A stretch of DNA of 64,000 bases from Taibaiella helva (GTDB lineage: Bacteria; Bacteroidota; Bacteroidia; Chitinophagales; Chitinophagaceae), in contig NZ_QUZZ01000003.1 of NCBI RefSeq assembly GCF_003545695.1, positions 1 through 64,000 on the forward strand, read 5' to 3'. The stretch's first letter is position 1, and the number at the start of each line of letters is the position of its first letter. Below, piece by piece: positions 1 through 64,000 of this stretch. The notes under the pieces are model-generated. The model saw nothing but the letters and a program-made list of their open reading frames with translations. It searched no databases and had not been told where the DNA came from. The position numbers and the translations under genes were made by a program.

Positions 1-54
1 AAGAAGGCCTTCGGGTAGGGTCAGGGAGATGAGCTCCAAATACGGATCGGACAA
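1..54 (-). CDS. possible transposase N-terminus (truncated by window edge)
   Basis: Eighteen codons are open on the minus strand from a TTG at 52-54 to the window edge. They end in ELISLTLPEGLL. I recall this kind of opening (a leucine-rich run followed by LPEGLL) from the N-terminal-region protein of ISAon1-type insertion sequences in Bacteroidota. A stop codon lies four codons upstream of the TTG, so the gene would start here. Eighteen codons are too few for certainty. It could also be chance coding, and on the plus strand the window opens with five codons and a stop. Confidence 0.3.
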   Translation of the reverse strand, partial: MSDPYLELISLTLPEGLL

Positions 55-144
55 AACAGTTATTTTTTAGCTCGCAAAGCAAACGCTTTTTTACTAATCC
101 CCCAGATTTTACGATTGATCCATGATATTCACAAATCATAAAAA

Positions 145-168
145 AACAAAAACCCGACTTTCGTCGGG
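145..168 (-). terminator. intrinsic terminator after tRNA-Ser
   Basis: A perfect 6-bp stem (CCCGAC 153-158 with GTCGGG 163-168, TTTC loop) is followed on the minus strand by a T-rich run. It lies just downstream of the tRNA-Ser gene. Confidence 0.8.
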
Positions 169-181
169 CTTCATTCTTTGC

Positions 182-271
182 TGGCGGAGACGGCGAGATT
201 CGAACTCGCGATACAGTTTCCCGTATACACACTTTCCAGGCGTGCTCCTTCAACCACTCGGACACGTCTCC
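182..271 (-). tRNA. tRNA-Ser (anticodon GGA)
   Basis: Read on the minus strand, the gene starts GGAGACG and closes with CGTCTCC, discriminator G and an encoded CCA (184-182). The anticodon loop CTGGAAA gives anticodon GGA, which reads UCC/UCU serine codons. A long variable arm, as expected for a class II tRNA, lies between the anticodon arm and the T arm with its TTCGAAT loop. A terminator follows at once, so the gene is probably transcribed alone. Its encoded CCA contrasts with the tRNA block at 32.4-32.9 kb, where no gene has one. Confidence 0.95.
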
Positions 272-458
272 TTGATTTGAGGGTCGCAAAAGTACGAATT
301 TTATTGAAATCATAAAATTTCTTTTAAACAATCCGGACGTTAATACTGTTTTAAAAGCCAGGTTTTTCCCCCTCCGGTTAAGATTTATTTATGTTAAGCG
401 CAGAACAAAGTCTCAGCGGTCCCAACGCCCGTTAACGGTGCATTAACGAGATAGATGT

Positions 459-466
459 TAATATTG
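459..466 (+). promoter_or_regulatory. -7 promoter box for susC-like gene
   Basis: TAATATTG matches the Bacteroidota -7 consensus TAnnTTTG at all but one position and lies 47 bp before the SusC-like start codon, which implies transcription from about 473. Confidence 0.5.
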
Positions 467-512
467 CGGCCTGAAATGGTTTCCCGGCCCCACCAAAAAA
501 CAATATACTGAC

Positions 513-3500
513 ATGAAGATGAGGACCTTATTTACCCTGGTTACTGGTTTTTTCCTACAAGCTTTTTCTCTCAATGCTCAGCAGCAGGACACCCTGAAAT
601 CCGTCGCACCAGAAATGCAGGATACCGCCGCTACTCCCGGTATCGCTCCGCCAAATGCACAGGCGCCGGTTGACCTGTCGAAGGTTGGCGCTGCCGATTC
701 TGCCACAGTAGGACAAAAGCCCGATTCTGCAGCAAAGCTTAGCATCGACTCCTCTGTAAAGGTTACGGACACCGCTGTTGTGGTCGATACCACCGGTAAG
801 GTGGAAGTAGGCGAGCAGGCTGCAGTCAACCAGCAGCAGCTCAATGGCGTTGTTTTTGAAAAAGACGGCGTGACGACACTACCCGGCGCTACTGTGCAAT
901 GGGTGGGCAATACCGTAAGCACCCAAACCGATGTCGACGGAAAATTTGCGATCGAATACCGTAAAGAAGGGGGAGTGCTCCAGGTATCTTCGGTAGGATT
1001 TACGACGCAGAAGATCAAGGTGGAGCCGGGACAAAACGATCTTAAGATCACCATGGGACTCAACGCCGGCACCAAGATCGACGAGGTCGTGATCACGGCG
1101 CTGGGCGCGCAGCGCAATACCCGCACGCTGGGCTATTCGGTACAGCAGCTGGAAGGCCGCGATATACAGGAAGCGAAAGAGGTGAACTATATCAATGCGC
1201 TTCAAGGTAAGCTGGCGGGAGTACAGATCAGCGGTAATGCCGGTTCTATGGGCGGATCGGCGAAGGTGGTAATCCGCGGCATTAAATCCATCTCAGGGGA
1301 TAACAACGCCATGTTCATCGTCGACGGGGTGCCCATGGCCAATATGAACCTGAATGCAGGAGGACAAGGTACCGGCGGCGGCGGCTTCGACTACGGCAAC
1401 CCGGCACAGCTGATCAATCCCAACGATGTAGAAAATATTGCAGTGCTTAAAGGCGCGGCAGCTACAGCGCTGTATGGCAGCCGCGGCCAGAATGGCGTGA
1501 TCTATATTACCACCAAGTCGGGCAAGGGCGCGGGCAAGCTTACCGTCAATTACGACTTTAACCTGCAGATGGACAAAGTATCGTTGCTGCCCAAATACCA
1601 GAACGAATACGGCGGTGGCAGCGGCGACTTTACCAAACTGTATGCCAATGAGCACCCTGAAGGTTTCGGCCCCAACGGAGGTACCTATAATGATAATGAC
1701 GGCAAGGGCAGCTACGATCTCCTGCCGCAGTATGCTACCGACGAATCCTGGGGACCACGCCTCGATGGCCGCCTGGTAAGGCACTACTGGTCCTGGGATC
1801 CCGGTAAAAATAATCCCTACTTCGGACAATCGGCTCCCTGGTCGCCACAACCGGATAATGTACGCGACTTCTTCAAAACCGGCGTAACGGTTTCCAACAA
1901 CCTGTCGATCTCAAGCGGCAATGATAAAGGGACCATCCGCTTCTCCCTGGGGCAGACGCACCAGGACTTCATCTATCCTGGCAGCAAGCTCGACCGTGTA
2001 TTCTTCGGGTTGAACACCAGCTATAATTTTACCGACAGGCTGTCTTTCAGCGGCGGTATCAATTACATTATGGACAAGTCGAAGAACAGGCCCGGTACAG
2101 GTTTCAACGGCTTCAATCCTATGCTGCAGTTCGTGATGTACGGGCAGCGCCAGCTGGACAACAATTACCTGAAGAACTATAAGTATGCCGACGGTACCGA
2201 GCAGACCTGGAACCGTACTGCATGGAACAACCCGATGCCGGTATCGGCCGAAAACCCCTACTGGAACCAATACGAAAGTTATAATACCGACCGCAACGAC
2301 CGCTACTTCGGTAACGCAGGGCTGAGCTATAAGATCACCGACTGGCTGACAGCCGATGCCAGGGTATTCTCCGATTTCCTGGATCATATCGATGAGACGA
2401 GGAGCGCCAGGGATTATTTCCTGGGCAGCTATGGCCGGCGTACGATCAATTACAATGAAAATAATTACCAGGGCACTTTAAGCTTCAATAAGAGCTTTGT
2501 ACACGACCGGCTGAGCCTGGAAGGTATTGTGGGCGGCAATATCCTCAGTGTGAGGATGCAGACCGAAACCGGTACAACCAACGGCGGCCTGATGAGCCCC
2601 GGCGTATATGTGCTGCAGAATTCCGTGCTGCCCGCTACAGTAATCAATGCGTATGGCAACTACCAGACCAACTCCCTGTTCGCCACGGCAACGCTCGGAT
2701 GGGACAAGCTGGTATACCTGACACTGACAGGGCGTAACGATTGGGCCTCGCCCCTGAAGCAGACCGGCAACTATTCTTTTTTCTATCCTTCTGCAGGCAG
2801 CGCCTTTGTCTTTTCCGAGCTGATCCCCAAGAACAAGTGGATGACCTTCGGCAAGGCGCGCCTGTCATATGCCCAGGTGGGCAATGCCACAACGCCTTAC
2901 CAGGTAGCACGGAACTTCGATTTCAGCGCGCCTTTCGGCAGCTTCCCCCTGTTGACCACACCCGATCAGCTGTACAACGCCCAGCTGAAGCCGGAGAAGT
3001 CTTATGAAGTAGAAGGCGGCCTCGATCTTCGTTTCCTGAGCGATCGCCTCGGCCTCAGCGTTACGTACTACGACCGTAAAACAAAGAACCAGATATGGGT
3101 AGTGCAGCTGCCGCCCGAGATGGGCTATGGCTCCAAGATCGTCAACGGCGGTAATGTGCAGAACAGGGGTATCGAGCTCAGCCTGAATGCCACGCCGCTG
3201 ATAATCGGCGACTTCCGCTGGGAAACTGGTATCAATTTTTCGAAGAATAAGAACAAAGTGCTTGACCTGAATACCAATGACGGCAGCATCGGCGGTATTG
3301 AAACCTTCATTATCGGTACGGAAAGAAGAACGCAAAAAGTATCGGTTGTAGCCATGAAGGGGCAATCGCTGGGCACTATTATCGGTACCGATTATGTCTA
3401 CGACGCCAATGGCAATCGTGTAGTTACGGCTGACGGCTACTATGCCGTAACCGATAAGCCGGTAGTGATCGGCGATGCCAATCCCGACTTCATCGGCGGC

Positions 3501-4010
3501 TTCACCAATACGTTCTCCTATAAAGGCATTTATCTTTCAGGTCTCATCGATTTCCAGAAGGGCGGCGATTTCTTTTCCTATACTAACCTGTACGGTAATA
3601 AATCGGGTTTGCTGGAAGAGACCGCTGCCGGCGGTATACGGGAGAATGGGGTGATCAACCCTGGTGTAAAGGCGGATGGCAGCCCCAACGATAAGCTGAT
3701 CTCCGCCAGGGATCATTTTAACAGCGATGGCGGCAACCGCATCAGCAAAGCCAACTTGTATGACGGCGGCTTTATTTACCTGCGCGAGCTGCGGCTGGGC
3801 TGGAACCTGCCCCAGAAATGGCTGAGCAAGACAAAAATGCAGAGCGCGAGGCTGTCGCTGGTAGGCCGCAACCTGTGGCTGATGCACAGCAATGCGCCGA
3901 ATGTGGATCCGTCCTTTATCAACAATTCCATCGGCAATACGCCCGGTCTCGAAGGAGGCGCCTTGCCTCCTGTACGCAGCTATGGCGTTAACCTGAATAT
4001 TACCTTTTAA
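513..4010 (+). CDS. SusC/RagA-family TonB-linked outer membrane protein
   Basis: This outer-membrane beta-barrel of 1165 residues should import a polymer fragment or other nutrient with the SusD-like lipoprotein encoded 40 bp downstream. A signal peptide (about residues 1-22) is followed by an unusual stretch to about residue 108 that is rich in Asp, Thr, Ser and Ala. Next comes a carboxypeptidase-regulatory-like beta-sandwich (about 110-190) and a plug domain beginning EVVITALGAQR. The barrel ends in the aromatic residue of NLNITF, as outer-membrane barrels do. No glycan-degrading enzyme lies nearby, so the substrate cannot be inferred. The low-complexity linker before the sandwich domain is longer than in typical SusC proteins. 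Confidence 0.95.
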   Translation: MKMRTLFTLVTGFFLQAFSLNAQQQDTLKSVAPEMQDTAATPGIAPPNAQAPVDLSKVGAADSATVGQKPDSAAKLSIDSSVKVTDTAVVVDTTGKVEVGEQAAVNQQQLNGVVFEKDGVTTLPGATVQWVGNTVSTQTDVDGKFAIEYRKEGGVLQVSSVGFTTQKIKVEPGQNDLKITMGLNAGTKIDEVVITALGAQRNTRTLGYSVQQLEGRDIQEAKEVNYINALQGKLAGVQISGNAGSMGGSAKVVIRGIKSISGDNNAMFIVDGVPMANMNLNAGGQGTGGGGFDYGNPAQLINPNDVENIAVLKGAAATALYGSRGQNGVIYITTKSGKGAGKLTVNYDFNLQMDKVSLLPKYQNEYGGGSGDFTKLYANEHPEGFGPNGGTYNDNDGKGSYDLLPQYATDESWGPRLDGRLVRHYWSWDPGKNNPYFGQSAPWSPQPDNVRDFFKTGVTVSNNLSISSGNDKGTIRFSLGQTHQDFIYPGSKLDRVFFGLNTSYNFTDRLSFSGGINYIMDKSKNRPGTGFNGFNPMLQFVMYGQRQLDNNYLKNYKYADGTEQTWNRTAWNNPMPVSAENPYWNQYESYNTDRNDRYFGNAGLSYKITDWLTADARVFSDFLDHIDETRSARDYFLGSYGRRTINYNENNYQGTLSFNKSFVHDRLSLEGIVGGNILSVRMQTETGTTNGGLMSPGVYVLQNSVLPATVINAYGNYQTNSLFATATLGWDKLVYLTLTGRNDWASPLKQTGNYSFFYPSAGSAFVFSELIPKNKWMTFGKARLSYAQVGNATTPYQVARNFDFSAPFGSFPLLTTPDQLYNAQLKPEKSYEVEGGLDLRFLSDRLGLSVTYYDRKTKNQIWVVQLPPEMGYGSKIVNGGNVQNRGIELSLNATPLIIGDFRWETGINFSKNKNKVLDLNTNDGSIGGIETFIIGTERRTQKVSVVAMKGQSLGTIIGTDYVYDANGNRVVTADGYYAVTDKPVVIGDANPDFIGGFTNTFSYKGIYLSGLIDFQKGGDFFSYTNLYGNKSGLLEETAAGGIRENGVINPGVKADGSPNDKLISARDHFNSDGGNRISKANLYDGGFIYLRELRLGWNLPQKWLSKTKMQSARLSLVGRNLWLMHSNAPNVDPSFINNSIGNTPGLEGGALPPVRSYGVNLNITF

Positions 4011-4050
4011 CAGAGCGGAAGAAAGCATATCGTTCAAAAAATGAAGCATC

Positions 4051-5496
4051 ATGAAAAGTAAAGTATGGATACTGTTGGGCACAGCACTGATATTGTTCAC
4101 GGGCTGCCGTAAGTTTGAGGAGCTGAATACTGACCCGGCCAAACCGGAAGAAGCCAACCCGCAATACCTCTTGTCCAGTGCAGAGAAAAGGGCGTCCGAT
4201 CTGATGTATCACCCTTATTACAACGGCCGTATCGGTATGCACTTTGCCCAATACTGGACCGGTACCGATAAAACATCGGAAAGCCGCAACCTGCTCACGG
4301 ATGAAGCGCTGTGGGCCGGGCTGTATACCGGGCCCCTGATGGATCTCCAGGAGATCGGCAACTATTACGATCGCCACCCTTCGGAGCGTAACCCCCACGT
4401 GCTGGCTATGGCCGAAATACTGAAGAGCTGGATTTTTCATGTGCTTACCGATGTCTATATCGACGTGCCTTACAGCCAGGCCCTCAAAGGCAATGCCAAC
4501 CCGCAGCCGGCATTCGATAAAGCGCAGGACATCTACAACAACCTGCTGGCTTCGCTTCAGAGCCAGATCAATATCCTGCAGGAGACCGACGGCGACCCGG
4601 TAAAAGGCGATATCCTGGGCGGCGGTGATAAAGAATACTGGGTGCGGTTTGCCAATGCGCTTCGCCTGCGTATCGCTATGCGCATGGCCGATGTGCAGCC
4701 GGATGTCGCCCGGGAAGTCGTAGAAGAGGCTGCCGGCAAGACCCTGACCGACGTCAGCGAGGATGTCTTTTTCCCTTACAATGGTAATGCAGTGACCAGT
4801 CGCTTCCCCTACAACGATGCCGACAGGCCATTGGTAGAATTTGCGGTCACCAGCACCCTGATCGATTACCTGAAGAAAGTAGGCGACCCCCGCTTGCCCG
4901 TATATGCCCGTCCCGATGCCAATACCGGCATGTTCCGTGGCAAGGCTTATGGTACCGCTGATAACAAGCCGGCCCTGGATTCTTTGTCCAGGCCCGGTGT
5001 GCTGCCCTACAGCGCTGCTATGAAAGGTTATATCATTACTTATGCTGAAGTAGCCTTTATCAAGGCCGAAGCGGCAGCCCGCGGGATGAATGTTGGCGGC
5101 AACGCCGCCTCACTATATGAAGACGGCATTAAGGCCTCGATGGCGCAATGGGGAATTAAGCCGGACGATACCTCGGTAGCTAACTATACCAGGAGAGTGC
5201 CTTATACTGCCGGCGACTGGAAAAACGTGATTGGTACCCAAAAGTGGATCGCGCTGTATATGCAGGGGCTGCAGTCCTGGATGGAGCGCCTCCGGCTCGA
5301 TTTCAGCCAGCCCGATGGTACACCTTTGTTCATCAAGCCCGTATCGGGCTCGCTGGATCCCCAGGTAGCCGATGTGCCCCAGCGGCTTACTTATCCTGCC
5401 GCAACCCGCAGCGCCAATGCAGCCAATGCTACTGCCGCAGCGCAGCGTATCGGCGGCGATACCAAAGCGACAAAGAACTGGTGGAATATTCATTGA
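4051..5496 (+). CDS. SusD/RagB-like surface lipoprotein
   Basis: A lipoprotein signal peptide with lipobox LFTGC places this 481-residue protein on the outer membrane. Early motifs such as FEELNTDPAKP and the later alpha-helical repeats mark the SusD-like family, of the shorter subtype (SusD-like_2). It should form the lid of the SusC barrel encoded just upstream, capturing the ligand at the cell surface. The two genes are separated by 40 bp with no terminator between them, so they form one operon, closed by a hairpin at 5522-5546. Confidence 0.93.
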   Translation: MKSKVWILLGTALILFTGCRKFEELNTDPAKPEEANPQYLLSSAEKRASDLMYHPYYNGRIGMHFAQYWTGTDKTSESRNLLTDEALWAGLYTGPLMDLQEIGNYYDRHPSERNPHVLAMAEILKSWIFHVLTDVYIDVPYSQALKGNANPQPAFDKAQDIYNNLLASLQSQINILQETDGDPVKGDILGGGDKEYWVRFANALRLRIAMRMADVQPDVAREVVEEAAGKTLTDVSEDVFFPYNGNAVTSRFPYNDADRPLVEFAVTSTLIDYLKKVGDPRLPVYARPDANTGMFRGKAYGTADNKPALDSLSRPGVLPYSAAMKGYIITYAEVAFIKAEAAARGMNVGGNAASLYEDGIKASMAQWGIKPDDTSVANYTRRVPYTAGDWKNVIGTQKWIALYMQGLQSWMERLRLDFSQPDGTPLFIKPVSGSLDPQVADVPQRLTYPAATRSANAANATAAAQRIGGDTKATKNWWNIH

Positions 5497-5521
5497 TCTT
5501 AGAACCATATCGGGATAAACA

Positions 5522-5546
5522 GGGCTGCTCTTCAGGGCAGCCCTTT
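5522..5546 (+). terminator. terminator of the SusCD operon
   Basis: A 7-bp stem (GGGCTGC 5522-5528 with GCAGCCC 5537-5543) is followed by a short TTT run. The tract is weak, so termination may be incomplete. Confidence 0.55.
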
Positions 5547-5612
5547 CTGCAGAACAGAGTTGCCCGCCGGGCGGCGTATAGCGAAGGCGGCCTTCATTCC
5601 GTTTAACTTCTG

Positions 5613-5620
5613 TATTTTTG
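5613..5620 (+). promoter_or_regulatory. -7 promoter box for lpxH-like gene
   Basis: TATTTTTG fits TAnnTTTG exactly. Transcription from about 5627 would leave a short leader before the ATG at 5653. Confidence 0.6.
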
Positions 5621-5652
5621 CAGATTAAATTCACATATTGTTATCCTGGATA

Positions 5653-6426
5653 ATGCAATTGCCTGCCGGTAAAAAAATATATTTCGCTTCCGATTTTCAT
5701 CTGGGCATTCCCGATAAGGCAACCAGCAGGAAGCGGGAGCAGCTGCTTTGCCGCTGGCTTGATACCATCAGGGAAGATGCGGAATGCCTGTTTCTTGTCG
5801 GCGATATTTTCGACGTATGGTTTGAGTATAAAAATGTGATCCCGAAAGGCTATACCCGTTTCCTGGGCAAGCTGGCCGAGCTGAGCGATGCTGGCCTGCG
5901 GATCGAAGCATTTACAGGCAATCATGACTTATGGATGCGCGGCTACTTTGAAGAGGAGCTGAACATTAAGGTGCACCATCAGCCCCTGGAGTTTGAAGCC
6001 AGAGGGAAACGGTTCCTGGTTGCCCACGGCGATGGCCTGGGCCCCGGCGATCATGGCTACAAGCTGCTGAAGAACGTGCTGCGCAACCCCTTTGCCCAAT
6101 GGCTGTACCGGCGGCTTCATCCCGATACAGGGGTCGGCGTTGCCAATTACTTCAGCCGCAAAGGGCCGAAGCATGTCAACTCGGAAAAGCAGTTCCTGGG
6201 TGAGGAGAAAGAATGGCTGATCCTGTACAGCAAGGAAAAGCTGAAAGAAAAGCACTACGATTATTTCATCTTTGGTCACCGGCACCTGGCCGTCGTACAT
6301 CCGCTGAGCGAACAGAGCCTTTATGTTAACCTTGGCGACTGGATCAGCTTCAACAGCTATGCCGTATTTGACGGCACGCAGCTGGAGCTGAAATATTTTG
6401 CACCGCAAACCGTTAATCCTGAATAG
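5653..6426 (+). CDS. lpxH: UDP-2,3-diacylglucosamine diphosphatase (LpxH-like)
   Basis: This calcineurin-like metallophosphoesterase is 257 residues long from this start. The two-metal motifs are all visible: DFHLG near the N-terminus, GDIFD, GNHD, a later HGD, and the C-terminal GHRH. In lipid A synthesis LpxH hydrolyses UDP-2,3-diacylglucosamine to lipid X and UMP at the inner membrane face. The ATG at 5653 (MQLPAGKKIYF) is preferred over an in-frame TTG at 5638, which would lie only about 11 nt from the inferred transcription start. A second, more distant member of the same superfamily is encoded at 40601-41446, so which one is the true LpxH is not settled by sequence alone. Confidence 0.85.
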   Translation: MQLPAGKKIYFASDFHLGIPDKATSRKREQLLCRWLDTIREDAECLFLVGDIFDVWFEYKNVIPKGYTRFLGKLAELSDAGLRIEAFTGNHDLWMRGYFEEELNIKVHHQPLEFEARGKRFLVAHGDGLGPGDHGYKLLKNVLRNPFAQWLYRRLHPDTGVGVANYFSRKGPKHVNSEKQFLGEEKEWLILYSKEKLKEKHYDYFIFGHRHLAVVHPLSEQSLYVNLGDWISFNSYAVFDGTQLELKYFAPQTVNPE

Positions 6427-6431
6427 ACATC

Positions 6432-6935
6432 ATGAAAAGAACATTGATCCTGGTACGGCATGCCAAGTCTGACTGGAGCACAGCGGGTCAGGCCGATTTC
6501 GACCGGCCATTGAACAAGAGGGGCAAAAAAGATGCTCCTGAAATGGGGCGGCGTTTAAAAGCAAAAGGATTAGTGCCCGACCTTATCCTGGCCAGTCCCG
6601 CCAAAAGAGCTGCTGCTACCGCAAAGCTGGTTGCCGGTGCGGTAGATTACGACACCAGCCGCATACAATGGGTTGACCGGCTGTACCATTGCCCTGCCTC
6701 CGTTTTTGAAGAGGTGATCGGGGAAAGCAATATCGACGATGCGGTAAAGACAGTTTTCATCTTTGCCCACAATCCCGGCATCACCCATTTCGCTAATGAG
6801 ACCGCACCAGGACTGAATATAGACAACATACCCACCTGCGGCATGGTGGCGCTGAGCTTTGAAGCAAAGCACTGGAGCGACTTCGCTAGCCAATCGCACA
6901 CCTTGCTGTTTTTTGATTATCCTAAAAACCAATAA
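6432..6935 (+). CDS. SixA-like histidine phosphatase
   Basis: This 167-residue protein belongs to the histidine phosphatase (phosphoglycerate-mutase-like) superfamily. The catalytic RHAKS motif is at residues 9-13, the second arginine is in the ASPAKRAAATA segment, and the second active-site histidine is in FIFAHNPGI. The SixA branch removes phosphate from phosphohistidine in signalling proteins, though in Bacteroidota the substrate is unknown. It starts 5 bp after the lpxH-like gene, so the two are co-transcribed. The next gene begins within 8 bp of its stop. Confidence 0.88.
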   Translation: MKRTLILVRHAKSDWSTAGQADFDRPLNKRGKKDAPEMGRRLKAKGLVPDLILASPAKRAAATAKLVAGAVDYDTSRIQWVDRLYHCPASVFEEVIGESNIDDAVKTVFIFAHNPGITHFANETAPGLNIDNIPTCGMVALSFEAKHWSDFASQSHTLLFFDYPKNQ

Positions 6936-6942
6936 TTTTTTC

Positions 6943-8406
6943 GTGCCTAAAGCTGATTTTACGACCACACTGACAGATCTTTTCACCAAACAGTTCGGCA
7001 ATAGCCCCCAGGACATTTCCTCTATTCCCTTAGCCGGATCGGATCGCCGTTACCTTCGCCTCAGCGACGGACAAAATACGGTGGTCGGCGCCTTTAACCC
7101 GGATAAGAAAGAGAACAACACCTTTTTCTATTTTACCCAGGTATTCAGCAAGTATAAGCTGCCGGTACCTGAGATCATTGCCAAGAGCCGCGACAAGCAA
7201 TATTACCTCCTGCAGGACCTGGGCACCACTTCCCTGTTCCAGCTGATGGAAGAGGAAGGGCATACTGACCGTATTAAAAGCCTGTTCCGGAAAAGCATCG
7301 ACAACCTGGTACGCTTCCATTGGGAAGCCGGCAAGGAGATCGATTACTCGCTTTGCTTCTCGGCCTCCGTCTTCGACCGGAAGCAGGTGCTGGCCGACCT
7401 GCTGTATTTCAAATATTACTTCGCTGACCTGCTGAAGATCCATTACAACAAGCCGGCGCTGCTGGAAGAGCTGGAGGAATGGAGCGTCAGCCTTTCTTCT
7501 GCAAGGCCGCAAACCTTTATGTACCGCGACTTCCAGAGCCGTAACATACAGGTGCAGCACGATGAGGTGTACTTTATCGATTACCAGGGCGGCATGATGG
7601 GTCTGCCCCAGTACGACCTGGCCTCGCTGCTGTGGCAGGCGAGAGCACAGCTACCGGTAGAATGGAAGAATGAGCTGGTCAACTATTATTTCCAGGCGTT
7701 GAAGAACCTCCCCGAAATTCCATCATTTAATGAAACGGAGTTCCGGAAAGTATACCTGGAATGTGTGCTGCTGCGCATTCTGCAGACATTGGGCGCTTAT
7801 GGCTTCAGGGGCCTGCTGGAACGCAAGCCGCATTTTATCAAGAGCATCAAGCCGGCCCTGCAGCAGCTGAAGTTCTTCCTCGATACCTATGGCCATATTC
7901 CTGCGTTCAGCGAGCTTCGCCACGTGCTCGAGCAGCTTGTCAAGCCGGAGATCACCGCGCAGTTTGAGGGGCTGGACGAAGCTTTGCTGGCCGATATGCC
8001 TTTAAAGATCAAAGTGTATAGCTTTTCCTACAAAAAAGGAATGCCCGAAGATGTAACCGGCCATGGCGGCGGCTTTGTATTCGATTGCCGCGGTATCCTG
8101 AATCCCGGGCGCTTTGAAGAATACAAGAGCATTACCGGGAAAGATGCTGCAGTGAAGGAATTCCTGCAGACGAAGACCCTGATGCCGCAATTCCTGGAGC
8201 ATGTCTTTGCGGTGGTGGATATATCCGTCGACGATTATATCCGTCGCGGCTTTGACCACCTCAGCGTTTCCTTCGGCTGTACCGGCGGCCAGCATCGTTC
8301 GGTATTTGCAGCCGAAGCTCTGGCGCAGCACCTGAAAGATAAGTATGGCTTAGCCGCCGAGGTGCTGCACCTGGAACAGGAAGCGCATGAGCTGAAACGC
8401 AGGTAA
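6943..8406 (+). CDS. sugar kinase/aminoglycoside phosphotransferase-fold domain fused to RapZ C-terminal domain
   Basis: This 487-residue fusion has two parts. Residues to about 340 form a kinase of the aminoglycoside phosphotransferase fold, related to anomeric amino-sugar kinases (AmgK). MYRDFQSRNIQ is the catalytic loop, and YFIDYQGGMMG supplies the metal-binding Asp. From about 350 (near 7998) the chain matches the RapZ C-terminal domain, with GHGGGFVFDCRGI and the conserved FGCTGGQHRSV. In proteobacteria that domain senses glucosamine-6-phosphate. The GTG at 6943 is chosen because it follows the sixA stop by 7 bp. The longer frame from 6859 would overlap sixA. A role in recycling or sensing cell-wall amino sugars is inferred. 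Confidence 0.88.
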   Translation: MPKADFTTTLTDLFTKQFGNSPQDISSIPLAGSDRRYLRLSDGQNTVVGAFNPDKKENNTFFYFTQVFSKYKLPVPEIIAKSRDKQYYLLQDLGTTSLFQLMEEEGHTDRIKSLFRKSIDNLVRFHWEAGKEIDYSLCFSASVFDRKQVLADLLYFKYYFADLLKIHYNKPALLEELEEWSVSLSSARPQTFMYRDFQSRNIQVQHDEVYFIDYQGGMMGLPQYDLASLLWQARAQLPVEWKNELVNYYFQALKNLPEIPSFNETEFRKVYLECVLLRILQTLGAYGFRGLLERKPHFIKSIKPALQQLKFFLDTYGHIPAFSELRHVLEQLVKPEITAQFEGLDEALLADMPLKIKVYSFSYKKGMPEDVTGHGGGFVFDCRGILNPGRFEEYKSITGKDAAVKEFLQTKTLMPQFLEHVFAVVDISVDDYIRRGFDHLSVSFGCTGGQHRSVFAAEALAQHLKDKYGLAAEVLHLEQEAHELKRR

Positions 8407-8420
8407 CCGCAATAAAAGCA

Positions 8421-8455
8421 TAAAAAAAACGCTGCCTCCGGGCGGCGTTTTTTTT
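8421..8455. terminator. bidirectional terminator hairpin
   Basis: An 8-bp stem (8429-8436 with 8441-8448, TCCG loop, one G-T pair) has an A-run on one side and a T-run on the other. It serves the kinase-RapZ gene and can also stop transcription coming from the other strand. Confidence 0.85.
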
Positions 8456-8469
8456 ATGAGGTCGATTGC

Positions 8470-8495
8470 AAAAAAGGGCAGCTGAAAAGCTGCCC
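8470..8495 (-). terminator. terminator of the PiT/DUF47 operon
   Basis: A perfect 8-bp stem (GGGCAGCT 8476-8483, GAAA loop, AGCTGCCC 8488-8495) is followed on the minus strand by a run of Ts. It lies 40 bp after the transporter stop codon. Confidence 0.85.
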
Positions 8496-8535
8496 CCGAT
8501 AAACAAAAAATACAAAAAAGAAGGTTTGGATCCGC

Positions 8536-9981
8536 TTAGTTACCCAGGCCGGTGATCTTGAACACGAAGTAGATGATGGCGGCCATGAGCGCGCTCACAG
8601 GGATGGTAATGATCCAGGCCCAGAGCAGGTTGATGGTTACGCCCCAGCGTACTGCGGAAAGCCTTTTGGTGGCGCCTACACCGATGATGGAGCCGGTAAT
8701 GGTGTGCGTCGTGCTCACCGGTATCTTCAGCATTTCGGTAATGAACAGGGTAAGCGCACCGGCTGTCTCGGCAGCAACACCTTCAAAGGGCGTTACCTTG
8801 GTGATGCGGGTACCCATAGTCTTGATGATCTTCCAGCCGCCGCTCATGGTACCCAGCGCGATCACGGTATAGCAGGCCAGCGGTACCCACCATTCCATAT
8901 GGTCGAGGTGATACCGGGCGGGATCGAAAGCGATAAGCGCCGCCATAATGATACCCATTACTTTCTGGGAGTCGTTGCCGCCGTGGCCGATGCTGAATGC
9001 CGCGGAAGAAACCAGCTGCATCCGCTTGAACCAGCGCTCGGACTGTGCGTAGTTGAGGTTGCTGAGGAAGAGCGTGAACAGGCTCATTACAGTAAGAATA
9101 AAGCACATCAGCACCCATTTGAAATTCTCTCCATAAAAAATGACGTTCAGAAACCTGGCATCGAAGCGCGGACGGTTAATACCGCTGATGGTCTTTACCT
9201 CATCCTTACGCATCACTTCCAAAGTTACGGGCTGATCGTTCCGGAAGCCGGAAAAGGCTTTGACTACAGCCTCTTTATCGTTTACAGGCGCCTGGTTGAT
9301 CTTAAGGATCACATCCTTATCGCGGAGTCCCATTTTATAGGCATTGGTATTGCTGCCTGCAATGCCTTTGACGGCAGTACCCTGCTCGGTTTTCTCAAAA
9401 CCTTTGATACCGGCTATTTTGGTCGCATCGGTCTCGATCATCTTGGAAAGGAAGACCACTACTCCCAGGATCACCAGGAAAGAAATGATTTTGGGGCCAA
9501 AGCTTTTTCTGAAGGAATTGAGGAACCAGATGGAAATAATAAAGGCGACCAGCATACCGATAACAGGCGCCAGGAAGATAAAGGAAACAATAGTAAGGAT
9601 GGTGGGCGTATCGATAGAGCTAAAGCCGGCATGCGCGATAGCCGCACCCGCAAAGCCGCCGATAAGCGTATGCGAAGAGCTGGACGGAATACCGAACCAC
9701 CAGGTGATCAGGTTCCAGGTAATGGCCGCCACCAGCCCTGCGAGGATCACCGGCAAGGTGATGAACTCCTTATGTACGGTCTTTGCGATCGTATTGGCCA
9801 CGCCATGATCGGTAAAGATGAAGTAGGCGACAAAGTTGAAAAGCGCCGCCCACAGCACCGCCTGGAAGGGCGTCAGCACTTTGGTCGATACTACGGTGGC
9901 GATCGCATTGGCGGCATCGTGGAAGCCATTGATGTAATCAAATACAAGCGCCAGTATGATAATGATGATTAATAAAGTCAT
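8536..9981 (-). CDS. pitA: PiT-family inorganic phosphate transporter with inserted PDZ domain
   Basis: This inner-membrane symporter of 481 residues takes up phosphate. Both family signatures are present: FHDAANAIA (about 20-28) and GHGGNDSQK (332-340). The central loop is abnormal. After a membrane segment at about 164-181 there is a PDZ-like domain (about 198-267, with AYKMGLRDKDVILKINQ), then another membrane segment (about 287-306), and only then the usual second half. The PDZ domain is therefore probably periplasmic. Ordinary PiT proteins have a plain cytosolic loop here. It is co-transcribed with the DUF47 gene upstream (87 bp gap), a pairing commonly seen for low-affinity phosphate uptake. 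Confidence 0.93.
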   Translation of the reverse strand: MTLLIIIIILALVFDYINGFHDAANAIATVVSTKVLTPFQAVLWAALFNFVAYFIFTDHGVANTIAKTVHKEFITLPVILAGLVAAITWNLITWWFGIPSSSSHTLIGGFAGAAIAHAGFSSIDTPTILTIVSFIFLAPVIGMLVAFIISIWFLNSFRKSFGPKIISFLVILGVVVFLSKMIETDATKIAGIKGFEKTEQGTAVKGIAGSNTNAYKMGLRDKDVILKINQAPVNDKEAVVKAFSGFRNDQPVTLEVMRKDEVKTISGINRPRFDARFLNVIFYGENFKWVLMCFILTVMSLFTLFLSNLNYAQSERWFKRMQLVSSAAFSIGHGGNDSQKVMGIIMAALIAFDPARYHLDHMEWWVPLACYTVIALGTMSGGWKIIKTMGTRITKVTPFEGVAAETAGALTLFITEMLKIPVSTTHTITGSIIGVGATKRLSAVRWGVTINLLWAWIITIPVSALMAAIIYFVFKITGLGN

Positions 9982-10068
9982 AAGAGAAGGCTCTTCATTT
10001 AAAACGCAGCAGGCCGGTCCGCCGGTTGAAGCCGGAGCTTCTTTCCGGGGCAGGGCAGTGCCGGTAAA

Positions 10069-10716
10069 TTAAGCGTATTTGATAATGATGGATTCGATCA
10101 CGTTGGCAGCGTCTTCGCATTTGTCGGTGATGATCTCCATATCCTGGTAGATGTCCTTCAGCTTGACCAGCTCGATGGGATCGGTGCTGGAAGCGAACAT
10201 TTTGATGATCGCATTGTCCAGGAGGTCGTCGGCCTGGTTTTCCAGGCTGTTGATCTGCACACAAGCTTCGGTGATTGCCCGCAGGTTCTTCATGTTGCGC
10301 AGCTCATGCAGGGCTTTGTCCAGCGCGACAATGGCATTTTCGATCACAACGACCATTTCTTTCATGAAGCTGTCGATCTCTTTTACCTGGTAGTTCACCA
10401 TCTTCTTGGAAGAAGCATAAATAAAGTCAGCAACATCGTCGAGGGAAGTGGCGAGGTAGTGAATGTCTTCACGGTCAAACGGCGTGATGAAATTCTGGCC
10501 CAGCTCAACAAATATCTTGTGGGTCAGCTCGTCGTTTTTGTGCTCGGCATCTTCCAGCGCGCGCAGCATCTGGGTCCTCTTGGTCACATCGGTTTGTTCG
10601 ATAGCCGCACGGAAAGCGGCGCCCATCTCTTTCAGGTTGGCTCCTACCTGTTCGAAAATGCTATAGAATACTTTATCCTTGGGGAGAAACAATTTAATGA
10701 AAGAATTCAGACCCAT
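10069..10716 (-). CDS. DUF47 (PhoU-like) phosphate transport regulator
   Basis: This all-helical cytosolic protein of 215 residues is of the DUF47/PhoU-like family, which partners PiT transporters and is thought to control them. Helices rich in Glu, Lys and Asp, with acidic motifs such as DREDIHYLATSLDDVADFI, match the metal-binding helices of PhoU proteins. It is the first gene of a two-gene operon with the PiT transporter. Its own -7 box lies at 10751-10758, facing away from the repeat array that drives the divergent TonB receptor gene. Confidence 0.92.
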   Translation of the reverse strand: MGLNSFIKLFLPKDKVFYSIFEQVGANLKEMGAAFRAAIEQTDVTKRTQMLRALEDAEHKNDELTHKIFVELGQNFITPFDREDIHYLATSLDDVADFIYASSKKMVNYQVKEIDSFMKEMVVVIENAIVALDKALHELRNMKNLRAITEACVQINSLENQADDLLDNAIIKMFASSTDPIELVKLKDIYQDMEIITDKCEDAANVIESIIIKYA

Positions 10717-10750
10717 AATCTATATAAGATTTGATGAAATTGTGTGGGCG

Positions 10751-10758
10751 CAAAATTA
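10751..10758 (-). promoter_or_regulatory. -7 promoter box of the DUF47-pit operon
   Basis: The minus strand reads TAATTTTG, an exact match to TAnnTTTG, 34 bp before the DUF47 start codon. Confidence 0.65.
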
Positions 10759-10819
10759 CTTGTATGTACTAGGAAATGGTAGCTGTCAGCAATACTTAAT
10801 AATTTGATAACCTTGATCC

Positions 10820-10892
10820 TAAGTGATTGGTAATGTTGCGGTAACATTAAGTTTACCTATCCGTAACATTGGCGTAATCCAAGGGTAACATT
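10820..10892 (+). promoter_or_regulatory. Pho-box-like array of seven 7-bp repeats in 11-bp phase
   Basis: Heptamers start at 10820, 10831, 10842, 10853, 10864, 10875 and 10886: TAAGTGA, TAATGTT, TAACATT, TTACCTA, TAACATT, TAATCCA, TAACATT. Each is separated from the next by exactly 4 bp. A 7+4 direct-repeat layout is the architecture bound by PhoB/PhoP response regulators. The last repeat ends 7 bp before the -7 box at 10900, where a -33 element would otherwise sit. That is typical of activator-dependent promoters. The neighbouring PiT/DUF47 genes support a phosphate link. The regulator itself is not in this window. Confidence 0.75.
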
Positions 10893-10899
10893 GGAATTC

Positions 10900-10907
10900 C
10901 AATTTTG
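10900..10907 (+). promoter_or_regulatory. -7 promoter box of the TonB receptor gene
   Basis: CAATTTTG differs from TAnnTTTG only at the first base. It lies 7 bp after the repeat array, the same distance as at 13856. Transcription should start near 10914, which excludes the in-frame ATG at 10891. Confidence 0.6.
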
Positions 10908-10932
10908 CGCACAAATTCTATACTTGATAGTT

Positions 10933-13725
10933 ATGCGTAATTTATTCACGTTATTGCTCTCTTTACTGGTTGCAGGGCAGGTGTTTGCAGGTGGAAAGAT
11001 CCTGGGTACCGTTACCGATGGCGGCTCGTCCGAAACCCTGATCGGTGTATCCGTATCCCTATTCCAGAAGGGAGGTGAAACTCCTATGTCGGGAACCATT
11101 ACCGATATCGACGGTAATTATATTTTTGAGGTAGCCCCCGGCGACTATGAAATCGAAGTACAATATGTAGGTTATCAAACCAAGAGAATAACAGATATCA
11201 ATGTTACTGAAGGCAATACCACCAAAGCTTCCGTAGCCATGAGCGAACCCAAGAACACCCAGCTGGACGAAGTGGTGATCCAGGGTACCGTGAAAAAAGA
11301 AACCGTGAATGCGCTCTACACCATGCAGAAAAATGCAGTGGCTGTATCCGATGGTATCTCTGCCGAGGCCATACGCCGTTCTCCGGACAGGAGCACCGGG
11401 GAAGCGCTGAAGCGTGTGAGCGGTACTACTATCCAGGACAATAAGTTCGTGATCGTACGCGGTCTCAGCGACCGTTACAATACGGCCCTGGTGGACGACG
11501 CCGTGCTGCCCAGCACAGAGCCCAACAGGAAGGCCTTCTCTTTCGACATCATCCCTTCCAGCATGATCGATAATATCATCATCACCAAGGCCGGAACACC
11601 CGATCTGCCCGGCGACTTCGCCGGTGGTGTGATCAATATCCTCTCCAAGGAAGTGCCCGATGACAACTTTACCAATATCTCTATCGGTACAGGCTTCAAC
11701 ACTGCTTCTACTTTCAAGACATTTAAATCGGGATATCGTACCTCTACCGATTTCCTGGGCTTCGACAACGGCGACCGCCAGCTGCCCAAGAGCTTCCCTT
11801 CGCAGAAATCGATAGCCGGTAAGAACCTGACGCCCGAGCAATCGGTATCTTACCTGAAGATGCTGAACAACGACTTCTCTACCAAAGAGCATACAGCGCT
11901 GCCGGCAATGAACCTGCAGGCTTCGCTGGGCCGTGTGTTTAACCTGAAAGGTAATTCCCGTTTCGGCGTTACTGCTGCAGTTACTTATAACCACAGCGAG
12001 AACATCAAGCCCGAGCTGCTGCGCCAGTACGATAACTACGATTACAAAGACAATATCTACAACTATTCTACCAACCTGGGCGCCCTGCTGAATCTGGGCT
12101 ATTATACCGGTAAAAGCAAGATCAACCTGAAGACCTTCTACAACCGTATCTTCGACGACAACTATCTCGAGCGTGAAGGTGTAAACGCGGGTTCTTCCCA
12201 GAACGTTAAGTACTATGCCTACGACCTGATCCAGAAATCCCTGTTCAAAACCACCCTGAGCGGCGACCACCAGATTGGTGGCAAGCAAGGTAAGCTGAAC
12301 TGGTTGCTGTCTTACAACTACATTACCAATAACCAGCCCGATCAGCGTAAAGTAGCCTATACGCAATCCGAAGGTACCACCGAGCCTTTCATGGCGCAGC
12401 TGTACTCCCTGGGTAAGGCCAATAACCGCCTGTTCGGCAGCCTGAACGAAACGGTGCTGAATGGTGGTGTGAATTACGCCATGCCGTTCAAATTTCTGAA
12501 CAAAAGCAGCCTGAAGCTTGGCGCTTTCGCTACTTACCGTCACCGCGATTTTGCCAACCGTTACATTGGCGCCCTGATCAATACACAGCAGCCCAACTAC
12601 CTGGATGTGCTGCAGCGCCCGCTGTCTACGCTGTTTGCCAGCGATGTGGTCTCACAGAACTATTATACCCTGGCCGACCTTACCGGCGATGCGGACCAGT
12701 ACAAAGCTAAAGCGATGACTACCGGCGGTTACCTGATGCTGGACAACAAGATTACCGATAAGTTCCGTATCGTTTGGGGCGCTCGCCTGGAATCTTATCA
12801 CATCGACCTGAGCACACCCGAGAAAAAAGAAGTGGACCAGACCTGGACCGACATCCTTCCCTCGGCTAACCTTACTTATGCGCTCAGCGAAAAGAGCAAC
12901 CTCAGGGCTTCTTACTTCAGAAGCGTAGCCCGCCCCGAGCTGCGTGAAATGGCCAATCTCGGCTATTACGATTATGAGTTGTCGGCCCAGATCACCGGTA
13001 ACTCCGGCCTGAAGCGCAGCCAGATCGACAATGCGGATCTGCGCTACGAATGGTACCCCAGGGCTGGTGAGATCATCTCTGTTTCAGTCTTCTATAAGCA
13101 CTTCAACAATACGCTTGAGAACTTTGTATACGGTGACGGCAGCGCTTACGATATCACCACCAAAAATTACAAGTCTGCGCAGAACATCGGCGCCGAGCTG
13201 GAGATCCGCAAGAAGCTGGACTTTATCGCCGATAAAGCCTTACTGCGTAACCTGAGCTTCTACATGAATCTGGCTTACATCAACTCCAAAGTAAATACCG
13301 ATCCTTACTATGTACGGACCAAACTGGTCGACAGCCGTCCGTTAAGCGGGCAATCGCCTTATGTGGTGAACACCAGCCTCGGCTACACTTCTACCGATGG
13401 TAAGCTGAGCCTGAACCTGCTGTACAATCTCATCGGTCAGCGCCTGTACCTTGTTGGCGGCGGCCGCGTAGGTAACGTGTATGAGTCTCCGCGCAACCTG
13501 CTCGACTTCCAGGCCAGCTATGCTGTAAGCAAGCACAGCGAATTCCGCCTGAACATTAAAGATCTGATCAACAATCCCGTTCGTTTTTACTTTGACCAGG
13601 ATAGCGATGAAAAATTCGGAACCGTGGGTTTTGCTGACGGCAAGATCAATCCCGACAAAGATTGGCTGCTGCAACAATATAAGCCTGGCCGTAGCTTCAG
13701 CCTGACTTACAGCTATAAGTTCTAA
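10933..13725 (+). CDS. TonB-dependent receptor, probably phosphate-starvation controlled
   Basis: This outer-membrane receptor has 930 residues from the ATG at 10933. A signal peptide (MRNLFTLLLSLLVAGQVFA) is followed by a carboxypeptidase-regulatory-like sandwich (GKILGTVTDGG onward, about 20-105), a plug (about 120-240, DEVVIQGTV, NKFVIVRGLSDRYNTALVDD) and a 22-strand barrel ending in YSYKF. The promoter region carries seven Pho-box-like repeats. The next plus-strand gene, a lipoprotein, has the same arrangement, so the pair probably imports a phosphorus source such as an organophosphate. The ATG at 10891 is rejected because it precedes the predicted transcription start. Not a SusC, since it lacks the long SusC-type barrel. 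Confidence 0.9.
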   Translation: MRNLFTLLLSLLVAGQVFAGGKILGTVTDGGSSETLIGVSVSLFQKGGETPMSGTITDIDGNYIFEVAPGDYEIEVQYVGYQTKRITDINVTEGNTTKASVAMSEPKNTQLDEVVIQGTVKKETVNALYTMQKNAVAVSDGISAEAIRRSPDRSTGEALKRVSGTTIQDNKFVIVRGLSDRYNTALVDDAVLPSTEPNRKAFSFDIIPSSMIDNIIITKAGTPDLPGDFAGGVINILSKEVPDDNFTNISIGTGFNTASTFKTFKSGYRTSTDFLGFDNGDRQLPKSFPSQKSIAGKNLTPEQSVSYLKMLNNDFSTKEHTALPAMNLQASLGRVFNLKGNSRFGVTAAVTYNHSENIKPELLRQYDNYDYKDNIYNYSTNLGALLNLGYYTGKSKINLKTFYNRIFDDNYLEREGVNAGSSQNVKYYAYDLIQKSLFKTTLSGDHQIGGKQGKLNWLLSYNYITNNQPDQRKVAYTQSEGTTEPFMAQLYSLGKANNRLFGSLNETVLNGGVNYAMPFKFLNKSSLKLGAFATYRHRDFANRYIGALINTQQPNYLDVLQRPLSTLFASDVVSQNYYTLADLTGDADQYKAKAMTTGGYLMLDNKITDKFRIVWGARLESYHIDLSTPEKKEVDQTWTDILPSANLTYALSEKSNLRASYFRSVARPELREMANLGYYDYELSAQITGNSGLKRSQIDNADLRYEWYPRAGEIISVSVFYKHFNNTLENFVYGDGSAYDITTKNYKSAQNIGAELEIRKKLDFIADKALLRNLSFYMNLAYINSKVNTDPYYVRTKLVDSRPLSGQSPYVVNTSLGYTSTDGKLSLNLLYNLIGQRLYLVGGGRVGNVYESPRNLLDFQASYAVSKHSEFRLNIKDLINNPVRFYFDQDSDEKFGTVGFADGKINPDKDWLLQQYKPGRSFSLTYSYKF

Positions 13726-13750
13726 AATAAAGCAAACAAGCACACAGAGA

Positions 13751-13778
13751 AAGCGGCCCCGGGGAGGGCCGCTTTTTA
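13751..13778 (+). terminator. terminator of the TonB receptor gene
   Basis: A 9-bp stem (AAGCGGCCC 13751-13759 with GGGCCGCTT 13766-13774) runs into a T tract. It separates the receptor gene from the lipoprotein gene, which then has its own repeat-driven promoter. Confidence 0.9.
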
Positions 13779-13808
13779 TATTGCCTTACTGTTAAAGGAT
13801 TTCAAAGT

Positions 13809-13863
13809 TTACAAAGGCATAATGTTGGCGTAACATTCCGGTTACATCGTCCGGATACTTTTG
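13809..13863 (+). promoter_or_regulatory. second Pho-box-like array plus -7 box
   Basis: Four heptamers lie at 13809 (TTACAAA), 13820 (TAATGTT), 13831 (TAACATT) and 13842 (TTACATC), each 11 bp from the next. The last ends at 13848, followed by 7 bp and an exact -7 box TACTTTTG at 13856-13863. Repeat sequence, phase and distance to the -7 box all equal those of the array at 10820-10907, so the two promoters should answer to the same activator. Confidence 0.75.
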
Positions 13864-13895
13864 CGGCAAATAAAACAACAACGAAAACAAAATTT

Positions 13896-15293
13896 ATGAA
13901 AAAGCTTGTATTGCTTGGCTTTAGTGCGCTGGCGCTGTTTTTCGCTTCCTGCAGCAGCAACGATAATAACCCCGATCCGGGTCCTGATCCTTCCAATGTG
14001 ATCACCATTAGCGGCGACATCACGGGCAACCAGACCTGGACTGCTGACAAGAAATATATTCTCAAAGGCTTCGTATATGTAACCAACGGCGCCAACCTGA
14101 CGATCCAGCCCGGTACGGTTATCATGGGTGATAAAGCGTCTAAAGGTACACTGACCGTAACCCGCGGTGGCAAGATCACTGCCGAAGGTACTGTAGACAA
14201 GCCTATCATCTTTACCTCTGCACAGGAAGCCAACGCCCGTCGCGAAGGCGATTGGGGCGGTTTGATCCTGCTGGGTAAAGCACCCGTCAACCCCAGCGGC
14301 GGCGAAGCTAAGATCGAAGGTGGGCTCGTGCCTACCCAAACCGACAAAGAGAAAGATTATATCTGGTTTGGTGGTACCGATGCCAACGATAACTCCGGTA
14401 CCCTGAAATATGTGCGTATCGAGTTTGCCGGTATTGCTTACTCTCCCGATAACGAGATCAACGGTCTGACTATGGGTGGTGTAGGCGCCGGTACCAAGAT
14501 CAGCTATGTACAGGTTTACCGTTCAGGCGATGACGCTTTCGAGTGGTTCGGCGGTACGGTAAACTGCGATCACCTGGTGGCTTCTTACAGCTGGGACGAC
14601 GACTTCGATACCGACAACGGCTTTTCCGGTAATGTACAGTTCGGTGTTGCCCTGCGTGTAAAAACCGTAGCTGATCAGAGCGGTTCCAACGGCTTCGAAT
14701 CTGACAACGATGCCAACGGTTCTAACAACACTCCCCAGACGAAAGCGGTATTCTCTAACATGACTGTAGTGGGACCGATCCAGGGCAAATCTGCCAGCGG
14801 TATCAACAACAACTTCCAGCATGGTGCACAGATCCGTCGTAACTCTTCTATCTCTATCATGAACTCTATCATTATGGGCTTCCCCCTGGCTGGCCTGTAT
14901 ATCGACGATACCAAAGGTACTTTCACTTCCGCCAACGCTGTTGCCGGTACCCTGAAATTTGCGAACAACATTATCGCCGGCTGCCCTGTTAAGCTGAAAG
15001 CTACCGCTCCTTATGACGCCGCTATCGGTGCATGGGTTGCCGCTCAGAACAACCAGCTGCTGGACAGCACCCAGCAGGTAGGTCTGGCAGATCCCTTCAA
15101 GTTCACGCCTGCCCTGTCTTCCCAGGCTGGTCGTCCCAGCTTCCTGCTGACTGCTACCTCTCCTGCGCTTACAGGTGCGAACTTCACCGGTATGCCTTCC
15201 TTCCAGCAAGTACCTTACATCGGCGCCTTCGACGGTTCTGCTGACTGGACTGCCGGTTGGACCACCTGGGATGCTGAGAAAACTGCTTACTAA
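13896..15293 (+). CDS. outer-surface lipoprotein paired with the TonB receptor
   Basis: The lipobox at ALFFASC, followed by a Ser/Asn/Asp/Pro linker, marks this 465-residue protein as a lipoprotein. The body is rich in Gly, Asn and Thr with beta-helix-like text (GTVIMGDKASKGTLTVTRGG, IIFTSAQEANARREGDWGG, and later FANNIIAGC), as in proteins of the right-handed parallel beta-helix type. Homologs in Bacteroidota are usually annotated only as hypothetical or as multidrug transporter, which the sequence does not support. Its promoter copies that of the receptor gene upstream, so it probably acts with that receptor in capturing a phosphorus compound. Confidence 0.8.
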   Translation: MKKLVLLGFSALALFFASCSSNDNNPDPGPDPSNVITISGDITGNQTWTADKKYILKGFVYVTNGANLTIQPGTVIMGDKASKGTLTVTRGGKITAEGTVDKPIIFTSAQEANARREGDWGGLILLGKAPVNPSGGEAKIEGGLVPTQTDKEKDYIWFGGTDANDNSGTLKYVRIEFAGIAYSPDNEINGLTMGGVGAGTKISYVQVYRSGDDAFEWFGGTVNCDHLVASYSWDDDFDTDNGFSGNVQFGVALRVKTVADQSGSNGFESDNDANGSNNTPQTKAVFSNMTVVGPIQGKSASGINNNFQHGAQIRRNSSISIMNSIIMGFPLAGLYIDDTKGTFTSANAVAGTLKFANNIIAGCPVKLKATAPYDAAIGAWVAAQNNQLLDSTQQVGLADPFKFTPALSSQAGRPSFLLTATSPALTGANFTGMPSFQQVPYIGAFDGSADWTAGWTTWDAEKTAY

Positions 15294-15318
15294 GATTTAG
15301 AACAGATCCTTTATGAGA

Positions 15319-15349
15319 GCCCCCGGAGCAATACTCCGGGGGCTTTTTT
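15319..15349 (+). terminator. terminator of the lipoprotein gene
   Basis: A perfect 10-bp stem (GCCCCCGGAG 15319-15328 with CTCCGGGGGC 15334-15343) is followed by six Ts. Confidence 0.95.
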
Positions 15350-15429
15350 CGTTGTATAAGCGGGGCCTGGTCGCCGATTATTCGTACATTAGCCAATCCA
15401 GGGCCGCGATGATTAAACGGGGCCGCTAT

Positions 15430-17280
15430 ATGAAGACAGGAATTGATTTTAAAAGAACAGGCGCAGCTTTGCTGCTGGCCGGCATATTGCTGGCCGGTAC
15501 GCCGCTCCATGCCCAGCGGCCTCCCGGAAAGGAAATTGCGCTGGCGCGCCAGTTCATGAGCGATAAGGATTATGAGAAGGCCATACCGCTGTTCAAAACG
15601 GTATACGAGCAGGCTCCTTTTGACAAGAGCGTATATGATGAGTACCTCGATGCCTTAATGCTGGCTGCCCGTTATGAGGAAGCCGCTTCCCTGGTCGGCT
15701 ACATGAGCAAGATCCGCCGTGAAGACCCGGTGATGCTGCTTGATATGGGCAGGGTGCTGGATGCATCGGGAAAGAAGAAGAAAGCGGAGGAACAGTACGA
15801 TAAGGCGCTGAGCCAGGTAAGCGGGGAAGATTTCCGCACCAGGCAGTTGGCCGATGCCTTTGCCCGCATGGGAAAGAACGACTATGCCATCAAAGTCTAC
15901 GAGCGGGCGCGTACAATGATCCAGAACCCCTATGTGTATGCCACCGAGCTGGGACTGTTGTACAGCAAGGAAGGCAATACGGAAGAGGCGATCAAGGCGA
16001 TGATGGACCAGTTGGTGGTACAACCCAATGTGCTCGATGATGTCAAAAGCGCCCTGCTGCAAATGGTAGGCGAAGATGAGAAGAAAATGGCCGTATTGCA
16101 AAAGCAGCTCAGCAAGCGTATTGCGCAGCAGCCCGACAATCCCTATTGGGCCGAGCTGATGACCTGGATCTATATACAAAAAGGCGACTTCAACGGCGCC
16201 TATGCCCAGATTGTCACTCTGGATAAAAAGCTGAAGGAAGAGGGTGAACGTGTTGTTGCCTTCTGCAAGACCGCGACTGCTGCCGGCCAATACCCGGTTG
16301 CCCTGGAGGGATTTCGCTATGTCATGGGCAAAGACTCCTCAGCACCTATGTACGAAGAAGCCTGGGACGGGAAAATACAAGTGCTTTTACGGCAGCTTGA
16401 GCAGAAAAGGCCTGTGGACAAGCCATTACTTGTTAGCCTGCAGCAGGAATATAAGACCTTTTTTGACGAATACCCGCAATATGTTACTTCCCCGCTGATG
16501 CGCGACTATGCTAAGGTGGAGGCACGCTATGCCTTGCAGGTGGATACCGCGATCGCGCTGCTGGAACGGGCGATCGCTGCGCCCAATGCACGCAGGGATT
16601 TTATCGGCTATTGTAAGCTCGACCTGGGAGACTATTATTTGCTGAAGGAAAAGGTTTGGGATGCAACCCTGCTCTATTCGCAGGTAGACAAATCCTTTAA
16701 AGAAGATCAGCTGGGCGAAGAAGCCCGGTTCCGCAATGCCAAGCTGGCCTATTACCGCGGCGATTTTAAATGGGCCCAAACGCAGCTCTCTGTGCTGAAA
16801 GCCTCTACCAGCGAGCTGATCGCCAATGATGCGCTTTACCTTTCCGTGCTGATCACTGAGAATATTCCGCCAGACAGCAACCTGACACCTTTACTGCGCT
16901 TTGCAGCTGCTGATCAGCTCCTTTTTCAGAATCGGACCCAGGCTTCGGACCAGTTGCTCGACAGCATTGCAACGGCCTTTCCTGAAACAGCCCTGATGGA
17001 CGACATCTATTTGCTACGCTCACGTATCGCAGAGGAGGAAGGCCGCAATAACGACGCCGTTACCTTCCTGGAAAAAATACTGGAAAAATATGGCGACGAT
17101 GTACTGGGTGATGACGCTGCCTACCGGCTGGCCGTACTTTACGAAGAACGGCTGAAGGATAAAGCAAAAGCGCTGCAGTATTACGAGATCCTCATTACCC
17201 GTTATCCCGGTAGTACCTATATCCAGGCCGCCCGGAGCCGCTTCCAGAAGCTGAAGGCCGGGAAAGAGCCCTCCTCCTGA
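15430..17280 (+). CDS. periplasmic tetratricopeptide-repeat protein
   Basis: From the ATG at 15430 the 616-residue protein opens with a signal peptide cleaved after about residue 29 (GTPLHAQ). The rest is helical TPR text: KDYEKAIPLFKTVYEQAPFD, NDYAIKVYERARTMIQNP, and a C-terminal repeat set ending in a YxxIxxRYPGS motif like that of outer-membrane assembly TPR proteins. It probably scaffolds protein interactions in the envelope. The partner is not visible. An earlier in-frame ATG at 15409 is possible, while the frame from 15313 overlaps the upstream terminator. The DUF3108 gene follows within 40 bp, so the two may be co-transcribed. Confidence 0.85.
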   Translation: MKTGIDFKRTGAALLLAGILLAGTPLHAQRPPGKEIALARQFMSDKDYEKAIPLFKTVYEQAPFDKSVYDEYLDALMLAARYEEAASLVGYMSKIRREDPVMLLDMGRVLDASGKKKKAEEQYDKALSQVSGEDFRTRQLADAFARMGKNDYAIKVYERARTMIQNPYVYATELGLLYSKEGNTEEAIKAMMDQLVVQPNVLDDVKSALLQMVGEDEKKMAVLQKQLSKRIAQQPDNPYWAELMTWIYIQKGDFNGAYAQIVTLDKKLKEEGERVVAFCKTATAAGQYPVALEGFRYVMGKDSSAPMYEEAWDGKIQVLLRQLEQKRPVDKPLLVSLQQEYKTFFDEYPQYVTSPLMRDYAKVEARYALQVDTAIALLERAIAAPNARRDFIGYCKLDLGDYYLLKEKVWDATLLYSQVDKSFKEDQLGEEARFRNAKLAYYRGDFKWAQTQLSVLKASTSELIANDALYLSVLITENIPPDSNLTPLLRFAAADQLLFQNRTQASDQLLDSIATAFPETALMDDIYLLRSRIAEEEGRNNDAVTFLEKILEKYGDDVLGDDAAYRLAVLYEERLKDKAKALQYYEILITRYPGSTYIQAARSRFQKLKAGKEPSS

Positions 17281-17317
17281 CCTAAACTATTTACGTCCTC
17301 CATTGTCTAAGACCTAT

Positions 17318-18118
17318 ATGCGAAACTGGATCGTTGTGCTTACCATACTGTGGATGACAGGCCGGGCCATGGGCGTAGCGGCCCAGAATGATTTTTGCAG
17401 CACCGGCAACAAATGCGTGCAGGCCGGCGAGAAGCTTAATTTTAAAGTATACTATAACCTGAGCGCGATATGGGTCGCGGCGGGGGAGGCCAATTTTACC
17501 ACCAAACAGGAATCCCTTAACGGGAAGCCGGTATTTCATATCACCGGAGAGGGCGCTACCTATACCTCCTACGACTGGATCTTCAGGGTACGGGACAAGT
17601 ACGAGACCTATGTCGACGTGGAAACACTTTTACCCCTGAAATTTATACGCAATGTCGACGAGGGCGGCTATAAGTTCACCAACAATGTTACTTTCGACCA
17701 GGAACAGCGCAAAGCCTATTCCAACAAAAAAACCTTTGATGTGCCGAAATGTGTGCAGGACGTATTGTCGACCATTTACTACGCCCGCAATATCGACTAC
17801 AGCAAGTATAAGCCCGGTGCAAAGATCCCCTTCAGCATGTTTCTCGACGACCAGGTCTACAACCTGTACATCCGCTATGTAGGCAAAGAAAAGGTCAAGA
17901 CCAAGTACGGTACTTTCAATGCTATTAAGATCGCGCCTTTGCTCATCAAAGGGACCATATTTGAGGGCGGCGAAAAGATGACCGTATGGGTAAGCGATGA
18001 CGACAATCACATCCCTGTCCGGGTCGATAGTCCCATATTGGTCGGCAGCATTAAAGTAGATATGATGGGCTACAGCAACCTGCGCTATCCTTTATCTTCC
18101 CTCATCAAAAAGCGATAA
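17318..18118 (+). CDS. DUF3108 domain protein, exported
   Basis: This is a 266-residue protein with a signal peptide ending near GVAAQ and an early Cys pair. The rest is a beta-rich DUF3108 domain (GEKLNFKVYYNLSAIWVAAG is the recognisable start; KTKYGTFNAIKIAP and VWVSDDDNHIPVRVDSP come later). The family is exported and of unknown function. The ATG at 17318 (MRNWIVVLTILW) is preferred to the TTG at 17303. It follows the TPR protein closely. Confidence 0.88.
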   Translation: MRNWIVVLTILWMTGRAMGVAAQNDFCSTGNKCVQAGEKLNFKVYYNLSAIWVAAGEANFTTKQESLNGKPVFHITGEGATYTSYDWIFRVRDKYETYVDVETLLPLKFIRNVDEGGYKFTNNVTFDQEQRKAYSNKKTFDVPKCVQDVLSTIYYARNIDYSKYKPGAKIPFSMFLDDQVYNLYIRYVGKEKVKTKYGTFNAIKIAPLLIKGTIFEGGEKMTVWVSDDDNHIPVRVDSPILVGSIKVDMMGYSNLRYPLSSLIKKR

Positions 18119-18197
18119 ATCCCGTTCCTCCGGGCAAGGCAGCGGTAAATCAGGCCAGGGGCCCGGATGCATAGCTTTTAGCAATAACGGGATTTTT
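18117..18197 (+). terminator. long-loop hairpin, probable terminator
   Basis: A perfect 10-bp stem (AAATCCCGTT at 18117-18126 with AACGGGATTT at 18186-18195) closes a structured 59-nt loop and ends in a T run, directly after the DUF3108 stop. The large loop makes it an unusual terminator. Confidence 0.5.
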
Positions 18198-18222
18198 ATG
18201 ATGTTCCCTCCCCGATTATATG

Positions 18223-18230
18223 TAATTTTG
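18223..18230 (+). promoter_or_regulatory. -7 promoter box for the DUF2480 gene
   Basis: TAATTTTG fits TAnnTTTG exactly. It puts transcription near 18237, so the in-frame ATG at 18198 cannot be the start and 18267 is preferred. Confidence 0.65.
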
Positions 18231-18266
18231 TGCCCGAATTCGATAAGCAAGGAGCTTAAGCCTGAC

Positions 18267-18776
18267 ATGGACGAAATGATTGTGAATAAAGTAGCGGAAA
18301 GCGGGATCATTACCCTGAACCTGGAAGATTTTCTCCCCGATCCCGCTCAGCTGGCCGTTTTTGACCTGAAGCCTTTCCTGTTCCGGGAAATGATCCTCCG
18401 GGAAAAAGACTTCCGGGCAGCATTGCCCCTGCACGACTGGGAACAGTACCGCGACAAGCAGGTAACCGTTACCTGCTCGGCCGATGCCATCATTCCGCAA
18501 TGGGCTTATATGCTGGTGGCGACAGCCCTGTCGCCGGTAGCCGCTTCCCTGGCTTTCGGAACCCTGGAAACCCTCACCGAAAAAAAGATCCTGGAAAGGA
18601 TCGGGGCCATCGATCCCCTGGATTATGCCGACAAGCGGGTCGTGATCAAAGGCTGCGGCGACAAAATAATGCCTGAAGCTGCTTTTATCGCCATCACCGC
18701 TAAACTGCAGCCCGTTGTGAAGAGCCTGATGTACGGAGAGCCCTGCTCTACCGTACCCGTGTACAAAAAGAAATAG
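18267..18776 (+). CDS. DUF2480 family protein
   Basis: This cytosolic 169-residue protein of the Bacteroidota-restricted DUF2480 family has no known function. It opens MDEMIVNKVAESGIITLNLE. It contains the conserved Asp/Trp segments (PLHDWEQYRDKQVTV, IPQWAYMLVAT) and a late Cys-containing KGCGDKIMPEAAF motif. The start is set by the promoter box at 18223. The exonuclease gene follows 7 bp downstream and FolK overlaps that, so the three genes form one operon. Confidence 0.88.
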   Translation: MDEMIVNKVAESGIITLNLEDFLPDPAQLAVFDLKPFLFREMILREKDFRAALPLHDWEQYRDKQVTVTCSADAIIPQWAYMLVATALSPVAASLAFGTLETLTEKKILERIGAIDPLDYADKRVVIKGCGDKIMPEAAFIAITAKLQPVVKSLMYGEPCSTVPVYKKK

Positions 18777-18783
18777 AATCCTT

Positions 18784-19341
18784 ATGGAATTGAGCGAGTT
18801 ACGTTCCTTTGCCAGCTATACTGCTATTGATTTTGAGACTGCCCACGCCAAAATGTGGAGCATCTGTCAGGTGGGGCTGGTGAGAGTGGAAAATGGAGTA
18901 ATTGTGAAGGAGTTGGAACTGCTGGTTCAACCACCGAAAAACGAGTACCACTGGGGCAATTCCCGTGTACATGGCCTGTCGCGCAAAGATACCGCCCATG
19001 CGCCTGTATTCAGCGAAATATGGGAACAAATGCTTCCCTATATCGCAGGACAGCATGTGGTGGCGCACAACGCCGACTTTGACTGCGCCTGTCTGCGGCA
19101 AAGCCTGGATTACTACCATATTTCACAGCCCCACTTTCAGCAGCATTGCACCGTAAAAATATACAAGCGCAACCTGGCGCTGCTCTGCAATACCTATGGC
19201 ATCGAACTGAAGCATCACAATGCTTTGTCCGACGCCCGTGCCTGCGCGACTTTGTTCCGGATGCACCTGGAAGGAAAGTCGACAGCAATGGTTGCCGAGC
19301 TGGAAGAGAAATATCCAAGGAAAGCCGTTCCCCACTATTAA
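18784..19341 (+). CDS. DEDDh 3'-5' exonuclease (DNA polymerase III epsilon-like)
   Basis: A stand-alone proofreading-type exonuclease fold of 185 residues. All three Exo motifs are visible: AIDFET (Exo I, Asp and Glu), HNADFD (Exo II, Asp), and HNALSDARA (Exo III, His and Asp, the DEDDh subtype). Such proteins trim DNA or RNA 3' ends. As a separate short protein it may act in repair rather than in the replicative holoenzyme. The stop TAA shares a base with the next ATG (TAATG), so FolK translation is coupled to it. Confidence 0.9.
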   Translation: MELSELRSFASYTAIDFETAHAKMWSICQVGLVRVENGVIVKELELLVQPPKNEYHWGNSRVHGLSRKDTAHAPVFSEIWEQMLPYIAGQHVVAHNADFDCACLRQSLDYYHISQPHFQQHCTVKIYKRNLALLCNTYGIELKHHNALSDARACATLFRMHLEGKSTAMVAELEEKYPRKAVPHY

Positions 19342-19865
19342 TGTCCTCCCCGCAGCTACACGACGTATATCTCCTTACCGGGAGCAACCTGGGCGACCGA
19401 CGCGAACAGCTGGCCCTGGCGGTTGCTGAACTGGAGCAGCATGCCGGTAGTATCGTACGTACCTCGCGTATCTATGAAACCGAAGCCTGGGGACTGGAAG
19501 GTCTGCCTGCGCACCTGAACCAGGCCCTGCTGCTGCATACGAGGCTGGAGCCCCTGCCGCTACTGAGCGTATTGCAGGAGATAGAGCACCGGCTGGGGCG
19601 TGTGCGCCAGCAGCGATGGGGTGTAAGGGCCATCGACATTGACATCATCTATTACGACGACCTGGTGCTGAACTTGCCGCAGCTCAGCATACCGCACCCG
19701 TTAATGCAGGAACGCAATTTTGTGCTGGCGCCGCTTAGCGAGCTGGCGCCGGATGGCATACATCCCATATTGCACCAGACCAATGCCGCCTTGCTGCAGC
19801 AAAGCGCCGATAAGCTATCGGTATGGCCATGCGATGATGCGGCCAATGCCGCTTCCGGTCTTTAA
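19341..19865 (+). CDS. folK: 6-hydroxymethyl-7,8-dihydropterin pyrophosphokinase
   Basis: This 174-residue enzyme transfers pyrophosphate from ATP to hydroxymethyl-dihydropterin in folate synthesis. Family motifs are LTGSNLGDR near the start, the NQALLL strand, and the signature RWGVRAIDIDIIYYDD, with the two metal-binding Asp residues. IPHPLMQERNFVLAPLSEL completes the fold. It begins at the ATG overlapping the exonuclease stop. It ends 4 bp inside the convergent small ORF of the RiPP cluster. Confidence 0.95.
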   Translation: MSSPQLHDVYLLTGSNLGDRREQLALAVAELEQHAGSIVRTSRIYETEAWGLEGLPAHLNQALLLHTRLEPLPLLSVLQEIEHRLGRVRQQRWGVRAIDIDIIYYDDLVLNLPQLSIPHPLMQERNFVLAPLSELAPDGIHPILHQTNAALLQQSADKLSVWPCDDAANAASGL

Positions 19866-20092
19866 AGCGCTTCTGGTCCCATCGTTACTTCTACTACTGC
19901 CACACCATAGCTGTATAGCCAGCTGCGGAACAGACAGGGCTCCTCCGGTTCGAAGTGGATAATACGATCATCGCAGAGCAATAGTGTGAAAATCCCGGCA
20001 GCCTCGTGGAAGCGCCGCAGTTCATCAGGAGTATAAATGAAGCCGGGAAAGTGTTCTTTACCCGCGCCGGACAAAAAGCTCGCGCATTCCAT
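19862..20092 (-). CDS. small protein at the end of the grasp-with-spasm cluster
   Basis: This 76-residue ORF has its ATG 35 bp inside the end of the SPASM gene, which suggests coupled translation. Its text looks coding: FPGFIYTPDELRRFHEAAG, then an IHFEPEEPCLFRSWLY segment. I do not recognise the family. It could be an accessory peptide-recognition or immunity factor of the cluster, but that is inference. The longer frame upstream (from 20260) runs antiparallel to nothing else but overlaps the SPASM coding region, so only the part from 20092 is called. Confidence 0.5.
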   Translation of the reverse strand: MECASFLSGAGKEHFPGFIYTPDELRRFHEAAGIFTLLLCDDRIIHFEPEEPCLFRSWLYSYGVAVVEVTMGPEAL

Positions 20093-21143
20093 AAAAATCG
20101 ATTGCTTGTTGTTTAAGCGGATGAGTGCTCCAGTCTTCCCAGCTGCAGGTATAAGGATCATAGCCGCACTTAAGCGGCTTGCTGTGAAGATTGCCCGGGT
20201 CTTCCAGGTAAGCGCGGCAGTCCGTGCAGATATGCCGTAACTCGCAGTCTTTGCATACATTGATCTGATCTTTGGTAATATTCCAGTACTTTTTAAAGCC
20301 AGGTTTGTTTATTACATCGGCAAGAGCTGTGTCAGCTACATTGCCAAAGCTTTGTTGCATAGAGGGGCAATTTTTAATGTTGCCCTGAATGTCGATAGAA
20401 AGCTTTTTGTTCAAACAAGTATTATATTTCAGTGATTCGGTGTAATGAGGAATATTGACGACAAAGAGGTTTTTGGCAATTATCCCGCAGCATATTGCGC
20501 TCGTCATGATCTCCGTACACTTAACAATTACTGCAGTTTCTGATCGGTATTGTGTGTTTTCCGATGCACCATAAAATGTAACGTAGCTTAGCTTAGGATT
20601 CCTTTTTGCGATATCGAGCATGTTATTCTGGAAGCCTGCATCATAGCCGGGAATAAGGAGTTCTACTGACTTTATCTGAGTTTGATTGATCAATTCAAAT
20701 AACTCCCGGATGTGGGTGAGAGAAGGTTGATCAAAGAAACGGATTTCTATAAAGTTGCAGCAAAGTGATGCCAGCTGCTCACAGAAGGTCCCATCGAAAT
20801 AGTATAGTGCTTTCTCAGCGTCTAATATGCAGTTTGTAATATGACCTGGAAAAATCCATTCTTGCGAGAGCGGTGAAAACAACGCCTTGTCTTTGTGTTT
20901 ACATGAAAAGCCCAGCTCATGCTTGTATAGGAAATCAATGTATTCTTTTAATGTAGGCAGACTCGCAGGAGCAATGTCTTTGTTGAGCCGGGATAGATCA
21001 AGGTACCTTCCCTCGTTAAAAAGACTCGCAAAACTATTGGGAATAAAATGTATCGCATTACGTTGAAGGTCGCAAATGGCCGCGCGACTGGCGCCTTGCA
21101 CTATCATGCAATGGCTGAACAGCATTAATAGTTCTTGTTTCAC
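20058..21143 (-). CDS. grasp-with-spasm system SPASM-domain peptide maturase
   Basis: This is a 361-residue protein whose C-terminal third is a SPASM domain: CKDCELRHICTDCRA followed by CGYDPYTC, which ligate auxiliary iron-sulphur clusters. The N-terminus (SHCMIVQGASRAAICDLQR) matches the SPASM partner of the grasp-with-spasm RiPP systems. I see no radical-SAM CX3CX2C motif, so the chemistry may be unusual or purely structural. The start is taken as a GTG whose GTGA overlaps the upstream stop. An ATG at 21125 is an alternative. It lies in an AT-richer block than its flanks, consistent with horizontal transfer. Confidence 0.85.
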   Translation of the reverse strand: MKQELLMLFSHCMIVQGASRAAICDLQRNAIHFIPNSFASLFNEGRYLDLSRLNKDIAPASLPTLKEYIDFLYKHELGFSCKHKDKALFSPLSQEWIFPGHITNCILDAEKALYYFDGTFCEQLASLCCNFIEIRFFDQPSLTHIRELFELINQTQIKSVELLIPGYDAGFQNNMLDIAKRNPKLSYVTFYGASENTQYRSETAVIVKCTEIMTSAICCGIIAKNLFVVNIPHYTESLKYNTCLNKKLSIDIQGNIKNCPSMQQSFGNVADTALADVINKPGFKKYWNITKDQINVCKDCELRHICTDCRAYLEDPGNLHSKPLKCGYDPYTCSWEDWSTHPLKQQAIDFYGMRELFVRRG

Positions 21144-21328
21144 TGGCAAATTATTCGTGAGTAGGGTTTGTAAAATCTTACTTCAAGCGCGCCGGAAGCA
21201 TTGTATGTACCCAGGGTTATATTATGGAAAGGCATTTGCTTAAGTACTACAATTTTTGCTTTCCATAGATGTGCATTGAGCGGCAAATACGGTCGGTTAG
21301 CACTTAGCCAGGTCGTATACCTTTCCAT
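21140..21328 (-). CDS. small coupled ORF between ATP-grasp and SPASM genes
   Basis: This 62-residue ORF starts with an ATG that overlaps the ATP-grasp stop (TAATG). It ends in a TGA that overlaps the SPASM start. Such double coupling is strong evidence for translation. The predicted peptide (MERYTTWLSANRPYLPLN, then a beta-rich tail ending YKPYSRIICQ) has no family I recognise. It may be a small accessory factor for the maturase, or a short recognition protein. Confidence 0.55.
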   Translation of the reverse strand: MERYTTWLSANRPYLPLNAHLWKAKIVVLKQMPFHNITLGTYNASGALEVRFYKPYSRIICQ

Positions 21329-22320
21329 TAAATTATCTTGTGATGGCTGCATAAAAGTGTTTGAGCAATTGATCTTTCAATATCGAAGTTGCAGTAGTGC
21401 GAAAGCCATTGAAATTGGCCTACGGGGTTAACTTCAAGAAAGACGTACTTTCCTTCAGGCGTATAAATCAGATCGAGCGAACCGCAGTTCAGACGCATTT
21501 TTTGCATTAATCTCCTTATACGACGTTGGAGCTGTCCGGGAAGATTGTATGGTACACAACGATTGGGACAGTGCTGATCATAATTCCTGAAATCTATTTT
21601 TGTTTTTTCATTTTGCTGGGAAAAAATTGCCATGCTGTAACACGCCCCGTTAAGGTAAAATACACGTAGTTCGTACTTCTTATCGACATAGGCCTGGAAT
21701 AGGGAAGGTAAAAACTGTCCTTGGTTGATGCGCTTAATCTGCTCCAGGTCACTTTGTTCAAAAGGGGCAGTATCGAGCGAAACATTGAAATAAAAATTGT
21801 CTTGAATGCTTAGTTTAAAGCGGCTGCAGGCCAGCGCTTTTGTAATGATCCGGGGATGTTCCTTCATAAATGCTTCCAGCTCTTCTGGGTTGCCGGTGAC
21901 TAAAGTATCCGGAATCTCCAGTCCCGCTTTTTGTGCTTCCATAAGCACGGCAAGCTTGTTAACCTGGTTATCGTTGAAACTGTTGATGTGATCATATTGC
22001 GCTATTACATCGCTAAGCGCAAACGTATAATACGCATATTCTTTGTCCAGGTAAGTATAGGCGCCCTTTAAATGCGTTTCAATTCCTGTGGCAATAGCTG
22101 GAGCAAAATATCCCCTACGATACCAGTAGCCTGAAACCGCGTTTACATTGGTAGACCCGATCTTTACAGAGGGTTTGCCATTACCACCAATACGAAGGGA
22201 GCAAATATTAACCGCTGTTTTGTTGTTCAGGCGCTCGTAAGCTGTATGACCAAAATAAAGCAGCCAATCTATTACCTCGGTGGTTGAAGCATCATGATGA
22301 TCACTCTGTATCAATAGCAT
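21328..22320 (-). CDS. grasp-with-spasm system ATP-grasp peptide maturase
   Basis: This 330-residue ATP-grasp ligase is of the kind that makes side-chain ester or amide links in graspetide-like RiPPs. Recognisable parts are MLLIQSDHHDASTTEVIDWL at the start, the segment ending WYRRGYF, the lysine-bearing IITKALACSRFK, and the metal-binding end FLEVNPVGQFQWLS. It should use ATP to activate carboxylates of the precursor encoded at 23385-23630. It starts 4 bp after the periplasmic-protein gene and overlaps the next small ORF. Confidence 0.9.
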   Translation of the reverse strand: MLLIQSDHHDASTTEVIDWLLYFGHTAYERLNNKTAVNICSLRIGGNGKPSVKIGSTNVNAVSGYWYRRGYFAPAIATGIETHLKGAYTYLDKEYAYYTFALSDVIAQYDHINSFNDNQVNKLAVLMEAQKAGLEIPDTLVTGNPEELEAFMKEHPRIITKALACSRFKLSIQDNFYFNVSLDTAPFEQSDLEQIKRINQGQFLPSLFQAYVDKKYELRVFYLNGACYSMAIFSQQNEKTKIDFRNYDQHCPNRCVPYNLPGQLQRRIRRLMQKMRLNCGSLDLIYTPEGKYVFLEVNPVGQFQWLSHYCNFDIERSIAQTLLCSHHKII

Positions 22321-22324
22321 TTGA

Positions 22325-23287
22325 TCAAAAATTACTTAAATCTGCTGTCGCAAAGTTGAGGGCCATTTGCATGGCCGGCTTGAATATGAAATGAGTGGTT
22401 CTGCTATTCTGAAACACCAGTTTCCGCTGGTATGCTGCTATAGGCTCCAGAAATATTTGTGCTCGTTTTCTATCTACCTCGGCGGCATTGAATATTTTAT
22501 CGAAGCGCTCGTTCGGCAGCTGCTTGCCTTTGGGCAGAATGGCAAAGTAGGTTTTTATACTGTCCTGTGCATCTATTGCAATGGCATAGTCATCGGGCGA
22601 CATATCTCCAGCCATTACAGCATCCAGGGCTACCTGGTTGAGATCTTTGCTGATGTGCCGGGTATGCCACATCAACAGCCAAAAAGTATTATAGGCGTGG
22701 GGCCATCCGTTTAGCAATTCTTCAAACAGCCCAACTTGCGTGTATCCCGGAAAGCCATATTGTTTGATGTAACTCTTTATATATTGCAGGTTTACTTTGT
22801 CTGCATCGATCATCTCTTTTATTTGCTGCTGGGTTTTCAGTTCCTGCCGGTAGCCGGCATCAATATGATAGATTGAATCCAGTAGCCTGGAAAATACGGG
22901 CATACTGCTTTTAAGAGATAACGCCCTTATCGAATCATAGTCCTGGCTAAGCCAGTTGTAAAAAGGCTTCCCCCGCAGATCTTTATTCAATTTCTCTAAA
23001 TTCCCCTTTGGCTGGCCATGTAGCGCCATCAAATTGAAGAAGCGTCTGGATTGTACGGAATCACCAACTAAAAAAGCAGTAGTAAATGCGTTGTATAAAT
23101 CCAGGGAGTTGGGCGATTTGTACGCAAACGCTGCCACATAATTTTTCAGGGCATCGGAATACGCACCGTCCATGATGGACAGTTCAGCCTTGTTTTTTAG
23201 CTCATAGTATCGTCTTACAGAATCAATGCTGTTCCCGAGAGCAGCATTCGTATAAAGTAAGCCCAATAGCAGAACAATAAGCTTCAT
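22325..23287 (-). CDS. exported helical protein of the RiPP cluster
   Basis: A signal peptide (MKLIVLLLGLLYTNAALG) leads a 320-residue helical, TPR-like protein (KAELSIMDGAYSDALKNYVAAF). I do not recognise the family by name. Similar exported proteins accompany grasp-with-spasm genes, so it may handle the mature peptide or act in immunity or export. It lies between the precursor and the ATP-grasp gene, with only 4 bp before the latter. Confidence 0.7.
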   Translation of the reverse strand: MKLIVLLLGLLYTNAALGNSIDSVRRYYELKNKAELSIMDGAYSDALKNYVAAFAYKSPNSLDLYNAFTTAFLVGDSVQSRRFFNLMALHGQPKGNLEKLNKDLRGKPFYNWLSQDYDSIRALSLKSSMPVFSRLLDSIYHIDAGYRQELKTQQQIKEMIDADKVNLQYIKSYIKQYGFPGYTQVGLFEELLNGWPHAYNTFWLLMWHTRHISKDLNQVALDAVMAGDMSPDDYAIAIDAQDSIKTYFAILPKGKQLPNERFDKIFNAAEVDRKRAQIFLEPIAAYQRKLVFQNSRTTHFIFKPAMQMALNFATADLSNF

Positions 23288-23384
23288 GAGTGAGGATTAA
23301 GCCAAATTAAAGAAGGGTATTTCGGAGTAGAAATGTAAATCAGAGCGGAGCCCAGAAATAGTTCTGAGCTACGCTCCTCAATAG

Positions 23385-23630
23385 CTATGACGGAGAAGTA
23401 TACGCTCCGATTAATCTTCCATCACTGTCATAAAATTCCGCATAGTACACACCGGTTTCCAGCATTTCAGTACAATCAGAAGCAAAGGTTATCGGTTTAC
23501 CATTTAATTTTCCGTCGCCTCCTGCGGTTGGGGTACCTCCCAGCACATGTTGTGTGTAATTAGCATCTAATGGCTGAAACTTTTCACCATTGAGGCTTTC
23601 GAGCGTGGCATTCAGATTCTGACGTTTCAT
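23385..23630 (-). CDS. grasp-with-spasm RiPP precursor peptide
   Basis: This 81-residue precursor is called from the ATG at 23630 (MKRQNLNATLESLNGEKFQP). A longer frame starts at 23651. The leader has the hydrophobic and acidic pattern of Bacteroidota RiPP leaders and ends in a Gly-Gly site (HVLGG). The follower TPTAGGDGKLNG is Gly-rich. The core contains several Asp/Glu and Thr/Ser/Tyr residues (SDCTEMLET, AEFYDSDGRL), as needed for ester or amide cross-links by an ATP-grasp enzyme, and a single Cys. It is the first gene of the cluster. Confidence 0.85.
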   Translation of the reverse strand: MKRQNLNATLESLNGEKFQPLDANYTQHVLGGTPTAGGDGKLNGKPITFASDCTEMLETGVYYAEFYDSDGRLIGAYTSPS

Positions 23631-23781
23631 TGAACTTGAGTTTAGTCCCATGTCTTACCGCCGTTGGGAAGATTTCAGCGTACGCCTTATTTATTCAGGT
23701 TATAGACGCTTTTCCTGTGTTGTATTCCGGATATACAATAAGGTGTATTACTACCGGTGACATGCTAAAGGCCTGTGTGCT

Positions 23782-23883
23782 TTAGAAGTCGTAGTTTATG
23801 CTTAGGATATAGACATAACGCCATCTCAGGGGCGACTGCTGTCTTCCTAAACCTGTCAGATTATAAGCGTTTCCAATGCAACT
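23782..23883 (-). pseudogene. 3' stub of an outer-membrane beta-barrel gene
   Basis: The last 33 codons before a TAA read SCIGNAYNLTGLGRQQSP, then LRWRYVYILSINYDF. The ending, with aromatic residues alternating in a last strand and a final Phe, is that of a TonB-dependent receptor or similar barrel. An in-frame stop lies immediately upstream and no other part of the gene is present. The stub sits upstream of the RiPP precursor, so it is probably the remains of a gene destroyed by deletion or by insertion of the cluster. Confidence 0.6.
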
Positions 23884-24013
23884 TTATTCATTTTACGTGC
23901 GGAATTATGAAGAATCCCGTCTTAACCGTCTTGGGTCAATATTCTTGATGACAGAGGGTTACAAGCGCTTTGCCCGGCGTATGGGCCTCAAGCACTGTAA
24001 AGTTAAATCATAA
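23876..24013 (+). CDS. possible small basic protein
   Basis: A 45-codon ORF (MQLYSFYVRNYEESRLNRLG..., ending RMGLKHCKVKS) lies between the barrel stub and the nucleoside kinase. It is rich in Arg and Lys and looks more protein-like than chance, but it overlaps the stub by 8 bp. It may be a fragment of a transferred gene. Confidence 0.25.
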   Translation: MQLYSFYVRNYEESRLNRLGSIFLMTEGYKRFARRMGLKHCKVKS

Positions 24014-24024
24014 TTTATGTAACT

Positions 24025-24032
24025 TAAATTTG
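24025..24032 (+). promoter_or_regulatory. -7 promoter box for deoxynucleoside kinase gene
   Basis: TAAATTTG fits TAnnTTTG exactly and would start transcription near 24039, about 90 nt before the ATG. The start at 24129 (MEYHFIAIEG) is chosen because homologs begin directly with the P-loop strand. Confidence 0.55.
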
Positions 24033-24128
24033 CTTACATAAACTTAACTTTTTGTTGTGCCTGCTGTTGTAAAGGAGAAACAGGCACCGGATCAGCAGGG
24101 ATTTAAAAAGCGTGTTTATCTTTACCGC

Positions 24129-24758
24129 ATGGAGTACCACTTTATCGCAATAGAAGGGAATATCGGCGCAGGGAAAACCACATTGGCTCACAAGCTGGCA
24201 CAGCACTACAATGCAAGGCTCATCCTGGAGCAGTTTGCCGATAATCCCTTCCTTCCCAGATTTTATGAGGATAAAGAGCGGTACGCCTTTCCCGTGGAAT
24301 TGTCTTTCCTGGCCGAGCGGTACAGCCAGCTGAAGGATACCCTACTAAACAGGGAGCTGTTCCAGCAGATGATCGTAGCCGACTACACCATTATCAAAAG
24401 CCAGCTCTTTGCCCGCAACAACCTGGGCCCCGATGAGTATGAGCTGTTCCAGCGTATGGCTGAGATTATCCGCACCCAGCTGCCCCGGCCCGATCTGCTG
24501 ATCTACCTGCACAGCCCTATAGCCAAGCTGCAGCAGCAGATCCACCAGAGAGGCCGGCCGTACGAGGCGCAGATCGCCGATGAATACCTGCAGGAGATCC
24601 AGGAGGCCTATATGCAATACCTCAGCCACGAGGAAGGACCTATACTGATGATCGATACCACATGGACCGATTTTAATAAAGCGGAGCATTTCGCGCAGCT
24701 GACGGATTTCCTGGAATCGGGAGAGACTTTCGAGCGACGGTCGCTGTTCATTAAGTAA
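24129..24758 (+). CDS. deoxynucleoside kinase
   Basis: This 209-residue salvage kinase phosphorylates deoxynucleosides with ATP. The P-loop GNIGAGKTT is at about residues 10-18. RPDLLIYLHSPIAKL supplies the strand before the RG(R) lid (QQIHQRGRPYEAQI). The DEYLQEIQEAY region is typical of the dNK/dGK family. The substrate (deoxyguanosine, deoxyadenosine or deoxycytidine) cannot be told from sequence. It has its own promoter box. Confidence 0.92.
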   Translation: MEYHFIAIEGNIGAGKTTLAHKLAQHYNARLILEQFADNPFLPRFYEDKERYAFPVELSFLAERYSQLKDTLLNRELFQQMIVADYTIIKSQLFARNNLGPDEYELFQRMAEIIRTQLPRPDLLIYLHSPIAKLQQQIHQRGRPYEAQIADEYLQEIQEAYMQYLSHEEGPILMIDTTWTDFNKAEHFAQLTDFLESGETFERRSLFIK

Positions 24759-24931
24759 ACGCCGTGGGAGGCCGGTCCCGAAACCGGCTTCCACGCATAT
24801 CGCGGCAATACCTTATATTGCAGTAGGCTTCGCACAATCACGTGCATGGGCCACCTGGAATAAACCTATCCGGACATCTGTAGTACGGATCCGCCGCAAG
24901 GCTGCTGCGGGCAACGACAAACACCTGCTTT

Positions 24932-25672
24932 ATGATCGTTATTGCTTTGTATAACCTGAAAGGCGGCGTAGGTAAGACCGCTTCTTGTGTAAACCTGGCG
25001 CACCTTTCTTCTGCTGATGGCTACCGTACGCTGCTATGGGATCTTGATCCGCAGGGCGCCGCCGGTTACTATTATCAAACCCAGCCGCCGACCAAAGGCG
25101 GTGTGCGCAAGCTGCTGGAAAAAGAGCTGTCGCTCGACGAACTGGTGCAATACAGCCGGTACGATGGGCTCGACGTGATACCCGCCGACAAATCAGCGCG
25201 TAAGCTGGATATCCTGCTCGACGAGCAAAAGGGCTCCAAGAAACAGATGCGGCAGCTGCTGAAACAGGCAGAGCATAGCTACGATTTTGTCTTTATCGAT
25301 TGCCCGCCCGGCTTTTCCGTATTGGCCGACAATGTCTTTGAAGCCGCCGATATCGTGCTGATGCCGGCTATTCCCACTACACTATCGGTACGTACCTATG
25401 ATATCGTTAAAGAATATTTTGAAGATAAACATCTCGACCTCGGAAAGCTGATGTGCTTTTTTACAATGGTCGATGCGCGCAAGAGCCTGCATACCGAGGT
25501 TATGCATACCCTCAGCGCCGACCGCCGTTTTTTTGAGCACTACATCCCTTATCTCTCAGAGGTAGAGAAGATGGGCCTGCACCAGGCGCCGGTAACCGCT
25601 TTTGCGCCTTCGGGCCGGGCCGCGACTTGCTACCGCGATCTCTGGACGGAAATTAAGGAAGGCATTCTTTGA
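24932..25672 (+). CDS. ParA-family ATPase
   Basis: This 246-residue deviant-Walker-A ATPase of the MinD/ParA group has KGGVGKTAS at about residues 10-18, DLDPQG as the second signature, and DFVFIDCPPG as the Walker B region. No ParB or centromere-like repeats lie nearby, so it is an orphan. Orphan ParA proteins of Bacteroidota may position other machinery. A strong terminator follows at 25718. Confidence 0.88.
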   Translation: MIVIALYNLKGGVGKTASCVNLAHLSSADGYRTLLWDLDPQGAAGYYYQTQPPTKGGVRKLLEKELSLDELVQYSRYDGLDVIPADKSARKLDILLDEQKGSKKQMRQLLKQAEHSYDFVFIDCPPGFSVLADNVFEAADIVLMPAIPTTLSVRTYDIVKEYFEDKHLDLGKLMCFFTMVDARKSLHTEVMHTLSADRRFFEHYIPYLSEVEKMGLHQAPVTAFAPSGRAATCYRDLWTEIKEGIL

Positions 25673-25717
25673 TCATATTGGCGGCGGAATTAAAAGACTC
25701 CGGGATAATCAGAAAAT

Positions 25718-25755
25718 AAACGAAGGCCGGCTGCGTGAGCAGCCGGCCTTCGTTT
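25718..25755. terminator. strong bidirectional terminator between convergent genes
   Basis: A perfect 17-bp stem (25718-25734 with 25739-25755) with a GTGA loop has A and T runs at the ends, between the convergent ParA and MscS genes. Confidence 0.95.
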
Positions 25756-25772
25756 GCAATAGTTGTTTGCTA

Positions 25773-26633
25773 TTATTGTTTATTGATGAGCAGCCGTGTC
25801 GGGATAGGGCCGGCGACACCATTGGCATCGAAAGCCTTTTTAACCAGTTCCTGTACACCAAAATAGACATCCCAGTAATCGGCTTGTGTAGTATAAGGAC
25901 GTATCGCCAGGGAGGTCATACCGTCGCCTACCTTCAGCACGCTCACCTCCGGAGCCGGCGCCTTCAACACTTTGGGATGCTGGAGCATGGCGTCCATGGC
26001 CACTTTGCGGGCAGTGTCGATAGCGACATCCAGAGCAATGGCCATGGTAAGGTCCACCCTGAGATTGCCATGCGTCGTATAGTTGGTGATCACGCCGGTG
26101 GATAAAGCGCCGTTGGGCAGGATCACAGTTTTGTTTTCAGGCGTAAGAATAGTTGTGTTGAAAATACCGATCTCCTGTACAATACCGATAGCGCCCTGAG
26201 CCTCGATCATGTCGTGTACTTTGAAGGGTTTGAAGATCATCAGCATGACCCCGCCCGCAAGGTTGCCCAGCGAGCCGTTGAGCGCCGCGCCGATGGCAAT
26301 GCCGGCACCGGCAAGGATGGCGGCAAAGCCGGTAATGTCCACACCGATCATACCGGCGATGGCCAGGAACAATAAGATGCTGAGGGTAACTTTAATGAGG
26401 GAAAGCAGGAACTTTTGCAGAGAGACGTCGAAATTCCGCGTGGAAAGCACTTTCTTCGACAGGCGGCCGATACGGCCGATAATCCATTGCCCGATAATGT
26501 AGACAAGGATGGCGCCGATCAGCTTGGGCGCATAATCAATGGCCATAGCCTTGATCTTGATCAGCCATACCTGGCCCGAGTTCAGCGCGTCGGCGCCGGC
26601 TTTGATTGTTTCATCGATTTGCAGAAAAACCAT
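25773..26633 (-). CDS. mscS: small-conductance mechanosensitive channel (MscS family)
   Basis: This inner-membrane channel of 286 residues opens under hypo-osmotic stress. Three membrane helices end in the Gly/Ala-rich pore helix (GFAAILAGAGIAIGAALNGSLG). The beta domain follows, with FKVHDMIEAQGAIGIVQEI and the LPNGALSTGVITNYT segment. The ATG at 26633 (MVFLQIDETIK) is preferred over the upstream in-frame start at 26669. A weak minus-strand -7 box (TACTTTCA, 26646-26653) precedes it. Confidence 0.92.
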   Translation of the reverse strand: MVFLQIDETIKAGADALNSGQVWLIKIKAMAIDYAPKLIGAILVYIIGQWIIGRIGRLSKKVLSTRNFDVSLQKFLLSLIKVTLSILLFLAIAGMIGVDITGFAAILAGAGIAIGAALNGSLGNLAGGVMLMIFKPFKVHDMIEAQGAIGIVQEIGIFNTTILTPENKTVILPNGALSTGVITNYTTHGNLRVDLTMAIALDVAIDTARKVAMDAMLQHPKVLKAPAPEVSVLKVGDGMTSLAIRPYTTQADYWDVYFGVQELVKKAFDANGVAGPIPTRLLINKQ

Positions 26634-26653
26634 AGGAATGTTTTTTGAAAGTA

Positions 26654-27218
26654 AAGGGAGTTTAAGCATGTTATTGAACCTAGGTACTCTATCAAGGATA
26701 GTGCCAAACTCCGCGATGCCCGGTGCAAGTCCGAAAAATAATTGGATTAGCAGGTAAGCGCCGGTAGTGAAGAACCATTGCCGGCGGCGCCGGAGCGGTC
26801 CATATAAATACAGGCGCTACAATCTTTGTAGCGCCCGTAGTACAGGACTTGCCTGTGACAGTAATGATAAGCTTATCTGGCCTCTTCCCGCCGGAAGCCG
26901 ATCATCCGGCCTGCGGTACGGGCGTTCCTGCCTCCTGCGGATGAGCGATCTCGGCGATGGTCATTGGCTTGCTGATCTGGTGCTGGTGTCCAGCTTGCCG
27001 CTGCGCCGCTGTGCCTTGACTACGGAAAGCTTTCCGTAGTCATATTGTGCGATGAGCCTCTCCTTGTGCATCAGACTGAGTCGATCAGGGTAATGCAGGC
27101 CCGCTTGCTACAAAGAAATACTAGGGTTAATCTTATAGCATGCGACAGCCTGCGAAAGGTCCAGTCTCTGGCTGCAGCGCCGATCCGGGAGATATAAAGA
27201 CGAATACGCAGCAAACCT
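26654..27218. other. 565-bp gene-poor stretch
   Basis: No convincing long gene is seen. Held within it are a perfect 10-bp hairpin at 26813-26835 and a 26-bp palindrome at 27017-27042. On the minus strand there is a chain of three tiny ORFs (36, 20 and 10 codons, starting at 27071) with ATGA overlaps, the palindrome lying inside the first. They may be remains of a frameshifted gene. I see no RNA gene. Confidence 0.4.
26813..26835. repeat. perfect 10-bp inverted repeat
   Basis: GGCGCTACAA and its complement are separated by TCT. There is no T run, so this is not a standard terminator. It could be a small REP-like element. Confidence 0.5.
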
Positions 27219-28418
27219 TTACGAAACTTCGTCCTCGCCCGCGGCCTGGGCGGCTCTGCCTTCTGGCGTATCGTCGGTTTCTTCGGGATTAACCACCTGG
27301 CGTGGAGCCTTAGCAGGCATCTTATCGCCGAGCAGCTTACCCCAGGGCTTCAGCTCATCGATACGGTCGAAGATGATCTTCAGCACGGCCACAAAAGGAA
27401 TGGAAAGGAACATGCCGCTGAAGCCCCATAAGGTTCCGCCCAGCAGGACCACGATGATCGAGATCAGCGCATTGACAGATACCTTGGAAGACACGACCCG
27501 CGGCACGATAATGTTGTTGTCCAGGAACTGGATCACGGAATAAGCTGCTACTATAAGTATGGGTGTGGTAAACCCGTCCTTGGTAATAAAAGACATCAGT
27601 ACCGGCAGCAGTATCGCTACGACACCGCCGATATAAGGAATAAGGTTGAGTATGGCGCCGATAACACCCAGCAGTATGGCATATTGTACGCCGAGGATCA
27701 GCAAGGCTGCTGAATTCAACACTGCAATAATAGAGGTCTCGATCATGAGACCCACAATATAGCTTTGTACGGCGCCCTTGGTCTCCTTTAGTATCTCCGC
27801 TACCTGCTCTTCATTGTCTTCTTCAAACACTTCATAAATGAAATTCAGGATAAGTGGCTTGTAGAACAGCAGCAGGAAAACATACAGGGGGATGAGGACA
27901 AAAAAGCTGAGCATTCCGAACACGGTATTGAGTGTACGACCGACATAGGCCTTACTGTTGTTCATGGCTTCATTCACCATATTCATCTGTTTTTCGGTAG
28001 AGATGCCGAAGCTTTCGCTAAGCCATTGCTGCAGCTGGTGAAGCAGCGACAATGTCTTCTCTTTCAGCTGGGGGATCATATCGCCGAACTGTACGATCTG
28101 CGAGGACAGGAAAAAGAGGATGCCGGCCAGCACCAGCACTGCCAGCAATATCGTTAGCAGTATCGCCGGGATCTTGGGCACTTTCCATTTCTGCAGCCTG
28201 TTGTATACCGGGTTCAGCAGGATAGCAATGAGCCCGGCAAACGCAAAGGGTACAATAATATCCTGCAACAGCCACAGGATATAAAAGAAGAGGTAAATAC
28301 CGATGACGACCATCGGGGCTTTGATGTAAAAAGGAAAGCTCTGCCGTGCATGCAGTATCTCCTGCTCTCCAGTGTTATTGCCCCGCTTGTTCTTTTTCCG
28401 GTTAAAAAACAATCCCAT
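27219..28418 (-). CDS. AI-2E family transporter (PerM/TqsA-like)
   Basis: This 399-residue inner-membrane protein of the AI-2E transporter family has eight membrane segments. Segments include IKAPMVVIGIYLFFYILWLL, a central amphipathic region (LHQLQQWLSESFGISTEKQ), and the conserved late motif of the family (LNLIPYIGGVVAILLPV). Family members export autoinducer-2 or other small solutes or ions. The role here is unknown. The ATG at 28418 (MGLFFNRKK) is chosen since the 63 extra codons upstream do not look coding. The tail is acidic and rich in Glu and Ala. Confidence 0.9.
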   Translation of the reverse strand: MGLFFNRKKNKRGNNTGEQEILHARQSFPFYIKAPMVVIGIYLFFYILWLLQDIIVPFAFAGLIAILLNPVYNRLQKWKVPKIPAILLTILLAVLVLAGILFFLSSQIVQFGDMIPQLKEKTLSLLHQLQQWLSESFGISTEKQMNMVNEAMNNSKAYVGRTLNTVFGMLSFFVLIPLYVFLLLFYKPLILNFIYEVFEEDNEEQVAEILKETKGAVQSYIVGLMIETSIIAVLNSAALLILGVQYAILLGVIGAILNLIPYIGGVVAILLPVLMSFITKDGFTTPILIVAAYSVIQFLDNNIIVPRVVSSKVSVNALISIIVVLLGGTLWGFSGMFLSIPFVAVLKIIFDRIDELKPWGKLLGDKMPAKAPRQVVNPEETDDTPEGRAAQAAGEDEVS

Positions 28419-28590
28419 AATTTTTATGATGTGTGTGGTTGTTGTTGTTTCGACCTGCTGCATACATAATGCGCTGTTGCCGCTCACACTACAAATAAAC
28501 GGAGAAATAGTTGTGCATGTGATATTCCCATCTATAAAATTTTTGCACCCAAAGCAGGACCCTGCGCCGCGTTCTGGCGTAGTGTCCCGA

Positions 28591-28598
28591 TACCTTTG
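28591..28598 (+). promoter_or_regulatory. -7 promoter box
   Basis: TACCTTTG is an exact TAnnTTTG match 67 bp before the ATG at 28666. It supports that start against the longer frame from 28372. Confidence 0.65.
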
Positions 28599-28665
28599 CT
28601 TTATCAAACAACGGAGAAACAGCTGTTATCCGGGAACCATTTCCCAACACCCAAATACCAGACTT

Positions 28666-29157
28666 ATGGAAACGACAATCAATGCTGAACCTGCACGGGA
28701 CCAGGCTGCGCTTATCGGCCGGCTAGGATACCGAGAGCTAGAGCAACCCCGTATTTATAAATGTGTGCGGAACGGAGAGCCGCTGGCGCTTACCATACAC
28801 CTGTACGAGAACAGGAATGCCTGCAAAGTGCTGTACTATACCGAAGCCGTGTATATACCCGGCAACCAGCTGCGGCATACGGCGCTCTTCCATTTCAATG
28901 CCACCAATGATCATGAGGCCTTGCACAAATATTGCCTGCATGCGCTCTTCTTCGATGAGAAGATCGGGTTTCAGTTCGAGCAGGAAAACAAGCACACTGC
29001 ACCGGCACACCTTGATCCGGAAAAGGCAGAGCTGTTTCAGAACTGGGTACGGCTATTCTGGAACAGCAATCATTTTAAAGAGAAGTATAAAGAGCTGGGC
29101 GGCCTGGAAAATCCTTCGGACCTGATCCGGAAGGGTGTTTTTTCCAAACCCTTCTGA
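28666..29157 (+). CDS. conserved hypothetical protein
   Basis: This is a 163-residue cytosolic protein (METTINAEPARDQ at the start) with no family I can name. It has a mixed alpha/beta text with many aromatic and His residues (NATNDHEALHKYCLHALFF, LFQNWVRLFWNSNHFKEKY). No signal peptide or membrane segment is seen. It is monocistronic, with its own promoter box and a terminator at 29184. Confidence 0.7.
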   Translation: METTINAEPARDQAALIGRLGYRELEQPRIYKCVRNGEPLALTIHLYENRNACKVLYYTEAVYIPGNQLRHTALFHFNATNDHEALHKYCLHALFFDEKIGFQFEQENKHTAPAHLDPEKAELFQNWVRLFWNSNHFKEKYKELGGLENPSDLIRKGVFSKPF

Positions 29158-29183
29158 CGGCCCCTGTATATCCCTGTCACCAT

Positions 29184-29220
29184 AAAGCCGGTACCTGAGG
29201 AGGGGGTGCCGGCTTTTAAA
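29184..29220 (+). terminator. terminator
   Basis: A 12-bp stem (29184-29195 with 29205-29216, one G-T pair) is followed by TTTT. Confidence 0.85.
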
Positions 29221-29306
29221 TCTCCCTTACCTTCGCCAAGGTAGGGAGATAAGAACAAGGCCTTTTAAAGCTGCCTTACTTGTTCCTTCCCCCTATGGAT
29301 AAATTT

Positions 29307-29314
29307 TATATTTG
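29307..29314 (+). promoter_or_regulatory. -7 promoter box for the WYL gene
   Basis: TATATTTG matches TAnnTTTG exactly. Transcription near 29321 leaves a 12-nt leader to the ATG at 29333, so the TTG start at 29312 is excluded. Confidence 0.65.
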
Positions 29315-29332
29315 CATACAAACACCCTCATC

Positions 29333-30244
29333 ATGTCGCTCTCCGATACTTACTTTCGTCACCAATGCATTATCAGAAGGCTGCTGAAAGCCCCGGCCAG
29401 TCTGCAGGAGCTAAAAGATTACTATGAGCTGGAATGCGAGACCCACGATTACAGCTTCATTTTTTCACAGCGTACTTTCCTCAGGGATAAAGAAGAGATT
29501 CTTTCCCTGCACAAGAAGGATATCCAGTACAATCCTTCGCTGCGCAAGTACTATCTGGAAGAAGATCATATGCCCGACGACCTGGGCGAAAGAATTGCCG
29601 ACGCGTACAATACTTACCAGGCGCTGAATCTGGCCGACGGTCTCTCCGACTTCGTCTACCTGGAAAAGCGCCGGCCGCAGGGCATGGAGCATTTTCATCC
29701 CTTGCTGCATGCCATCCGTTCGCGGCTGGTGGTTACCTTTCAGTATGAAAAATACCTGGATGAGCACATCAGCGAGCGGAGGGTGGAGCCGCTGGCATTG
29801 AAAGAGTTTCAAAGCCGCTGGTACCTGCTGGCCAAAGACCTGAAAGACCACTCTTTAAAAACCTTTGCGCTGGATCGCATCACATCGCTGGAGGCCAGCC
29901 GCCAGAAATACAAGGCGGACAAAGGCTTTAATGTGAACGAGTATTTCCGGCACTGCTTTGGTATTATCCGTCCCTCGGTGCCTGAAAGCAAACCGCAGGA
30001 CATTGTGCTGCAATTTGTGCCCGGTAAAGGCAAATACATCAAAAGTCTTCCCCTGCATGAATCGCAGCGCATCCTTAAAGATGACGAGGAAGGTCTCCAG
30101 GTAGCGCTGGAGCTGTACATTACACATGACCTTATCATGGAACTGCTGTCCCATGGCGCCGATGTGACCGTGCTGCAGCCGGCTTCGCTGCGAAAGACGC
30201 TGAACGAGATTTATAACCGCGCCGAGAAAATATACCAGCATTGA
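29333..30244 (+). CDS. WYL-domain transcriptional regulator
   Basis: This 303-residue regulator has an N-terminal winged-helix region (residues about 1-65) and a WYL domain (about 120-215) with FQSRWYLLAKDLKDHSLKTF as its core. A C-terminal WCX-like extension (DIVLQFVPGKGKYIKSLP) follows. WYL proteins bind small ligands or nucleic acids and control stress or defence genes. The target is not apparent. The MATE transporter downstream is a candidate but has its own promoter. Confidence 0.9.
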   Translation: MSLSDTYFRHQCIIRRLLKAPASLQELKDYYELECETHDYSFIFSQRTFLRDKEEILSLHKKDIQYNPSLRKYYLEEDHMPDDLGERIADAYNTYQALNLADGLSDFVYLEKRRPQGMEHFHPLLHAIRSRLVVTFQYEKYLDEHISERRVEPLALKEFQSRWYLLAKDLKDHSLKTFALDRITSLEASRQKYKADKGFNVNEYFRHCFGIIRPSVPESKPQDIVLQFVPGKGKYIKSLPLHESQRILKDDEEGLQVALELYITHDLIMELLSHGADVTVLQPASLRKTLNEIYNRAEKIYQH

Positions 30245-30284
30245 GCTTTCTGAAAATCCTAACTTTTCATTGATAAAAAAGCAA

Positions 30285-30292
30285 TACCTTTG
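30285..30292 (+). promoter_or_regulatory. -7 promoter box of the MATE gene
   Basis: TACCTTTG fits TAnnTTTG exactly. It gives a leader RNA of about 145 nt before the MATE start codon. Confidence 0.65.
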
Positions 30293-30311
30293 AGCCCTCA
30301 ATCTCCGAACG

Positions 30312-30347
30312 ATGAAAATCTATGGGGCTATGATCCTCGTACACTAG
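30312..30347 (+). CDS. possible leader peptide (uORF) ahead of the MATE gene
   Basis: A 12-codon ORF (MKIYGAMILVH, stop) lies 13 nt after the inferred transcription start. A hairpin (30332-30355) covers its end. Another 5-bp hairpin (30393-30407) precedes a T-rich run. Together they could form an attenuation leader that senses ribosome stalling. Confidence 0.3.
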   Translation: MKIYGAMILVH

Positions 30348-30442
30348 TACGGATCTGGCCAATACTCCCGAACAGACAATAAACAAATGGATGGACGCCA
30401 GCCGTCCTGTTGGTCTATTTTTCATCTTTTACAACCCCTTTT

Positions 30443-31867
30443 ATGCCCTCTACTATAAATGGCGCCTCCAAGGCGACCAGTTACTTCACTTTATTGAAGC
30501 AAGCCCTGCGTGGCGAAGAAATGGACTATACGCAAGGCAGCATCCGCAAAGCCGTGATCATGCTGGCGATCCCTATGATGCTGGAAATGGCCATGGAGTC
30601 GGTTTTCGCCCTTGTGGATCTCTATTTCGTGGGCCACCTGGAAAACAGCCGTGAAGCCATACAGACCGTAGGCCTTACGGAATCGGTGCTCACCATTATG
30701 TATTCTATTGCTATAGGCATGAGTATGGCTGCTACCGCCGTCGTTGCCCGCCGTATAGGGGAGAAGAATCCAGAAGAGGCCGGCCATAGCGGCGTTCAGG
30801 CCATATTGATTGCGTCGGTGGTTACACTGGCGCTCAGCATAGCCGGCGTCATCTTTGCGCCGGACATCCTGCGTCTCATGGGCGCTTCGGCGGAAGCTAC
30901 CGCACAAGGTGGCACTTTTACCCGTATCATGATGGGCAGCAGCATGGCGATCATGTTGCTGTTCCTGATCAATGGTATCTTCCGTGGCGCAGGCAATGCG
31001 GCCATTGCCATGAAAAGCCTGTGGATCGCTAATATCTGTAACATTATCCTTTGCCCTGTGTTTATTAACGGCTTTGCCTTTGTGCCGGCCTTCGGCCTTA
31101 CCGGAGCGGCTATGGCTACCGCTACGGGACGAAGCATAGGCGTGCTGTACCAGGTGTATCACCTGTTTAAAGGCAAGCATCAGCTGAAGATCAGGCTGTC
31201 GCATTTCCTGCCGGACTTCAAGGTGATTCGTGCGCTGGTCGGTATCGCCACACCGGGCATCTTCCAGTTTGTAATCGCCTCCTGCAGCTGGATCTTCCTG
31301 GCCGAGCTGGTGGCTACCACCGGCGGCGATGCGGGTTCGGCTGGCTACCAGACGGCCCTGCGCCTGATGATGTTCTTTATGCTACCCGCCTGGGGCCTCA
31401 GCAACGCGGCTTCTACCCTGGTAGGACAGAATCTGGGCGCGCAGAATGTGCAACGCGCGGAAGAATCGGTGATGAAGACCGTTAAGTACAATGTGCTCTT
31501 TATGCTGGCTGTGAGCATTATTTTCTTTTTGCTCGGCGGCTGGCTCGTGTCCTTTTTCTCCAATGACGAGGCGATCCGTTCGGTGGCCCGAACCGCTTTG
31601 ATGATCATGAGCACCGGCTTTATCTTTTATGGCATCGGTATGGTCATGATCAATGCCTTCAACGGTTCGGGGGATACCTGGACGCCAACCTGGGTCAACC
31701 TTTTCGGCTTCTGGGCACTGCAGGTGCCACTGGCTTACCTGCTGGCCAAATACCTGGAATGGGGACCCCGGGGCGTTTTTGTAGCGATACCGGTTGCCGA
31801 GACGGCCATCACCATTGCGGCTTTTATCTTATTCAAGAGAGGACGCTGGAAGAAAAAGAAAGTGTAA
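30443..31867 (+). CDS. MATE-family multidrug/Na+ exporter
   Basis: This 474-residue inner-membrane antiporter has twelve membrane helices. Recognisable are MDYTQGSIRKAVIMLAIPMM (start of helix 1), FALVDLYFVGHL, the GNAAIAMKSLWIANICNIIL loop, and NGSGDTWTPTWVNLFGFW near the end. MATE proteins extrude cationic drugs and other metabolites in exchange for Na+ or protons. The start ATG at 30443 is chosen since many homologs begin with 25-35 residues before the DYTQGSI segment. An ATG at 30521 is possible. A leader region lies upstream. Confidence 0.93.
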   Translation: MPSTINGASKATSYFTLLKQALRGEEMDYTQGSIRKAVIMLAIPMMLEMAMESVFALVDLYFVGHLENSREAIQTVGLTESVLTIMYSIAIGMSMAATAVVARRIGEKNPEEAGHSGVQAILIASVVTLALSIAGVIFAPDILRLMGASAEATAQGGTFTRIMMGSSMAIMLLFLINGIFRGAGNAAIAMKSLWIANICNIILCPVFINGFAFVPAFGLTGAAMATATGRSIGVLYQVYHLFKGKHQLKIRLSHFLPDFKVIRALVGIATPGIFQFVIASCSWIFLAELVATTGGDAGSAGYQTALRLMMFFMLPAWGLSNAASTLVGQNLGAQNVQRAEESVMKTVKYNVLFMLAVSIIFFLLGGWLVSFFSNDEAIRSVARTALMIMSTGFIFYGIGMVMINAFNGSGDTWTPTWVNLFGFWALQVPLAYLLAKYLEWGPRGVFVAIPVAETAITIAAFILFKRGRWKKKKV

Positions 31868-31880
31868 CAATCGCCATTAA

Positions 31881-31918
31881 ATGTAAAGCCCCGTTGTGAA
31901 GACAATGGGGCTTTACAT
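31881..31918. terminator. bidirectional terminator between MATE and ykuK genes
   Basis: A 17-bp stem (31881-31897 with 31902-31918, one G-T pair) with a GAAG loop lies between the convergent genes. Confidence 0.9.
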
Positions 31919-31926
31919 TATAAACC

Positions 31927-32415
31927 TTAGTGTACGATCTTATTGGCGCAGCTGGTGCTGGCAAAGGCGTACGGCTTGGCCCTGAAGGCAAAGCCCATGC
32001 CGGTGATATAGCCCATAGCATCCTTCAGCGCTACATGGCTTTTAAAGCCGGGATCAGTATTGATATCGGCATGCACCTCCATCGCCACATCGTGCTCGGT
32101 GAAAAGATCGCATAAGCGGTAGGCAACCTCGACGCTCCGCGATACTTCGTGCAGCATCCTTTCCCTGATGCTCATGCTTTGCTGCAGGATCTCTTTCTGA
32201 ATGTACATGAAGCCGCCCCGGCCTTCACGCAGCAGCACGATCACGGTAGCGCATTCGATATGCTTTCCCTTGACCTGGCTATCGGTTCCGATACAGGCCT
32301 TGAGCTTGTGTCCGGCGGCATGCTCCCGTAGGATGGCTTGCCGCACTTCTTCTTCAATGGGCCGCCGGACCTGGTGTCCGGCAAGCTTTCTCCAATGTAA
32401 AGTCTGTGTTTCCAT
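31927..32415 (-). CDS. YkuK/DUF458 RNase H-like protein
   Basis: This 162-residue protein is of the YkuK (DUF458) family, predicted to have an RNase H-like fold. CIGTDSQVKGKHIECATVI is the recognisable N-terminal strand with its Asp. MEVHADINTDPGFKSHVALKDAMGYI carries a further Asp/His set. The substrate is unknown. It starts 31 bp downstream of five tRNA-type genes with no terminator between. It is therefore probably the last gene of that transcript, which makes a nucleic-acid substrate such as tRNA an appealing but untested idea. Confidence 0.87.
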   Translation of the reverse strand: METQTLHWRKLAGHQVRRPIEEEVRQAILREHAAGHKLKACIGTDSQVKGKHIECATVIVLLREGRGGFMYIQKEILQQSMSIRERMLHEVSRSVEVAYRLCDLFTEHDVAMEVHADINTDPGFKSHVALKDAMGYITGMGFAFRAKPYAFASTSCANKIVH

Positions 32416-32446
32416 GGTTTGTTTTTATCCGGTGATTGTGTTCCTG

Positions 32447-32519
32447 TGGTATCCCGCGGACTCGAACCGCGTTTGCCGGATCTTCAATCCGGTGCATAGA
32501 CCAGCTCTGCCAGGATACC
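32447..32519 (-). tRNA. tRNA-Phe (anticodon GAA), divergent
   Basis: On the minus strand a 7-bp acceptor (GGTATCC/GGATACC) is followed by a 3-bp D stem, an anticodon stem CCGGA/TCCGG with loop TTGAAGA, and a T arm CGCGG-TTCGAGT-CCGCG. Anticodon GAA reads Phe. No CCA is encoded. It is the last of five tRNA-type units and lies 31 bp before the ykuK start. Confidence 0.75.
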
Positions 32520-32532
32520 TTTGTTTTTGCTG

Positions 32533-32618
32533 CGGTAGATATTGGATTCGAACCAATGCGGCTGTTACACCCTGGCCGCTTAGCGGGCGGCTCTCTTAGA
32601 CCTCTTGAGTAATCTACC
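32533..32618 (-). tRNA. tRNA-Ser (anticodon GCT), divergent
   Basis: This 86-nt class II tRNA has acceptor GGTAGAT/ATCTACC, anticodon stem GCCGC/GCGGC, loop CCGCTAA and a long variable arm. Anticodon GCT reads AGC/AGU Ser codons. Position 33, nearly always U, is C here. No CCA is encoded. Confidence 0.65.
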
Positions 32619-32623
32619 ATTTG

Positions 32624-32695
32624 GGGTACTCCGCGGACTCGAACCGCGTAACCGGCATAGCCGGCGCATGGGTGATGCTTCCTTGCCTGAGTACC
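32624..32695 (-). tRNA. tRNA-like element, anticodon unresolved
   Basis: A 7-bp acceptor (GGTACTC/GAGTACC) and a perfect T arm (CGCGG-TTCGAGT-CCGCG) frame 40 nt that do not fold into normal D and anticodon arms. Instead a GCA/TGC hairpin and a CCGGC-TAT-GCCGG hairpin form. It may be a pseudo-tRNA, an engineered decoy-like structure or a tRNA with an atypical fold. Confidence 0.45.
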
Positions 32696-32723
32696 GCCCA
32701 GCCCCTGAAGGCAGGAGTATACT

Positions 32724-32796
32724 GGTTGTCTCCGGGACTCGAACCCTGTTCTCCACAGTCACAGTGTGGCGCTCTACCTGGTAAGCTAAAGACAAC
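32724..32796 (-). tRNA. tRNA-His (anticodon GTG), divergent
   Basis: Acceptor GTTGTCT/AGACAAC, D arm with GG, anticodon stem CCACA/TGTGG and loop CTGTGAC (anticodon GTG) are visible. The T stem has one mismatch. The base at -1 is C, so the extra G expected for tRNA-His is not encoded. No CCA is encoded. Confidence 0.7.
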
Positions 32797-32801
32797 GTAA
32801 G

Positions 32802-32874
32802 GTTATCGGAACAGGGCTCGAACCTGTATCGCCGGTGTCAAAAACCGGTGTGCTGCCGTTGCACCATCCGATAA
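32802..32874 (-). tRNA. tRNA-Gln (anticodon TTG), divergent
   Basis: The U1-A72 acceptor pair typical for Gln (TTATCGG/CCGATAA), D arm, anticodon stem CCGGT/ACCGG with loop TTTTGAC, and a T arm are present. Anticodon TTG reads Gln. It is the first tRNA of the block, 5 bp before tRNA-His. No CCA is encoded. Confidence 0.75.
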
Positions 32875-32895
32875 GAGGAATGATCCTGTTACAGA

Positions 32896-32961
32896 TCATT
32901 CAGGGCGCCGCTGCGGCCGGCCATAAAGCCGCAACAGCATAGGGTAAGGGGCTGTGTTCAT
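32896..32961 (-). CDS. tiny ORF upstream of the tRNA block
   Basis: A 21-codon ORF (MNTAPYPMLLRLYGRPQRRPE) is preceded by a good Shine-Dalgarno-like AAGGA, which is uncommon in Bacteroidota. It lies 21 bp before the first tRNA. It may be a leader or a phage-type small gene. It could also be chance. Confidence 0.25.
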   Translation of the reverse strand: MNTAPYPMLLRLYGRPQRRPE

Positions 32962-33002
32962 CGTTCTTTCCTTTTCAATAATCAGGGTCCGACAGGGGTA
33001 AT

Positions 33003-33035
33003 AAAAAAGCCCCGCAGGACAGACTGCAGGGCTTT
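33003..33035 (-). terminator. terminator after the 58-codon ORF
   Basis: An 11-bp stem with one mismatch (33006-33017 with 33024-33035) is followed on the minus strand by six Ts. Confidence 0.75.
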
Positions 33036-33051
33036 ACACTCGTGCGCAGGA

Positions 33052-33228
33052 TCAATCCTGCCAGACGACGCTCCTCAGTCGGAAATATTTGTATTGGCTG
33101 CTAAACAGGCACACACTTTCCCCACTATTGCCAATGATACCGCTATGGACGGGCATACCTATCCCGGGCAGCAGCGCAGGTCGCGGTGCGGTCCATAAGT
33201 ATCCCTGGGGTTGTGACGGTTGGTACAT
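33052..33228 (-). CDS. small hypothetical protein, 58 residues
   Basis: This ORF opens MYQPSQPQGYLW and ends LRSVVWQD. It is bracketed by two minus-strand terminators (33260 upstream, 33003 downstream), so the stretch behaves as a discrete transcription unit. The family is not recognised and there is no signal peptide. The lack of a clear -7 box is a weakness. Confidence 0.35.
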   Translation of the reverse strand: MYQPSQPQGYLWTAPRPALLPGIGMPVHSGIIGNSGESVCLFSSQYKYFRLRSVVWQD

Positions 33229-33259
33229 GCTGTGTTTTCTTTCGTTTCGTTTGTTACCT

Positions 33260-33285
33260 AAAAAAGCCCCGCTTTGTTGCGGGGC
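33260..33285 (-). terminator. terminator after the 30-codon ORF
   Basis: A perfect 7-bp stem (GCCCCGC 33266-33272 with GCGGGGC 33279-33285) is followed on the minus strand by a run of Ts. Confidence 0.8.
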
Positions 33286-33313
33286 CTGTATGATTCGTCT
33301 TTTTCTGATCGTT

Positions 33314-33406
33314 TTAAGACAACTGTGCGTATGCCCCGCACGCGCGACTTCTCCACAAGGGACTGAAGCCTGCTTCGTTGATGAGATGTGTTGCGTAACG
33401 TTGCAT
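33314..33406 (-). CDS. tiny ORF with own promoter and terminator, 30 residues
   Basis: The minus-strand ORF reads MQRYATHLINEAGFSPLW and ends YAQLS. An exact -7 box lies 34 bp upstream and a terminator 29 bp downstream, so an RNA is very likely made here. Whether the product is the peptide or a small RNA is open. No family is recognised. Confidence 0.4.
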   Translation of the reverse strand: MQRYATHLINEAGFSPLWRSRACGAYAQLS

Positions 33407-33439
33407 ATCGTTAGTTGTTAAGAATTATTTTTTGCGTTG

Positions 33440-33447
33440 CAAAGATA
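33440..33447 (-). promoter_or_regulatory. -7 promoter box of the small minus-strand unit
   Basis: The minus strand reads TATCTTTG, an exact TAnnTTTG match. Confidence 0.6.
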
Positions 33448-33670
33448 GAATCCTCTTTTTTAAATTACCAAATTTATTTTTAAAAGCCAGGTATAACACA
33501 TAAATATGAAGCCGTCGTAACGCAGCCTGGTGGCTGTTTTTAGAGAATTTTTATTTTTTATTGTTGCTATTGTTTGATGGAACAGGAGCGAAGGCGGAAG
33601 CCTTGTTTTCCCAGCAGGCCCTCCTGTGCGAAAAGATAGTATGGCCAAAGGTTGGGGTATCATTTTGTGC

Positions 33671-33678
33671 TAACTTTG
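33671..33678 (+). promoter_or_regulatory. -7 promoter box of mqnC
   Basis: TAACTTTG is an exact TAnnTTTG match 54 bp before the mqnC ATG. Confidence 0.7.
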
Positions 33679-33731
33679 CTTGTTGATAAGCGGCGATAGC
33701 CGCCTGATTTCGGATCCTGATAGTGTAAACG

Positions 33732-34853
33732 ATGAATCTTTCCCAACTGTATGACCGCGCGCTGAACTTCGAGTTCCTTTCGGCTGAAGAAGGCGTCTTT
33801 CTTTTTGAAAATGCACCCCTTTCGGAGCTGGCCTATGTAGCGAATGAGCTGCGCAAAATACAGGTGCCTTATAACAAGGTAACCTGGATCATTGACCGGA
33901 ACATGAACACGACCAATGTGTGCACGGCCAACTGTAAATTCTGCAATTTCTATCGTATTCCCGGCCACGCCGAAGGCTATACGACCGATATTGAAACCTA
34001 TAAGCGCAAGATTGAAGAGACCTTTCGCTATGGCGGCGAGCAATTGTTGCTGCAGGGTGGTCATCATCCCGATCTGGGCCTGGATTATTATACCGGCTTG
34101 TTCCGCGAGCTGAAGCAATTGTTCCCGCGCCTTAAGCTGCATGCCCTGGGCCCTCCCGAGGTAGCACATATCTGCAAGGTAAGCGGCGTCAGCCATAAGG
34201 AAGCTCTGCTGGCGTTGAAGGAAGCCGGTATGGACAGTATGCCCGGCCCGGGTGCAGAGATACTCGATGACAGGGTGCGCCGTCTGATCTCCAAAGGTAA
34301 ATGCGGCGCGCAGGAATGGCTCGACATTATGGAAGTGGCTCACCAGATAGGGCTTACGACCAGCGCCACGATGATGTTCGGTCATGTAGAGACCATCCTG
34401 GAACGTTTCGAGCACCTGGTGAAGCTGCGCACCGTGCAAGCCAAAAAGCCGGAGCAGGCTAAAGGCTTCGTCGCCTTTATTCCCTGGACCTTCCAGGATG
34501 TGGATACGCTGCTGCGCCGCATCCGCAGGGCCAAGAACGACACCACGCCCGAAGAATACATCCGCATGATCGCCATGAGCCGTATTATGCTGCCCAATGT
34601 GAAGAACATACAAGCCAGCTGGCTTACGGTAGGTAAGCAAACAGCACAGTTGTGCCTGCATGCCGGCGCCAATGATTTCGGCTCTATCATGATCGAAGAA
34701 AATGTAGTGAGCGCCGCCGGAGCTCCGCATCGTTTCACCGCCGCCGGCATACAGGAAGCCATACGGGAAGCGGGCTTTGAGCCGCAGCTGCGCAACCAGC
34801 AATACGAGTTCAGGGAGATGCCCGAGCTGGAACAGCAAGTGATCAACTATTAA
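33732..34853 (+). CDS. mqnC: cyclic dehypoxanthinyl futalosine synthase
   Basis: This radical-SAM enzyme of 373 residues cyclises dehypoxanthinyl futalosine in the futalosine route to menaquinone. The cluster motif is visible as CTANCKFCNFY (CX3CX2C). Later family blocks are YGGEQLLLQGGHHPDLGL, GPGAEIL, and SWLTVGKQTAQLCLHAGANDFG. The start has a typical MNLSQLYDRAL opening. No other menaquinone genes lie nearby, so the pathway is dispersed. Confidence 0.96.
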   Translation: MNLSQLYDRALNFEFLSAEEGVFLFENAPLSELAYVANELRKIQVPYNKVTWIIDRNMNTTNVCTANCKFCNFYRIPGHAEGYTTDIETYKRKIEETFRYGGEQLLLQGGHHPDLGLDYYTGLFRELKQLFPRLKLHALGPPEVAHICKVSGVSHKEALLALKEAGMDSMPGPGAEILDDRVRRLISKGKCGAQEWLDIMEVAHQIGLTTSATMMFGHVETILERFEHLVKLRTVQAKKPEQAKGFVAFIPWTFQDVDTLLRRIRRAKNDTTPEEYIRMIAMSRIMLPNVKNIQASWLTVGKQTAQLCLHAGANDFGSIMIEENVVSAAGAPHRFTAAGIQEAIREAGFEPQLRNQQYEFREMPELEQQVINY

Positions 34854-34859
34854 ACCTGC

Positions 34860-34942
34860 ATTGCCTTGTAGAGACGCTGCATGCAACGTCTCTACAAGGC
34901 AATGCAACGTCTCCGCAAGGATGCACGTCTCTCTACAAAGGC
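34860..34942. repeat. palindromic dispersed-repeat cluster
   Basis: A 16-bp perfect inverted repeat (34861-34876 with 34887-34902) contains GTAGAGACG and CGTCTCTAC. Two diverged copies of the right half follow at 34903-34942 (ATGCAACGTCTCCGC and ATGCACGTCTCT). The motif resembles short intergenic palindromes that are scattered widely in bacterial genomes. It may also serve as the mqnC terminator. Confidence 0.7.
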
Positions 34943-34970
34943 CGTGGGTCGCTGGTGATGGCCGCAGGAA

Positions 34971-36650
34971 TCAGGCATGTATCCAGAAAGCATATTCCGC
35001 AAACTTCGTGCTGTTGAGCCACCAGGCCGTACCGTTGCCGAGCTTGATATTGCTGGCGCCAGCCTGGCTTTGTACCGGCAGCGTTACCACGCCATTGGTA
35101 TCCCGTTTCGCTTTAACAGAGGCCTCCGGTGCGATGGCCGTCATATGTCCCGGTCCGCTATCAGCAATGCGCCTGCCCACAATGATTGCCACGCCGCCAA
35201 GGTTGGCAGCATGCTGCAGCTCGTTCAGCGTGGCTGTCTGGCGCCAGCCGAAGCGTGGGCCAAAATCACGGAACCATACCAGCAGCGCATTGGCCTGCAT
35301 TTCCATCACAGTATTGCCATATACCGGCGATATCTGCTCGCCTGAAGCCAGGCGCGCTATAGTGCCCGGCGTCCACCATACCCGGGGCATATATACACCT
35401 GCCAGGTGACAGTAGTCGTGCACATAGATGTTGCAGAAAGTCTTTCCATCTGCCGGCTGATAACGCGTATGTTTCGGGTTGGTCACATCGAGCCAGCTGA
35501 TGATCTGCAGCAAGGACGCCGATAGTTCAGAGGGCGTTCCATGGCTGCTACGCTGCGGCTGCCCTGCTTCATTGAGCGATCGGGCATTGGCCGGATCGGC
35601 TCTCCGGGTAACCAGCCCCGGCTTTGGAGGCAGATGTGCCGCGGTGATGCCGCTCACCGGATCGGGTGCCGAGGGCTCGAGCACGTCGGGCAGCGATTCC
35701 TTTACCGGCGCCAGGTATTGTGCCGAAGCATAGCCCTTGAAGTAAGCGCCGTTGATGGTTGTTTCCACCAGGTACCAGCCGTCCGTCTTTTTGCCCCCAA
35801 GCCAGTTGACCAATTGCCCGGAAGGCATACGGGTCAGCACATTCGAAGGCTTGCCTTGCGCAGGGATCGCAGGTTCGCGCCTCAGGTTGAGCGTGCTGTC
35901 GGTTACGTTAACGCGATACACGCGGCTGCCGGTAGCCACCGGTGTGGGATCGGACAACGGTGCGCCCGGGCTGTCGCTGCCCTTCAGCGAGCGCGCCAGC
36001 ATCAGGTATTCGAAGATGTATTCGCCATAATATTTTTTGCTGTCCTTATCGTAAAAGCCCTGCTTGAATCCTTTGCTGAGATCGGCTTTGCCTTTGTTGT
36101 AGGCAATGGCGACATATACCAGCTCCTCATCGTTCAGCTTCTTCTTGCTGCTCCAACCCTGCCGTTGCTGTGCAGCTTCCAGCTCGCCGAGGCATTTCGA
36201 CAGGCAAAGGCCGAAATCCGTCCAGCCTTGCTGCAGGAAGTATTGCGGATCGCTTTTGAAGTGCTGCAGGTCGTACTGGAAAATACCATAGCCACGACAG
36301 AATTTATTCTTGTTGCTGAGGTAAGGTTTGTATTCCGTAATGTAGACCGCCATCTCCTCGAAACATTGCCGTGCAATCGTAAACATCTGCTGGCCGTTGG
36401 GCGCGCTCAGCAGATCGGCTTTGTTTTTGGGAAAGGCCGTCCGGCCGGGAGCATCAATAATATCGCCGACGCAGAGACGCACAATATCGGGGAGCGGAAG
36501 CTTGTTCACCATGCGACTCCAGATGTGGCCGGTTTCCTGGTAAGCGACTGCACAAAGCAGGTCGGTAGTGTATGGGGTGTCTTGTGCGGCGGCGTCGAGC
36601 TGTGCGCCGAATTGCTGCCTGAACCAGGTCAGCGCTGCTTTTGTGTTCAT
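34971..36650 (-). CDS. three-domain peptidoglycan hydrolase without signal peptide
   Basis: This 559-residue protein starts at MNTKAALTWFRQQF. Residues about 1-220 resemble a lysozyme/transglycosylase fold (candidate acid in AYQETGH, then RGYGIFQYD). Residues about 243-317 form an SH3b wall-binding domain (STLNLRREP, KTDGWYLVET). The C-terminal part has a Cys-His amidase signature: Cys406 in DGKTFCNIYVHDY and His502 in SGPGHMTAIAP. No signal peptide is seen, so release by phage-like lysis, a type VI or contractile injection system, or cell death is inferred. It stands alone between mqnC and the MoxR gene. The in-frame ATG at 36689 is less likely. Confidence 0.75.
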   Translation of the reverse strand: MNTKAALTWFRQQFGAQLDAAAQDTPYTTDLLCAVAYQETGHIWSRMVNKLPLPDIVRLCVGDIIDAPGRTAFPKNKADLLSAPNGQQMFTIARQCFEEMAVYITEYKPYLSNKNKFCRGYGIFQYDLQHFKSDPQYFLQQGWTDFGLCLSKCLGELEAAQQRQGWSSKKKLNDEELVYVAIAYNKGKADLSKGFKQGFYDKDSKKYYGEYIFEYLMLARSLKGSDSPGAPLSDPTPVATGSRVYRVNVTDSTLNLRREPAIPAQGKPSNVLTRMPSGQLVNWLGGKKTDGWYLVETTINGAYFKGYASAQYLAPVKESLPDVLEPSAPDPVSGITAAHLPPKPGLVTRRADPANARSLNEAGQPQRSSHGTPSELSASLLQIISWLDVTNPKHTRYQPADGKTFCNIYVHDYCHLAGVYMPRVWWTPGTIARLASGEQISPVYGNTVMEMQANALLVWFRDFGPRFGWRQTATLNELQHAANLGGVAIIVGRRIADSGPGHMTAIAPEASVKAKRDTNGVVTLPVQSQAGASNIKLGNGTAWWLNSTKFAEYAFWIHA

Positions 36651-36863
36651 GATAAATGTTTGGGTTTGGGGTAAAAAGATCATTGGCATCCTGCGGTCCC
36701 CGCGATGGTAGATAAGGTAGCTTCATCTTCAGGAAAGGCGGATACGAATGAATATTTTTACGAATGTATGTCTTTTCAGGGAGTTTGCCAATTCGGTAAG
36801 CGCCCGTTCATCTATCCCTGAATTCATTTGCAGATGTGGCAATTATCTCCTTACTTTGACATT

Positions 36864-37829
36864 ATGGTACATTACGCATCGGATGTAGAAGCGGTAAAAG
36901 CTTTACAACAGAAATACGACGAGCTGCGCAAGGCGGTCGGACAGGTGATCGTAGGGCAGATGGATGTGGTGGAAAAGCTTGTGATCTCTATTTTGTGCAA
37001 CGGCCACAGCCTGCTGGTGGGTGTTCCCGGCCTGGCCAAAACGCTGCTGGTAAAGACGGTGGCGGATGCGCTCGATCTTTCTTTCAAACGGATACAATTT
37101 ACGCCCGACCTGATGCCCGGCGATATTACCGGCGCGGAAATACTGGACGAAAACCGGAAGTTCAAATTTATGAAAGGACCGGTGTTCGCCAATATTGTGC
37201 TGGCCGATGAGATCAACCGTACACCGCCCAAGACACAGGCGGCCCTGCTGGAAGCCATGCAGGAACGGAACATTACCGCTGCAGGCGAAGAATACAAGCT
37301 GCCGGCGCCTTTTTTCGTACTGGCTACGCAGAACCCCATCGAGCAGGAAGGTACGTATCCCTTGCCCGAGGCACAGCTGGACCGCTTTATGTTCCAGATC
37401 ATTGTGAGCTATCCCGCCTTCGCCGAAGAAGTGCAGATCGTACGTCAGACGACCAGCCCGCAGCAGATCGATCTGCCCAAGGTGCTGCACGCCGAAGAGA
37501 TCCTGTACTTCCAGCAGCTGGTGCGCAAGGTGCCGGTACCCGACAATGTGCTGGAATACGCTGTACACCTGGTGCAGCAAACCCGCCCCGATAAGAAGAA
37601 CAAGGACAGCCTGGCAACACAATACCTGGCCTGGGGTGCGGGGCCGCGCGCATCCCAGAACCTGATCCTGGCTGCCAAATGCTATGCGCTGCTGCACGGT
37701 AAATTTTCACCCGATATCGAAGATGTAAAAGCGATGGCTTTGCCCGTATTGCTGCATCGTGTGGTCGGAAGCTATAAGGCCGAAGCCGAGGGGATCGCGA
37801 TCAGCGAAGTGATCGGCAGAATGCTGTAA
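36864..37829 (+). CDS. MoxR-family AAA+ ATPase
   Basis: This 321-residue ATPase has the MoxR motifs: GVPGLAKTLL (Walker A), IVLADEINRTPPKTQAALLEAMQE (Walker B and sensor region), and NPIEQEGTYPLPEAQLDRFM. MoxR proteins act as chaperones for metal insertion or complex assembly, normally next to DUF58 and von Willebrand A genes. Here only a conserved hypothetical gene follows. The start is set at MVHYASDVEAVKAL. The TTG at 36828 is less likely. Confidence 0.92.
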   Translation: MVHYASDVEAVKALQQKYDELRKAVGQVIVGQMDVVEKLVISILCNGHSLLVGVPGLAKTLLVKTVADALDLSFKRIQFTPDLMPGDITGAEILDENRKFKFMKGPVFANIVLADEINRTPPKTQAALLEAMQERNITAAGEEYKLPAPFFVLATQNPIEQEGTYPLPEAQLDRFMFQIIVSYPAFAEEVQIVRQTTSPQQIDLPKVLHAEEILYFQQLVRKVPVPDNVLEYAVHLVQQTRPDKKNKDSLATQYLAWGAGPRASQNLILAAKCYALLHGKFSPDIEDVKAMALPVLLHRVVGSYKAEAEGIAISEVIGRML

Positions 37830-37903
37830 GCAGATCTTGACATACCTTTGCAGCAGGCTGGTATCGATATTGCTGCCGGCAGCTAAATAGCAGATCAATG
37901 GTA

Positions 37904-38254
37904 ATGGAAGAAAAAAAGTCGCTCTTTGAGCGCTGGATCATATTAGAGGCAGACCTGGTGGAGCGCTTCGGCAAGAAACCGAACATGGAAGCGATACTGT
38001 TCCTCATCGGTGTGAACGAATACCGTGGACGGATCCCGAAGATCAAGTTCTCGAAAGAGCAGAAGCAGGAGCTGATGCATATCGCGGTATGTACCTTGCT
38101 GAGCCGCGGCGGTTATTATGCGCCGGAAGGTTATGACGACGAGGGCTGGCCGCATTTCAGGGAGCTGAAGAAAGTAGAGACCGACCAGAATACGCTGGCC
38201 GCACAGGAGATCCTGCTTAAAGAATATATCCTCGATTATTTCGGCATCGATTAA
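37904..38254 (+). CDS. conserved hypothetical protein
   Basis: This 116-residue cytosolic protein (MEEKKSLFERWIILEADL) has a central IPKIKFSKEQKQELMHIAVCTLLS helix. It is followed by YYAPEGYDDEGWPHFRELK. The text is well conserved in Bacteroidota as far as I can recall, but no function is known. It lies 74 bp after the MoxR gene, so the two may be co-transcribed. The start is the second ATG (37904). Confidence 0.75.
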   Translation: MEEKKSLFERWIILEADLVERFGKKPNMEAILFLIGVNEYRGRIPKIKFSKEQKQELMHIAVCTLLSRGGYYAPEGYDDEGWPHFRELKKVETDQNTLAAQEILLKEYILDYFGID

Positions 38255-38270
38255 AGCGGTGCGAAAAAGA

Positions 38271-38309
38271 AATGAGATGGCCGGTGCATACAGCGCCGGC
38301 CATCTCATT
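38271..38309. terminator. terminator hairpin
   Basis: A 17-bp stem (38271-38287 with 38293-38309, one G-T pair) with an ATACA loop ends in TTTT. Confidence 0.9.
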
Positions 38310-38400
38310 TTAGCGCGCATAAGCAAGCTCGGCAGTGAAATCTTTGCCAATGAAGGCGCCCCGGTATACACCGATATTATTTCCTTAGTAAATTACAGCC

Positions 38401-39546
38401 ATGATCATCCCTAAATACCCCTCAACCGGTGTCACCATTTTCAGTGTCATGAGCGCCCTGGCCCAGGAGCACCAGGCGATCAACCTGTCGCAGGGCTTTC
38501 CCGATTTCCCGATAGATGAAGCGCTGGGCGACCTGGTGGCGAAGGCGATAAAGGAAGGCTACAACCAGTATGCCCCTATGCCGGGTCTGCTGGTGCTGCG
38601 GGAGGCCATCAGCCGCAAAGTGGAACACTTTCAGCAGGTAGCGATCGATCCCGTTACCGAGGTCACCATCACCCCCGGCGCTACTTATGCCATCTACACT
38701 GCTTTTGCCACCATACTACAGCCCGGCGACGAAGTGATCGTGCTGGAGCCCGCCTACGACAGCTATGTACCCAATATCTATGCCAATGGAGCGGTTCCTG
38801 TACGGGTTCCGTTAAATAAGGAAGACTTCGGCGTCGACTGGGAAAGGGTCTTTGCCGCAGCATCGCAGCGTACCAAAGCGATCATTATCAACAACCCGCA
38901 TAATCCCTGTGGCAGCACCTGGGCGCCGGAAGATTTTCAGCAATTGATCAAGCTGGTGCAGGAGTACGATTTGTATGTGGTCGCCGACGAGGTGTATGAG
39001 CACCTGGTCTTCGATAATGAAGCGCACCTTTCCGTACTGCGCTTTCCCGAACTGCGCGACCGTAGCTTTGCGGTATATTCTTTCGGAAAGGCTTTTCACA
39101 GTACGGGATGGAAATTGGGATATTGCATTGCCCCTCCGTCGCTGACCGATGCCTTCAGAGCACTGCACCAGTACCTGGCCTTCAGCGTCAATACACCCAT
39201 GCAGCAGGCGCTGGCGCTTTACCTGGAAGATCTGGGCAGGCTTGCCGCCACGACCCGGCTGCTGCAGGACAAGCGCGATTTTTTCCTGGAGCAGATGAAG
39301 GATACCCGGTTCCGGTACCGCCGGCCCGCCAGCGGCAGCTATTTCCAGGTCATGAGCTATGAGGCCTTGTCCGACCTGCCCGACCAGGAGTTTGCGCGAT
39401 GGCTGACGCAGGAGCACGGTGTTGCCACCATTCCCCTCAGCTCCTTCTATGGCTCGGCGCCGGACAATCAACGCCTGGTGCGGTTCTGCTTTGCAAAGAA
39501 AGAAGCGACGCTTGAGGCCGCGGCAGGAAGATTAAGCATTCTTTAG
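38401..39546 (+). CDS. methionine (class I) aminotransferase, YbdL-like
   Basis: This PLP enzyme has 381 residues. Typical class I features are INLSQGFPDFPIDEAL, NQYAPMPGLLVLREAI, NNPHNPCGSTW (the NPHNP motif), and SFGKAFHSTGWKLGY with the Schiff-base Lys. It should transaminate methionine or an aromatic keto acid, as in E. coli YbdL. It stands alone between terminators. Confidence 0.92.
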   Translation: MIIPKYPSTGVTIFSVMSALAQEHQAINLSQGFPDFPIDEALGDLVAKAIKEGYNQYAPMPGLLVLREAISRKVEHFQQVAIDPVTEVTITPGATYAIYTAFATILQPGDEVIVLEPAYDSYVPNIYANGAVPVRVPLNKEDFGVDWERVFAAASQRTKAIIINNPHNPCGSTWAPEDFQQLIKLVQEYDLYVVADEVYEHLVFDNEAHLSVLRFPELRDRSFAVYSFGKAFHSTGWKLGYCIAPPSLTDAFRALHQYLAFSVNTPMQQALALYLEDLGRLAATTRLLQDKRDFFLEQMKDTRFRYRRPASGSYFQVMSYEALSDLPDQEFARWLTQEHGVATIPLSSFYGSAPDNQRLVRFCFAKKEATLEAAAGRLSIL

Positions 39547-39636
39547 CGGCTGCTGCCAAATTTGTCCGAAAATTTCTGCCCCGGCTTCTTTAGAAATCCT
39601 TTATTGTATATTTTAGTCCCAGTAAATAAGCACCCT

Positions 39637-40371
39637 ATGATACGTAAAACGATATCGACTGTACTCCTCCTCTGCCCCTTATGGGCAATGGCGCAAGACC
39701 AGGCTGAAACCCTGCCTAAGGATGAAACGCCCAATCAGCCCAACCAGTTCAGCATTGCCGTTAATGGCGGCATTACCTTTCCCTTTACCGATGTAAAGAA
39801 AAAGTCGAAGCAGCCTGTGTTCGGCATTGGCGCGCAGTATGCCGCATTGCCCTGGCTGGGCGTGAACCTCGAGCTGCAGATGGGCAAGCTGAAGGCCGGT
39901 GACCGGAACGACGCCAGCGTTTACAACATGGAATTCAGCAACAGCTTTTTCTATGGCACAGTAACGGCACGTTTTTATCCCCTGAGGCTCGCCTTGACCG
40001 GCAAGACCGATGCTGATGTACAGACCAATATCAAATACCTTGGCGGCCTGTACGCCGGTGTGGGCGCGGGATTTATCATCAATAAGGTAAAAGCGAAGGC
40101 AACGGCAAGCCCCGATGCCGGTGTGATACCCGATCCCGACGGCGCCGAGATCGCAATCCCCGCCGAGGTGGGTTATTACCTGCCTGTAGCACACCTCAAC
40201 AAAGCCTATACGGGGCGGGTATATGGCAGATCCCAGCTCTCGCTCAATATCAATTACCGTCACAACCTTTCTTTCTCCGAAAAGCTTGACGGCTATAATC
40301 CTGTGGGCTATCCCAACAAAAGCAAGGACGCTTTCAGCACGCTTACGATCGGGCTGAGCTATAATCTTTAA
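39637..40371 (+). CDS. exported outer-membrane beta-barrel protein
   Basis: This 244-residue protein has a signal peptide (MIRKTISTVLLLCPLWAMAQ). Its beta-barrel text (FSIAVNGGITFPFTDV, YGTVTARFYPLRL, SLNINYRHNLSFS) ends in the aromatic motif of GLSYNL. It resembles the outer-membrane beta-barrel (OmpA-like N-terminal) families. Start 39637 is used since the preceding codons from 39562 are not protein-like. Confidence 0.85.
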   Translation: MIRKTISTVLLLCPLWAMAQDQAETLPKDETPNQPNQFSIAVNGGITFPFTDVKKKSKQPVFGIGAQYAALPWLGVNLELQMGKLKAGDRNDASVYNMEFSNSFFYGTVTARFYPLRLALTGKTDADVQTNIKYLGGLYAGVGAGFIINKVKAKATASPDAGVIPDPDGAEIAIPAEVGYYLPVAHLNKAYTGRVYGRSQLSLNINYRHNLSFSEKLDGYNPVGYPNKSKDAFSTLTIGLSYNL

Positions 40372-40392
40372 ACCGGATCGTTCCGGTAGCCG

Positions 40393-40423
40393 GCGGCTGT
40401 TCTTATAAGAGCAGCCGCTTTTT
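40393..40423 (+). terminator. terminator
   Basis: A stem of GCGGCTG/CAGCCGC (40393-40399 with 40412-40418), extended by inner pairs, is followed by five Ts. Confidence 0.85.
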
Positions 40424-40600
40424 AATGGCATGCCGGAGTGTAATTGATCCCTTACCCGGTCGGTTCTGGCTTATGAAATGCCATGTATAGTGCGGTTTTT
40501 AATAATTAGTTTACTTCCATTTAATAATTAAGCAATGTCTGTTTCTTCTTTTTGCAGGAAGCGTAAAAGAAACGCATGAACCAATCATTATGCTCCTGCC

Positions 40601-41446
40601 ATGGCAAAAAGAGAAATAGACCTGCTTGTACTTTCTGATATACACCTGGGCACTTATGGCTGCCATGCCAAAGAGCTGCTCCAGTACCTGAAAAGCATTA
40701 AGCCCAAGGCAGTGATTCTTAACGGCGATATTATCGACGTATGGCAATTCAGCAAGCGCTACTGGCCACCCACGCATATGATGGTGATCAAGCACCTGAT
40801 AGGACTTATCACCAAAGGAGTGCCGCTCTATTATATTCCCGGCAACCACGATGAGATGCTGCGGAAGTTCAAAGGATTTCAGCTGGGTACGCTGAAGATC
40901 TGCAATAAGCTCTCCATAAAGCTGGGCGGGGAAAAAGTATGGATCTTCCACGGAGATGTTTTCGATGTGGTAATGCAGCATTCCAAATGGCTGGCCAGGC
41001 TGGGGGCTATCGGTTATGATACGCTGATACTGATCAACCGCTTTGTCAATTTCATCAGTGAGAAAATGGGCAGAGGTAAGATCTCCTTTTCTAAAAAGAT
41101 CAAGAACGGTGTGAAAAGCGCTGTAGCCTTTATCAATAAATTTGAGTCTACCGTTTGTGAGATCGCGGCCTCGAACGATTACAAATATGTGATCTGCGGG
41201 CATATACACGAACCCGCCATGAAGACTATGGTCACCGAGAAAGGCCCAATCCGCTACCTCAACTCCGGCGATTGGATCGAGAACCTGTCTTCGCTGGAAT
41301 ATACCGATGGAGACTGGAAGCTCTACCGCTACCAGGACGATCCTGTAGCGCAATCGGTGGTGCTGAAGAGCAGCCAGATCCGCAAGGAATCGACCAAAGA
41401 ACTGTTCGATAGCCTGCTTGCCGAAATGAAGCTGGTTCAGAAATGA
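40601..41446 (+). CDS. LpxH-like metallophosphoesterase, second copy
   Basis: This 281-residue calcineurin-like phosphoesterase has all metal-binding motifs: LSDIHLG, GDIIDVW, GNHDEML, HGDVFD and CGHIHEP. It resembles the UDP-2,3-diacylglucosamine diphosphatase family and differs from the LpxH-like gene at 5653. Its partner downstream is a glycosyltransferase, 49 bp after, so it could act in envelope glycolipid or polysaccharide synthesis. The physiological substrate is uncertain. Confidence 0.85.
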   Translation: MAKREIDLLVLSDIHLGTYGCHAKELLQYLKSIKPKAVILNGDIIDVWQFSKRYWPPTHMMVIKHLIGLITKGVPLYYIPGNHDEMLRKFKGFQLGTLKICNKLSIKLGGEKVWIFHGDVFDVVMQHSKWLARLGAIGYDTLILINRFVNFISEKMGRGKISFSKKIKNGVKSAVAFINKFESTVCEIAASNDYKYVICGHIHEPAMKTMVTEKGPIRYLNSGDWIENLSSLEYTDGDWKLYRYQDDPVAQSVVLKSSQIRKESTKELFDSLLAEMKLVQK

Positions 41447-41495
41447 CCTTTTGCTTCATGTTACATTACTGACCATTCCCACATCAGCATCCCAG

Positions 41496-42521
41496 ATGAG
41501 AATACTTTTTGCGGTACAAGGTACAGGCAACGGCCATCTAAGCCGGGCGAAGGATGTATATCCCGAACTGAAGAAATACGGTGAGGTCGACTTGCTGGTC
41601 AGCGGCTACCAGGCCGATCTCAGCCTGCCCTACCCGGTAAAGTACCGGTTCAAAGGCCTGAGCTTTATCTTCGGCAGACATGGCGGCGTTTCGCTGTGGC
41701 AAACCTTCCGTAAGTTGCATCCCTGGCGCTTTTTCAGAGATATCTATCATTTGCCGGTCGAAGAATATGACCTGGTCGTTAACGATTTTGAACCCGTATC
41801 GGCCTGGGCCTGCAAGCTGCGCAAAGTGCCTTGCATCGCCTTAAGCCATCAGTCGGCCGTAGTGCAGCCCTGCACGCCTAAGCCGGTGGTATCGGGTTGG
41901 TTCGGGCGATTCATCCTGCGCTATTATGCCCCTTTTTCGACTTACTTCGGCTTCCATTTCGAGCGGTACAATGCAAGGATCTTTACACCGGTTATCCGTA
42001 GGGAAGTGCAGGCGCTGGTGCCCGAAAAAGGAAGCCATTATACCGTTTATCTTCCTGCTTACGACGATGCAGCGCTCATCCGTTTCCTGCATCGCTTCAA
42101 AGGTGTGACCTGGGAAGTCTTTTCCAAGCACAATAAGGAAGCTTTTACTTTCGAACAGATACAGATATCACCTATTGAGAACGACACCTTTCTGAAGAGC
42201 CTGGCTTCATGTACAGGCGCCTTGCTGGGAGCGGGTTTTGAAGGCCCGGCAGAAGCGCTTTATCTCAATAAGAAGCTGATGGTGGTCCCGATGAAGCGGC
42301 AATATGAGCAGCAATGCAATGCGGCTGCTATCCATCGTCTGGGCGTGCCGGTGATCGATTCCCTTTCGGCCAGGTCGTTCAGGGCAGTGCACCAGTGGCT
42401 GCTCAGCGAGGAGCGGGTCACCGTAAAATTCCCCAGGGAAACGGCAGCCATCGCAGTAAGCAAAATGATCGAAGATTTCCTTCACCGTACGGCAGACAGC
42501 TTAAACAAGGCACATGCCTGA
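41496..42521 (+). CDS. glycosyltransferase (GT-B fold) family protein
   Basis: This 341-residue enzyme begins with MRILFAVQGTGNGHLSRA, a glycine-rich loop characteristic of GT-B transferases of the MurG type. The C-terminal part has GAGFEGPAEALYLNKKLMVVPM, the nucleotide-sugar binding region. It probably glycosylates an envelope lipid. The ATG at 41496 is chosen since the frame's 15 earlier codons lack homology. Closely follows the metallophosphoesterase gene. Confidence 0.88.
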   Translation: MRILFAVQGTGNGHLSRAKDVYPELKKYGEVDLLVSGYQADLSLPYPVKYRFKGLSFIFGRHGGVSLWQTFRKLHPWRFFRDIYHLPVEEYDLVVNDFEPVSAWACKLRKVPCIALSHQSAVVQPCTPKPVVSGWFGRFILRYYAPFSTYFGFHFERYNARIFTPVIRREVQALVPEKGSHYTVYLPAYDDAALIRFLHRFKGVTWEVFSKHNKEAFTFEQIQISPIENDTFLKSLASCTGALLGAGFEGPAEALYLNKKLMVVPMKRQYEQQCNAAAIHRLGVPVIDSLSARSFRAVHQWLLSEERVTVKFPRETAAIAVSKMIEDFLHRTADSLNKAHA

Positions 42522-42554
42522 AGGCTGCTTTAGCCTCACGATCTTAGCATAAAC

Positions 42555-42579
42555 AAAGCCAGGCGCTGCGCCTGGCTTT
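42555..42579. terminator. bidirectional terminator
   Basis: An 11-bp perfect stem (42555-42565 with 42569-42579) with a CTG loop lies between the convergent glycosyltransferase and lanthipeptide genes. Confidence 0.85.
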
Positions 42580-42600
42580 ATTGTATTCGCCTGCTTACGA

Positions 42601-42822
42601 TCACATCTCGGGACATTCTTTGCTCTGGCAGCCGGCATAAGCAGTGCAGAGCACGATGCCGCAGGAAGCCTGCGGATCGCAGCCGCAGCCGGTCCCGGAT
42701 ACGGCGCATCCCTTGCCTGTAGCTCCGCCGAGAATGGCGTCCTGCAATTTGTCGTTAAGGCCTGTAATCATTTCTTTGGTCAGGGTCAGCTTCCTGCCGA
42801 GGGCCACTTTCTTCTTTTTCAT
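42601..42822 (-). CDS. class I lanthipeptide precursor A
   Basis: This 73-residue precursor opens with the basic leader MKKKKVALGRKLTLTKEM. The leader has the LTLTKEMI segment of Bacteroidota class I lanthipeptides and ends in LGG. The core carries seven Cys (GCAVSGTGCGCD, SCGIVLC, AGCQSKEC) with Ser and Thr residues for lanthionine rings. No LanB, LanC or exporter is nearby, so modification must come from a distant locus. The promoter box is at 42905. Confidence 0.88.
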   Translation of the reverse strand: MKKKKVALGRKLTLTKEMITGLNDKLQDAILGGATGKGCAVSGTGCGCDPQASCGIVLCTAYAGCQSKECPEM

Positions 42823-42904
42823 GTTTGGTTACATTAAGCGGTTAGCACTCCTGTCTTTAGCGCCCTGGAGTGATTGTTCAGCGCCGGAATCTGTTTTTAT
42901 ATTA

Positions 42905-42912
42905 CAAATATA
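42905..42912 (-). promoter_or_regulatory. -7 promoter box of lanthipeptide precursor A
   Basis: The minus strand reads TATATTTG, an exact TAnnTTTG match, giving a leader of about 76 nt. Confidence 0.55.
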
Positions 42913-43047
42913 ATGATGCAGATAGCCCGTTTTTCATTTTTCAAACAGAATAATGTTAAAAAATAGAATGTGTGTCCTGGCGCTCAAAAGCGAAAGGGCC
43001 ACCGGTTTCCCGGCAGCCCCCTCTATTCACACCATAGCAATTTGCTG

Positions 43048-43617
43048 TTACTGTGTTTTCATCCCGAAGGTGATATTGAGATCATCTTCACCGCCGGCAG
43101 ATTGATAAGTGGTGCTGTTCCAGTCCTGCGCTTCAGGTTTGCTTTTGTCCAGCGCATGACGCAGCACTACTTTAAGGTCGAAAGTACCGGCGCCGGTTAC
43201 CTTCAGCTTGCCGTCCAGACCAATACCCCTGCCATTGGCATCGGCGTCGCTGTAGGTGTAATCCAGCATACCCGATTGGCTGGGGTTAAGGAAGAATTTA
43301 TGCTCGGTGCCTTCTTCAACAATCTCGTTATTGATCGACTCCCCTTTCAGGGACAAAGTAATGAGCATGCGGTAATGTGCCCCGTTGCTCAGGATCGTCT
43401 GCTGCGGCGTAGGGGTGCCGCTTTTGTCGAAGTTGACCGAAGTGGTATCGATGGTCTGGCTGCCGTCTGCATTCAGCTTGATGAACTGGATGAGGGCGTG
43501 GTCAAACTCTTCCTGCTCTACTACAGGGTCGGGTGTAGGATCTTTGGAGCAGGAGCTAAAAGTAACGATACCAGTAGTGAGTGCGAGCAGCGCTAGGCTG
43601 TAGATGGCTTTTTTCAT
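43048..43617 (-). CDS. lipoprotein of the metal-uptake-like operon
   Basis: A lipobox near VTFSSC marks this 189-residue surface or periplasmic lipoprotein. Beta-rich text (ILSNGAHYRMLITLSLKGE) and a Pro/Asp/Thr linker suggest a small ligand-binding or accessory domain. It is the last gene of an operon with the TonB receptor 50 bp upstream, so it may help deliver the metal or ligand to that receptor. Confidence 0.75.
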   Translation of the reverse strand: MKKAIYSLALLALTTGIVTFSSCSKDPTPDPVVEQEEFDHALIQFIKLNADGSQTIDTTSVNFDKSGTPTPQQTILSNGAHYRMLITLSLKGESINNEIVEEGTEHKFFLNPSQSGMLDYTYSDADANGRGIGLDGKLKVTGAGTFDLKVVLRHALDKSKPEAQDWNSTTYQSAGGEDDLNITFGMKTQ

Positions 43618-43667
43618 ATGTTTTTGCTTGTTGTTTTTTTAAAAGAGATGAAATAGTAGTCGGCCGC

Positions 43668-45983
43668 CTATATCCTGTAGGTCAGCCTCAGGATAAAGTT
43701 CCGGCCTATGTCATGGGCATAGTAGCGGAAGCGGTTCATGTAATCTTTGTACAAAGTATTGGTGAGGTTATCGACGGCAAAGTTGATGCCCAGCTGGTGG
43801 CGTTTCCATTGCAGCTGTGTGCCGGCGCTCAGGTTCAGCAGCTGGTAAGCGTCGGGCGGTGGTGCATAGTCGCTGCCCGGTTCGTAGCGTGTTTGTTTGG
43901 CCACATACACATGCTCCAGCTGAACATAAGTTTCCTGTGCCACCTTGCCTGGGTTAAAGGACCATTTCAATGCATTGGACAGCCTGTCGGCCGGGATCAT
44001 CGGCAGGTACTTGCCGGCGCTGATGTCCTTCGCCCGCACCATCGAACCTTTGATCGTATAGTCGGCATGTTTCAGGAAATGTATGCCGGCGCTCAGATCG
44101 GCGCCCAGGAAACGGGCATCGGTATGCTTGGTTACGAAAGTGGGGAAAGCGCCGGTGAGCCGGTCTTCAAACTGCCCGGTAGGATACAGGTAAATATAAT
44201 CCTTGAAATAGTGGGCATACACATCAAGATTCACATTGAGCCAGGGCAAGGGTGTCGCCGCCAGGGAGTTGATCCATTTAACGCTGCGCTCCGGGTTTAG
44301 CGTGCTGTCGCCATATTCGATAGCCGCTGCACCATGGTGCAGGCCGTCGCTGTACAGCTCATTCACTGTGGGCGGCCGCCAGGCGGTGCCAATGTTGGAG
44401 CGCAGGTTCCACTTGTCGCTGAAGGGCAGCACAATACCCAGGCTGCCGCTCAAGCTGCCGAAGGTGTGCCGGCCGCCGTACAGCTGCTTGTCGCGATAGC
44501 CCAGCGCGGTCAGGTATTTGTAATCGTAGCGTAATCCAGCTTCCACCTGGTAAGCCTCTTTGATCAGCTTGCCGATGGCATAGACGCCGAGCCCGTTGGT
44601 GTTGTAGTCGGGGATCAGCTGGCGGGTGGCGCTGGCGCCGTCGTAGCTGTTTTGCTGGTAGATGCCGTCTACGCCGAACATCGCTTTCCACTGCCTGCCG
44701 TTGAAGTATTCCAGGTAAGCATTCAGCGTATGTGTGTACAGGGTGAGGTTAAGCGAAGGGATGCTGCTGCGGCCGCCACGACGGATATCGTACTCCCGGC
44801 GGTTATCCGTCTGGAATCCGTACTGCATATTGATATGCAGGTAATCGTTCAGGTGGACATGGCCGTTGGCCTTAAGCAGGTTGTGCTTCACCTGCTGCCG
44901 GGGGGCGTCGATCGAATAATAAAAGGAGCCGTTGTCGAAGGGCCGGCCATTGGCGATATGTGCCTGCAGATCTTCGATGCTGCCGATATGTGATTCTTTG
45001 AAGATGCCCAGCTCTGTGTCGAAATGACTGTAGAACAGGTCGAAGCCGAAATGCTCCTTGCTGTAGCCCAGTGCGGCCGAGTAGTTGAGCTCTTTGCTGC
45101 CGGTATTGTCGAGAAAATAATCGGCAGTTTCCAGGTTGCCGCTGCGTTTCAGCGTACCCTGCACGCGCCAGGAGAGTGCAGGCAATTTGGCCAGGTTGCC
45201 GCTCAGCATACCCGATACGGTACCCGCACGGCCATTGCTGGCGCCGACAAGATTCAGCTCGCCATGGATGCTTTTATCTGTGGGCAAGGCCGGCGGCTCT
45301 ATCAGCACTACACCACCTATAGCCTCTGCGCCATAACGGATCGCTTCGGCGCCTTTGACCACGGTAATGCTTTGTGCAATAAAAGGGTCGATCTCGGGCG
45401 CATGCTCCGAACCCCATTGCTGACCTTCCTGCCGGATGCCGTTGTTGAGCACCAGCAGGCGGTTGCTGTGCATGCCGTTCACAACGGGCTTGCCGATGGT
45501 AGCGCCGGTCTGCAGCATATTCACGCCGGGTATGGCGGTAAGTATGGTTGCCAGGTTGCCGCCTTTGAGCCGGTCCAGCTCCTCCTGGTGCAAGGTGGTT
45601 ACAGAAGTGGTCGTATTCAGGACCTGCTTATGGCCTGTGATCTCAACTGCATCCAGGGTCTGGTCGGCCGTCTTTAGGCTGAGCCGCAGCGTATCGCCCT
45701 TGCTGAAAGCAAGGTCTTTGTCGAGAGGAACGAAGCCCAGGGCCTCGACGTGCAGGTGCAGCTTACCGGTGCAAAGGCCTTCCAGCAGCCCATGGCCATC
45801 GGCATCAGTGAGGGCCTGCAGCGATCCGGTACCGATTGCTGCGCCGGGAATGCCTTCGCCTGTTTTTTCGTCGGTAATGATCAGCGGCAGGACATCACGG
45901 CAATCCTGCTGCGCCCGCACTTTCAAGGATACGGTACAGCATAGGGCAAGGCAGCACAAGCCTGCTTGCTTCAAAAAATACAT
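43668..45983 (-). CDS. TonB-dependent receptor, probably metal-linked
   Basis: This 771-residue receptor has a signal peptide (start at MYFLKQAGLCCLA), a carboxypeptidase-regulatory-like domain (about 26-110), a plug (ITGHKQVLNTTTSVTT, VNGMHSNRLLVLNNGIRQEG), and a barrel ending FILRLTYRI. Unlike SusC receptors it is of standard length. The gene before it encodes a small His-rich membrane protein, so a role in zinc, copper or another metal is inferred. The start 45983 is used instead of the upstream in-frame ATG at 46040. Confidence 0.9.
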   Translation of the reverse strand: MYFLKQAGLCCLALCCTVSLKVRAQQDCRDVLPLIITDEKTGEGIPGAAIGTGSLQALTDADGHGLLEGLCTGKLHLHVEALGFVPLDKDLAFSKGDTLRLSLKTADQTLDAVEITGHKQVLNTTTSVTTLHQEELDRLKGGNLATILTAIPGVNMLQTGATIGKPVVNGMHSNRLLVLNNGIRQEGQQWGSEHAPEIDPFIAQSITVVKGAEAIRYGAEAIGGVVLIEPPALPTDKSIHGELNLVGASNGRAGTVSGMLSGNLAKLPALSWRVQGTLKRSGNLETADYFLDNTGSKELNYSAALGYSKEHFGFDLFYSHFDTELGIFKESHIGSIEDLQAHIANGRPFDNGSFYYSIDAPRQQVKHNLLKANGHVHLNDYLHINMQYGFQTDNRREYDIRRGGRSSIPSLNLTLYTHTLNAYLEYFNGRQWKAMFGVDGIYQQNSYDGASATRQLIPDYNTNGLGVYAIGKLIKEAYQVEAGLRYDYKYLTALGYRDKQLYGGRHTFGSLSGSLGIVLPFSDKWNLRSNIGTAWRPPTVNELYSDGLHHGAAAIEYGDSTLNPERSVKWINSLAATPLPWLNVNLDVYAHYFKDYIYLYPTGQFEDRLTGAFPTFVTKHTDARFLGADLSAGIHFLKHADYTIKGSMVRAKDISAGKYLPMIPADRLSNALKWSFNPGKVAQETYVQLEHVYVAKQTRYEPGSDYAPPPDAYQLLNLSAGTQLQWKRHQLGINFAVDNLTNTLYKDYMNRFRYYAHDIGRNFILRLTYRI

Positions 45984-46058
45984 GGATAAAAAATTGCTGT
46001 AAACAATGACATATAGCGCCGCTCCACTATGGAGCTGCACTGTTCGATCAATGAGTCA

Positions 46059-46391
46059 TCAGCAGGCAGGCGGACCACGCAGCGCTGTATGCCCGGCTTC
46101 CGGGCTCAGGCCTTTCTGCGTTTGCAGCACAAAAAAGTCGTTGTGCGTAAAAGGGGTATAGAAGTGAAAATGTAAAGTGCTGGTCAGGAACACAGGCGTC
46201 TGCAGATCAAGAAAATCGCAGTGATGGTGCATCTGCTCAAAGGAAGCATGGTCACCCTTTTCGTGATGGACGCAGTCGATGGTATCCTCGTGTCCTGTAA
46301 AGCTATGCAGGAATTCGTGCGAAATGCCGTTCAGCAATAGCAGGGCAGCTATTGTAAGGGACAGGCTTATATGCAGCACACGTTTCAGCAT
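46059..46391 (-). CDS. small His-rich membrane protein
   Basis: This 110-residue protein has one N-terminal membrane segment (SLSLTIAALLLLNG) and His-rich segments (CVHHEKGDH, FEQMHHHCDF, LHFHFYTPFTHND). His and Cys clusters suggest metal binding. It opens an operon with the TonB receptor and a lipoprotein. The ATG at 46391 follows the promoter box at 46403 by only about 5 nt of transcript, so the mRNA is nearly leaderless. Confidence 0.75.
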   Translation of the reverse strand: MLKRVLHISLSLTIAALLLLNGISHEFLHSFTGHEDTIDCVHHEKGDHASFEQMHHHCDFLDLQTPVFLTSTLHFHFYTPFTHNDFFVLQTQKGLSPEAGHTALRGPPAC

Positions 46392-46402
46392 AGTGGAAAC
46401 CA

Positions 46403-46410
46403 CAAAGGTA
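46403..46410 (-). promoter_or_regulatory. -7 promoter box of the His-rich/TonB operon
   Basis: The minus strand reads TACCTTTG, exact to TAnnTTTG. Confidence 0.65.
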
Positions 46411-46424
46411 GCCTTTTTTTGTAA

Positions 46425-46439
46425 ATGCAACTGAGTAGC
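46425..46439 (-). promoter_or_regulatory. inverted-repeat operator candidate
   Basis: TGCAACT-G-AGTAGCA is a 15-bp near-palindrome (6 of 7 bases in each arm match), about 15 bp upstream of the -7 box and overlapping the -33 region. Repression by a Fur-family metal regulator such as Zur is inferred from the His-rich operon content. Confidence 0.45.
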
Positions 46440-46499
46440 AAATAATTTAACGAGGGCAAAACATGTGCCCGGCGGTTTTTCGCTGTACTGATTATTAAT

Positions 46500-46507
46500 T
46501 ACTTTTG
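46500..46507 (+). promoter_or_regulatory. -7 promoter box
   Basis: TACTTTTG is an exact TAnnTTTG match, 20 bp before the ATG at 46528. Confidence 0.65.
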
Positions 46508-46527
46508 TTCCGGAAAAAATTAAACCT

Positions 46528-47106
46528 ATGCCGTTATTTAAGTTCAGGGTCTATTGGGAGGATGATGATAATATTTATCGTGATATTGTGCTGAAAACAG
46601 GCCAGACCTTTCACTCGTTTCACGAAGCGATACTGACTGCTTTTGAGTTCGATCATAAACATAAAGCCTCGTTTTTTGCGAGCAACGATAACTGGGGACG
46701 TGGTCGCGAAATCGCTTCCGACGTGCTGGTCAATAAAAAAGATGCGCCTGCTTTATCCATGATCAAAACGCCCGTATCGGCCCTGGTGGAAAAGCCGGAT
46801 GAGAAATTTGTTTATACCTACGATCCCGCAAAAAAATGGACCTTCCTGGTAGAGCTGATCGGTATTGATAAGGAAGAGGACAGCAAAAAAGAATATCCTT
46901 TGTGTGTGAAGAAAGAGGGTGTGGCGCCGGCGCAAACCGGCATCAAAGGCCTGGCCAACGAACGCCTGATGGAGATCGAGGAAAAATACGACCTGAGCTC
47001 GGAAGATATGAGCGAAGGCTATGGGAAAGAAGGTGATGACGATGGCGGCTCCTCTTCAGAGGAAGAAAGCTATGGCACCGAGGCAGAAGGATCGGACGAT
47101 TTTTAA
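46528..47106 (+). CDS. plasmid pRiA4b ORF-3-like protein
   Basis: This 192-residue protein has the PRiA4 ORF3-like domain (FKFRVYWEDDDNIYRDIVLK, FHEAILTAFEFDHKHKASFF) over about 110 residues, then a very acidic Asp/Glu/Ser tail. The family is of unknown function and occurs on plasmids and chromosomes. It is separate from miaA, since a terminator lies between. Confidence 0.85.
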   Translation: MPLFKFRVYWEDDDNIYRDIVLKTGQTFHSFHEAILTAFEFDHKHKASFFASNDNWGRGREIASDVLVNKKDAPALSMIKTPVSALVEKPDEKFVYTYDPAKKWTFLVELIGIDKEEDSKKEYPLCVKKEGVAPAQTGIKGLANERLMEIEEKYDLSSEDMSEGYGKEGDDDGGSSSEEESYGTEAEGSDDF

Positions 47107-47131
47107 AAAGAAACAGCAACCTGTAATACAG

Positions 47132-47164
47132 ACCTGGCAGCATCCCGTCTGCCAGGTTTTTTTT
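47132..47164 (+). terminator. terminator ending 12 bp before miaA
   Basis: A perfect 9-bp stem (ACCTGGCAG 47132-47140 with CTGCCAGGT 47149-47157) runs into eight Ts that end 12 bp before the miaA ATG. It could act as an attenuator of miaA. Confidence 0.85.
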
Positions 47165-47176
47165 GAAGGAAAAGCT

Positions 47177-48094
47177 ATGGCACAAAAACAGCTGGTGATT
47201 ATTGCGGGGCCCACGGCTGTGGGTAAAACGAATATAGCTATCCGTGTGGCGGAGCATTTCGGTACGGAGATCATATCGGCCGATTCGCGGCAATGCTATC
47301 GTGAAATGAGCATCGGTACGGCCAAGCCTACGAAAGAAGAACAGGCAAGGGTGAAGCACTATTTCATCGATTCACATAGTGTTGCCGAGGAGCTGAACGC
47401 TGCCGATTACGAGCAATTGGCGCTGGGTTACTGCGCCGCCATTTTTGAAGATAAGGATGTAGCTGTCGTTTGCGGCGGTACAGGATTGTACATCAGGGCG
47501 CTTTGCGAAGGCATTGACAGCATGCCGGCAACGGATCGTGTTATCGAGCAAGCCTTGCAGCAGGAATATGAGCAAAAAGGTATCGGCTGGCTGCAGCAGG
47601 TAACAGCGGCTGAAGATCCGGAATTCTTTGCCATAGCCGAGCAGCAGAACCCCGCGCGGCTGATCCGTGCGCTGGCCTTCAGGCGCAGCACCGGCAGCTC
47701 TATCGTGCATTACCGCAGCGGAACAATCAAAGAACGGCCTTTCGGTATCCTGAAAATTGCCCTGGAGCTGCCCCGGCAGGAATTGTATCACCGGATCGAC
47801 CGGAGGGTAGACCAGATGATGATCGATGGGTTATGGGAAGAAGCGGAGACGCTCTACCCGATGCGGCGCCTGAAAAACCTGCAGACCGTAGGCTACAGCG
47901 AGCTCTTCGATTGCTTCGACGGCCGCATCAGCAAGTCGGAAGCTATAGCGCTCATTAAACAGCATAGCCGCAATTATGCCAAGCGGCAGCTCACCTGGTT
48001 CCGGAAGGATAAGGACTATCATTGGTACTCGCCATGGGAATCCGAAGCCTTGCTGGCCTTTATCAGCAAGGCGCTTGAAGCGCATGAGAGCTAG
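47177..48094 (+). CDS. miaA: tRNA dimethylallyltransferase
   Basis: This 305-residue enzyme adds a dimethylallyl group to A37 of tRNAs reading codons that begin with U. GPTAVGKTNIAIRVAEHFG is the P-loop, ISADSRQCYREMSIGTAKP the Asp-containing catalytic segment, and VCGGTGLYIRALCEGID the substrate region. The ATG at 47177 has a good ribosome-binding-like GAAGGA. Convergent overlap of 4 bp with the gene on the other strand. A frame from 47021 is a non-coding extension. Confidence 0.95.
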   Translation: MAQKQLVIIAGPTAVGKTNIAIRVAEHFGTEIISADSRQCYREMSIGTAKPTKEEQARVKHYFIDSHSVAEELNAADYEQLALGYCAAIFEDKDVAVVCGGTGLYIRALCEGIDSMPATDRVIEQALQQEYEQKGIGWLQQVTAAEDPEFFAIAEQQNPARLIRALAFRRSTGSSIVHYRSGTIKERPFGILKIALELPRQELYHRIDRRVDQMMIDGLWEEAETLYPMRRLKNLQTVGYSELFDCFDGRISKSEAIALIKQHSRNYAKRQLTWFRKDKDYHWYSPWESEALLAFISKALEAHES

Positions 48095-49239
48095 TAGGTC
48101 TTCCCCTTGTAAAATACCTTGAACATATTGGCGCCGAAGCGGTACTGAATCACATCATAGTCGAGCCGCCAGTCGGCGATATCGGCATTGGTCACATCGT
48201 AAGTATCGCCTTCGCTGAACAGGCGCAGGACTTTGGCGCGGTTCACATAAGCTACAGAATTGTAGGCCACCTGGAAGTTGTCAGGATAATAGCTTTCCAA
48301 GGTGTAGATCTGTCCTTTATAAAAAACCTTGAAGTAGCCGGTGGCATCCTGGAAGGCCACAACATTATCTTTCACCACGAAGTCGGGTTGAAAGAAGCCG
48401 ATATTGTACACGGAGTCCTGGTAAAAGACCTTAAAATAGTTGTCATAGCCGACAAAAGCCACCAGGTTGTCGCCGGCAGCATAGCTATAGGGCGGAAAAT
48501 TGTCGAGCTGGCGGGTGACGCCATCATGAAAGACCTTGAACTCCCGGTTGACATCCACATAGGCGACATTGTTGCGGCCTACATCGAAGCTGGTCACCAG
48601 GTAGTTTTCCTGCTCGATGATACTGCCCCGGTAAAAGATACGGAACTGATTGGCATAGTTGACGTAGGCGGCAATATTATCGGAGACCTTCACGCTGGGC
48701 AAAGCCCCCGAAGCGATATCCATTTCGCTGGAAATACGGATCGTGTTCTGGTCGGTATTGAACAGGTTAGTCGTATTGGTGGCAGCCAGGAAGCCTTCGA
48801 TCTGGTGTACTTCACCATTGTAGTAAGCCCGGAATTCCTTTTGGACGCCTTCAAAATACACTACCAGGCTATCGCCGGTAAAAAACTGTTCGCAGTACTT
48901 GGACAGGTTGGTGATCTTGCCCTGGTCCCATACATTTAAGGCGCGGGCGTTCTGGTAGGTGATCAGGTTATCCGTCACCTGGAAATTCTGCGTAAAGCCG
49001 TCATTGATCTTGGTGGCGCCGCCATTGGCGTAGATCTTAAAGCTGCGTGAATTGTCCAGGTAGGGGATTGCTGCCCGGCCGATCTTGTATTGCAGGGGTA
49101 CCAGGTATTCGATCTTGCGGATCATGCCGTTATCCCATACCATAAACTGGTTCTGGAAGCTGGTGTAAGCCGAAAGCTGCGCATGACCGGGAGTAGCAGC
49201 GAGTAAAAAGGAAAAAAAGAGTAGCTGTTTTAATTTCAT
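48091..49239 (-). CDS. exported protein with ten 35-residue repeats
   Basis: A 20-residue signal peptide is followed by ten copies of a [FL]-x-[VILA]-[FWY]-x-x-[GD] motif at residues 32, 67, 101, 136, 199, 234, 269, 303, 338 and 373. The step is about 35 residues, with one longer gap between 136 and 199. Examples are FKVFYKG and FKVFHDG. It looks like a beta-blade or beta-propeller-like repeat protein of the envelope. I do not recognise the family. It is convergent with miaA. Confidence 0.75.
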   Translation of the reverse strand: MKLKQLLFFSFLLAATPGHAQLSAYTSFQNQFMVWDNGMIRKIEYLVPLQYKIGRAAIPYLDNSRSFKIYANGGATKINDGFTQNFQVTDNLITYQNARALNVWDQGKITNLSKYCEQFFTGDSLVVYFEGVQKEFRAYYNGEVHQIEGFLAATNTTNLFNTDQNTIRISSEMDIASGALPSVKVSDNIAAYVNYANQFRIFYRGSIIEQENYLVTSFDVGRNNVAYVDVNREFKVFHDGVTRQLDNFPPYSYAAGDNLVAFVGYDNYFKVFYQDSVYNIGFFQPDFVVKDNVVAFQDATGYFKVFYKGQIYTLESYYPDNFQVAYNSVAYVNRAKVLRLFSEGDTYDVTNADIADWRLDYDVIQYRFGANMFKVFYKGKTY

Positions 49240-49535
49240 GAGGATATTTTTCCGGTAAATGATGCTGATGGCGGCAGGCGATTGCTGGAGTGCAGGACCA
49301 TCAAAGTCCTAAAAATAAGCATTGCTTTTTAAAGCCATGCAGGAAAGCAGCATAGTTGCAGCAACTTAACAAAAAGAGACAGGGCTAAAAAAGGAAAGCC
49401 GGCCCAAGAATGAGCCAGCCCCTATAAACCCTATCACCATGAAAACAAAGTGTAAAATTACGGCAAAAAAATTATCCGCAAAAAATATTTTAATAAGGTA
49501 ATGTTAAGGATAAATTGAATTCATCCAGGCCTTAC
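49240..49535. other. intergenic region between infC and the repeat protein
   Basis: About 300 bp with no convincing gene. A terminator-like minus-strand hairpin (49390-49425) ends the infC transcript. rpmI and rplT are not here. Confidence 0.6.
49390..49425 (-). terminator. terminator of infC
   Basis: A minus-strand stem of about 9 bp (including G-T pairs) is followed by TTTCCTTTTTT. Confidence 0.6.
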
Positions 49536-50084
49536 TTACTTCTTCTTTTTAGGGGTGAACATGGCCAGCATTCTGCGGCCTTCCATCTTCGGCATGGCTT
49601 CCAGCGTGCCCCACTCAGACAAACGTTCCGCAAATTTCAGCAGCAGCAGCTGCCCGCGATCCTGGAACAGGATGGAGCGTCCTTTGAACTGCACAAAGCA
49701 TTTTACTTTGTTGCCTTCCTGCAGGAATTTTTCAGCATGTTTGGCTTTGAAATCGAAATCGTGATCGTCGGTGTTGGGCGTAAAACGGATCTCTTTCACT
49801 TCCGTTTGTTTGGCCTTTGCCTTTTGTTCTTTATCCTTTTTCTTTTTCTCGTAAAGGAATTTATTGTAGTCTACCAGGCGGCAAACGGGGGGATCTGCAT
49901 TGGGGGATATCTCTACAAGGTCTACTTCGAGATCGGCAGCCATTCTGCGGGCCTCTTCCAGCGAATAGACACCAGGCTCAATGTTCTCGCCGACGACACG
50001 TACCTGCTGTGCCTTGATAAATTGGTTGATCCGGTGTTCCGGTTCCTTTTTAAGAGGTAATCTGGGTTTTACTCTTTTCTGCAT
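49536..50084 (-). CDS. infC: translation initiation factor IF-3
   Basis: This 182-residue IF-3 begins MQKRVKPRLPLKKEPEHRIN. The N-domain core is YSLEEARRMAADLEVDLVEISPNADPPVCRL, then the basic linker KKKDKEQKAKAKQ and the C-domain IRFTPNTDDHDFDFK. It monitors start-codon fidelity on the 30S subunit. In many bacteria infC is followed by rpmI and rplT, which are absent downstream here. The start codon is a normal ATG, not the AUU seen in enterobacteria. Confidence 0.97.
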   Translation of the reverse strand: MQKRVKPRLPLKKEPEHRINQFIKAQQVRVVGENIEPGVYSLEEARRMAADLEVDLVEISPNADPPVCRLVDYNKFLYEKKKKDKEQKAKAKQTEVKEIRFTPNTDDHDFDFKAKHAEKFLQEGNKVKCFVQFKGRSILFQDRGQLLLLKFAERLSEWGTLEAMPKMEGRRMLAMFTPKKKK

Positions 50085-50147
50085 TAAATCTTTTAGTGTT
50101 AGATAGTAAGCAAAGATAGGCTTTAAACTAAAATCAAAATATAAAAA

Positions 50148-50921
50148 TTAGCTTTTTCTCTTAAATGAATGAATGGCGTTGTGGCTGAACTCGCTCAGCA
50201 CCAGCTTACCGCTGATGGCGGCGCGTTTGGTCAGCAGCTCGTCCCAGTTTTCAGTGCCCTCCCAGAAGATCTTCTTCAGCTGGGTCATGGCTTCCGGGTT
50301 GGAATGCGCCAGCTTGGTAGCCAGCGCTGCTACGGCCTCGTTTACGGAAGGAATATCCGCATGTATTTCAGAATACAGGCCGTGCTTGCGGGCCCAGTCG
50401 GCGCTGCGCCACTCGGTAGCGTCGATGGCCAGCTGCGAGAAGCCGGCTACGCCGATCTTCCTTTGTACGGCCGGTCCTACGACAAAAGGCCCGATACCTA
50501 CAGCCAGCTCGCTCAGCTTGATGGAAGCGCTTTCTACCGCAATTGCATAATCGGCTGCAGAGATAATGCCCACACCACCGCCTACGGCCTTACCCTGTAC
50601 GCGGGCAATGATGAACTTATGGCATTTACGCATAGCATTGATCACGAGAGCAAAGCCGTTGAAAAAGGTTTTGCCTTCCGTTTCGTTGCTGATGGCCAGC
50701 AGCTCGTCGAACGAAGCACCGGCGCAGAAGGAACGTTCTCCTCCGCTTTGCAGCACGATCACTTTGGCGCGATCGTCTGTTCCCACGTCGTTGATGGCAT
50801 GAGCCAGGTCGGTAAGGATCGCACCCGGCAGGGAGTTGCTCGCAGGGTGATAGAACTCGATCTTGCCTATTCCATTTTCGATGGAGGTATGTACATATCC
50901 TTCAGGATGGTTACTCATCAT
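50148..50921 (-). CDS. enoyl-CoA hydratase/isomerase family protein
   Basis: This 257-residue crotonase-fold enzyme has the oxyanion-hole strand (SFCAGASFDELL) and the Gly-rich second site (GKAVGGGVGIISAADYAIA). The first active-site acid is in SIKLSELAVGIGPF. It probably hydrates an enoyl-CoA in fatty acid or leucine breakdown. A promoter box (TACTTTTA, minus, 50946-50953) lies upstream. Confidence 0.88.
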   Translation of the reverse strand: MMSNHPEGYVHTSIENGIGKIEFYHPASNSLPGAILTDLAHAINDVGTDDRAKVIVLQSGGERSFCAGASFDELLAISNETEGKTFFNGFALVINAMRKCHKFIIARVQGKAVGGGVGIISAADYAIAVESASIKLSELAVGIGPFVVGPAVQRKIGVAGFSQLAIDATEWRSADWARKHGLYSEIHADIPSVNEAVAALATKLAHSNPEAMTQLKKIFWEGTENWDELLTKRAAISGKLVLSEFSHNAIHSFKRKS

Positions 50922-50945
50922 ATTACAATCAATTATTTAAGGCCG

Positions 50946-50953
50946 TAAAAGTA
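50946..50953 (-). promoter_or_regulatory. -7 promoter box of enoyl-CoA hydratase gene
   Basis: The minus strand reads TACTTTTA, one mismatch (last base) from TAnnTTTG. Confidence 0.45.
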
Positions 50954-51148
50954 AAACAAGATTTAAACATTGCAGGCACCTTTTTTCGGTTTTTGCTTCA
51001 AAGCAGCTTCCCTGCCGGCAATAGTGCTATCACGAATCCTGATGCAAAAAGCGGCGGTCCGGTCAGGCTACCGGAATACCCGGAATTTTGCCGCCGCTCT
51101 AAGAATGACCGGGAGTGCCAACGTCTGTTAATACAAGTCTCCGACGCT

Positions 51149-51156
51149 GAACTTTG
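51149..51156 (+). promoter_or_regulatory. weak -7 promoter box
   Basis: GAACTTTG differs from TAnnTTTG at one base, 21 bp before the ATG at 51177. Confidence 0.35.
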
Positions 51157-51176
51157 CCCGCCGGGAGACGACAATT

Positions 51177-53165
51177 ATGCTGCGGAAAGTATTCGTGTTT
51201 GTTCTCTGCTGCATCCTGCTGCTTCCCGTCTTCGGCCGGGCCCAGGATGGCCGCAACCATATCTGGATGGCGCCTTTTTTGTCGCTGGACTTCAATACCG
51301 GCCCGGGGCCCGCTTTCCTGGCGCCGCCGGCTATGCCGGCCAACGGGCAGCCGGTATCCGTTTGCGATGCTGCCGGCGCTTTGCTTTTTTATAGCAATGG
51401 AAACATCGTTTATGGCCGTGATCACCTGCCTATGCCTGGTGGTGTGCTGCTGAACGGCGACCCGGTACGCTTCGACCGGCAGCCCTGCAGTGCAGTGGCG
51501 GTACCGAAAGGCGGAGGGCAATATTACCTGTTCTCGCTGCTGCCCGACAGCCAGGCTGTCAATCTGCCGCCCGGTGCAGCCGATACCATGATCCAGCCTT
51601 CGCTGTACTATTCCGTGATCGATATGAACCTGAACGGCGGCAACGGCGATATCGTCCCGGGTCAGAAGAAGATTCTGCTGAAGAGCGGGCTGATGCGTTG
51701 CTTTCTCCTGGCGGCCCCTGGCCCCGGCTGCTCGGATATGTGGGTGGCTGTGCATGAAGCGACCAGCCCTGCTTTGCTCAGCTATCCCGTTACCGCTGCC
51801 GGCGTGGGTGCGCCGGTGCATTCGGTCGCCGGTGCGGATTACCTGGGCGATAACCGTCCGGGCTATGGGTTTTACTATGGCAAGCTATCGCCCGATGCCC
51901 GCCGTATGGCTTTGTTTTCCTGGCGGCGGTCCCTGGCGATGCCTGTCGATCCGGGAAGCTATGCTTCGCTGGAGCTGCTTGATTTTGACCGGGCGACCGG
52001 CCGCTTCTCCAATGCTGTTAGCTTGTACGAGAACCTGGACTTCAGCCCTTTTATGTATGGCTTCTTCCCTATGAGCTTTTCGCCCGATAGCCGGAGGCTC
52101 TACATGGTGCGGCGTGAGGACTATGATGTTGCTACCTGGAATAAGGTGGTGCAGTATGACCTCGGCCTGCCTTCCATTGCGGCGATACGTGCATCAGAAG
52201 CCCTGGTGGGTGCCATACCGCCGGCAGGAGCTATCAGCTCGCCCTTTCTCTCCGATATGCGCCTGGGGCCGGACGGCAGGATCTACCTGGCCGCCGGCGA
52301 TATTTTCCCGTTGTCTTCGGGTGATGCTATCCCCCTGGCGCGAATCAATATCCCTAACGCTCCCGGTGCGGCTGCAGATATGGAAACCGATATCGCTTCG
52401 CCATTGATGCAAAGCGGATTCCCGGTCTTGTTTCCCGTACCCAATCCTGAATTCCAGGACCCGGCTACAGCCGCAGCGACGGACCTGCCCTGGTGCGGGA
52501 CACCGCTGCTGATCGGCGCCAGCCGCAGCGGAAGCTATTTGTGGAATAATGGTGCAACCGATTCTGCAATTACGGCCGGCAATGCCGGCACTTACTGGGT
52601 ACAGATCATCGAAGCCTGCGGCAGGCATACCGATACCTTCCAGCTGGCAGCGCCGGCGCCGTTGCCGCTTCATCCGTTACCGGGCGATACCAGCATTTGC
52701 CGTGGCCAGCAATGGACTGTTGATCTGCCGCCAATCCCGGGCGTCAGCTATACCTGGAGCGATGGCAGCCGGGGTAATCGTTATACGGTAAGGGAGGCCG
52801 GCGCCATAACGGTAAGGGCGCAAAATGCCTGTGAAGACGCAATTGATTCCATGCTTGTGGCTTACGGCGCCTGTGCCTGTGATTACCTTTTTGTACCGAC
52901 TGCGTTTAGCCCCAACGCCGATGGTACCAACGATATCTTTCTGCCGCGTTATCCCTGCACAAAAGAACTGCTGATGTATGAGCTGAGGGTCTATAACCGC
53001 TGGGGCCAGGAAGTGTTTATCAGTCATCACCTGGACCAGGGCTGGGACGGCAGCATGAACGGCCGTCCTACAGAGACCGGTGTTTATCATTATACGGTGA
53101 GCATACAAGCCAGCGGGCAGGCAGACGAACTGTTCCGGAAAGGGCAGGTGACCCTGTTAAGATAG
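51177..53165 (+). CDS. T9SS-secreted protein with type B C-terminal domain
   Basis: The 662-residue protein has a signal peptide (MLRKVFVFVLCCILLLPVFGRAQ) and a large region with WD40-like or beta-propeller text. A Gly/Asn-rich beta-sandwich part (SYLWNNGATDSAITAGNAGTYW, SYTWSDGSRG) follows. It closes with the T9SS type B sorting domain (FVPTAFSPNADGTNDIF, YNRWGQEVF, YHYTVSIQ). It is thus exported across the outer membrane and anchored or released. The role of the cargo domain is unknown. Confidence 0.92.
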   Translation: MLRKVFVFVLCCILLLPVFGRAQDGRNHIWMAPFLSLDFNTGPGPAFLAPPAMPANGQPVSVCDAAGALLFYSNGNIVYGRDHLPMPGGVLLNGDPVRFDRQPCSAVAVPKGGGQYYLFSLLPDSQAVNLPPGAADTMIQPSLYYSVIDMNLNGGNGDIVPGQKKILLKSGLMRCFLLAAPGPGCSDMWVAVHEATSPALLSYPVTAAGVGAPVHSVAGADYLGDNRPGYGFYYGKLSPDARRMALFSWRRSLAMPVDPGSYASLELLDFDRATGRFSNAVSLYENLDFSPFMYGFFPMSFSPDSRRLYMVRREDYDVATWNKVVQYDLGLPSIAAIRASEALVGAIPPAGAISSPFLSDMRLGPDGRIYLAAGDIFPLSSGDAIPLARINIPNAPGAAADMETDIASPLMQSGFPVLFPVPNPEFQDPATAAATDLPWCGTPLLIGASRSGSYLWNNGATDSAITAGNAGTYWVQIIEACGRHTDTFQLAAPAPLPLHPLPGDTSICRGQQWTVDLPPIPGVSYTWSDGSRGNRYTVREAGAITVRAQNACEDAIDSMLVAYGACACDYLFVPTAFSPNADGTNDIFLPRYPCTKELLMYELRVYNRWGQEVFISHHLDQGWDGSMNGRPTETGVYHYTVSIQASGQADELFRKGQVTLLR

Positions 53166-53204
53166 TGGACAGGAGCATCCGGGGGGACCTCCGTCCATCC
53201 ACAG

Positions 53205-53228
53205 AAAGCCGCCCCCGTGGCGGCTTTT
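53205..53228 (+). terminator. terminator of the T9SS gene
   Basis: A 9-bp stem (AAAGCCGCC 53205-53213 with GGCGGCTTT 53219-53227) is followed by TTT. Confidence 0.65.
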
Positions 53229-53349
53229 GCTATAATCCTTTTCTCCATTCCGAGGGCTGGAGGTTTACCGGGCATTGAGCAATGTAAAGATAAATTTTGA
53301 TGAACTACAAATCCAACACCCGCTGCTGCGAATTTCTTTCGGAGCCTTT

Positions 53350-53376
53350 TAAAAAGCCGCCCTTTAAGGGCGGCTT
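53350..53376 (-). terminator. terminator of lanthipeptide precursor B
   Basis: A perfect 11-bp stem (53354-53364 with 53366-53376; the real loop is larger) precedes a T run on the minus strand. Confidence 0.8.
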
Positions 53377-53399
53377 GAAGTGCTTGCTGCTTTATTCGT

Positions 53400-53612
53400 T
53401 TAGCAGTTCGTCTCTCCGGGTGCGCACAAAGTAAGATCTGTGCAAAAGCAGGAGTTGCCGCAGGTAACGTGAAGTGTATTCACGCAATTGCATGGGTTAC
53501 TATTAACGGGGCAAGTATCGGTTGCGCCTCCGCCCTGCACCGTGCCCAATCCTGTTACAATCTCTTTGTTGAGCAATAGCTTCCTCTCCAATGAAATTTT
53601 CTTCTTTTTCAT
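53400..53612 (-). CDS. class I lanthipeptide precursor B
   Basis: This 70-residue precursor has the leader MKKKKISLERKLLLNKEI, almost that of precursor A, and a Gly-rich site (VQGGG). The core has eight Cys (TCPVNSNPCNC, TCGNSCFCTDLTLC and a last Cys), with Thr and Ser for ring formation. No modification genes lie nearby. An exact -7 box and a terminator make it a single-gene unit. Confidence 0.88.
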   Translation of the reverse strand: MKKKKISLERKLLLNKEIVTGLGTVQGGGATDTCPVNSNPCNCVNTLHVTCGNSCFCTDLTLCAPGETNC

Positions 53613-53638
53613 AATTGATCTGCTTTTTATGTGAACAG

Positions 53639-53646
53639 CAAAGGTA
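53639..53646 (-). promoter_or_regulatory. -7 promoter box of lanthipeptide precursor B
   Basis: The minus strand reads TACCTTTG, exact to TAnnTTTG, about 27 bp upstream of the ATG. Confidence 0.65.
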
Positions 53647-53780
53647 GATCCTGCTACTGCAAATCGTTTTCAGTGATGGCCAGGACAAACGCGGCCCCCT
53701 ATAAATTTGATCGTATGCAATTATAGGAAAAGCCCTGGCGGGATTGCCGGGGGCTTTAATAAGTGATCAAGATACTGAAT

Positions 53781-54377
53781 TTATTTATTGAGATACTTGC
53801 CCAAAGCCTTACCCAGGTCGGCGTAAGCTTCCTGTATGCGGAAACCGGTATCGTAGTCATATCCGCCAAAGCTGCGTCCGAGTGCTTTTTCAAAGCTGAG
53901 GCGCAGCACAACATGCGAAGGATTGGCGGTCTCGGTAATCAGTATCTCTCCCGCTATCTCTGCATTTTTGCGTGCAATAGCAATGTTGAAGCCAGGTTCT
54001 GTCCTAGTGGTCTTTACGGTCATGGTATACTTCTCTGAGGAATATTCGCCTACCTTAAGGTTGTCGCTGCTTTTATTGAACAGCTCGGTGAACTGCGGCG
54101 CGTAGCGCTCGGTGCGGTCGGACTTCCAGTCTTTTTCCCACTGATCGCCTTTGCCGGCTTCCTTTTTGTTATACTCTCCTTTCTTTTTGTCGATGTATTC
54201 CGCTTCCGTTTTGAATTTACCCACGCTCATATCGCTGTAGTCGAAGGTAAGGTTGAGCTTGCTCACACCTTTCAGCACATCGGTGCTGCCTTCCGTTACT
54301 TTGATCTTCTGGGCAAATGCCGGCTGCAATACTGCCAGGCTCAGCAGGGCAAACAAGGTCATTAATTTTGTTTTCAT
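53781..54377 (-). CDS. exported conserved protein
   Basis: This 198-residue protein has a signal peptide (MKTKLMTLFALLSLAVLQPAFAQ). Its central region is rich in Lys and Asp (YIDKKKGEYNKKEAGKGDQW). The beta text (YTMTVKTTRTEPGFNIAIARK) matches a conserved Bacteroidota family of unknown function. It may be periplasmic. Possible co-transcription with the DUF2490 gene upstream (54 bp). Confidence 0.7.
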   Translation of the reverse strand: MKTKLMTLFALLSLAVLQPAFAQKIKVTEGSTDVLKGVSKLNLTFDYSDMSVGKFKTEAEYIDKKKGEYNKKEAGKGDQWEKDWKSDRTERYAPQFTELFNKSSDNLKVGEYSSEKYTMTVKTTRTEPGFNIAIARKNAEIAGEILITETANPSHVVLRLSFEKALGRSFGGYDYDTGFRIQEAYADLGKALGKYLNK

Positions 54378-54431
54378 AACGTGTTTTTAGTTTAGAACGC
54401 TAAGGTATAATGTTTTTTATAAAGCATATGC

Positions 54432-55208
54432 CTAGTTCCAGTTGCAGAGCAAATTGAGGATAAAGCCGTTGTTGGCCTGGAATACCGGCTTGCCACCAAC
54501 TGGTTGAGGTTGCTGCAGGGTCTGGTTGAGATAGCCGGCCTCGAGACTCAGTCTTTTGTTGAGCTTATAGCCCAGCAGGATGCCCAGCCGGTTCTGATCA
54601 AAGATATTGGCGTTGACATTCTTGCCGAAGCCGATGAAGATCTCGTCGAAAGCAGCGGCATACACCGTTTTGTCTGTCATCCCCGGATGATTAAGCGGAA
54701 GCGTGGCGCGTAGTTGGTAACGGAAACGGTTCAGGTAATTCCAGCGGGTGATCACACGGCCGCCGTCGCTTTGCGGATCCAGCACACCCAGGAAACGTTG
54801 TTCCAGACGGCCCCTGTGGTTGAGCTGCAGCCGGCCGATATTGTCGTTCCAGATCACCTGCTCATAAATGCGATGCTCGGGAAAGGGTTGGGGCGCCGCA
54901 GGCGGATAGTCGCCATAGGGAAAGGTTTCGATCCAGCCGTAGCCGGCCAGCACGCTCACCCCGTTATTGAATTTATACTGAATGCCACCGCGCAGCAGGC
55001 TCTGCTGCCAGGATTTAAGGCCTTCGGTGCGGCGCCACTGGTATTCGGCCAGCACGGCCCAGTGGTTGTTAAGATTGATGGTGTGAAAAGTATTGAGCCA
55101 GACAATCGTATTGTGGGTATGCAGGCGGTTCTGCGCGCGGACGGTCGTACAGGCGAGTAAAACGAAGGAAAGGATAAATGAAAAAAGGCGCGGATAAGTA
55201 GGCATCAT
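54432..55208 (-). CDS. DUF2490 outer-membrane-like protein
   Basis: This 258-residue protein has a signal peptide (ending LLACTTVRAQ). A beta-barrel-like body (HTHNTIVWLNTFHTINLNNH, YQWRRTEGLKSWQ) matches DUF2490. The C-terminal strand ends in an aromatic residue (LLCNWN is the last text). The function is unknown. It is probably an outer-membrane porin. Confidence 0.88.
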   Translation of the reverse strand: MMPTYPRLFSFILSFVLLACTTVRAQNRLHTHNTIVWLNTFHTINLNNHWAVLAEYQWRRTEGLKSWQQSLLRGGIQYKFNNGVSVLAGYGWIETFPYGDYPPAAPQPFPEHRIYEQVIWNDNIGRLQLNHRGRLEQRFLGVLDPQSDGGRVITRWNYLNRFRYQLRATLPLNHPGMTDKTVYAAAFDEIFIGFGKNVNANIFDQNRLGILLGYKLNKRLSLEAGYLNQTLQQPQPVGGKPVFQANNGFILNLLCNWN

Positions 55209-55298
55209 GAATCTGAGAAATTGGATTCCTGCAAAAATAACGATACCTGCGCTGTTGGAACAGGCAGGTACCGGATATCTTTCGTCTGTATGGGAGAA

Positions 55299-55649
55299 TC
55301 AGCTACCCGAAGGGCCTTTCAGTTTTTCATTTTGCTGATGTCTTGCGGCATCCCTTCCTGTTTTCTTTGCAAAATTTTTCCGCAGCGCTTCGGTCAGGTC
55401 TATATCGCATTGGTTGGCCAGGCATAGCAGCACCCACAGCACATCGGCCATTTCGTCGCCCAGGTTGCGGCCTTCATCCGATGGTTTAAAGGATTGCTCT
55501 CCGTATTGGCGCACCATCAGCCGGGCCAGCTCGCCGGTTTCTTCCATCAGGATACCGAGATTGGTGAGCGGAGCAAAATAGCGGACGCCCAGCGTCTGTA
55601 TCCATTCGTCCACCTGTTTTTGGGCGGCTTTTAGTGTTAGTTCCGGCAT
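55299..55649 (-). CDS. MazG-like nucleotide pyrophosphohydrolase
   Basis: This 116-residue all-alpha enzyme hydrolyses nucleoside triphosphates to monophosphate and pyrophosphate. The MazG motif EETGELAR is followed by NLGDEMADVLWVLL (EXXD). It starts 3 bp before the end of the SCO gene, so both are one operon. Confidence 0.9.
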   Translation of the reverse strand: MPELTLKAAQKQVDEWIQTLGVRYFAPLTNLGILMEETGELARLMVRQYGEQSFKPSDEGRNLGDEMADVLWVLLCLANQCDIDLTEALRKNFAKKTGRDAARHQQNEKLKGPSGS

Positions 55650-55652
55650 GGC

Positions 55653-56315
55653 CTAAGGGTTGCTTTCGTCTTCGAGTGTTTTGATATCGCTGATCAGCTG
55701 GGCTACTGATCTTTCGTTGGTGCCGTCGTAAGCTTCAGGTTTACCTTCTTTATCGAGCCGCATCCGCAGCCGTCCCTGTTTGTCGACCAGCACAAATTTT
55801 TCGGTATGAATGAAATCCTCGTCTATATTGGGATTGCGTTGTTCCACAGCTGTTACCAGGTAGCTGTAATAAGCCTGGTCGTACAGGGCCTGCTTGTCGC
55901 CGGTAAGGAACATCCAGTGCTTGGGGTCCGCGTCGAAACGCAGGCTGTAAGCCTTCATCGCCGGTACGGAGTCCCGCTGCGGGTCTACGGTATGCGACAG
56001 GATCAGCACATCATTGTCGTTGCGATAAGCCTGGTACACCTTCGACATGTTCTCGTTCATTTTAGGGCAGATGCCTTTGCATGTGGTAAAGAAATACTCT
56101 ACCACGACGATCTTGTCCTTGATATGCTTATTAGTAATGGTATCGCCTTCCTGGTTGAGAAAGGCAAAGGGGCGAATGCTTTGCCCTGCTTCACCCACGA
56201 TAGCCAGGTCGGGCTGCTTCATTTTTTTACTGAGGGAGTAATAGTAAAATGAAAAGCCGGCAGACAACAGGATAAAAAAGGTGACCAGAATAACGGTGAT
56301 CCTTTGACGCTTCAT
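55653..56315 (-). CDS. SCO1/SenC-family copper chaperone
   Basis: This 220-residue thioredoxin-fold protein has one N-terminal membrane anchor and the Cu-binding CX3C motif (TCKGICPKM). The third ligand His is in FIHTEKF. SCO proteins load copper into cytochrome c oxidase. The start is taken at MKRQRITVILV (56315). No oxidase genes lie nearby. Confidence 0.92.
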   Translation of the reverse strand: MKRQRITVILVTFFILLSAGFSFYYYSLSKKMKQPDLAIVGEAGQSIRPFAFLNQEGDTITNKHIKDKIVVVEYFFTTCKGICPKMNENMSKVYQAYRNDNDVLILSHTVDPQRDSVPAMKAYSLRFDADPKHWMFLTGDKQALYDQAYYSYLVTAVEQRNPNIDEDFIHTEKFVLVDKQGRLRMRLDKEGKPEAYDGTNERSVAQLISDIKTLEDESNP

Positions 56316-56378
56316 AGAAAGAATGAGATGAAAGCGCAAAGTTACAAGCGGGGTAAGGATAAATTTGGTAAGTGAATG

Positions 56379-57308
56379 TTAAGCGAAACCCTCGTCGAGA
56401 CTGGAAAGGATGGCGATATAGCTTTCATAGCGCTCCAGGCTTACGGTTCCAGCAGCCACAGCGGCTTTCACCGCACAGCCCGGCTCGTTGATGTGAATGC
56501 AGTTGTTGAAGCGGCAATCGCCGATGAGTGTTCTCATTTCAGGGAAATAATGCGAGAGCTCTTCCCGCTCCATATCTACGATCCCGAACTCTTTAACGCC
56601 AGGGGTATCAATAATACGTCCGCCGCCGGGCAGATCGAACATCTCGGCAAAGGTGGTGGTGTGCTGGCCTTTGCCGCTCCAGCCCGATACTTCCTGCACT
56701 TTCAGGTTCTTCTCGGGGATCAGGTAATTGATCAGTGTGCTTTTGCCTACGCCCGAATGCCCGCTGAACAAAGTTGTCTTATCCTTCAGCTTGTCTTTGA
56801 GCGCTTCCAGTCCTTCGCCATTGATGGCCGTTGCCGTTATGGTTTCGTAGCCGGCAGCTTCATAAACCGCTTTCCGTTGCAGCCATTCTTCCTGGTGCCG
56901 CCCCTGGAGCAGGTCGGCTTTGTTGAACAGGATAAGGGCAGGTATATGATAAGCCTCCGAGGTGATAAGGAAGCGGTCGATAAAGCCGTTGGAGGTCCTG
57001 GGCTCCTTGATGGTAGCCACCAGCAGCGCGAGGTCGATATTGGCTGCTACAATATGCTTCTGGTGCTTGTTGTGCGGCGAAGTACGCACCATGTAGTTGT
57101 GGCGGTCTCCTATGCCCGTGATCACAGCGGTGCGGTCTTCTGCTGATTCGGTCAGCAAGGTTACCTTGTCGCCTACGGCAATAGGGTTGGTGGAAGAGAT
57201 CTCTTCGTCAATCTTCAGGCGTCCGCGGATACGGCAATTCCATTTGATGCCGGCATCATCGTATGCCAGGTAAAAGCTGCCGGTGGATTTGTATATAGTT
57301 GCTGTCAA
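56379..57308 (-). CDS. rsgA: ribosome small-subunit-dependent GTPase A
   Basis: This 309-residue circularly permuted GTPase helps mature the 30S subunit. It has an N-terminal OB fold (IYKSTGSFYLAYDDAG), NKAD (G4), GHSGVGKSTL (G1, P-loop), DTPGV (G3), and a C-terminal zinc site GDCRFNNCIHINEPGC. The TTG at 57308 is chosen because homologs begin at this strand. The ATG at 57368 would overlap gldF by 41 bp. Confidence 0.92.
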   Translation of the reverse strand: MTATIYKSTGSFYLAYDDAGIKWNCRIRGRLKIDEEISSTNPIAVGDKVTLLTESAEDRTAVITGIGDRHNYMVRTSPHNKHQKHIVAANIDLALLVATIKEPRTSNGFIDRFLITSEAYHIPALILFNKADLLQGRHQEEWLQRKAVYEAAGYETITATAINGEGLEALKDKLKDKTTLFSGHSGVGKSTLINYLIPEKNLKVQEVSGWSGKGQHTTTFAEMFDLPGGGRIIDTPGVKEFGIVDMEREELSHYFPEMRTLIGDCRFNNCIHINEPGCAVKAAVAAGTVSLERYESYIAILSSLDEGFA

Positions 57309-57327
57309 GTAAAATGATTGAAACAGA

Positions 57328-58059
57328 TCAGGCTTTTTTCCTGACAAGGGTAAAGCGGGTAAGGGCAATAAACAGGGCGACCAGGCTGCTGAAATAGATC
57401 ACATCGCGGGTATCGATCACGCCGCGGCTCATGCTCTGGTAGTGCTCGTCCACGCCGAGGAGGCCGAGGTAGTAGTCGGCGCCACCGCTGAAAGCAGGTA
57501 CGCGGCTGAGGGCTTCAAACCCTGAATACAGCAGGAAACAGAGAAACAGCGCCACCAGGAAGCTTACGATCTGGTTATCGGTAAGGGTAGAACCGAAGAT
57601 GCCGATGGCGGTAAATGTAGCTACCAGGAAGAGCAGGCCGATATAGGATCCTAAAATGCCGCCGGCATCCAGCGCAGCATCGTCCATAGCGAGATAATGA
57701 ATGCTGAACACGTAGATCAACGTGGGCAGCAGGGCAATGCATACCAGGGTAAAGGACGCGAGAAACTTACCAAAGATGATCTGCCCCGGCGTGACCGGTT
57801 TGGTTGATAACCATTCGATAGTACCGCCACGATACTCATCTGCAAAAGACCGCATCGTGATGGCCGGTATCAGGAACAGCAGGAGCCAGGGAGCAATGCT
57901 GAAAAATTGTTCCATCGATGCATAGCCATAATCGGGAATGCTGGTATCGGTCAGTACCCAAAGGAATACACCGCAGGCAGTAAGAAACACCAGCAGCACA
58001 ACATAGCCTGCTATGGAGCTGAAAAAGGATCGGAGTTCTTTAAAGTAAATGCTTAACAT
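57328..58059 (-). CDS. gldF: gliding-motility ABC transporter permease
   Basis: This 243-residue permease of the ABC-2 type has six membrane segments (SSIAGYVVLLVFLTACGVFL and on) and the MRSFADEYRGGTIEWLSTKPV motif typical of GldF. It works with GldA and GldG in gliding and type IX secretion. gldG, which usually follows, is replaced by rsgA here. The genes for the partners must be elsewhere. Confidence 0.9.
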   Translation of the reverse strand: MLSIYFKELRSFFSSIAGYVVLLVFLTACGVFLWVLTDTSIPDYGYASMEQFFSIAPWLLLFLIPAITMRSFADEYRGGTIEWLSTKPVTPGQIIFGKFLASFTLVCIALLPTLIYVFSIHYLAMDDAALDAGGILGSYIGLLFLVATFTAIGIFGSTLTDNQIVSFLVALFLCFLLYSGFEALSRVPAFSGGADYYLGLLGVDEHYQSMSRGVIDTRDVIYFSSLVALFIALTRFTLVRKKA

Positions 58060-58294
58060 TAAAAATAGGTTGCCGGGTCACAAATGTACTATCTTCTGCG
58101 GCGAATCCGGCGTAAAATGCCGGACAAAATAGGGAACAAAAGATAAGCTGTACGCCGCAAAGCGCTATGATGATGAAGAAATGGCGTGTAGCGAGCCGAT
58201 AGAATGGGTTTGTGTTGCTGGTCTGATCATAGCTGCGTCGGTCACTCCGGCTGCTCCTGGTAGAGGTATAGCGTTTTCATCGCCGTGAAATTAG

Positions 58295-58335
58295 AAAAAA
58301 CGGGCATCTGCATCGCTGCAAATACCCGTTGTTTT
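58295..58335. terminator. bidirectional terminator
   Basis: A stem of AACGGG (58299-58304) with CCCGTT (58325-58330), plus inner pairs, is flanked by A and T runs. It ends the minus-strand barrel-gene pair. Confidence 0.65.
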
Positions 58336-58353
58336 TATGCTGATGAGGGAAGG

Positions 58354-59064
58354 TTAAAAACGGTAGCCCAAGGTAAGGGAAAACTGGCCGGTAGCATCCA
58401 GGTCTTTGTTGTCGGTGCGTGTGTAGCTGCTGAATTCAACACGCTCCCTGTCCAGGTAGCGTACACCCAGGCCGAGCTCCAGGCCCAGATTGAAAGAAGG
58501 TCCCAGCTGGAAATTGACATAGTTGTTGACCAGCATGCCCAGGCGGAATCTGCGCACATCTACATTGGTGGTATAGCCGGTGCGGTAATCGTATTGATAG
58601 TCCTGGCCGCCGCCATAGCCCAGCATCAGGCTGGGGCCTACAGCGTAAGTCACCCTGCGCTGGCCAAAGGGATAAACCTTTAAGCCCGGTGTAAAATAGA
58701 AATACGTCTGGGTATTGGACATATAGCCGTTGCTGCCGGAAAAGAAATCGTCGTTGCTGTTGCTGATGAGAAAATGAGCCGGAAGGATGAGGCCGATCAT
58801 CTGGTGCTTGTCCAGGATCTTTTCATAGCTCAACCCGAAACCCACGCCTACATCCATGATGGTCAGGGGCGCCAGCCGCAGGATATTGGTGCCATAGGCG
58901 ATAGCAGGCCGTTCCGTGCGTTCGTCTCTCATCCTGCGTCTTTCTTCTCTTTCTTCCCTGGCCAACTCCTGCCGCTCCTTGCGAAAATCCCGTCTTTGCT
59001 GCGCCGTTACCGATGTGGTAGCCAGGAATGCAAGGAAAGCCACGGAACAAATCTTTTTCAACAT
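58354..59064 (-). CDS. outer-membrane beta-barrel protein, paralog 1
   Basis: This 236-residue protein has a signal peptide (MLKKICSVAFLAFLATTSVTAQ) and a run of Arg and Glu (RERQ-like) next to it. It then has barrel strands such as GFGLSYEKIL, YFTPGLKVYPFGQRRVTYAVG, NYVNFQLGPSFNLGLELGLG and TLGYRF at the end. It is a tandem paralog of the gene at 59148. The function is unknown. Confidence 0.82.
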   Translation of the reverse strand: MLKKICSVAFLAFLATTSVTAQQRRDFRKERQELAREEREERRRMRDERTERPAIAYGTNILRLAPLTIMDVGVGFGLSYEKILDKHQMIGLILPAHFLISNSNDDFFSGSNGYMSNTQTYFYFTPGLKVYPFGQRRVTYAVGPSLMLGYGGGQDYQYDYRTGYTTNVDVRRFRLGMLVNNYVNFQLGPSFNLGLELGLGVRYLDRERVEFSSYTRTDNKDLDATGQFSLTLGYRF

Positions 59065-59147
59065 AGTCTTTGTATATTTTATTTTATCAATGTGTAGATT
59101 CCCGTACCGCCCGGGCAGCGCCGGCAATAAGCGGAAAGTATAAATGG

Positions 59148-59822
59148 CTAAAACCGGTAGCCCAGGGTAAGGGAAAACTGGCCGGTGATGTCGAGGCCAT
59201 AGTTGAACTCCCCGTTGCCGGCGTAGGCGGCGTAAGCATTAGACCCGCTATAGGTAACGCGGTCCATATAACGGATGCCCAGGCCACCCTCCAGGCCGAG
59301 GTTGAACGATTTGCTCACCTGGAAATTGACATAATTATTGATCAGGAAGCCGAGCCGCCAGCGGGTGGTTTTCACGCTGTAAAGATGTTCGCTGCCATCC
59401 GCCTCTACCTGGTATTGCCAGTCGTTGCCGCCGCCGTAGCCGAGCATCAGGTTAGGCCCTACCGCGTAGGTTACCTTATGCTGCCCCATCGGGTAGATCT
59501 TGATCCCGGGTGTAAAATAAACGTAGGTGTAGTACTTGGAGCCTTTGTAGGGAACGTCGAAGGTATAGTTGTTCTTTTTTTCGAGCAGCATATATACCGG
59601 CAATACGATCCCGATCATCTGAGCCTTACCCAGGATCTTTTCGTAGCCAATGCCGAAGCCGACACCTACATCCATAGCGGTCGTAGGGGCAATGCGGGCG
59701 ATATTGGTCCTATATTGCTGATCGGGTAAGGGATCGGTAGCAGGCTGATCGCCGTTCTGGGCCAGAACGGGACCTGCATAAAGGCATAAGGCCAGGGCTA
59801 CTGCTCCAAACTTCTTGAACAT
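59148..59822 (-). CDS. outer-membrane beta-barrel protein, paralog 2
   Basis: This 224-residue protein has a signal peptide (MFKKFGAVALALCLYAGPVLAQ) and the same barrel motifs as the neighbour (GFGIGYEKILGKAQMIGIVL, YFTPGIKIYPMGQHKVTYAV, SLTLGYRF). The pair arose by duplication and shares an operon-like order. The function is unknown. Confidence 0.82.
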   Translation of the reverse strand: MFKKFGAVALALCLYAGPVLAQNGDQPATDPLPDQQYRTNIARIAPTTAMDVGVGFGIGYEKILGKAQMIGIVLPVYMLLEKKNNYTFDVPYKGSKYYTYVYFTPGIKIYPMGQHKVTYAVGPNLMLGYGGGNDWQYQVEADGSEHLYSVKTTRWRLGFLINNYVNFQVSKSFNLGLEGGLGIRYMDRVTYSGSNAYAAYAGNGEFNYGLDITGQFSLTLGYRF

Positions 59823-59869
59823 ACAAATAATATAACTGAATAAATGATTTACTTATTGCATTGCCAGCG

Positions 59870-60259
59870 TTAAACGGTTTCGAACCAAACCGGTTTGGGG
59901 TCATCCCAGTCGCCGTTATAGTTAATGGTCAGCTCCTCTCCCTGTAAGACCCTGCGTACTGTTTTTACTTGAATGACCTGCTTTTCAAAGTCCATAAAGT
60001 ACTCACAGTTAGCCCGATAGCTATGGTTGTACAAGGAAATGTAACCCCAGGCTACGCAGCATTGATCCTCGTTACTCCCCCATTCAAAAATATAATCATG
60101 GAGCGTTGTCTGATCCAGGTGTTGCCGTGCCGCAGCATCCATCACCAGTACAGACGAGATTTCAATCGTTTTCATTGGGGGAATATCCTCCCGCGTAAAA
60201 ACACCGCGGCCCTTTCCGGGTGTTTCATCGACAAAAAGAAAATGGGCGATCTTCAGCAT
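59870..60259 (-). CDS. SET-domain protein
   Basis: This 129-residue stand-alone SET domain has the cofactor motif GKGRGVFTREDIPP, the NHSYRANC catalytic region (NHS motif), and the end motif GEELTINYNGDW with the catalytic Tyr. SET proteins methylate lysines. In bacteria the substrate is rarely known. It lies next to a REP-associated transposase gene, with 1 bp between. The start is ATG at 60259, not the upstream ATG at 60271, which would overlap. Confidence 0.85.
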   Translation of the reverse strand: MLKIAHFLFVDETPGKGRGVFTREDIPPMKTIEISSVLVMDAAARQHLDQTTLHDYIFEWGSNEDQCCVAWGYISLYNHSYRANCEYFMDFEKQVIQVKTVRRVLQGEELTINYNGDWDDPKPVWFETV

Positions 60260-60260
60260 T

Positions 60261-60881
60261 TTAAAATTCAAATTCGGTGTTCAGGCCGGCATAGTGCCGG
60301 TTGGTTTTATGTAAACGGTCCACAGGTCCTATCAGTTCAAGCGGCGCATCACGCGCAATATGCGTGGGCGATGCGCTGAAGAGGGAGCGGTAAGAGGAGA
60401 ATTCCCAATCTGCAATATCGCAACAAATTCCATGATGTACCGGATTGTAATGAATATAAGACACTAGGTTGATCAGGTAAGCCTGGCTGCTAACCTGCTT
60501 CCTTCTCATGTAATCTAGGAATAACGCGCCTTTCCGGTTAAACATCTTGTTGTAGGCCTGTGTATAGCCATTCAGCATACGGCTGAAGGGATTCATGACG
60601 ATATGATGATGGCCCGGATGATCAGTATAGCCTGGTTTGTAGCCGGCCCAGAAGCGTTCGATCTCTGCTTTTTCCTTTACCCGGATCAGGAAATGAAAAT
60701 GATTGGGCATCAGACAATAGGCGAAGCAATGGCAAACATCAGTAACGTAATCCCGGAAACGGTTGAGGAAGTAGCAATAATTATCCCGGCGCCGGAATAG
60801 ATTTTCCATACCAACCGCATGATTGTAGATATGATAGAACCGGCCGGGCTGAAAAAGATCCGTAAAGGGAGGTCGTGCCAT
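60261..60881 (-). mobile_element. REP-associated tyrosine transposase (RAYT, Y1 family)
   Basis: This 206-residue Y1 transposase has the HUH metal motif HFHFLIRV (HxH in NHFHF) and the catalytic Tyr region (NGYTQAYNKMFNRKGALF). The beginning FYHIYNHAVGMENLF is typical of RAYT proteins, which act on REP palindromes. A 20-bp inverted repeat lies at 60953-60993, 72 bp upstream of the gene. Confidence 0.9.
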
Positions 60882-60952
60882 ATCCTGGTGTTTAGCACCA
60901 AAATAAGTAATTCATTCTTAAGGTGTGCATATTTTATTATTTTCTCGCTTCT

Positions 60953-60993
60953 CCTTAACTCTTATAGGGTTTCAAACCTTATAAGAGTTAAGG
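60953..60993. repeat. near-perfect 20-bp inverted repeat by the RAYT gene
   Basis: CCTTAACTCTTATAGGGTTT (60953-60972) pairs with the mirror copy at 60974-60993 with one mismatch and a 1-nt centre. No T run follows, so it is a likely REP target of the transposase or an ispG end structure. Confidence 0.75.
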
Positions 60994-61002
60994 AAGGGAA
61001 AC

Positions 61003-63000
61003 CTACGGCTCTACCCAGGCATCGCTCTCTTTCAGGAGGTTGATCAGCTCGTCTACGGCTACTTCGCTGTCAACCCCTTTCTTCACCACCTCTTTACCTT
61101 TATACAGCGTGATCTTACCCACGCCACTGCCCACATAACCGAAATCGGCATCGGCCATTTCTCCCGGACCATTAACGATACAGCCCATGATCGCGATCTT
61201 CACGCCTTTCAGGTGATGCGTCCGGCTGCGGATCATGGCTGTGGTTTCCTGCAGGTCGAAAAGCGTACGACCGCAGGAAGGACAGCTGATGTATTCGGTT
61301 TTGGAAATACGGGTGCGGGTGGCCTGTAATATGGAAAATGCCGTTGTGTTCACAAACTGCTCGATGCTCGTATTGGTATTGTAGTTACGGCCCGACAGCG
61401 TCTCTTTATTGGAAAATGTCGTTTGAAAATGCGTGTAAGCCTTGCTATCCATACCCAGGCATACCCCGTTGCCCCGGCCGTCGAGCAGGAGGCCGCCGGC
61501 CTCGGTCGCATAGTGTATCAGGTGCTCATCGGCGGTGGACCAGCGGCTATCGACTATGATTACCGAAGGATTATGCACGCCTGTCTCGGCGAGGGTAGCA
61601 TACATGCGGCGTACGCTTTGTAAAGCATTGGTATTGGTGGAGCTGAGGCAAAGGATCACCGTATTGTCGGCGCCCAGCTGTTGTAGCAGACCTGCATCCG
61701 GAAGCGTGTCTCCGTTATAGCAGTCCAGCATCACGAAGTTTTGCGTGATGCTCTTTTCCTGTGCTTTGCTGTATTCGTCAGCGCTCCATATAGGGAAATA
61801 CTTGGTCTTGTCAGTTGCCTGTTCCCAAAAAGAAGGGTTGGTAATCACTTTCAGCATGCCGGGCAATGCAAAAGGCAATTCCGGTTTATTGGTAAAAATA
61901 TAATCGGCAGCCATGTCGCTGATGGTCCATTTGTCGGTGATCTCATCATAAGTATAGCCAATGCTTTCCAGTGTTTGCGGGGTGATCTCCGGCAGCTTGC
62001 TCAGGTCTGCTATCACTACCGGTACCTGTCCTCCGCCGATATTGCCTATAGCAAAAGCCTTGCCGGCTGCAGGTATGCGTACGGGCGTCTCTGTTGTTTC
62101 CTCCGGTACCACCATTGCCAGGGGGTAACGTTTTACCAGGTCGCGGCAAACAGGGATTTCGGCTTCGGGCTCTTCCGTAAGGCTTACCCGTACGGTATCG
62201 CCGATCCCATCTTCGAGCAGAGTGCCCATACCCACAGCGCTTTTGACGCGGCCGTCTTCGCCGTCGCCGGCTTCAGTTACCCCGAGGTGCAGGGGGTAGC
62301 ATTCGCCAAACTCCTGGAACATGGTCCTGGTCAGCAGGCGGTAGGCCTGTACCATCACCTGTGGATTACTGGCCTTCATGCTCAGCACGATATTGTGATA
62401 ATCCTCGTCACGTGCAATGCGTAGAAATTCCATGGCGCTTTCCACCATGCCGATAGGCGTATCGCCGTAGCGGCTCATGATACGGTCGCTGAGTGAACCA
62501 TGATTGGTACCGATCCGCATGGCTGTTCCATATTCTTTACAGATCTTTATCAGCGGCGTGAAACGTTCCCGTATACGGTCAATCTCCTCGCGGTATTCCG
62601 CATCGGTATAATCGATCTGTTCAAACTTCTTTTTGTCGACATAATTGCCCGGGTTGACCCGTACTTTTTCAATAATACGGGCAGCGATCTCCGCAGCATT
62701 GGGCGTGAAATGGATATCGGCCACCAGGGGTACATGGTAGCCACGACGGTTCAGCTCGTTCTTGATATGAAGCAGGTTTTCGGCCTCCTTCTTTGAGGGC
62801 GCGGTAATGCGCACCAGCTCGGCCCCGGCTTCGATACAGCGGATCGTTTGCGCTACGGTAGCCTCTGTATCCATGGTATCTGTGGTCGTCATGGTCTGCA
62901 GCCGTATCGGGTGGTAATTGCCGAGCAGCAGCCCTCCCACATTTACTTCCCTTGTCTTCAGTCGTTTATATTGCGTCAGCGATGCCGCGTAATCTTGCAT
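61003..63000 (-). CDS. ispG: 4-hydroxy-3-methylbut-2-enyl diphosphate synthase, large Bacteroidota form
   Basis: This 665-residue enzyme acts in the MEP isoprenoid pathway. The TIM-barrel half (IRLQTMTTTDTMDTEATVAQ, VADIHFTPNAAEIAARI) is followed by a long insertion (about residues 260-545). The C-terminal [4Fe-4S] domain (SCPSCGRTLF, MGCIVNGPGEMADADFGYVG) closes the protein. The insertion is also seen in plants and Bacteroidota. The ATG at 63000 is chosen because the promoter box lies at 63039. Confidence 0.96.
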   Translation of the reverse strand: MQDYAASLTQYKRLKTREVNVGGLLLGNYHPIRLQTMTTTDTMDTEATVAQTIRCIEAGAELVRITAPSKKEAENLLHIKNELNRRGYHVPLVADIHFTPNAAEIAARIIEKVRVNPGNYVDKKKFEQIDYTDAEYREEIDRIRERFTPLIKICKEYGTAMRIGTNHGSLSDRIMSRYGDTPIGMVESAMEFLRIARDEDYHNIVLSMKASNPQVMVQAYRLLTRTMFQEFGECYPLHLGVTEAGDGEDGRVKSAVGMGTLLEDGIGDTVRVSLTEEPEAEIPVCRDLVKRYPLAMVVPEETTETPVRIPAAGKAFAIGNIGGGQVPVVIADLSKLPEITPQTLESIGYTYDEITDKWTISDMAADYIFTNKPELPFALPGMLKVITNPSFWEQATDKTKYFPIWSADEYSKAQEKSITQNFVMLDCYNGDTLPDAGLLQQLGADNTVILCLSSTNTNALQSVRRMYATLAETGVHNPSVIIVDSRWSTADEHLIHYATEAGGLLLDGRGNGVCLGMDSKAYTHFQTTFSNKETLSGRNYNTNTSIEQFVNTTAFSILQATRTRISKTEYISCPSCGRTLFDLQETTAMIRSRTHHLKGVKIAIMGCIVNGPGEMADADFGYVGSGVGKITLYKGKEVVKKGVDSEVAVDELINLLKESDAWVEP

Positions 63001-63038
63001 TTCTTCCTTGTTTAAGCCTTCTCCAGCGAAAGGCATTG

Positions 63039-63046
63039 CAAAGTTA
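63039..63046 (-). promoter_or_regulatory. -7 promoter box of ispG
   Basis: The minus strand reads TAACTTTG, exact to TAnnTTTG, with transcription near 63032. The in-frame ATG at 63051 is excluded. Confidence 0.65.
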
Positions 63047-63153
63047 GGCAAATGCTTAAGAACCGCTATTAACTTGTTGCGATGGCATCATGCAGGACAA
63101 AAAAGAGCGGAAAAGCATAAGCTCTTCCGCCCGGAGAGAAGTCTATTGTTTTG

Positions 63154-63324
63154 TCAGCAGCTGCGATCGAAGCTGGCGCAGGTGTGGAAGGTCTGGGGGA
63201 TGGTAGGGCAGCCCTGGTTAAAGGTAGTGAGCCCGCCCTTGATATGGCCGGCAGCATCAGTGCTTAGTCTGGCGATCGCCGTCTTCTGCAGCAATAGCTT
63301 TTGTTTTCCGTTTTTCTTTTTCAT
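63154..63324 (-). CDS. class I lanthipeptide precursor C
   Basis: This 56-residue precursor has leader MKKKNGKQKLLLQKTAIARL ending in KGG, and a core with three Cys (NQGCPTIP, HTCASF, DRSC). The start ATG is at 63324, with a -7-like box (TAACTTTA) at 63364-63371. It belongs to the second leader subtype, together with precursor D. Confidence 0.8.
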   Translation of the reverse strand: MKKKNGKQKLLLQKTAIARLSTDAAGHIKGGLTTFNQGCPTIPQTFHTCASFDRSC

Positions 63325-63439
63325 AAGCTGGTTATTAAAAATGAAAAAATGAGTTTGGTGATCTAAAGTTAACCCTTCCCGGCAGCCCTGATCCGATTCT
63401 TGCAAAGAGTTTAACAATCACGCAGACAAGCCAAAAGCA

Positions 63440-63466
63440 GAAGCTACCCGTCTGGCGGGTAGCTTC
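63440..63466 (-). terminator. hairpin between precursors C and D
   Basis: A perfect 11-bp stem (63440-63450 with 63456-63466) with a TCTGG loop. The T run is short (TTTT after CTGC), so it may end the precursor D transcript. Confidence 0.55.
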
Positions 63467-63493
63467 AATAACAATGGACAAGTTGATAGTGGG

Positions 63494-63694
63494 CTATTCT
63501 GTTGTGCAGTGCAGCGTTTCCGTAGTGGGACATACCATGCGTACCGAGGGGCAGATGTAAGTATGCTGTACCGTAGTGGTCGGCTGCACACAGCCGGCAA
63601 ATGTAGCGCCGCCTTTAATGCTGGCGCTGTCCAGGGCCGCGATAGCCGTTTTTTTCAGCAATAGCCTTGGGGTGCTTTGTTGTTTCCTTTTCAT
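63494..63694 (-). CDS. class I lanthipeptide precursor D
   Basis: This 66-residue precursor has leader MKRKQQSTPRLLLKKTAIAA, ending in KGG, and a core with four Cys (FAGCVQP, ICPSV, MVCPTT, HC) and many Thr. It is in tandem with C and shares the LLLxKTAIA segment. A -7-like box (TAATTTTA) at 63726-63733 lies upstream. Confidence 0.82.
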   Translation of the reverse strand: MKRKQQSTPRLLLKKTAIAALDSASIKGGATFAGCVQPTTTVQHTYICPSVRMVCPTTETLHCTTE

Positions 63695-63797
63695 CAGTTT
63701 GGTTTGTTTAGGAATGACTAATCCTTAAAATTAAACCCTTATATTCCTAAGAAAATGGAAAACAGCAAGCGCTTAACAAATGAGCGCCGGAAGAGGA

Positions 63798-64000
63798 TCA
63801 GCGCATCGTCCTCCGGAACAGGTACATCAGCCGCAGGGAAACGACATTGTTGAACTGCTGGTCGCGGCCACCGAAGCGGCTGTTGTTATCTCTTATCGAC
63901 AGCATAGAATACTGGAAGCGGGGACTGAGGAAAAAGCCGTTCCAGAGATGCAGGTTGCCGGTAAGCACGAAATTGAGGTCGAATTTCTTGAAAGGATAGC
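63798..64000 (-). CDS. C-terminus of an outer-membrane protein (truncated at window edge)
   Basis: The minus-strand frame ends in TGA at 63798-63800 after the barrel-like text FDLNFVLTGNLHLWNGFF, FQYSMLS, and NNVVSLRLMYLFRRTMR. Alternating aromatic and polar residues are typical of the last barrel strands. The 5' part lies outside the window. Confidence 0.7.
   Translation of the reverse strand, partial: YPFKKFDLNFVLTGNLHLWNGFFLSPRFQYSMLSIRDNNSRFGGRDQQFNNVVSLRLMYLFRRTMR

Follow-up and report, generated by a model that had tools for sequence, protein, structure and literature searches.

Two promoters in the window (the whole 64,000-nucleotide stretch of Taibaiella helva DNA that was analysed) carry arrays of heptamers at exact 11-bp steps, one ahead of a TonB-dependent receptor gene and the other ahead of a lipoprotein gene, and comparative sequence analysis indicates that both arrays are very probably Pho boxes in Bacteroidota form. 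A Bacteroidota version of the Pho box had been proposed in a preliminary description of this DNA, and the proposal is supported by conservation of the phasing, by the phosphate-related genes of the candidate regulon, and by Pi-induced homologues in Flavobacterium johnsoniae.

Arrays and promoter elements in the window

The features on which the analysis rests are as follows.

8536..9981, minus strand: phosphate transporter of the PiT family; PHO4 domain plus PDZ-like insert
10069..10716, minus strand: DUF47 / PhoU_div protein, divergent to the receptor
10751..10758, minus strand: putative -7 box TAATTTTG of the DUF47-PiT operon, read by eye; no phased array ahead
10820..10892, plus strand: candidate Pho-box array 1, receptor promoter; seven heptamers, consensus TAAYATT, exact 11-bp steps
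10900..10907, plus strand: -7 box CAATTTTG, receptor promoter; 7 bp past array 1, one mismatch to TAnnTTTG
10933..13725, plus strand: TonB-dependent receptor, 930 aa; CarboxypepD_reg, Plug and TonB barrel
13750..13777, plus strand: intrinsic-terminator-like hairpin and T run in the receptor/lipoprotein gap, read by eye
13809..13848, plus strand: candidate Pho-box array 2, lipoprotein promoter; four heptamers, exact 11-bp steps
13856..13863, plus strand: -7 box TACTTTTG, lipoprotein promoter; 7 bp past array 2
13896..15293, plus strand: 465-aa lipoprotein with a predicted parallel beta-helix; homologous to the Flavobacterium lipoprotein adjoining phoBR, zero matches in Pfam or NCBIfam

Reading of positions 10820-10892 and 13809-13848 confirmed the seven and four repeats originally reported, which are direct repeats of seven conserved bases with a 4-base spacer. 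The copies of array 1 are TAAGTGA (10820), TAATGTT (10831), TAACATT (10842), TTACCTA (10853), TAACATT (10864), TAATCCA (10875) and TAACATT (10886); those of array 2 are TTACAAA (13809), TAATGTT (13820), TAACATT (13831) and TTACATC (13842). Scored with a profile trained without the window, six of the seven heptamers of array 1 and all four of array 2 were positive, the distal TAAGTGA being the weak copy. Bacteroidota promoters have a -7 box, TAnnTTTG, and a -33 element. With array 1 ending at 10892 and its -7 box starting at 10900, and array 2 ending at 13848 and its -7 box starting at 13856, the gap is exactly 7 bp at both promoters, as had been claimed. The hairpin at 13750..13777 fits separate transcripts for the receptor and the lipoprotein.

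Uniqueness of the arrays

Both strands of the 64 kb were scanned with a heptamer profile whose training promoters all lay outside the window. Five 4-copy registers exceeded the threshold at period 11, every one of them inside array 1 or 2, whereas periods 7-10 and 12-15 gave none. A second profile, R1, models array and -7 box together from sequence alone; the window was left out of it and two arrays of a close relative (G002) were included. Over the 4.82-Mb genome R1 ranked arrays 1 and 2 at the top (E 3.3e-9 and 1.7e-6), with the third-ranked place at E 0.008. A strict triple-heptamer pattern recovered arrays 1 and 2 plus one weak place in the same genome; a loose pattern gave 44+32 matches vs 35+34 in the control, which is background level, and the regulon therefore cannot be listed from patterns alone. 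Chance repetition within A/T-rich intergenic DNA might be entertained on the grounds that the heptamers are degenerate and several copies match poorly, but the genome-wide E values, obtained with a profile built without either array, and the conservation of the arrays in promoters across genera and families make it vanishingly improbable.

Conservation of phasing and spacing

Absence of the 11-bp phasing from orthologous promoters had been named as grounds for abandoning the Pho-box reading; instead, a phased array was found in homologous receptor and lipoprotein promoters of other genera and families. Using a profile made from the window copies only, 11 was the best of eight periods in 32/37 receptor promoters and 25/41 lipoprotein promoters outside the window, the remaining 5 and 16, respectively, favoring another period. 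Mean 4-copy scores at period 11 were 16.9 (receptor) and 7.6 (lipoprotein), against -0.5 to -3.8 at other periods, and 83 control upstream regions averaged -4.2 at period 11 and -3.9 to -6.2 elsewhere. The control was not perfectly flat, since 21 of the 83 regions favored period 11 (about 10 expected with eight periods) and two passed the score. Two receptor/lipoprotein paralogues within the genome itself (L082 and L083) were without an array.

The best gap between array and -7 box among 80 promoters was 7 bp in 28 and 18 bp (7+11) in 24, together 52/80, with no other gap found in more than three. The arrays thus appear to hold a fixed place upstream of a -10-type element, over the -35/-33 region, as a Pho box does. 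Four to eight units were present in 42 of 48 arrays passing a 4-copy score, a selection that under-counts short arrays because only those passing it were entered. Across promoters the heptamer consensus was (G/T)TAAYATT. The arrays place a unit on every helical turn and their heptamers are A/T-rich, which would also suit an A/T structure in helical phase (a UP element or bend) that lifts basal promoter strength with no specific regulator. What is conserved, however, is the base itself and not just A/T richness (T 0.97, A 0.84, A 0.99, C/T 0.94), only two of the 83 other upstream regions at the same loci passed the score, and the genes led by arrays lean toward one function; we regard such a structure as very improbable.

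Genes preceded by arrays

The regulon scan of 59 genomes returned 76 model matches at E<=1e-3, 36 of them at receptor-lipoprotein loci, many of which were training loci of the model. Sixteen of the remaining 40 precede phosphate-uptake or phosphoester genes: four porin-pst, three PlcP-like metallophosphoesterase, one purple acid phosphatase, one PAP2, a GDPD/phosphodiesterase operon, PhoX, two receptor+phytase, and one each of calcineurin-type, EEP and PLD. Seven more precede outer-membrane receptors, six precede secreted-type proteins, and 11 precede unrelated or unclear genes (e.g. dnaB, pcrB, mscS). The genes led by arrays are thus rich in phosphate acquisition, as is characteristic of a Pho box. 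In the genome itself, weaker arrays stand before MauG, two purple-acid-phosphatase-type proteins and another receptor, and two of eight further places inspected had no clear target; the same was true of 13/25 inspected matches in three Flavobacterium genomes and of one match (L234) convergent with phoR in genome G011.

PhoB, PhoR and the phoBR loci

Orthologues of PhoB (C21:357738-358421, 59% identity to the PhoR-adjacent regulator of G011) and PhoR (contig C7, 55% identity) are present in the genome and, judged by identity only, would form a cognate pair. They are linked neither to each other nor to the receptor/lipoprotein pair, which lies on C27. This PhoB shares the recognition-helix stretch RTIDVHIRK, without a substitution, with its G011 counterpart and with two PhoB proteins of Flavobacterium type. 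The genome is 100% complete and yielded no PhoU match, and neither of its two PBP_like_2 proteins is encoded next to pst genes; from these searches, the classical Pst-PhoU system appears to be absent.

Upstream of phoB, a three-copy array was detected at p<=0.05 in 12/30 genomes, the other 18 having none at that threshold. The promoter of the present phoB has two good heptamers and one poor one (three copies p = 0.010, weak), which is suggestive only. Near relatives represent F. johnsoniae, which is absent from the 80 loci; in 8/9 Flavobacterium-type phoBR loci, the phoB/receptor gap is filled with arrays. R1 matches were found in 18/20 genomes with PhoB of this type vs 6/20 without, an association confounded by relatedness and base composition because the same class accounts for half the genomes with this PhoB and for none of those without it.

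The genome encodes ten PF00486 (OmpR/PhoB-type) response regulators, and another of these could in principle bind the arrays in answer to a different signal. Direct repeats of 11 bp are common to the family, as in the ArcA motif (PMC3798270), and the motif determined by DAP-seq for Riemerella anatipestifer PhoP, whose top conserved letters are TTTAACA, is termed ArcA-like (PMC9603813). Against this, pst, PhoX, phytase, PlcP-like and phosphatase genes stand behind the array, which also occupies the phoB/receptor gap in Flavobacterium-type loci and lies upstream of phoB in some others; furthermore, the F. johnsoniae homologues of the window pair, Fjoh_0545 and Fjoh_0546, rise by 8.0 and 9.9 log2 fold upon Pi depletion (PMC8115612). 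A regulator other than PhoB is accordingly unlikely in our estimation, and PhoB remains the preferred candidate.

Comparison with known systems

The E. coli Pho box sits just upstream of a -10-type element. Like the PhoP boxes of Bacillus and Streptomyces, it resembles the arrays described here in its tandem 7+4 units near such an element, and differs from them in that the latter often have 4-8 units and lie 7 bp from the Bacteroidota -7 box TAnnTTTG. E. coli PhoB binds head to tail on 11-nt units of 7 conserved and 4 less conserved bases (PMC4415409). The E. coli heptamer, CTGTCAT, is not found here, where (G/T)TAAYATT takes its place; it is not strictly defining, and the consensus is reported to differ between species (PMC4415409).

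Within Bacteroidota, a phosphate response and PhoB binding were already known. Bacteroides fragilis PhoB (BF1576) binds a 512-bp pst promoter fragment in EMSA and has an effect on pst and on BF3715, a putative phosphate/sulphate permease; no site is defined in the available text, and the words 'repeat' and 'consensus' are absent from the main text (PMC3547664). In a study of marine bacteria that covered Flavobacteria, PlcP gene clusters are reported to contain putative Pho-box sites; the available text gives no matrix or Bacteroidota consensus (PMC4796936). Riemerella PhoP is likewise a PhoB-family regulator of Bacteroidota, but its 583 peaks are tied to redox and virulence, and no 11-bp arrays or promoter spacing are described in the available text (PMC9603813). 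Nowhere in the open-licence papers searched was the present site described; the ArcA-like Riemerella motif is the nearest, and the only operator defined there.

The PUSIV/phoBR locus of F. johnsoniae (Fjoh_0541-0549) holds a TonB receptor and FII-type lipoprotein (PMC8115612), matched in the window by a TonB receptor and, downstream of it, a beta-helix (pectate-lyase-like) lipoprotein. The F. johnsoniae pair lies inside the phoBR cluster, whereas the window pair has PiT-DUF47 as its neighbour and is unlinked to phoB and phoR. The words 'motif', 'promoter' and 'binding site' are absent from the main text of PMC8115612, in which OprP (Fjoh_0542) is reported as not Pi-induced; in three Flavobacterium genomes, what appears to be the OprP counterpart is preceded by an array.

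Proposed mechanism and significance

We infer PhoB binding to the arrays, the polymerase contact and the substrate as follows. Phosphate shortage would lead the PhoR orthologue to phosphorylate its PhoB counterpart, whose winged-helix domain would bind the array head to tail, one protomer per 11-bp unit (heptamer plus spacer). The array would occupy the region of a -33 element and, since it ends a fixed 7 bp before TAnnTTTG, its proximal protomer could contact the Bacteroidota RNA polymerase/sigma and thereby turn on receptor and lipoprotein from their separate promoters. The two proteins most probably import a phosphorus source through the outer membrane, after which phosphate could enter via the adjacent PiT-DUF47. 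As to the phosphate-starvation uptake system originally envisaged, the starvation response is favored by the homologous pair that is Pi-induced beside phoBR in F. johnsoniae, while uptake is still something that we infer.

More tentatively, and with appreciably less than even probability, these promoters may form a Bacteroidota Pho class of their own, in which 4-8 PhoB protomers on 11-bp phased TAAYATT replace the -33 element and touch sigma 7 bp before TAnnTTTG and in which, in lineages lacking Pst-PhoU (as this genome appears to), PhoR would sense phosphate not via Pst-PhoU but via the divergent PiT and PhoU-like DUF47, kept beside the receptor-lipoprotein targets. The arrangement of array and -7 box offers a clean case of a response regulator meeting the unusual Bacteroidota promoter. 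A site of such length, locked in phase and at a fixed distance from the -7 box, would also make the Pho regulon predictable from sequence, including uncharacterised receptors and lipoproteins, in a phylum reported to have a prominent share in mobilising phosphorus around plants (PMC8115612).

The adjacent PiT-DUF47 operon

The preliminary description had placed PiT-DUF47 beside the Pho-type promoters; the DUF47 and PHO4 domains are indeed encoded divergently, but the 64-kb profile scan found no array of the operon's own. Among relatives, a three-copy array clearly above shuffles precedes DUF47 in 3/15 (L054, L076 and L078), and DUF47-PiT is preceded by an array in all three Flavobacterium genomes examined.

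Phased arrays at the two promoters of the window

The source genome (4.82 Mb, 34 contigs, listed as 100% complete) is a member of the Bacteroidota, in a class that includes Flavobacterium. The following features were read from its sequence:

8536-9981: PiT transporter, in a divergent operon with a DUF47/PhoU_div protein
10820-10892: array 1, seven heptamers at exact 11-bp steps, before the receptor
10933-13725, + strand: TonB-dependent receptor
13750-13777: terminator-like hairpin between receptor and lipoprotein
13809-13848: array 2, four heptamers at exact 11-bp steps, before the lipoprotein
13896-15293, + strand: lipoprotein

The exact 11-bp steps of both arrays and the 7 bp between the end of each array and the start of its -7 box (consensus TAnnTTTG, from which the box of the receptor promoter departs at one base), as claimed in the preliminary description, were confirmed by reading the sequence, and domain matches bore out the PiT and DUF47 assignments in the divergent operon. 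The hairpin fits two transcripts with one array each. When a heptamer profile built from other promoters was run over both strands of the 64 kb, the 4-copy threshold was passed at period 11 solely in the two arrays, and nothing exceeded it at periods 7-10 or 12-15.

Two further observations concern the neighboring genes. Within its PHO4 domain the PiT transporter has a PDZ-like insert at residues 210-265, and a large TPR-repeat protein lies 3' of the lipoprotein (15313-17280), a position kept in close relatives (L044-L046).

Conservation at homologous promoters

Lipoprotein matches were found in 63 of 79 genomes searched from the same genus, family and order. Forty regions were fetched for comparison, including two loci at which the own genome holds paralogues (L082, L083); 36 of the forty had a receptor homologue and 15 the divergent DUF47-PiT pair. 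Phasing in orthologous promoters had been named beforehand as a check, and it is present: among eight periods compared with a profile from the window's own copies, 11 was best in 32/37 receptor and 25/41 lipoprotein promoters outside the window. Scores of at least 12 were reached at period 11 by 27 receptor and 16 lipoprotein promoters, and at another period by none and two, respectively. No array was found at L082 or L083. Control regions (83, each upstream of another ORF of at least 200 aa called mechanically in the same loci) averaged -4.2 at period 11, a value lying between the extremes seen at other periods (-3.9 to -6.2), with 12 or more reached in 2/83; period 11 was best in 21/83, above the ∼10 expected.

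The distance from array to -7 box is locked: across 80 promoters (including the window's two), 28 have 7 as their best gap and 24 have 18, which adds one turn. Pooling 203 units from 43 promoters gives (G/T)TAA(C/T)ATT, with heptamer base frequencies of T 0.97, A 0.84, A 0.99, C/T 0.94, A 0.71, T 0.54 and T 0.67. Four to eight positive-scoring units occurred in 42 of the 48 arrays passing the 4-copy score, a selection that under-counts short arrays.

Genes led by the array

A 56-column sequence-only profile, R1 (four units, 7-bp gap and -7 box), was trained on 28 promoters chosen from the 80 for an anchored score of 20 or more and a terminal TTTG, leaving out the window and taking in two arrays of a close relative, G002. 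Genome-wide, R1 ranked the window's two arrays on top in the own genome (E 3.3e-9 and 1.7e-6). Matches at E≤0.05 were present in 52/59 genomes, and 76 reached E≤1e-3; 36 of these were receptor-lipoprotein loci by place, many of them R1 training loci. The other 40, one at a contig end, were inspected, with many first genes scanned using Pfam and the rest judged from likeness of first residues. Phosphate-uptake or phosphoester genes lay behind 16 of the 40.

Phosphate-related targets of the 16 matches
porin-pst operons: 4 (one Pfam-scanned)
PlcP-like metallophosphoesterases: 3 (one Pfam-scanned)
receptor with phytase: 2
purple acid phosphatase, PAP2, PhoX: one each
operon with GDPD and phosphodiesterase: one
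calcineurin-type phosphoesterase: one (second ORF)
EEP-family enzyme, PLD-like enzyme: one each

Seven of the 40 matches stand before outer-membrane receptors (6 genes; one accompanied by SusD, another preceded by an ECF sigma gene), six before secreted-type proteins carrying type IX, lamin-tail or Ig-like domains, and 11 before unrelated or unclear genes. Weaker matches at two more porin-pst operons (G016, E 0.003; G007, E 0.007) bring these to six, all noticed through closeness of the R1 match to a PBP_like_2 match and thus not an unbiased sample; the porin, which had no match in a Pfam scan, is named from position and analogy.

Of eight weaker places inspected in the own genome (E 0.008 to 0.4), two have no clear target gene. 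Behind the others lie a MauG-like protein, two proteins of the purple-acid-phosphatase type, a further receptor and two proteins with type IX tails. At one locus (L155; G000:C21:394445 and 396380) weak phased arrays precede a MauG-like di-haem protein and also the metallophosphoesterase next to it, whose N-terminal domain is of the purple-acid-phosphatase type; in F. johnsoniae the genes for MauG and PhoX are described as phosphate-induced (PMC8115612). Elsewhere, a strong array convergent with phoR (L234 8296-8350, genome G011) has no clear target gene. In G017 (L257), an R1 match stands before an ECF sigma gene, behind which come an ORF of 346 aa and a TonB receptor, a make-up resembling the sigma and FecR genes of F. 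johnsoniae PUSI and PUSIII, phosphate-induced there.

Candidate regulator and measured phosphate response

Among ten OmpR/PhoB-type regulators in the own genome, that at C21:357738-358421 shares 59% identity with a regulator adjoining a PhoR kinase in a relative (runner-up, 37-38%). A PhoR kinase orthologue (55% identity across nearly its whole length) lies away from phoB, on contig C7. The stretch RTIDVHIRK is identical in the own PhoB, that of G011 and two Flavobacterium-type PhoB proteins, and the DNA-binding domain matches E. coli PhoB (entry 1gxp) at E 2.9e-15, with ten other sequences scoring better. R1 matches at E≤0.05 occurred in 18/20 genomes with such a PhoB (called at E≤1e-60) vs 6/20 without (58 vs 7 matches), in a hand-picked set of 40 in which relatedness was not controlled and ten of the PhoB set, but none of the other, belonged to the same class. 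Upstream of phoB itself, the mean score was 5.6 at period 11 vs 0.6 to 3.2 at other periods; a three-copy array at p≤0.05 (letter shuffles) was found in 12/30 genomes, most clearly at L288, L294, L296 and L297 (0/200 shuffles), and not in the other 18.

In family f25, which includes Flavobacterium, receptor and lipoprotein homologues adjoin phoBR in 9/12 phoB regions, and arrays fill the phoB/receptor gap in 8 of those 9; across the twelve, 33 registers passed at period 11 vs 2 at six other periods combined. F. pectinovorum, F. hibernum and F. potami each carry an array before DUF47-PiT (recognised by eye; E 0.001 to 0.13), another before the phoB-adjoining receptor (E 0.02 to 0.12) and a third before the gene that follows phoR (E 0.003 to 0.32), and 13 of 25 inspected matches in these three genomes had no clear target. 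In F. johnsoniae, phosphate depletion raises the phoBR-cluster receptor by log2 +8.0 and the FII lipoprotein of that cluster by log2 +9.9; both are said to be repressed when nitrogen or iron is limiting (PMC8115612). The same source lists PhoB, PhoX, MauG, phytase with its receptor, PlcP and a glycosyltransferase as up on phosphate depletion, but OprP, to which the gene following phoR apparently corresponds, does not rise. In B. fragilis, PhoB is reported to bind a 512-bp pst promoter fragment and to affect pst and a putative phosphate/sulphate permease (PMC3547664).

Proposed mechanism and relation to known elements

E. coli PhoB binds head-to-tail on tandem 11-bp units (reviewed in PMC4415409). 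With their proximal ends 7 bp away from the -7 box, the window arrays cover the -33 region; the array would take the place of the -33 element, the proximal PhoB protomer may touch sigma, and long arrays could give a high induction range or cooperativity. No PhoU match was found in the own genome, despite its PhoB and PhoR orthologues, and no pst genes adjoin its two PBP_like_2 proteins (L162, L163). The DUF47 protein of the window is a PhoU_div family member, and the PiT-DUF47 pair might, purely as an idea, be a candidate for relaying the phosphate signal to PhoR.

The kind of element is already known; within the open-licence papers searched, no description was found for its sequence, length, spacing rule and phylum, nor any paper defining such a site in Bacteroidota. 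The nearest motif among those papers is the ArcA-like PhoP motif of Riemerella (PMC9603813).

Lipoprotein fold

The structure model of the lipoprotein is confident (mean pLDDT 90) and mostly beta; among solved structures it best matches, at low TM-scores of 0.2 to 0.4, parallel beta-helix proteins, pectate lyase Pel9A being one of them. These matches agree with the F. johnsoniae FI-FIII lipoproteins, for which weak similarity to pectate lyases or polygalacturonases is described (PMC8115612).
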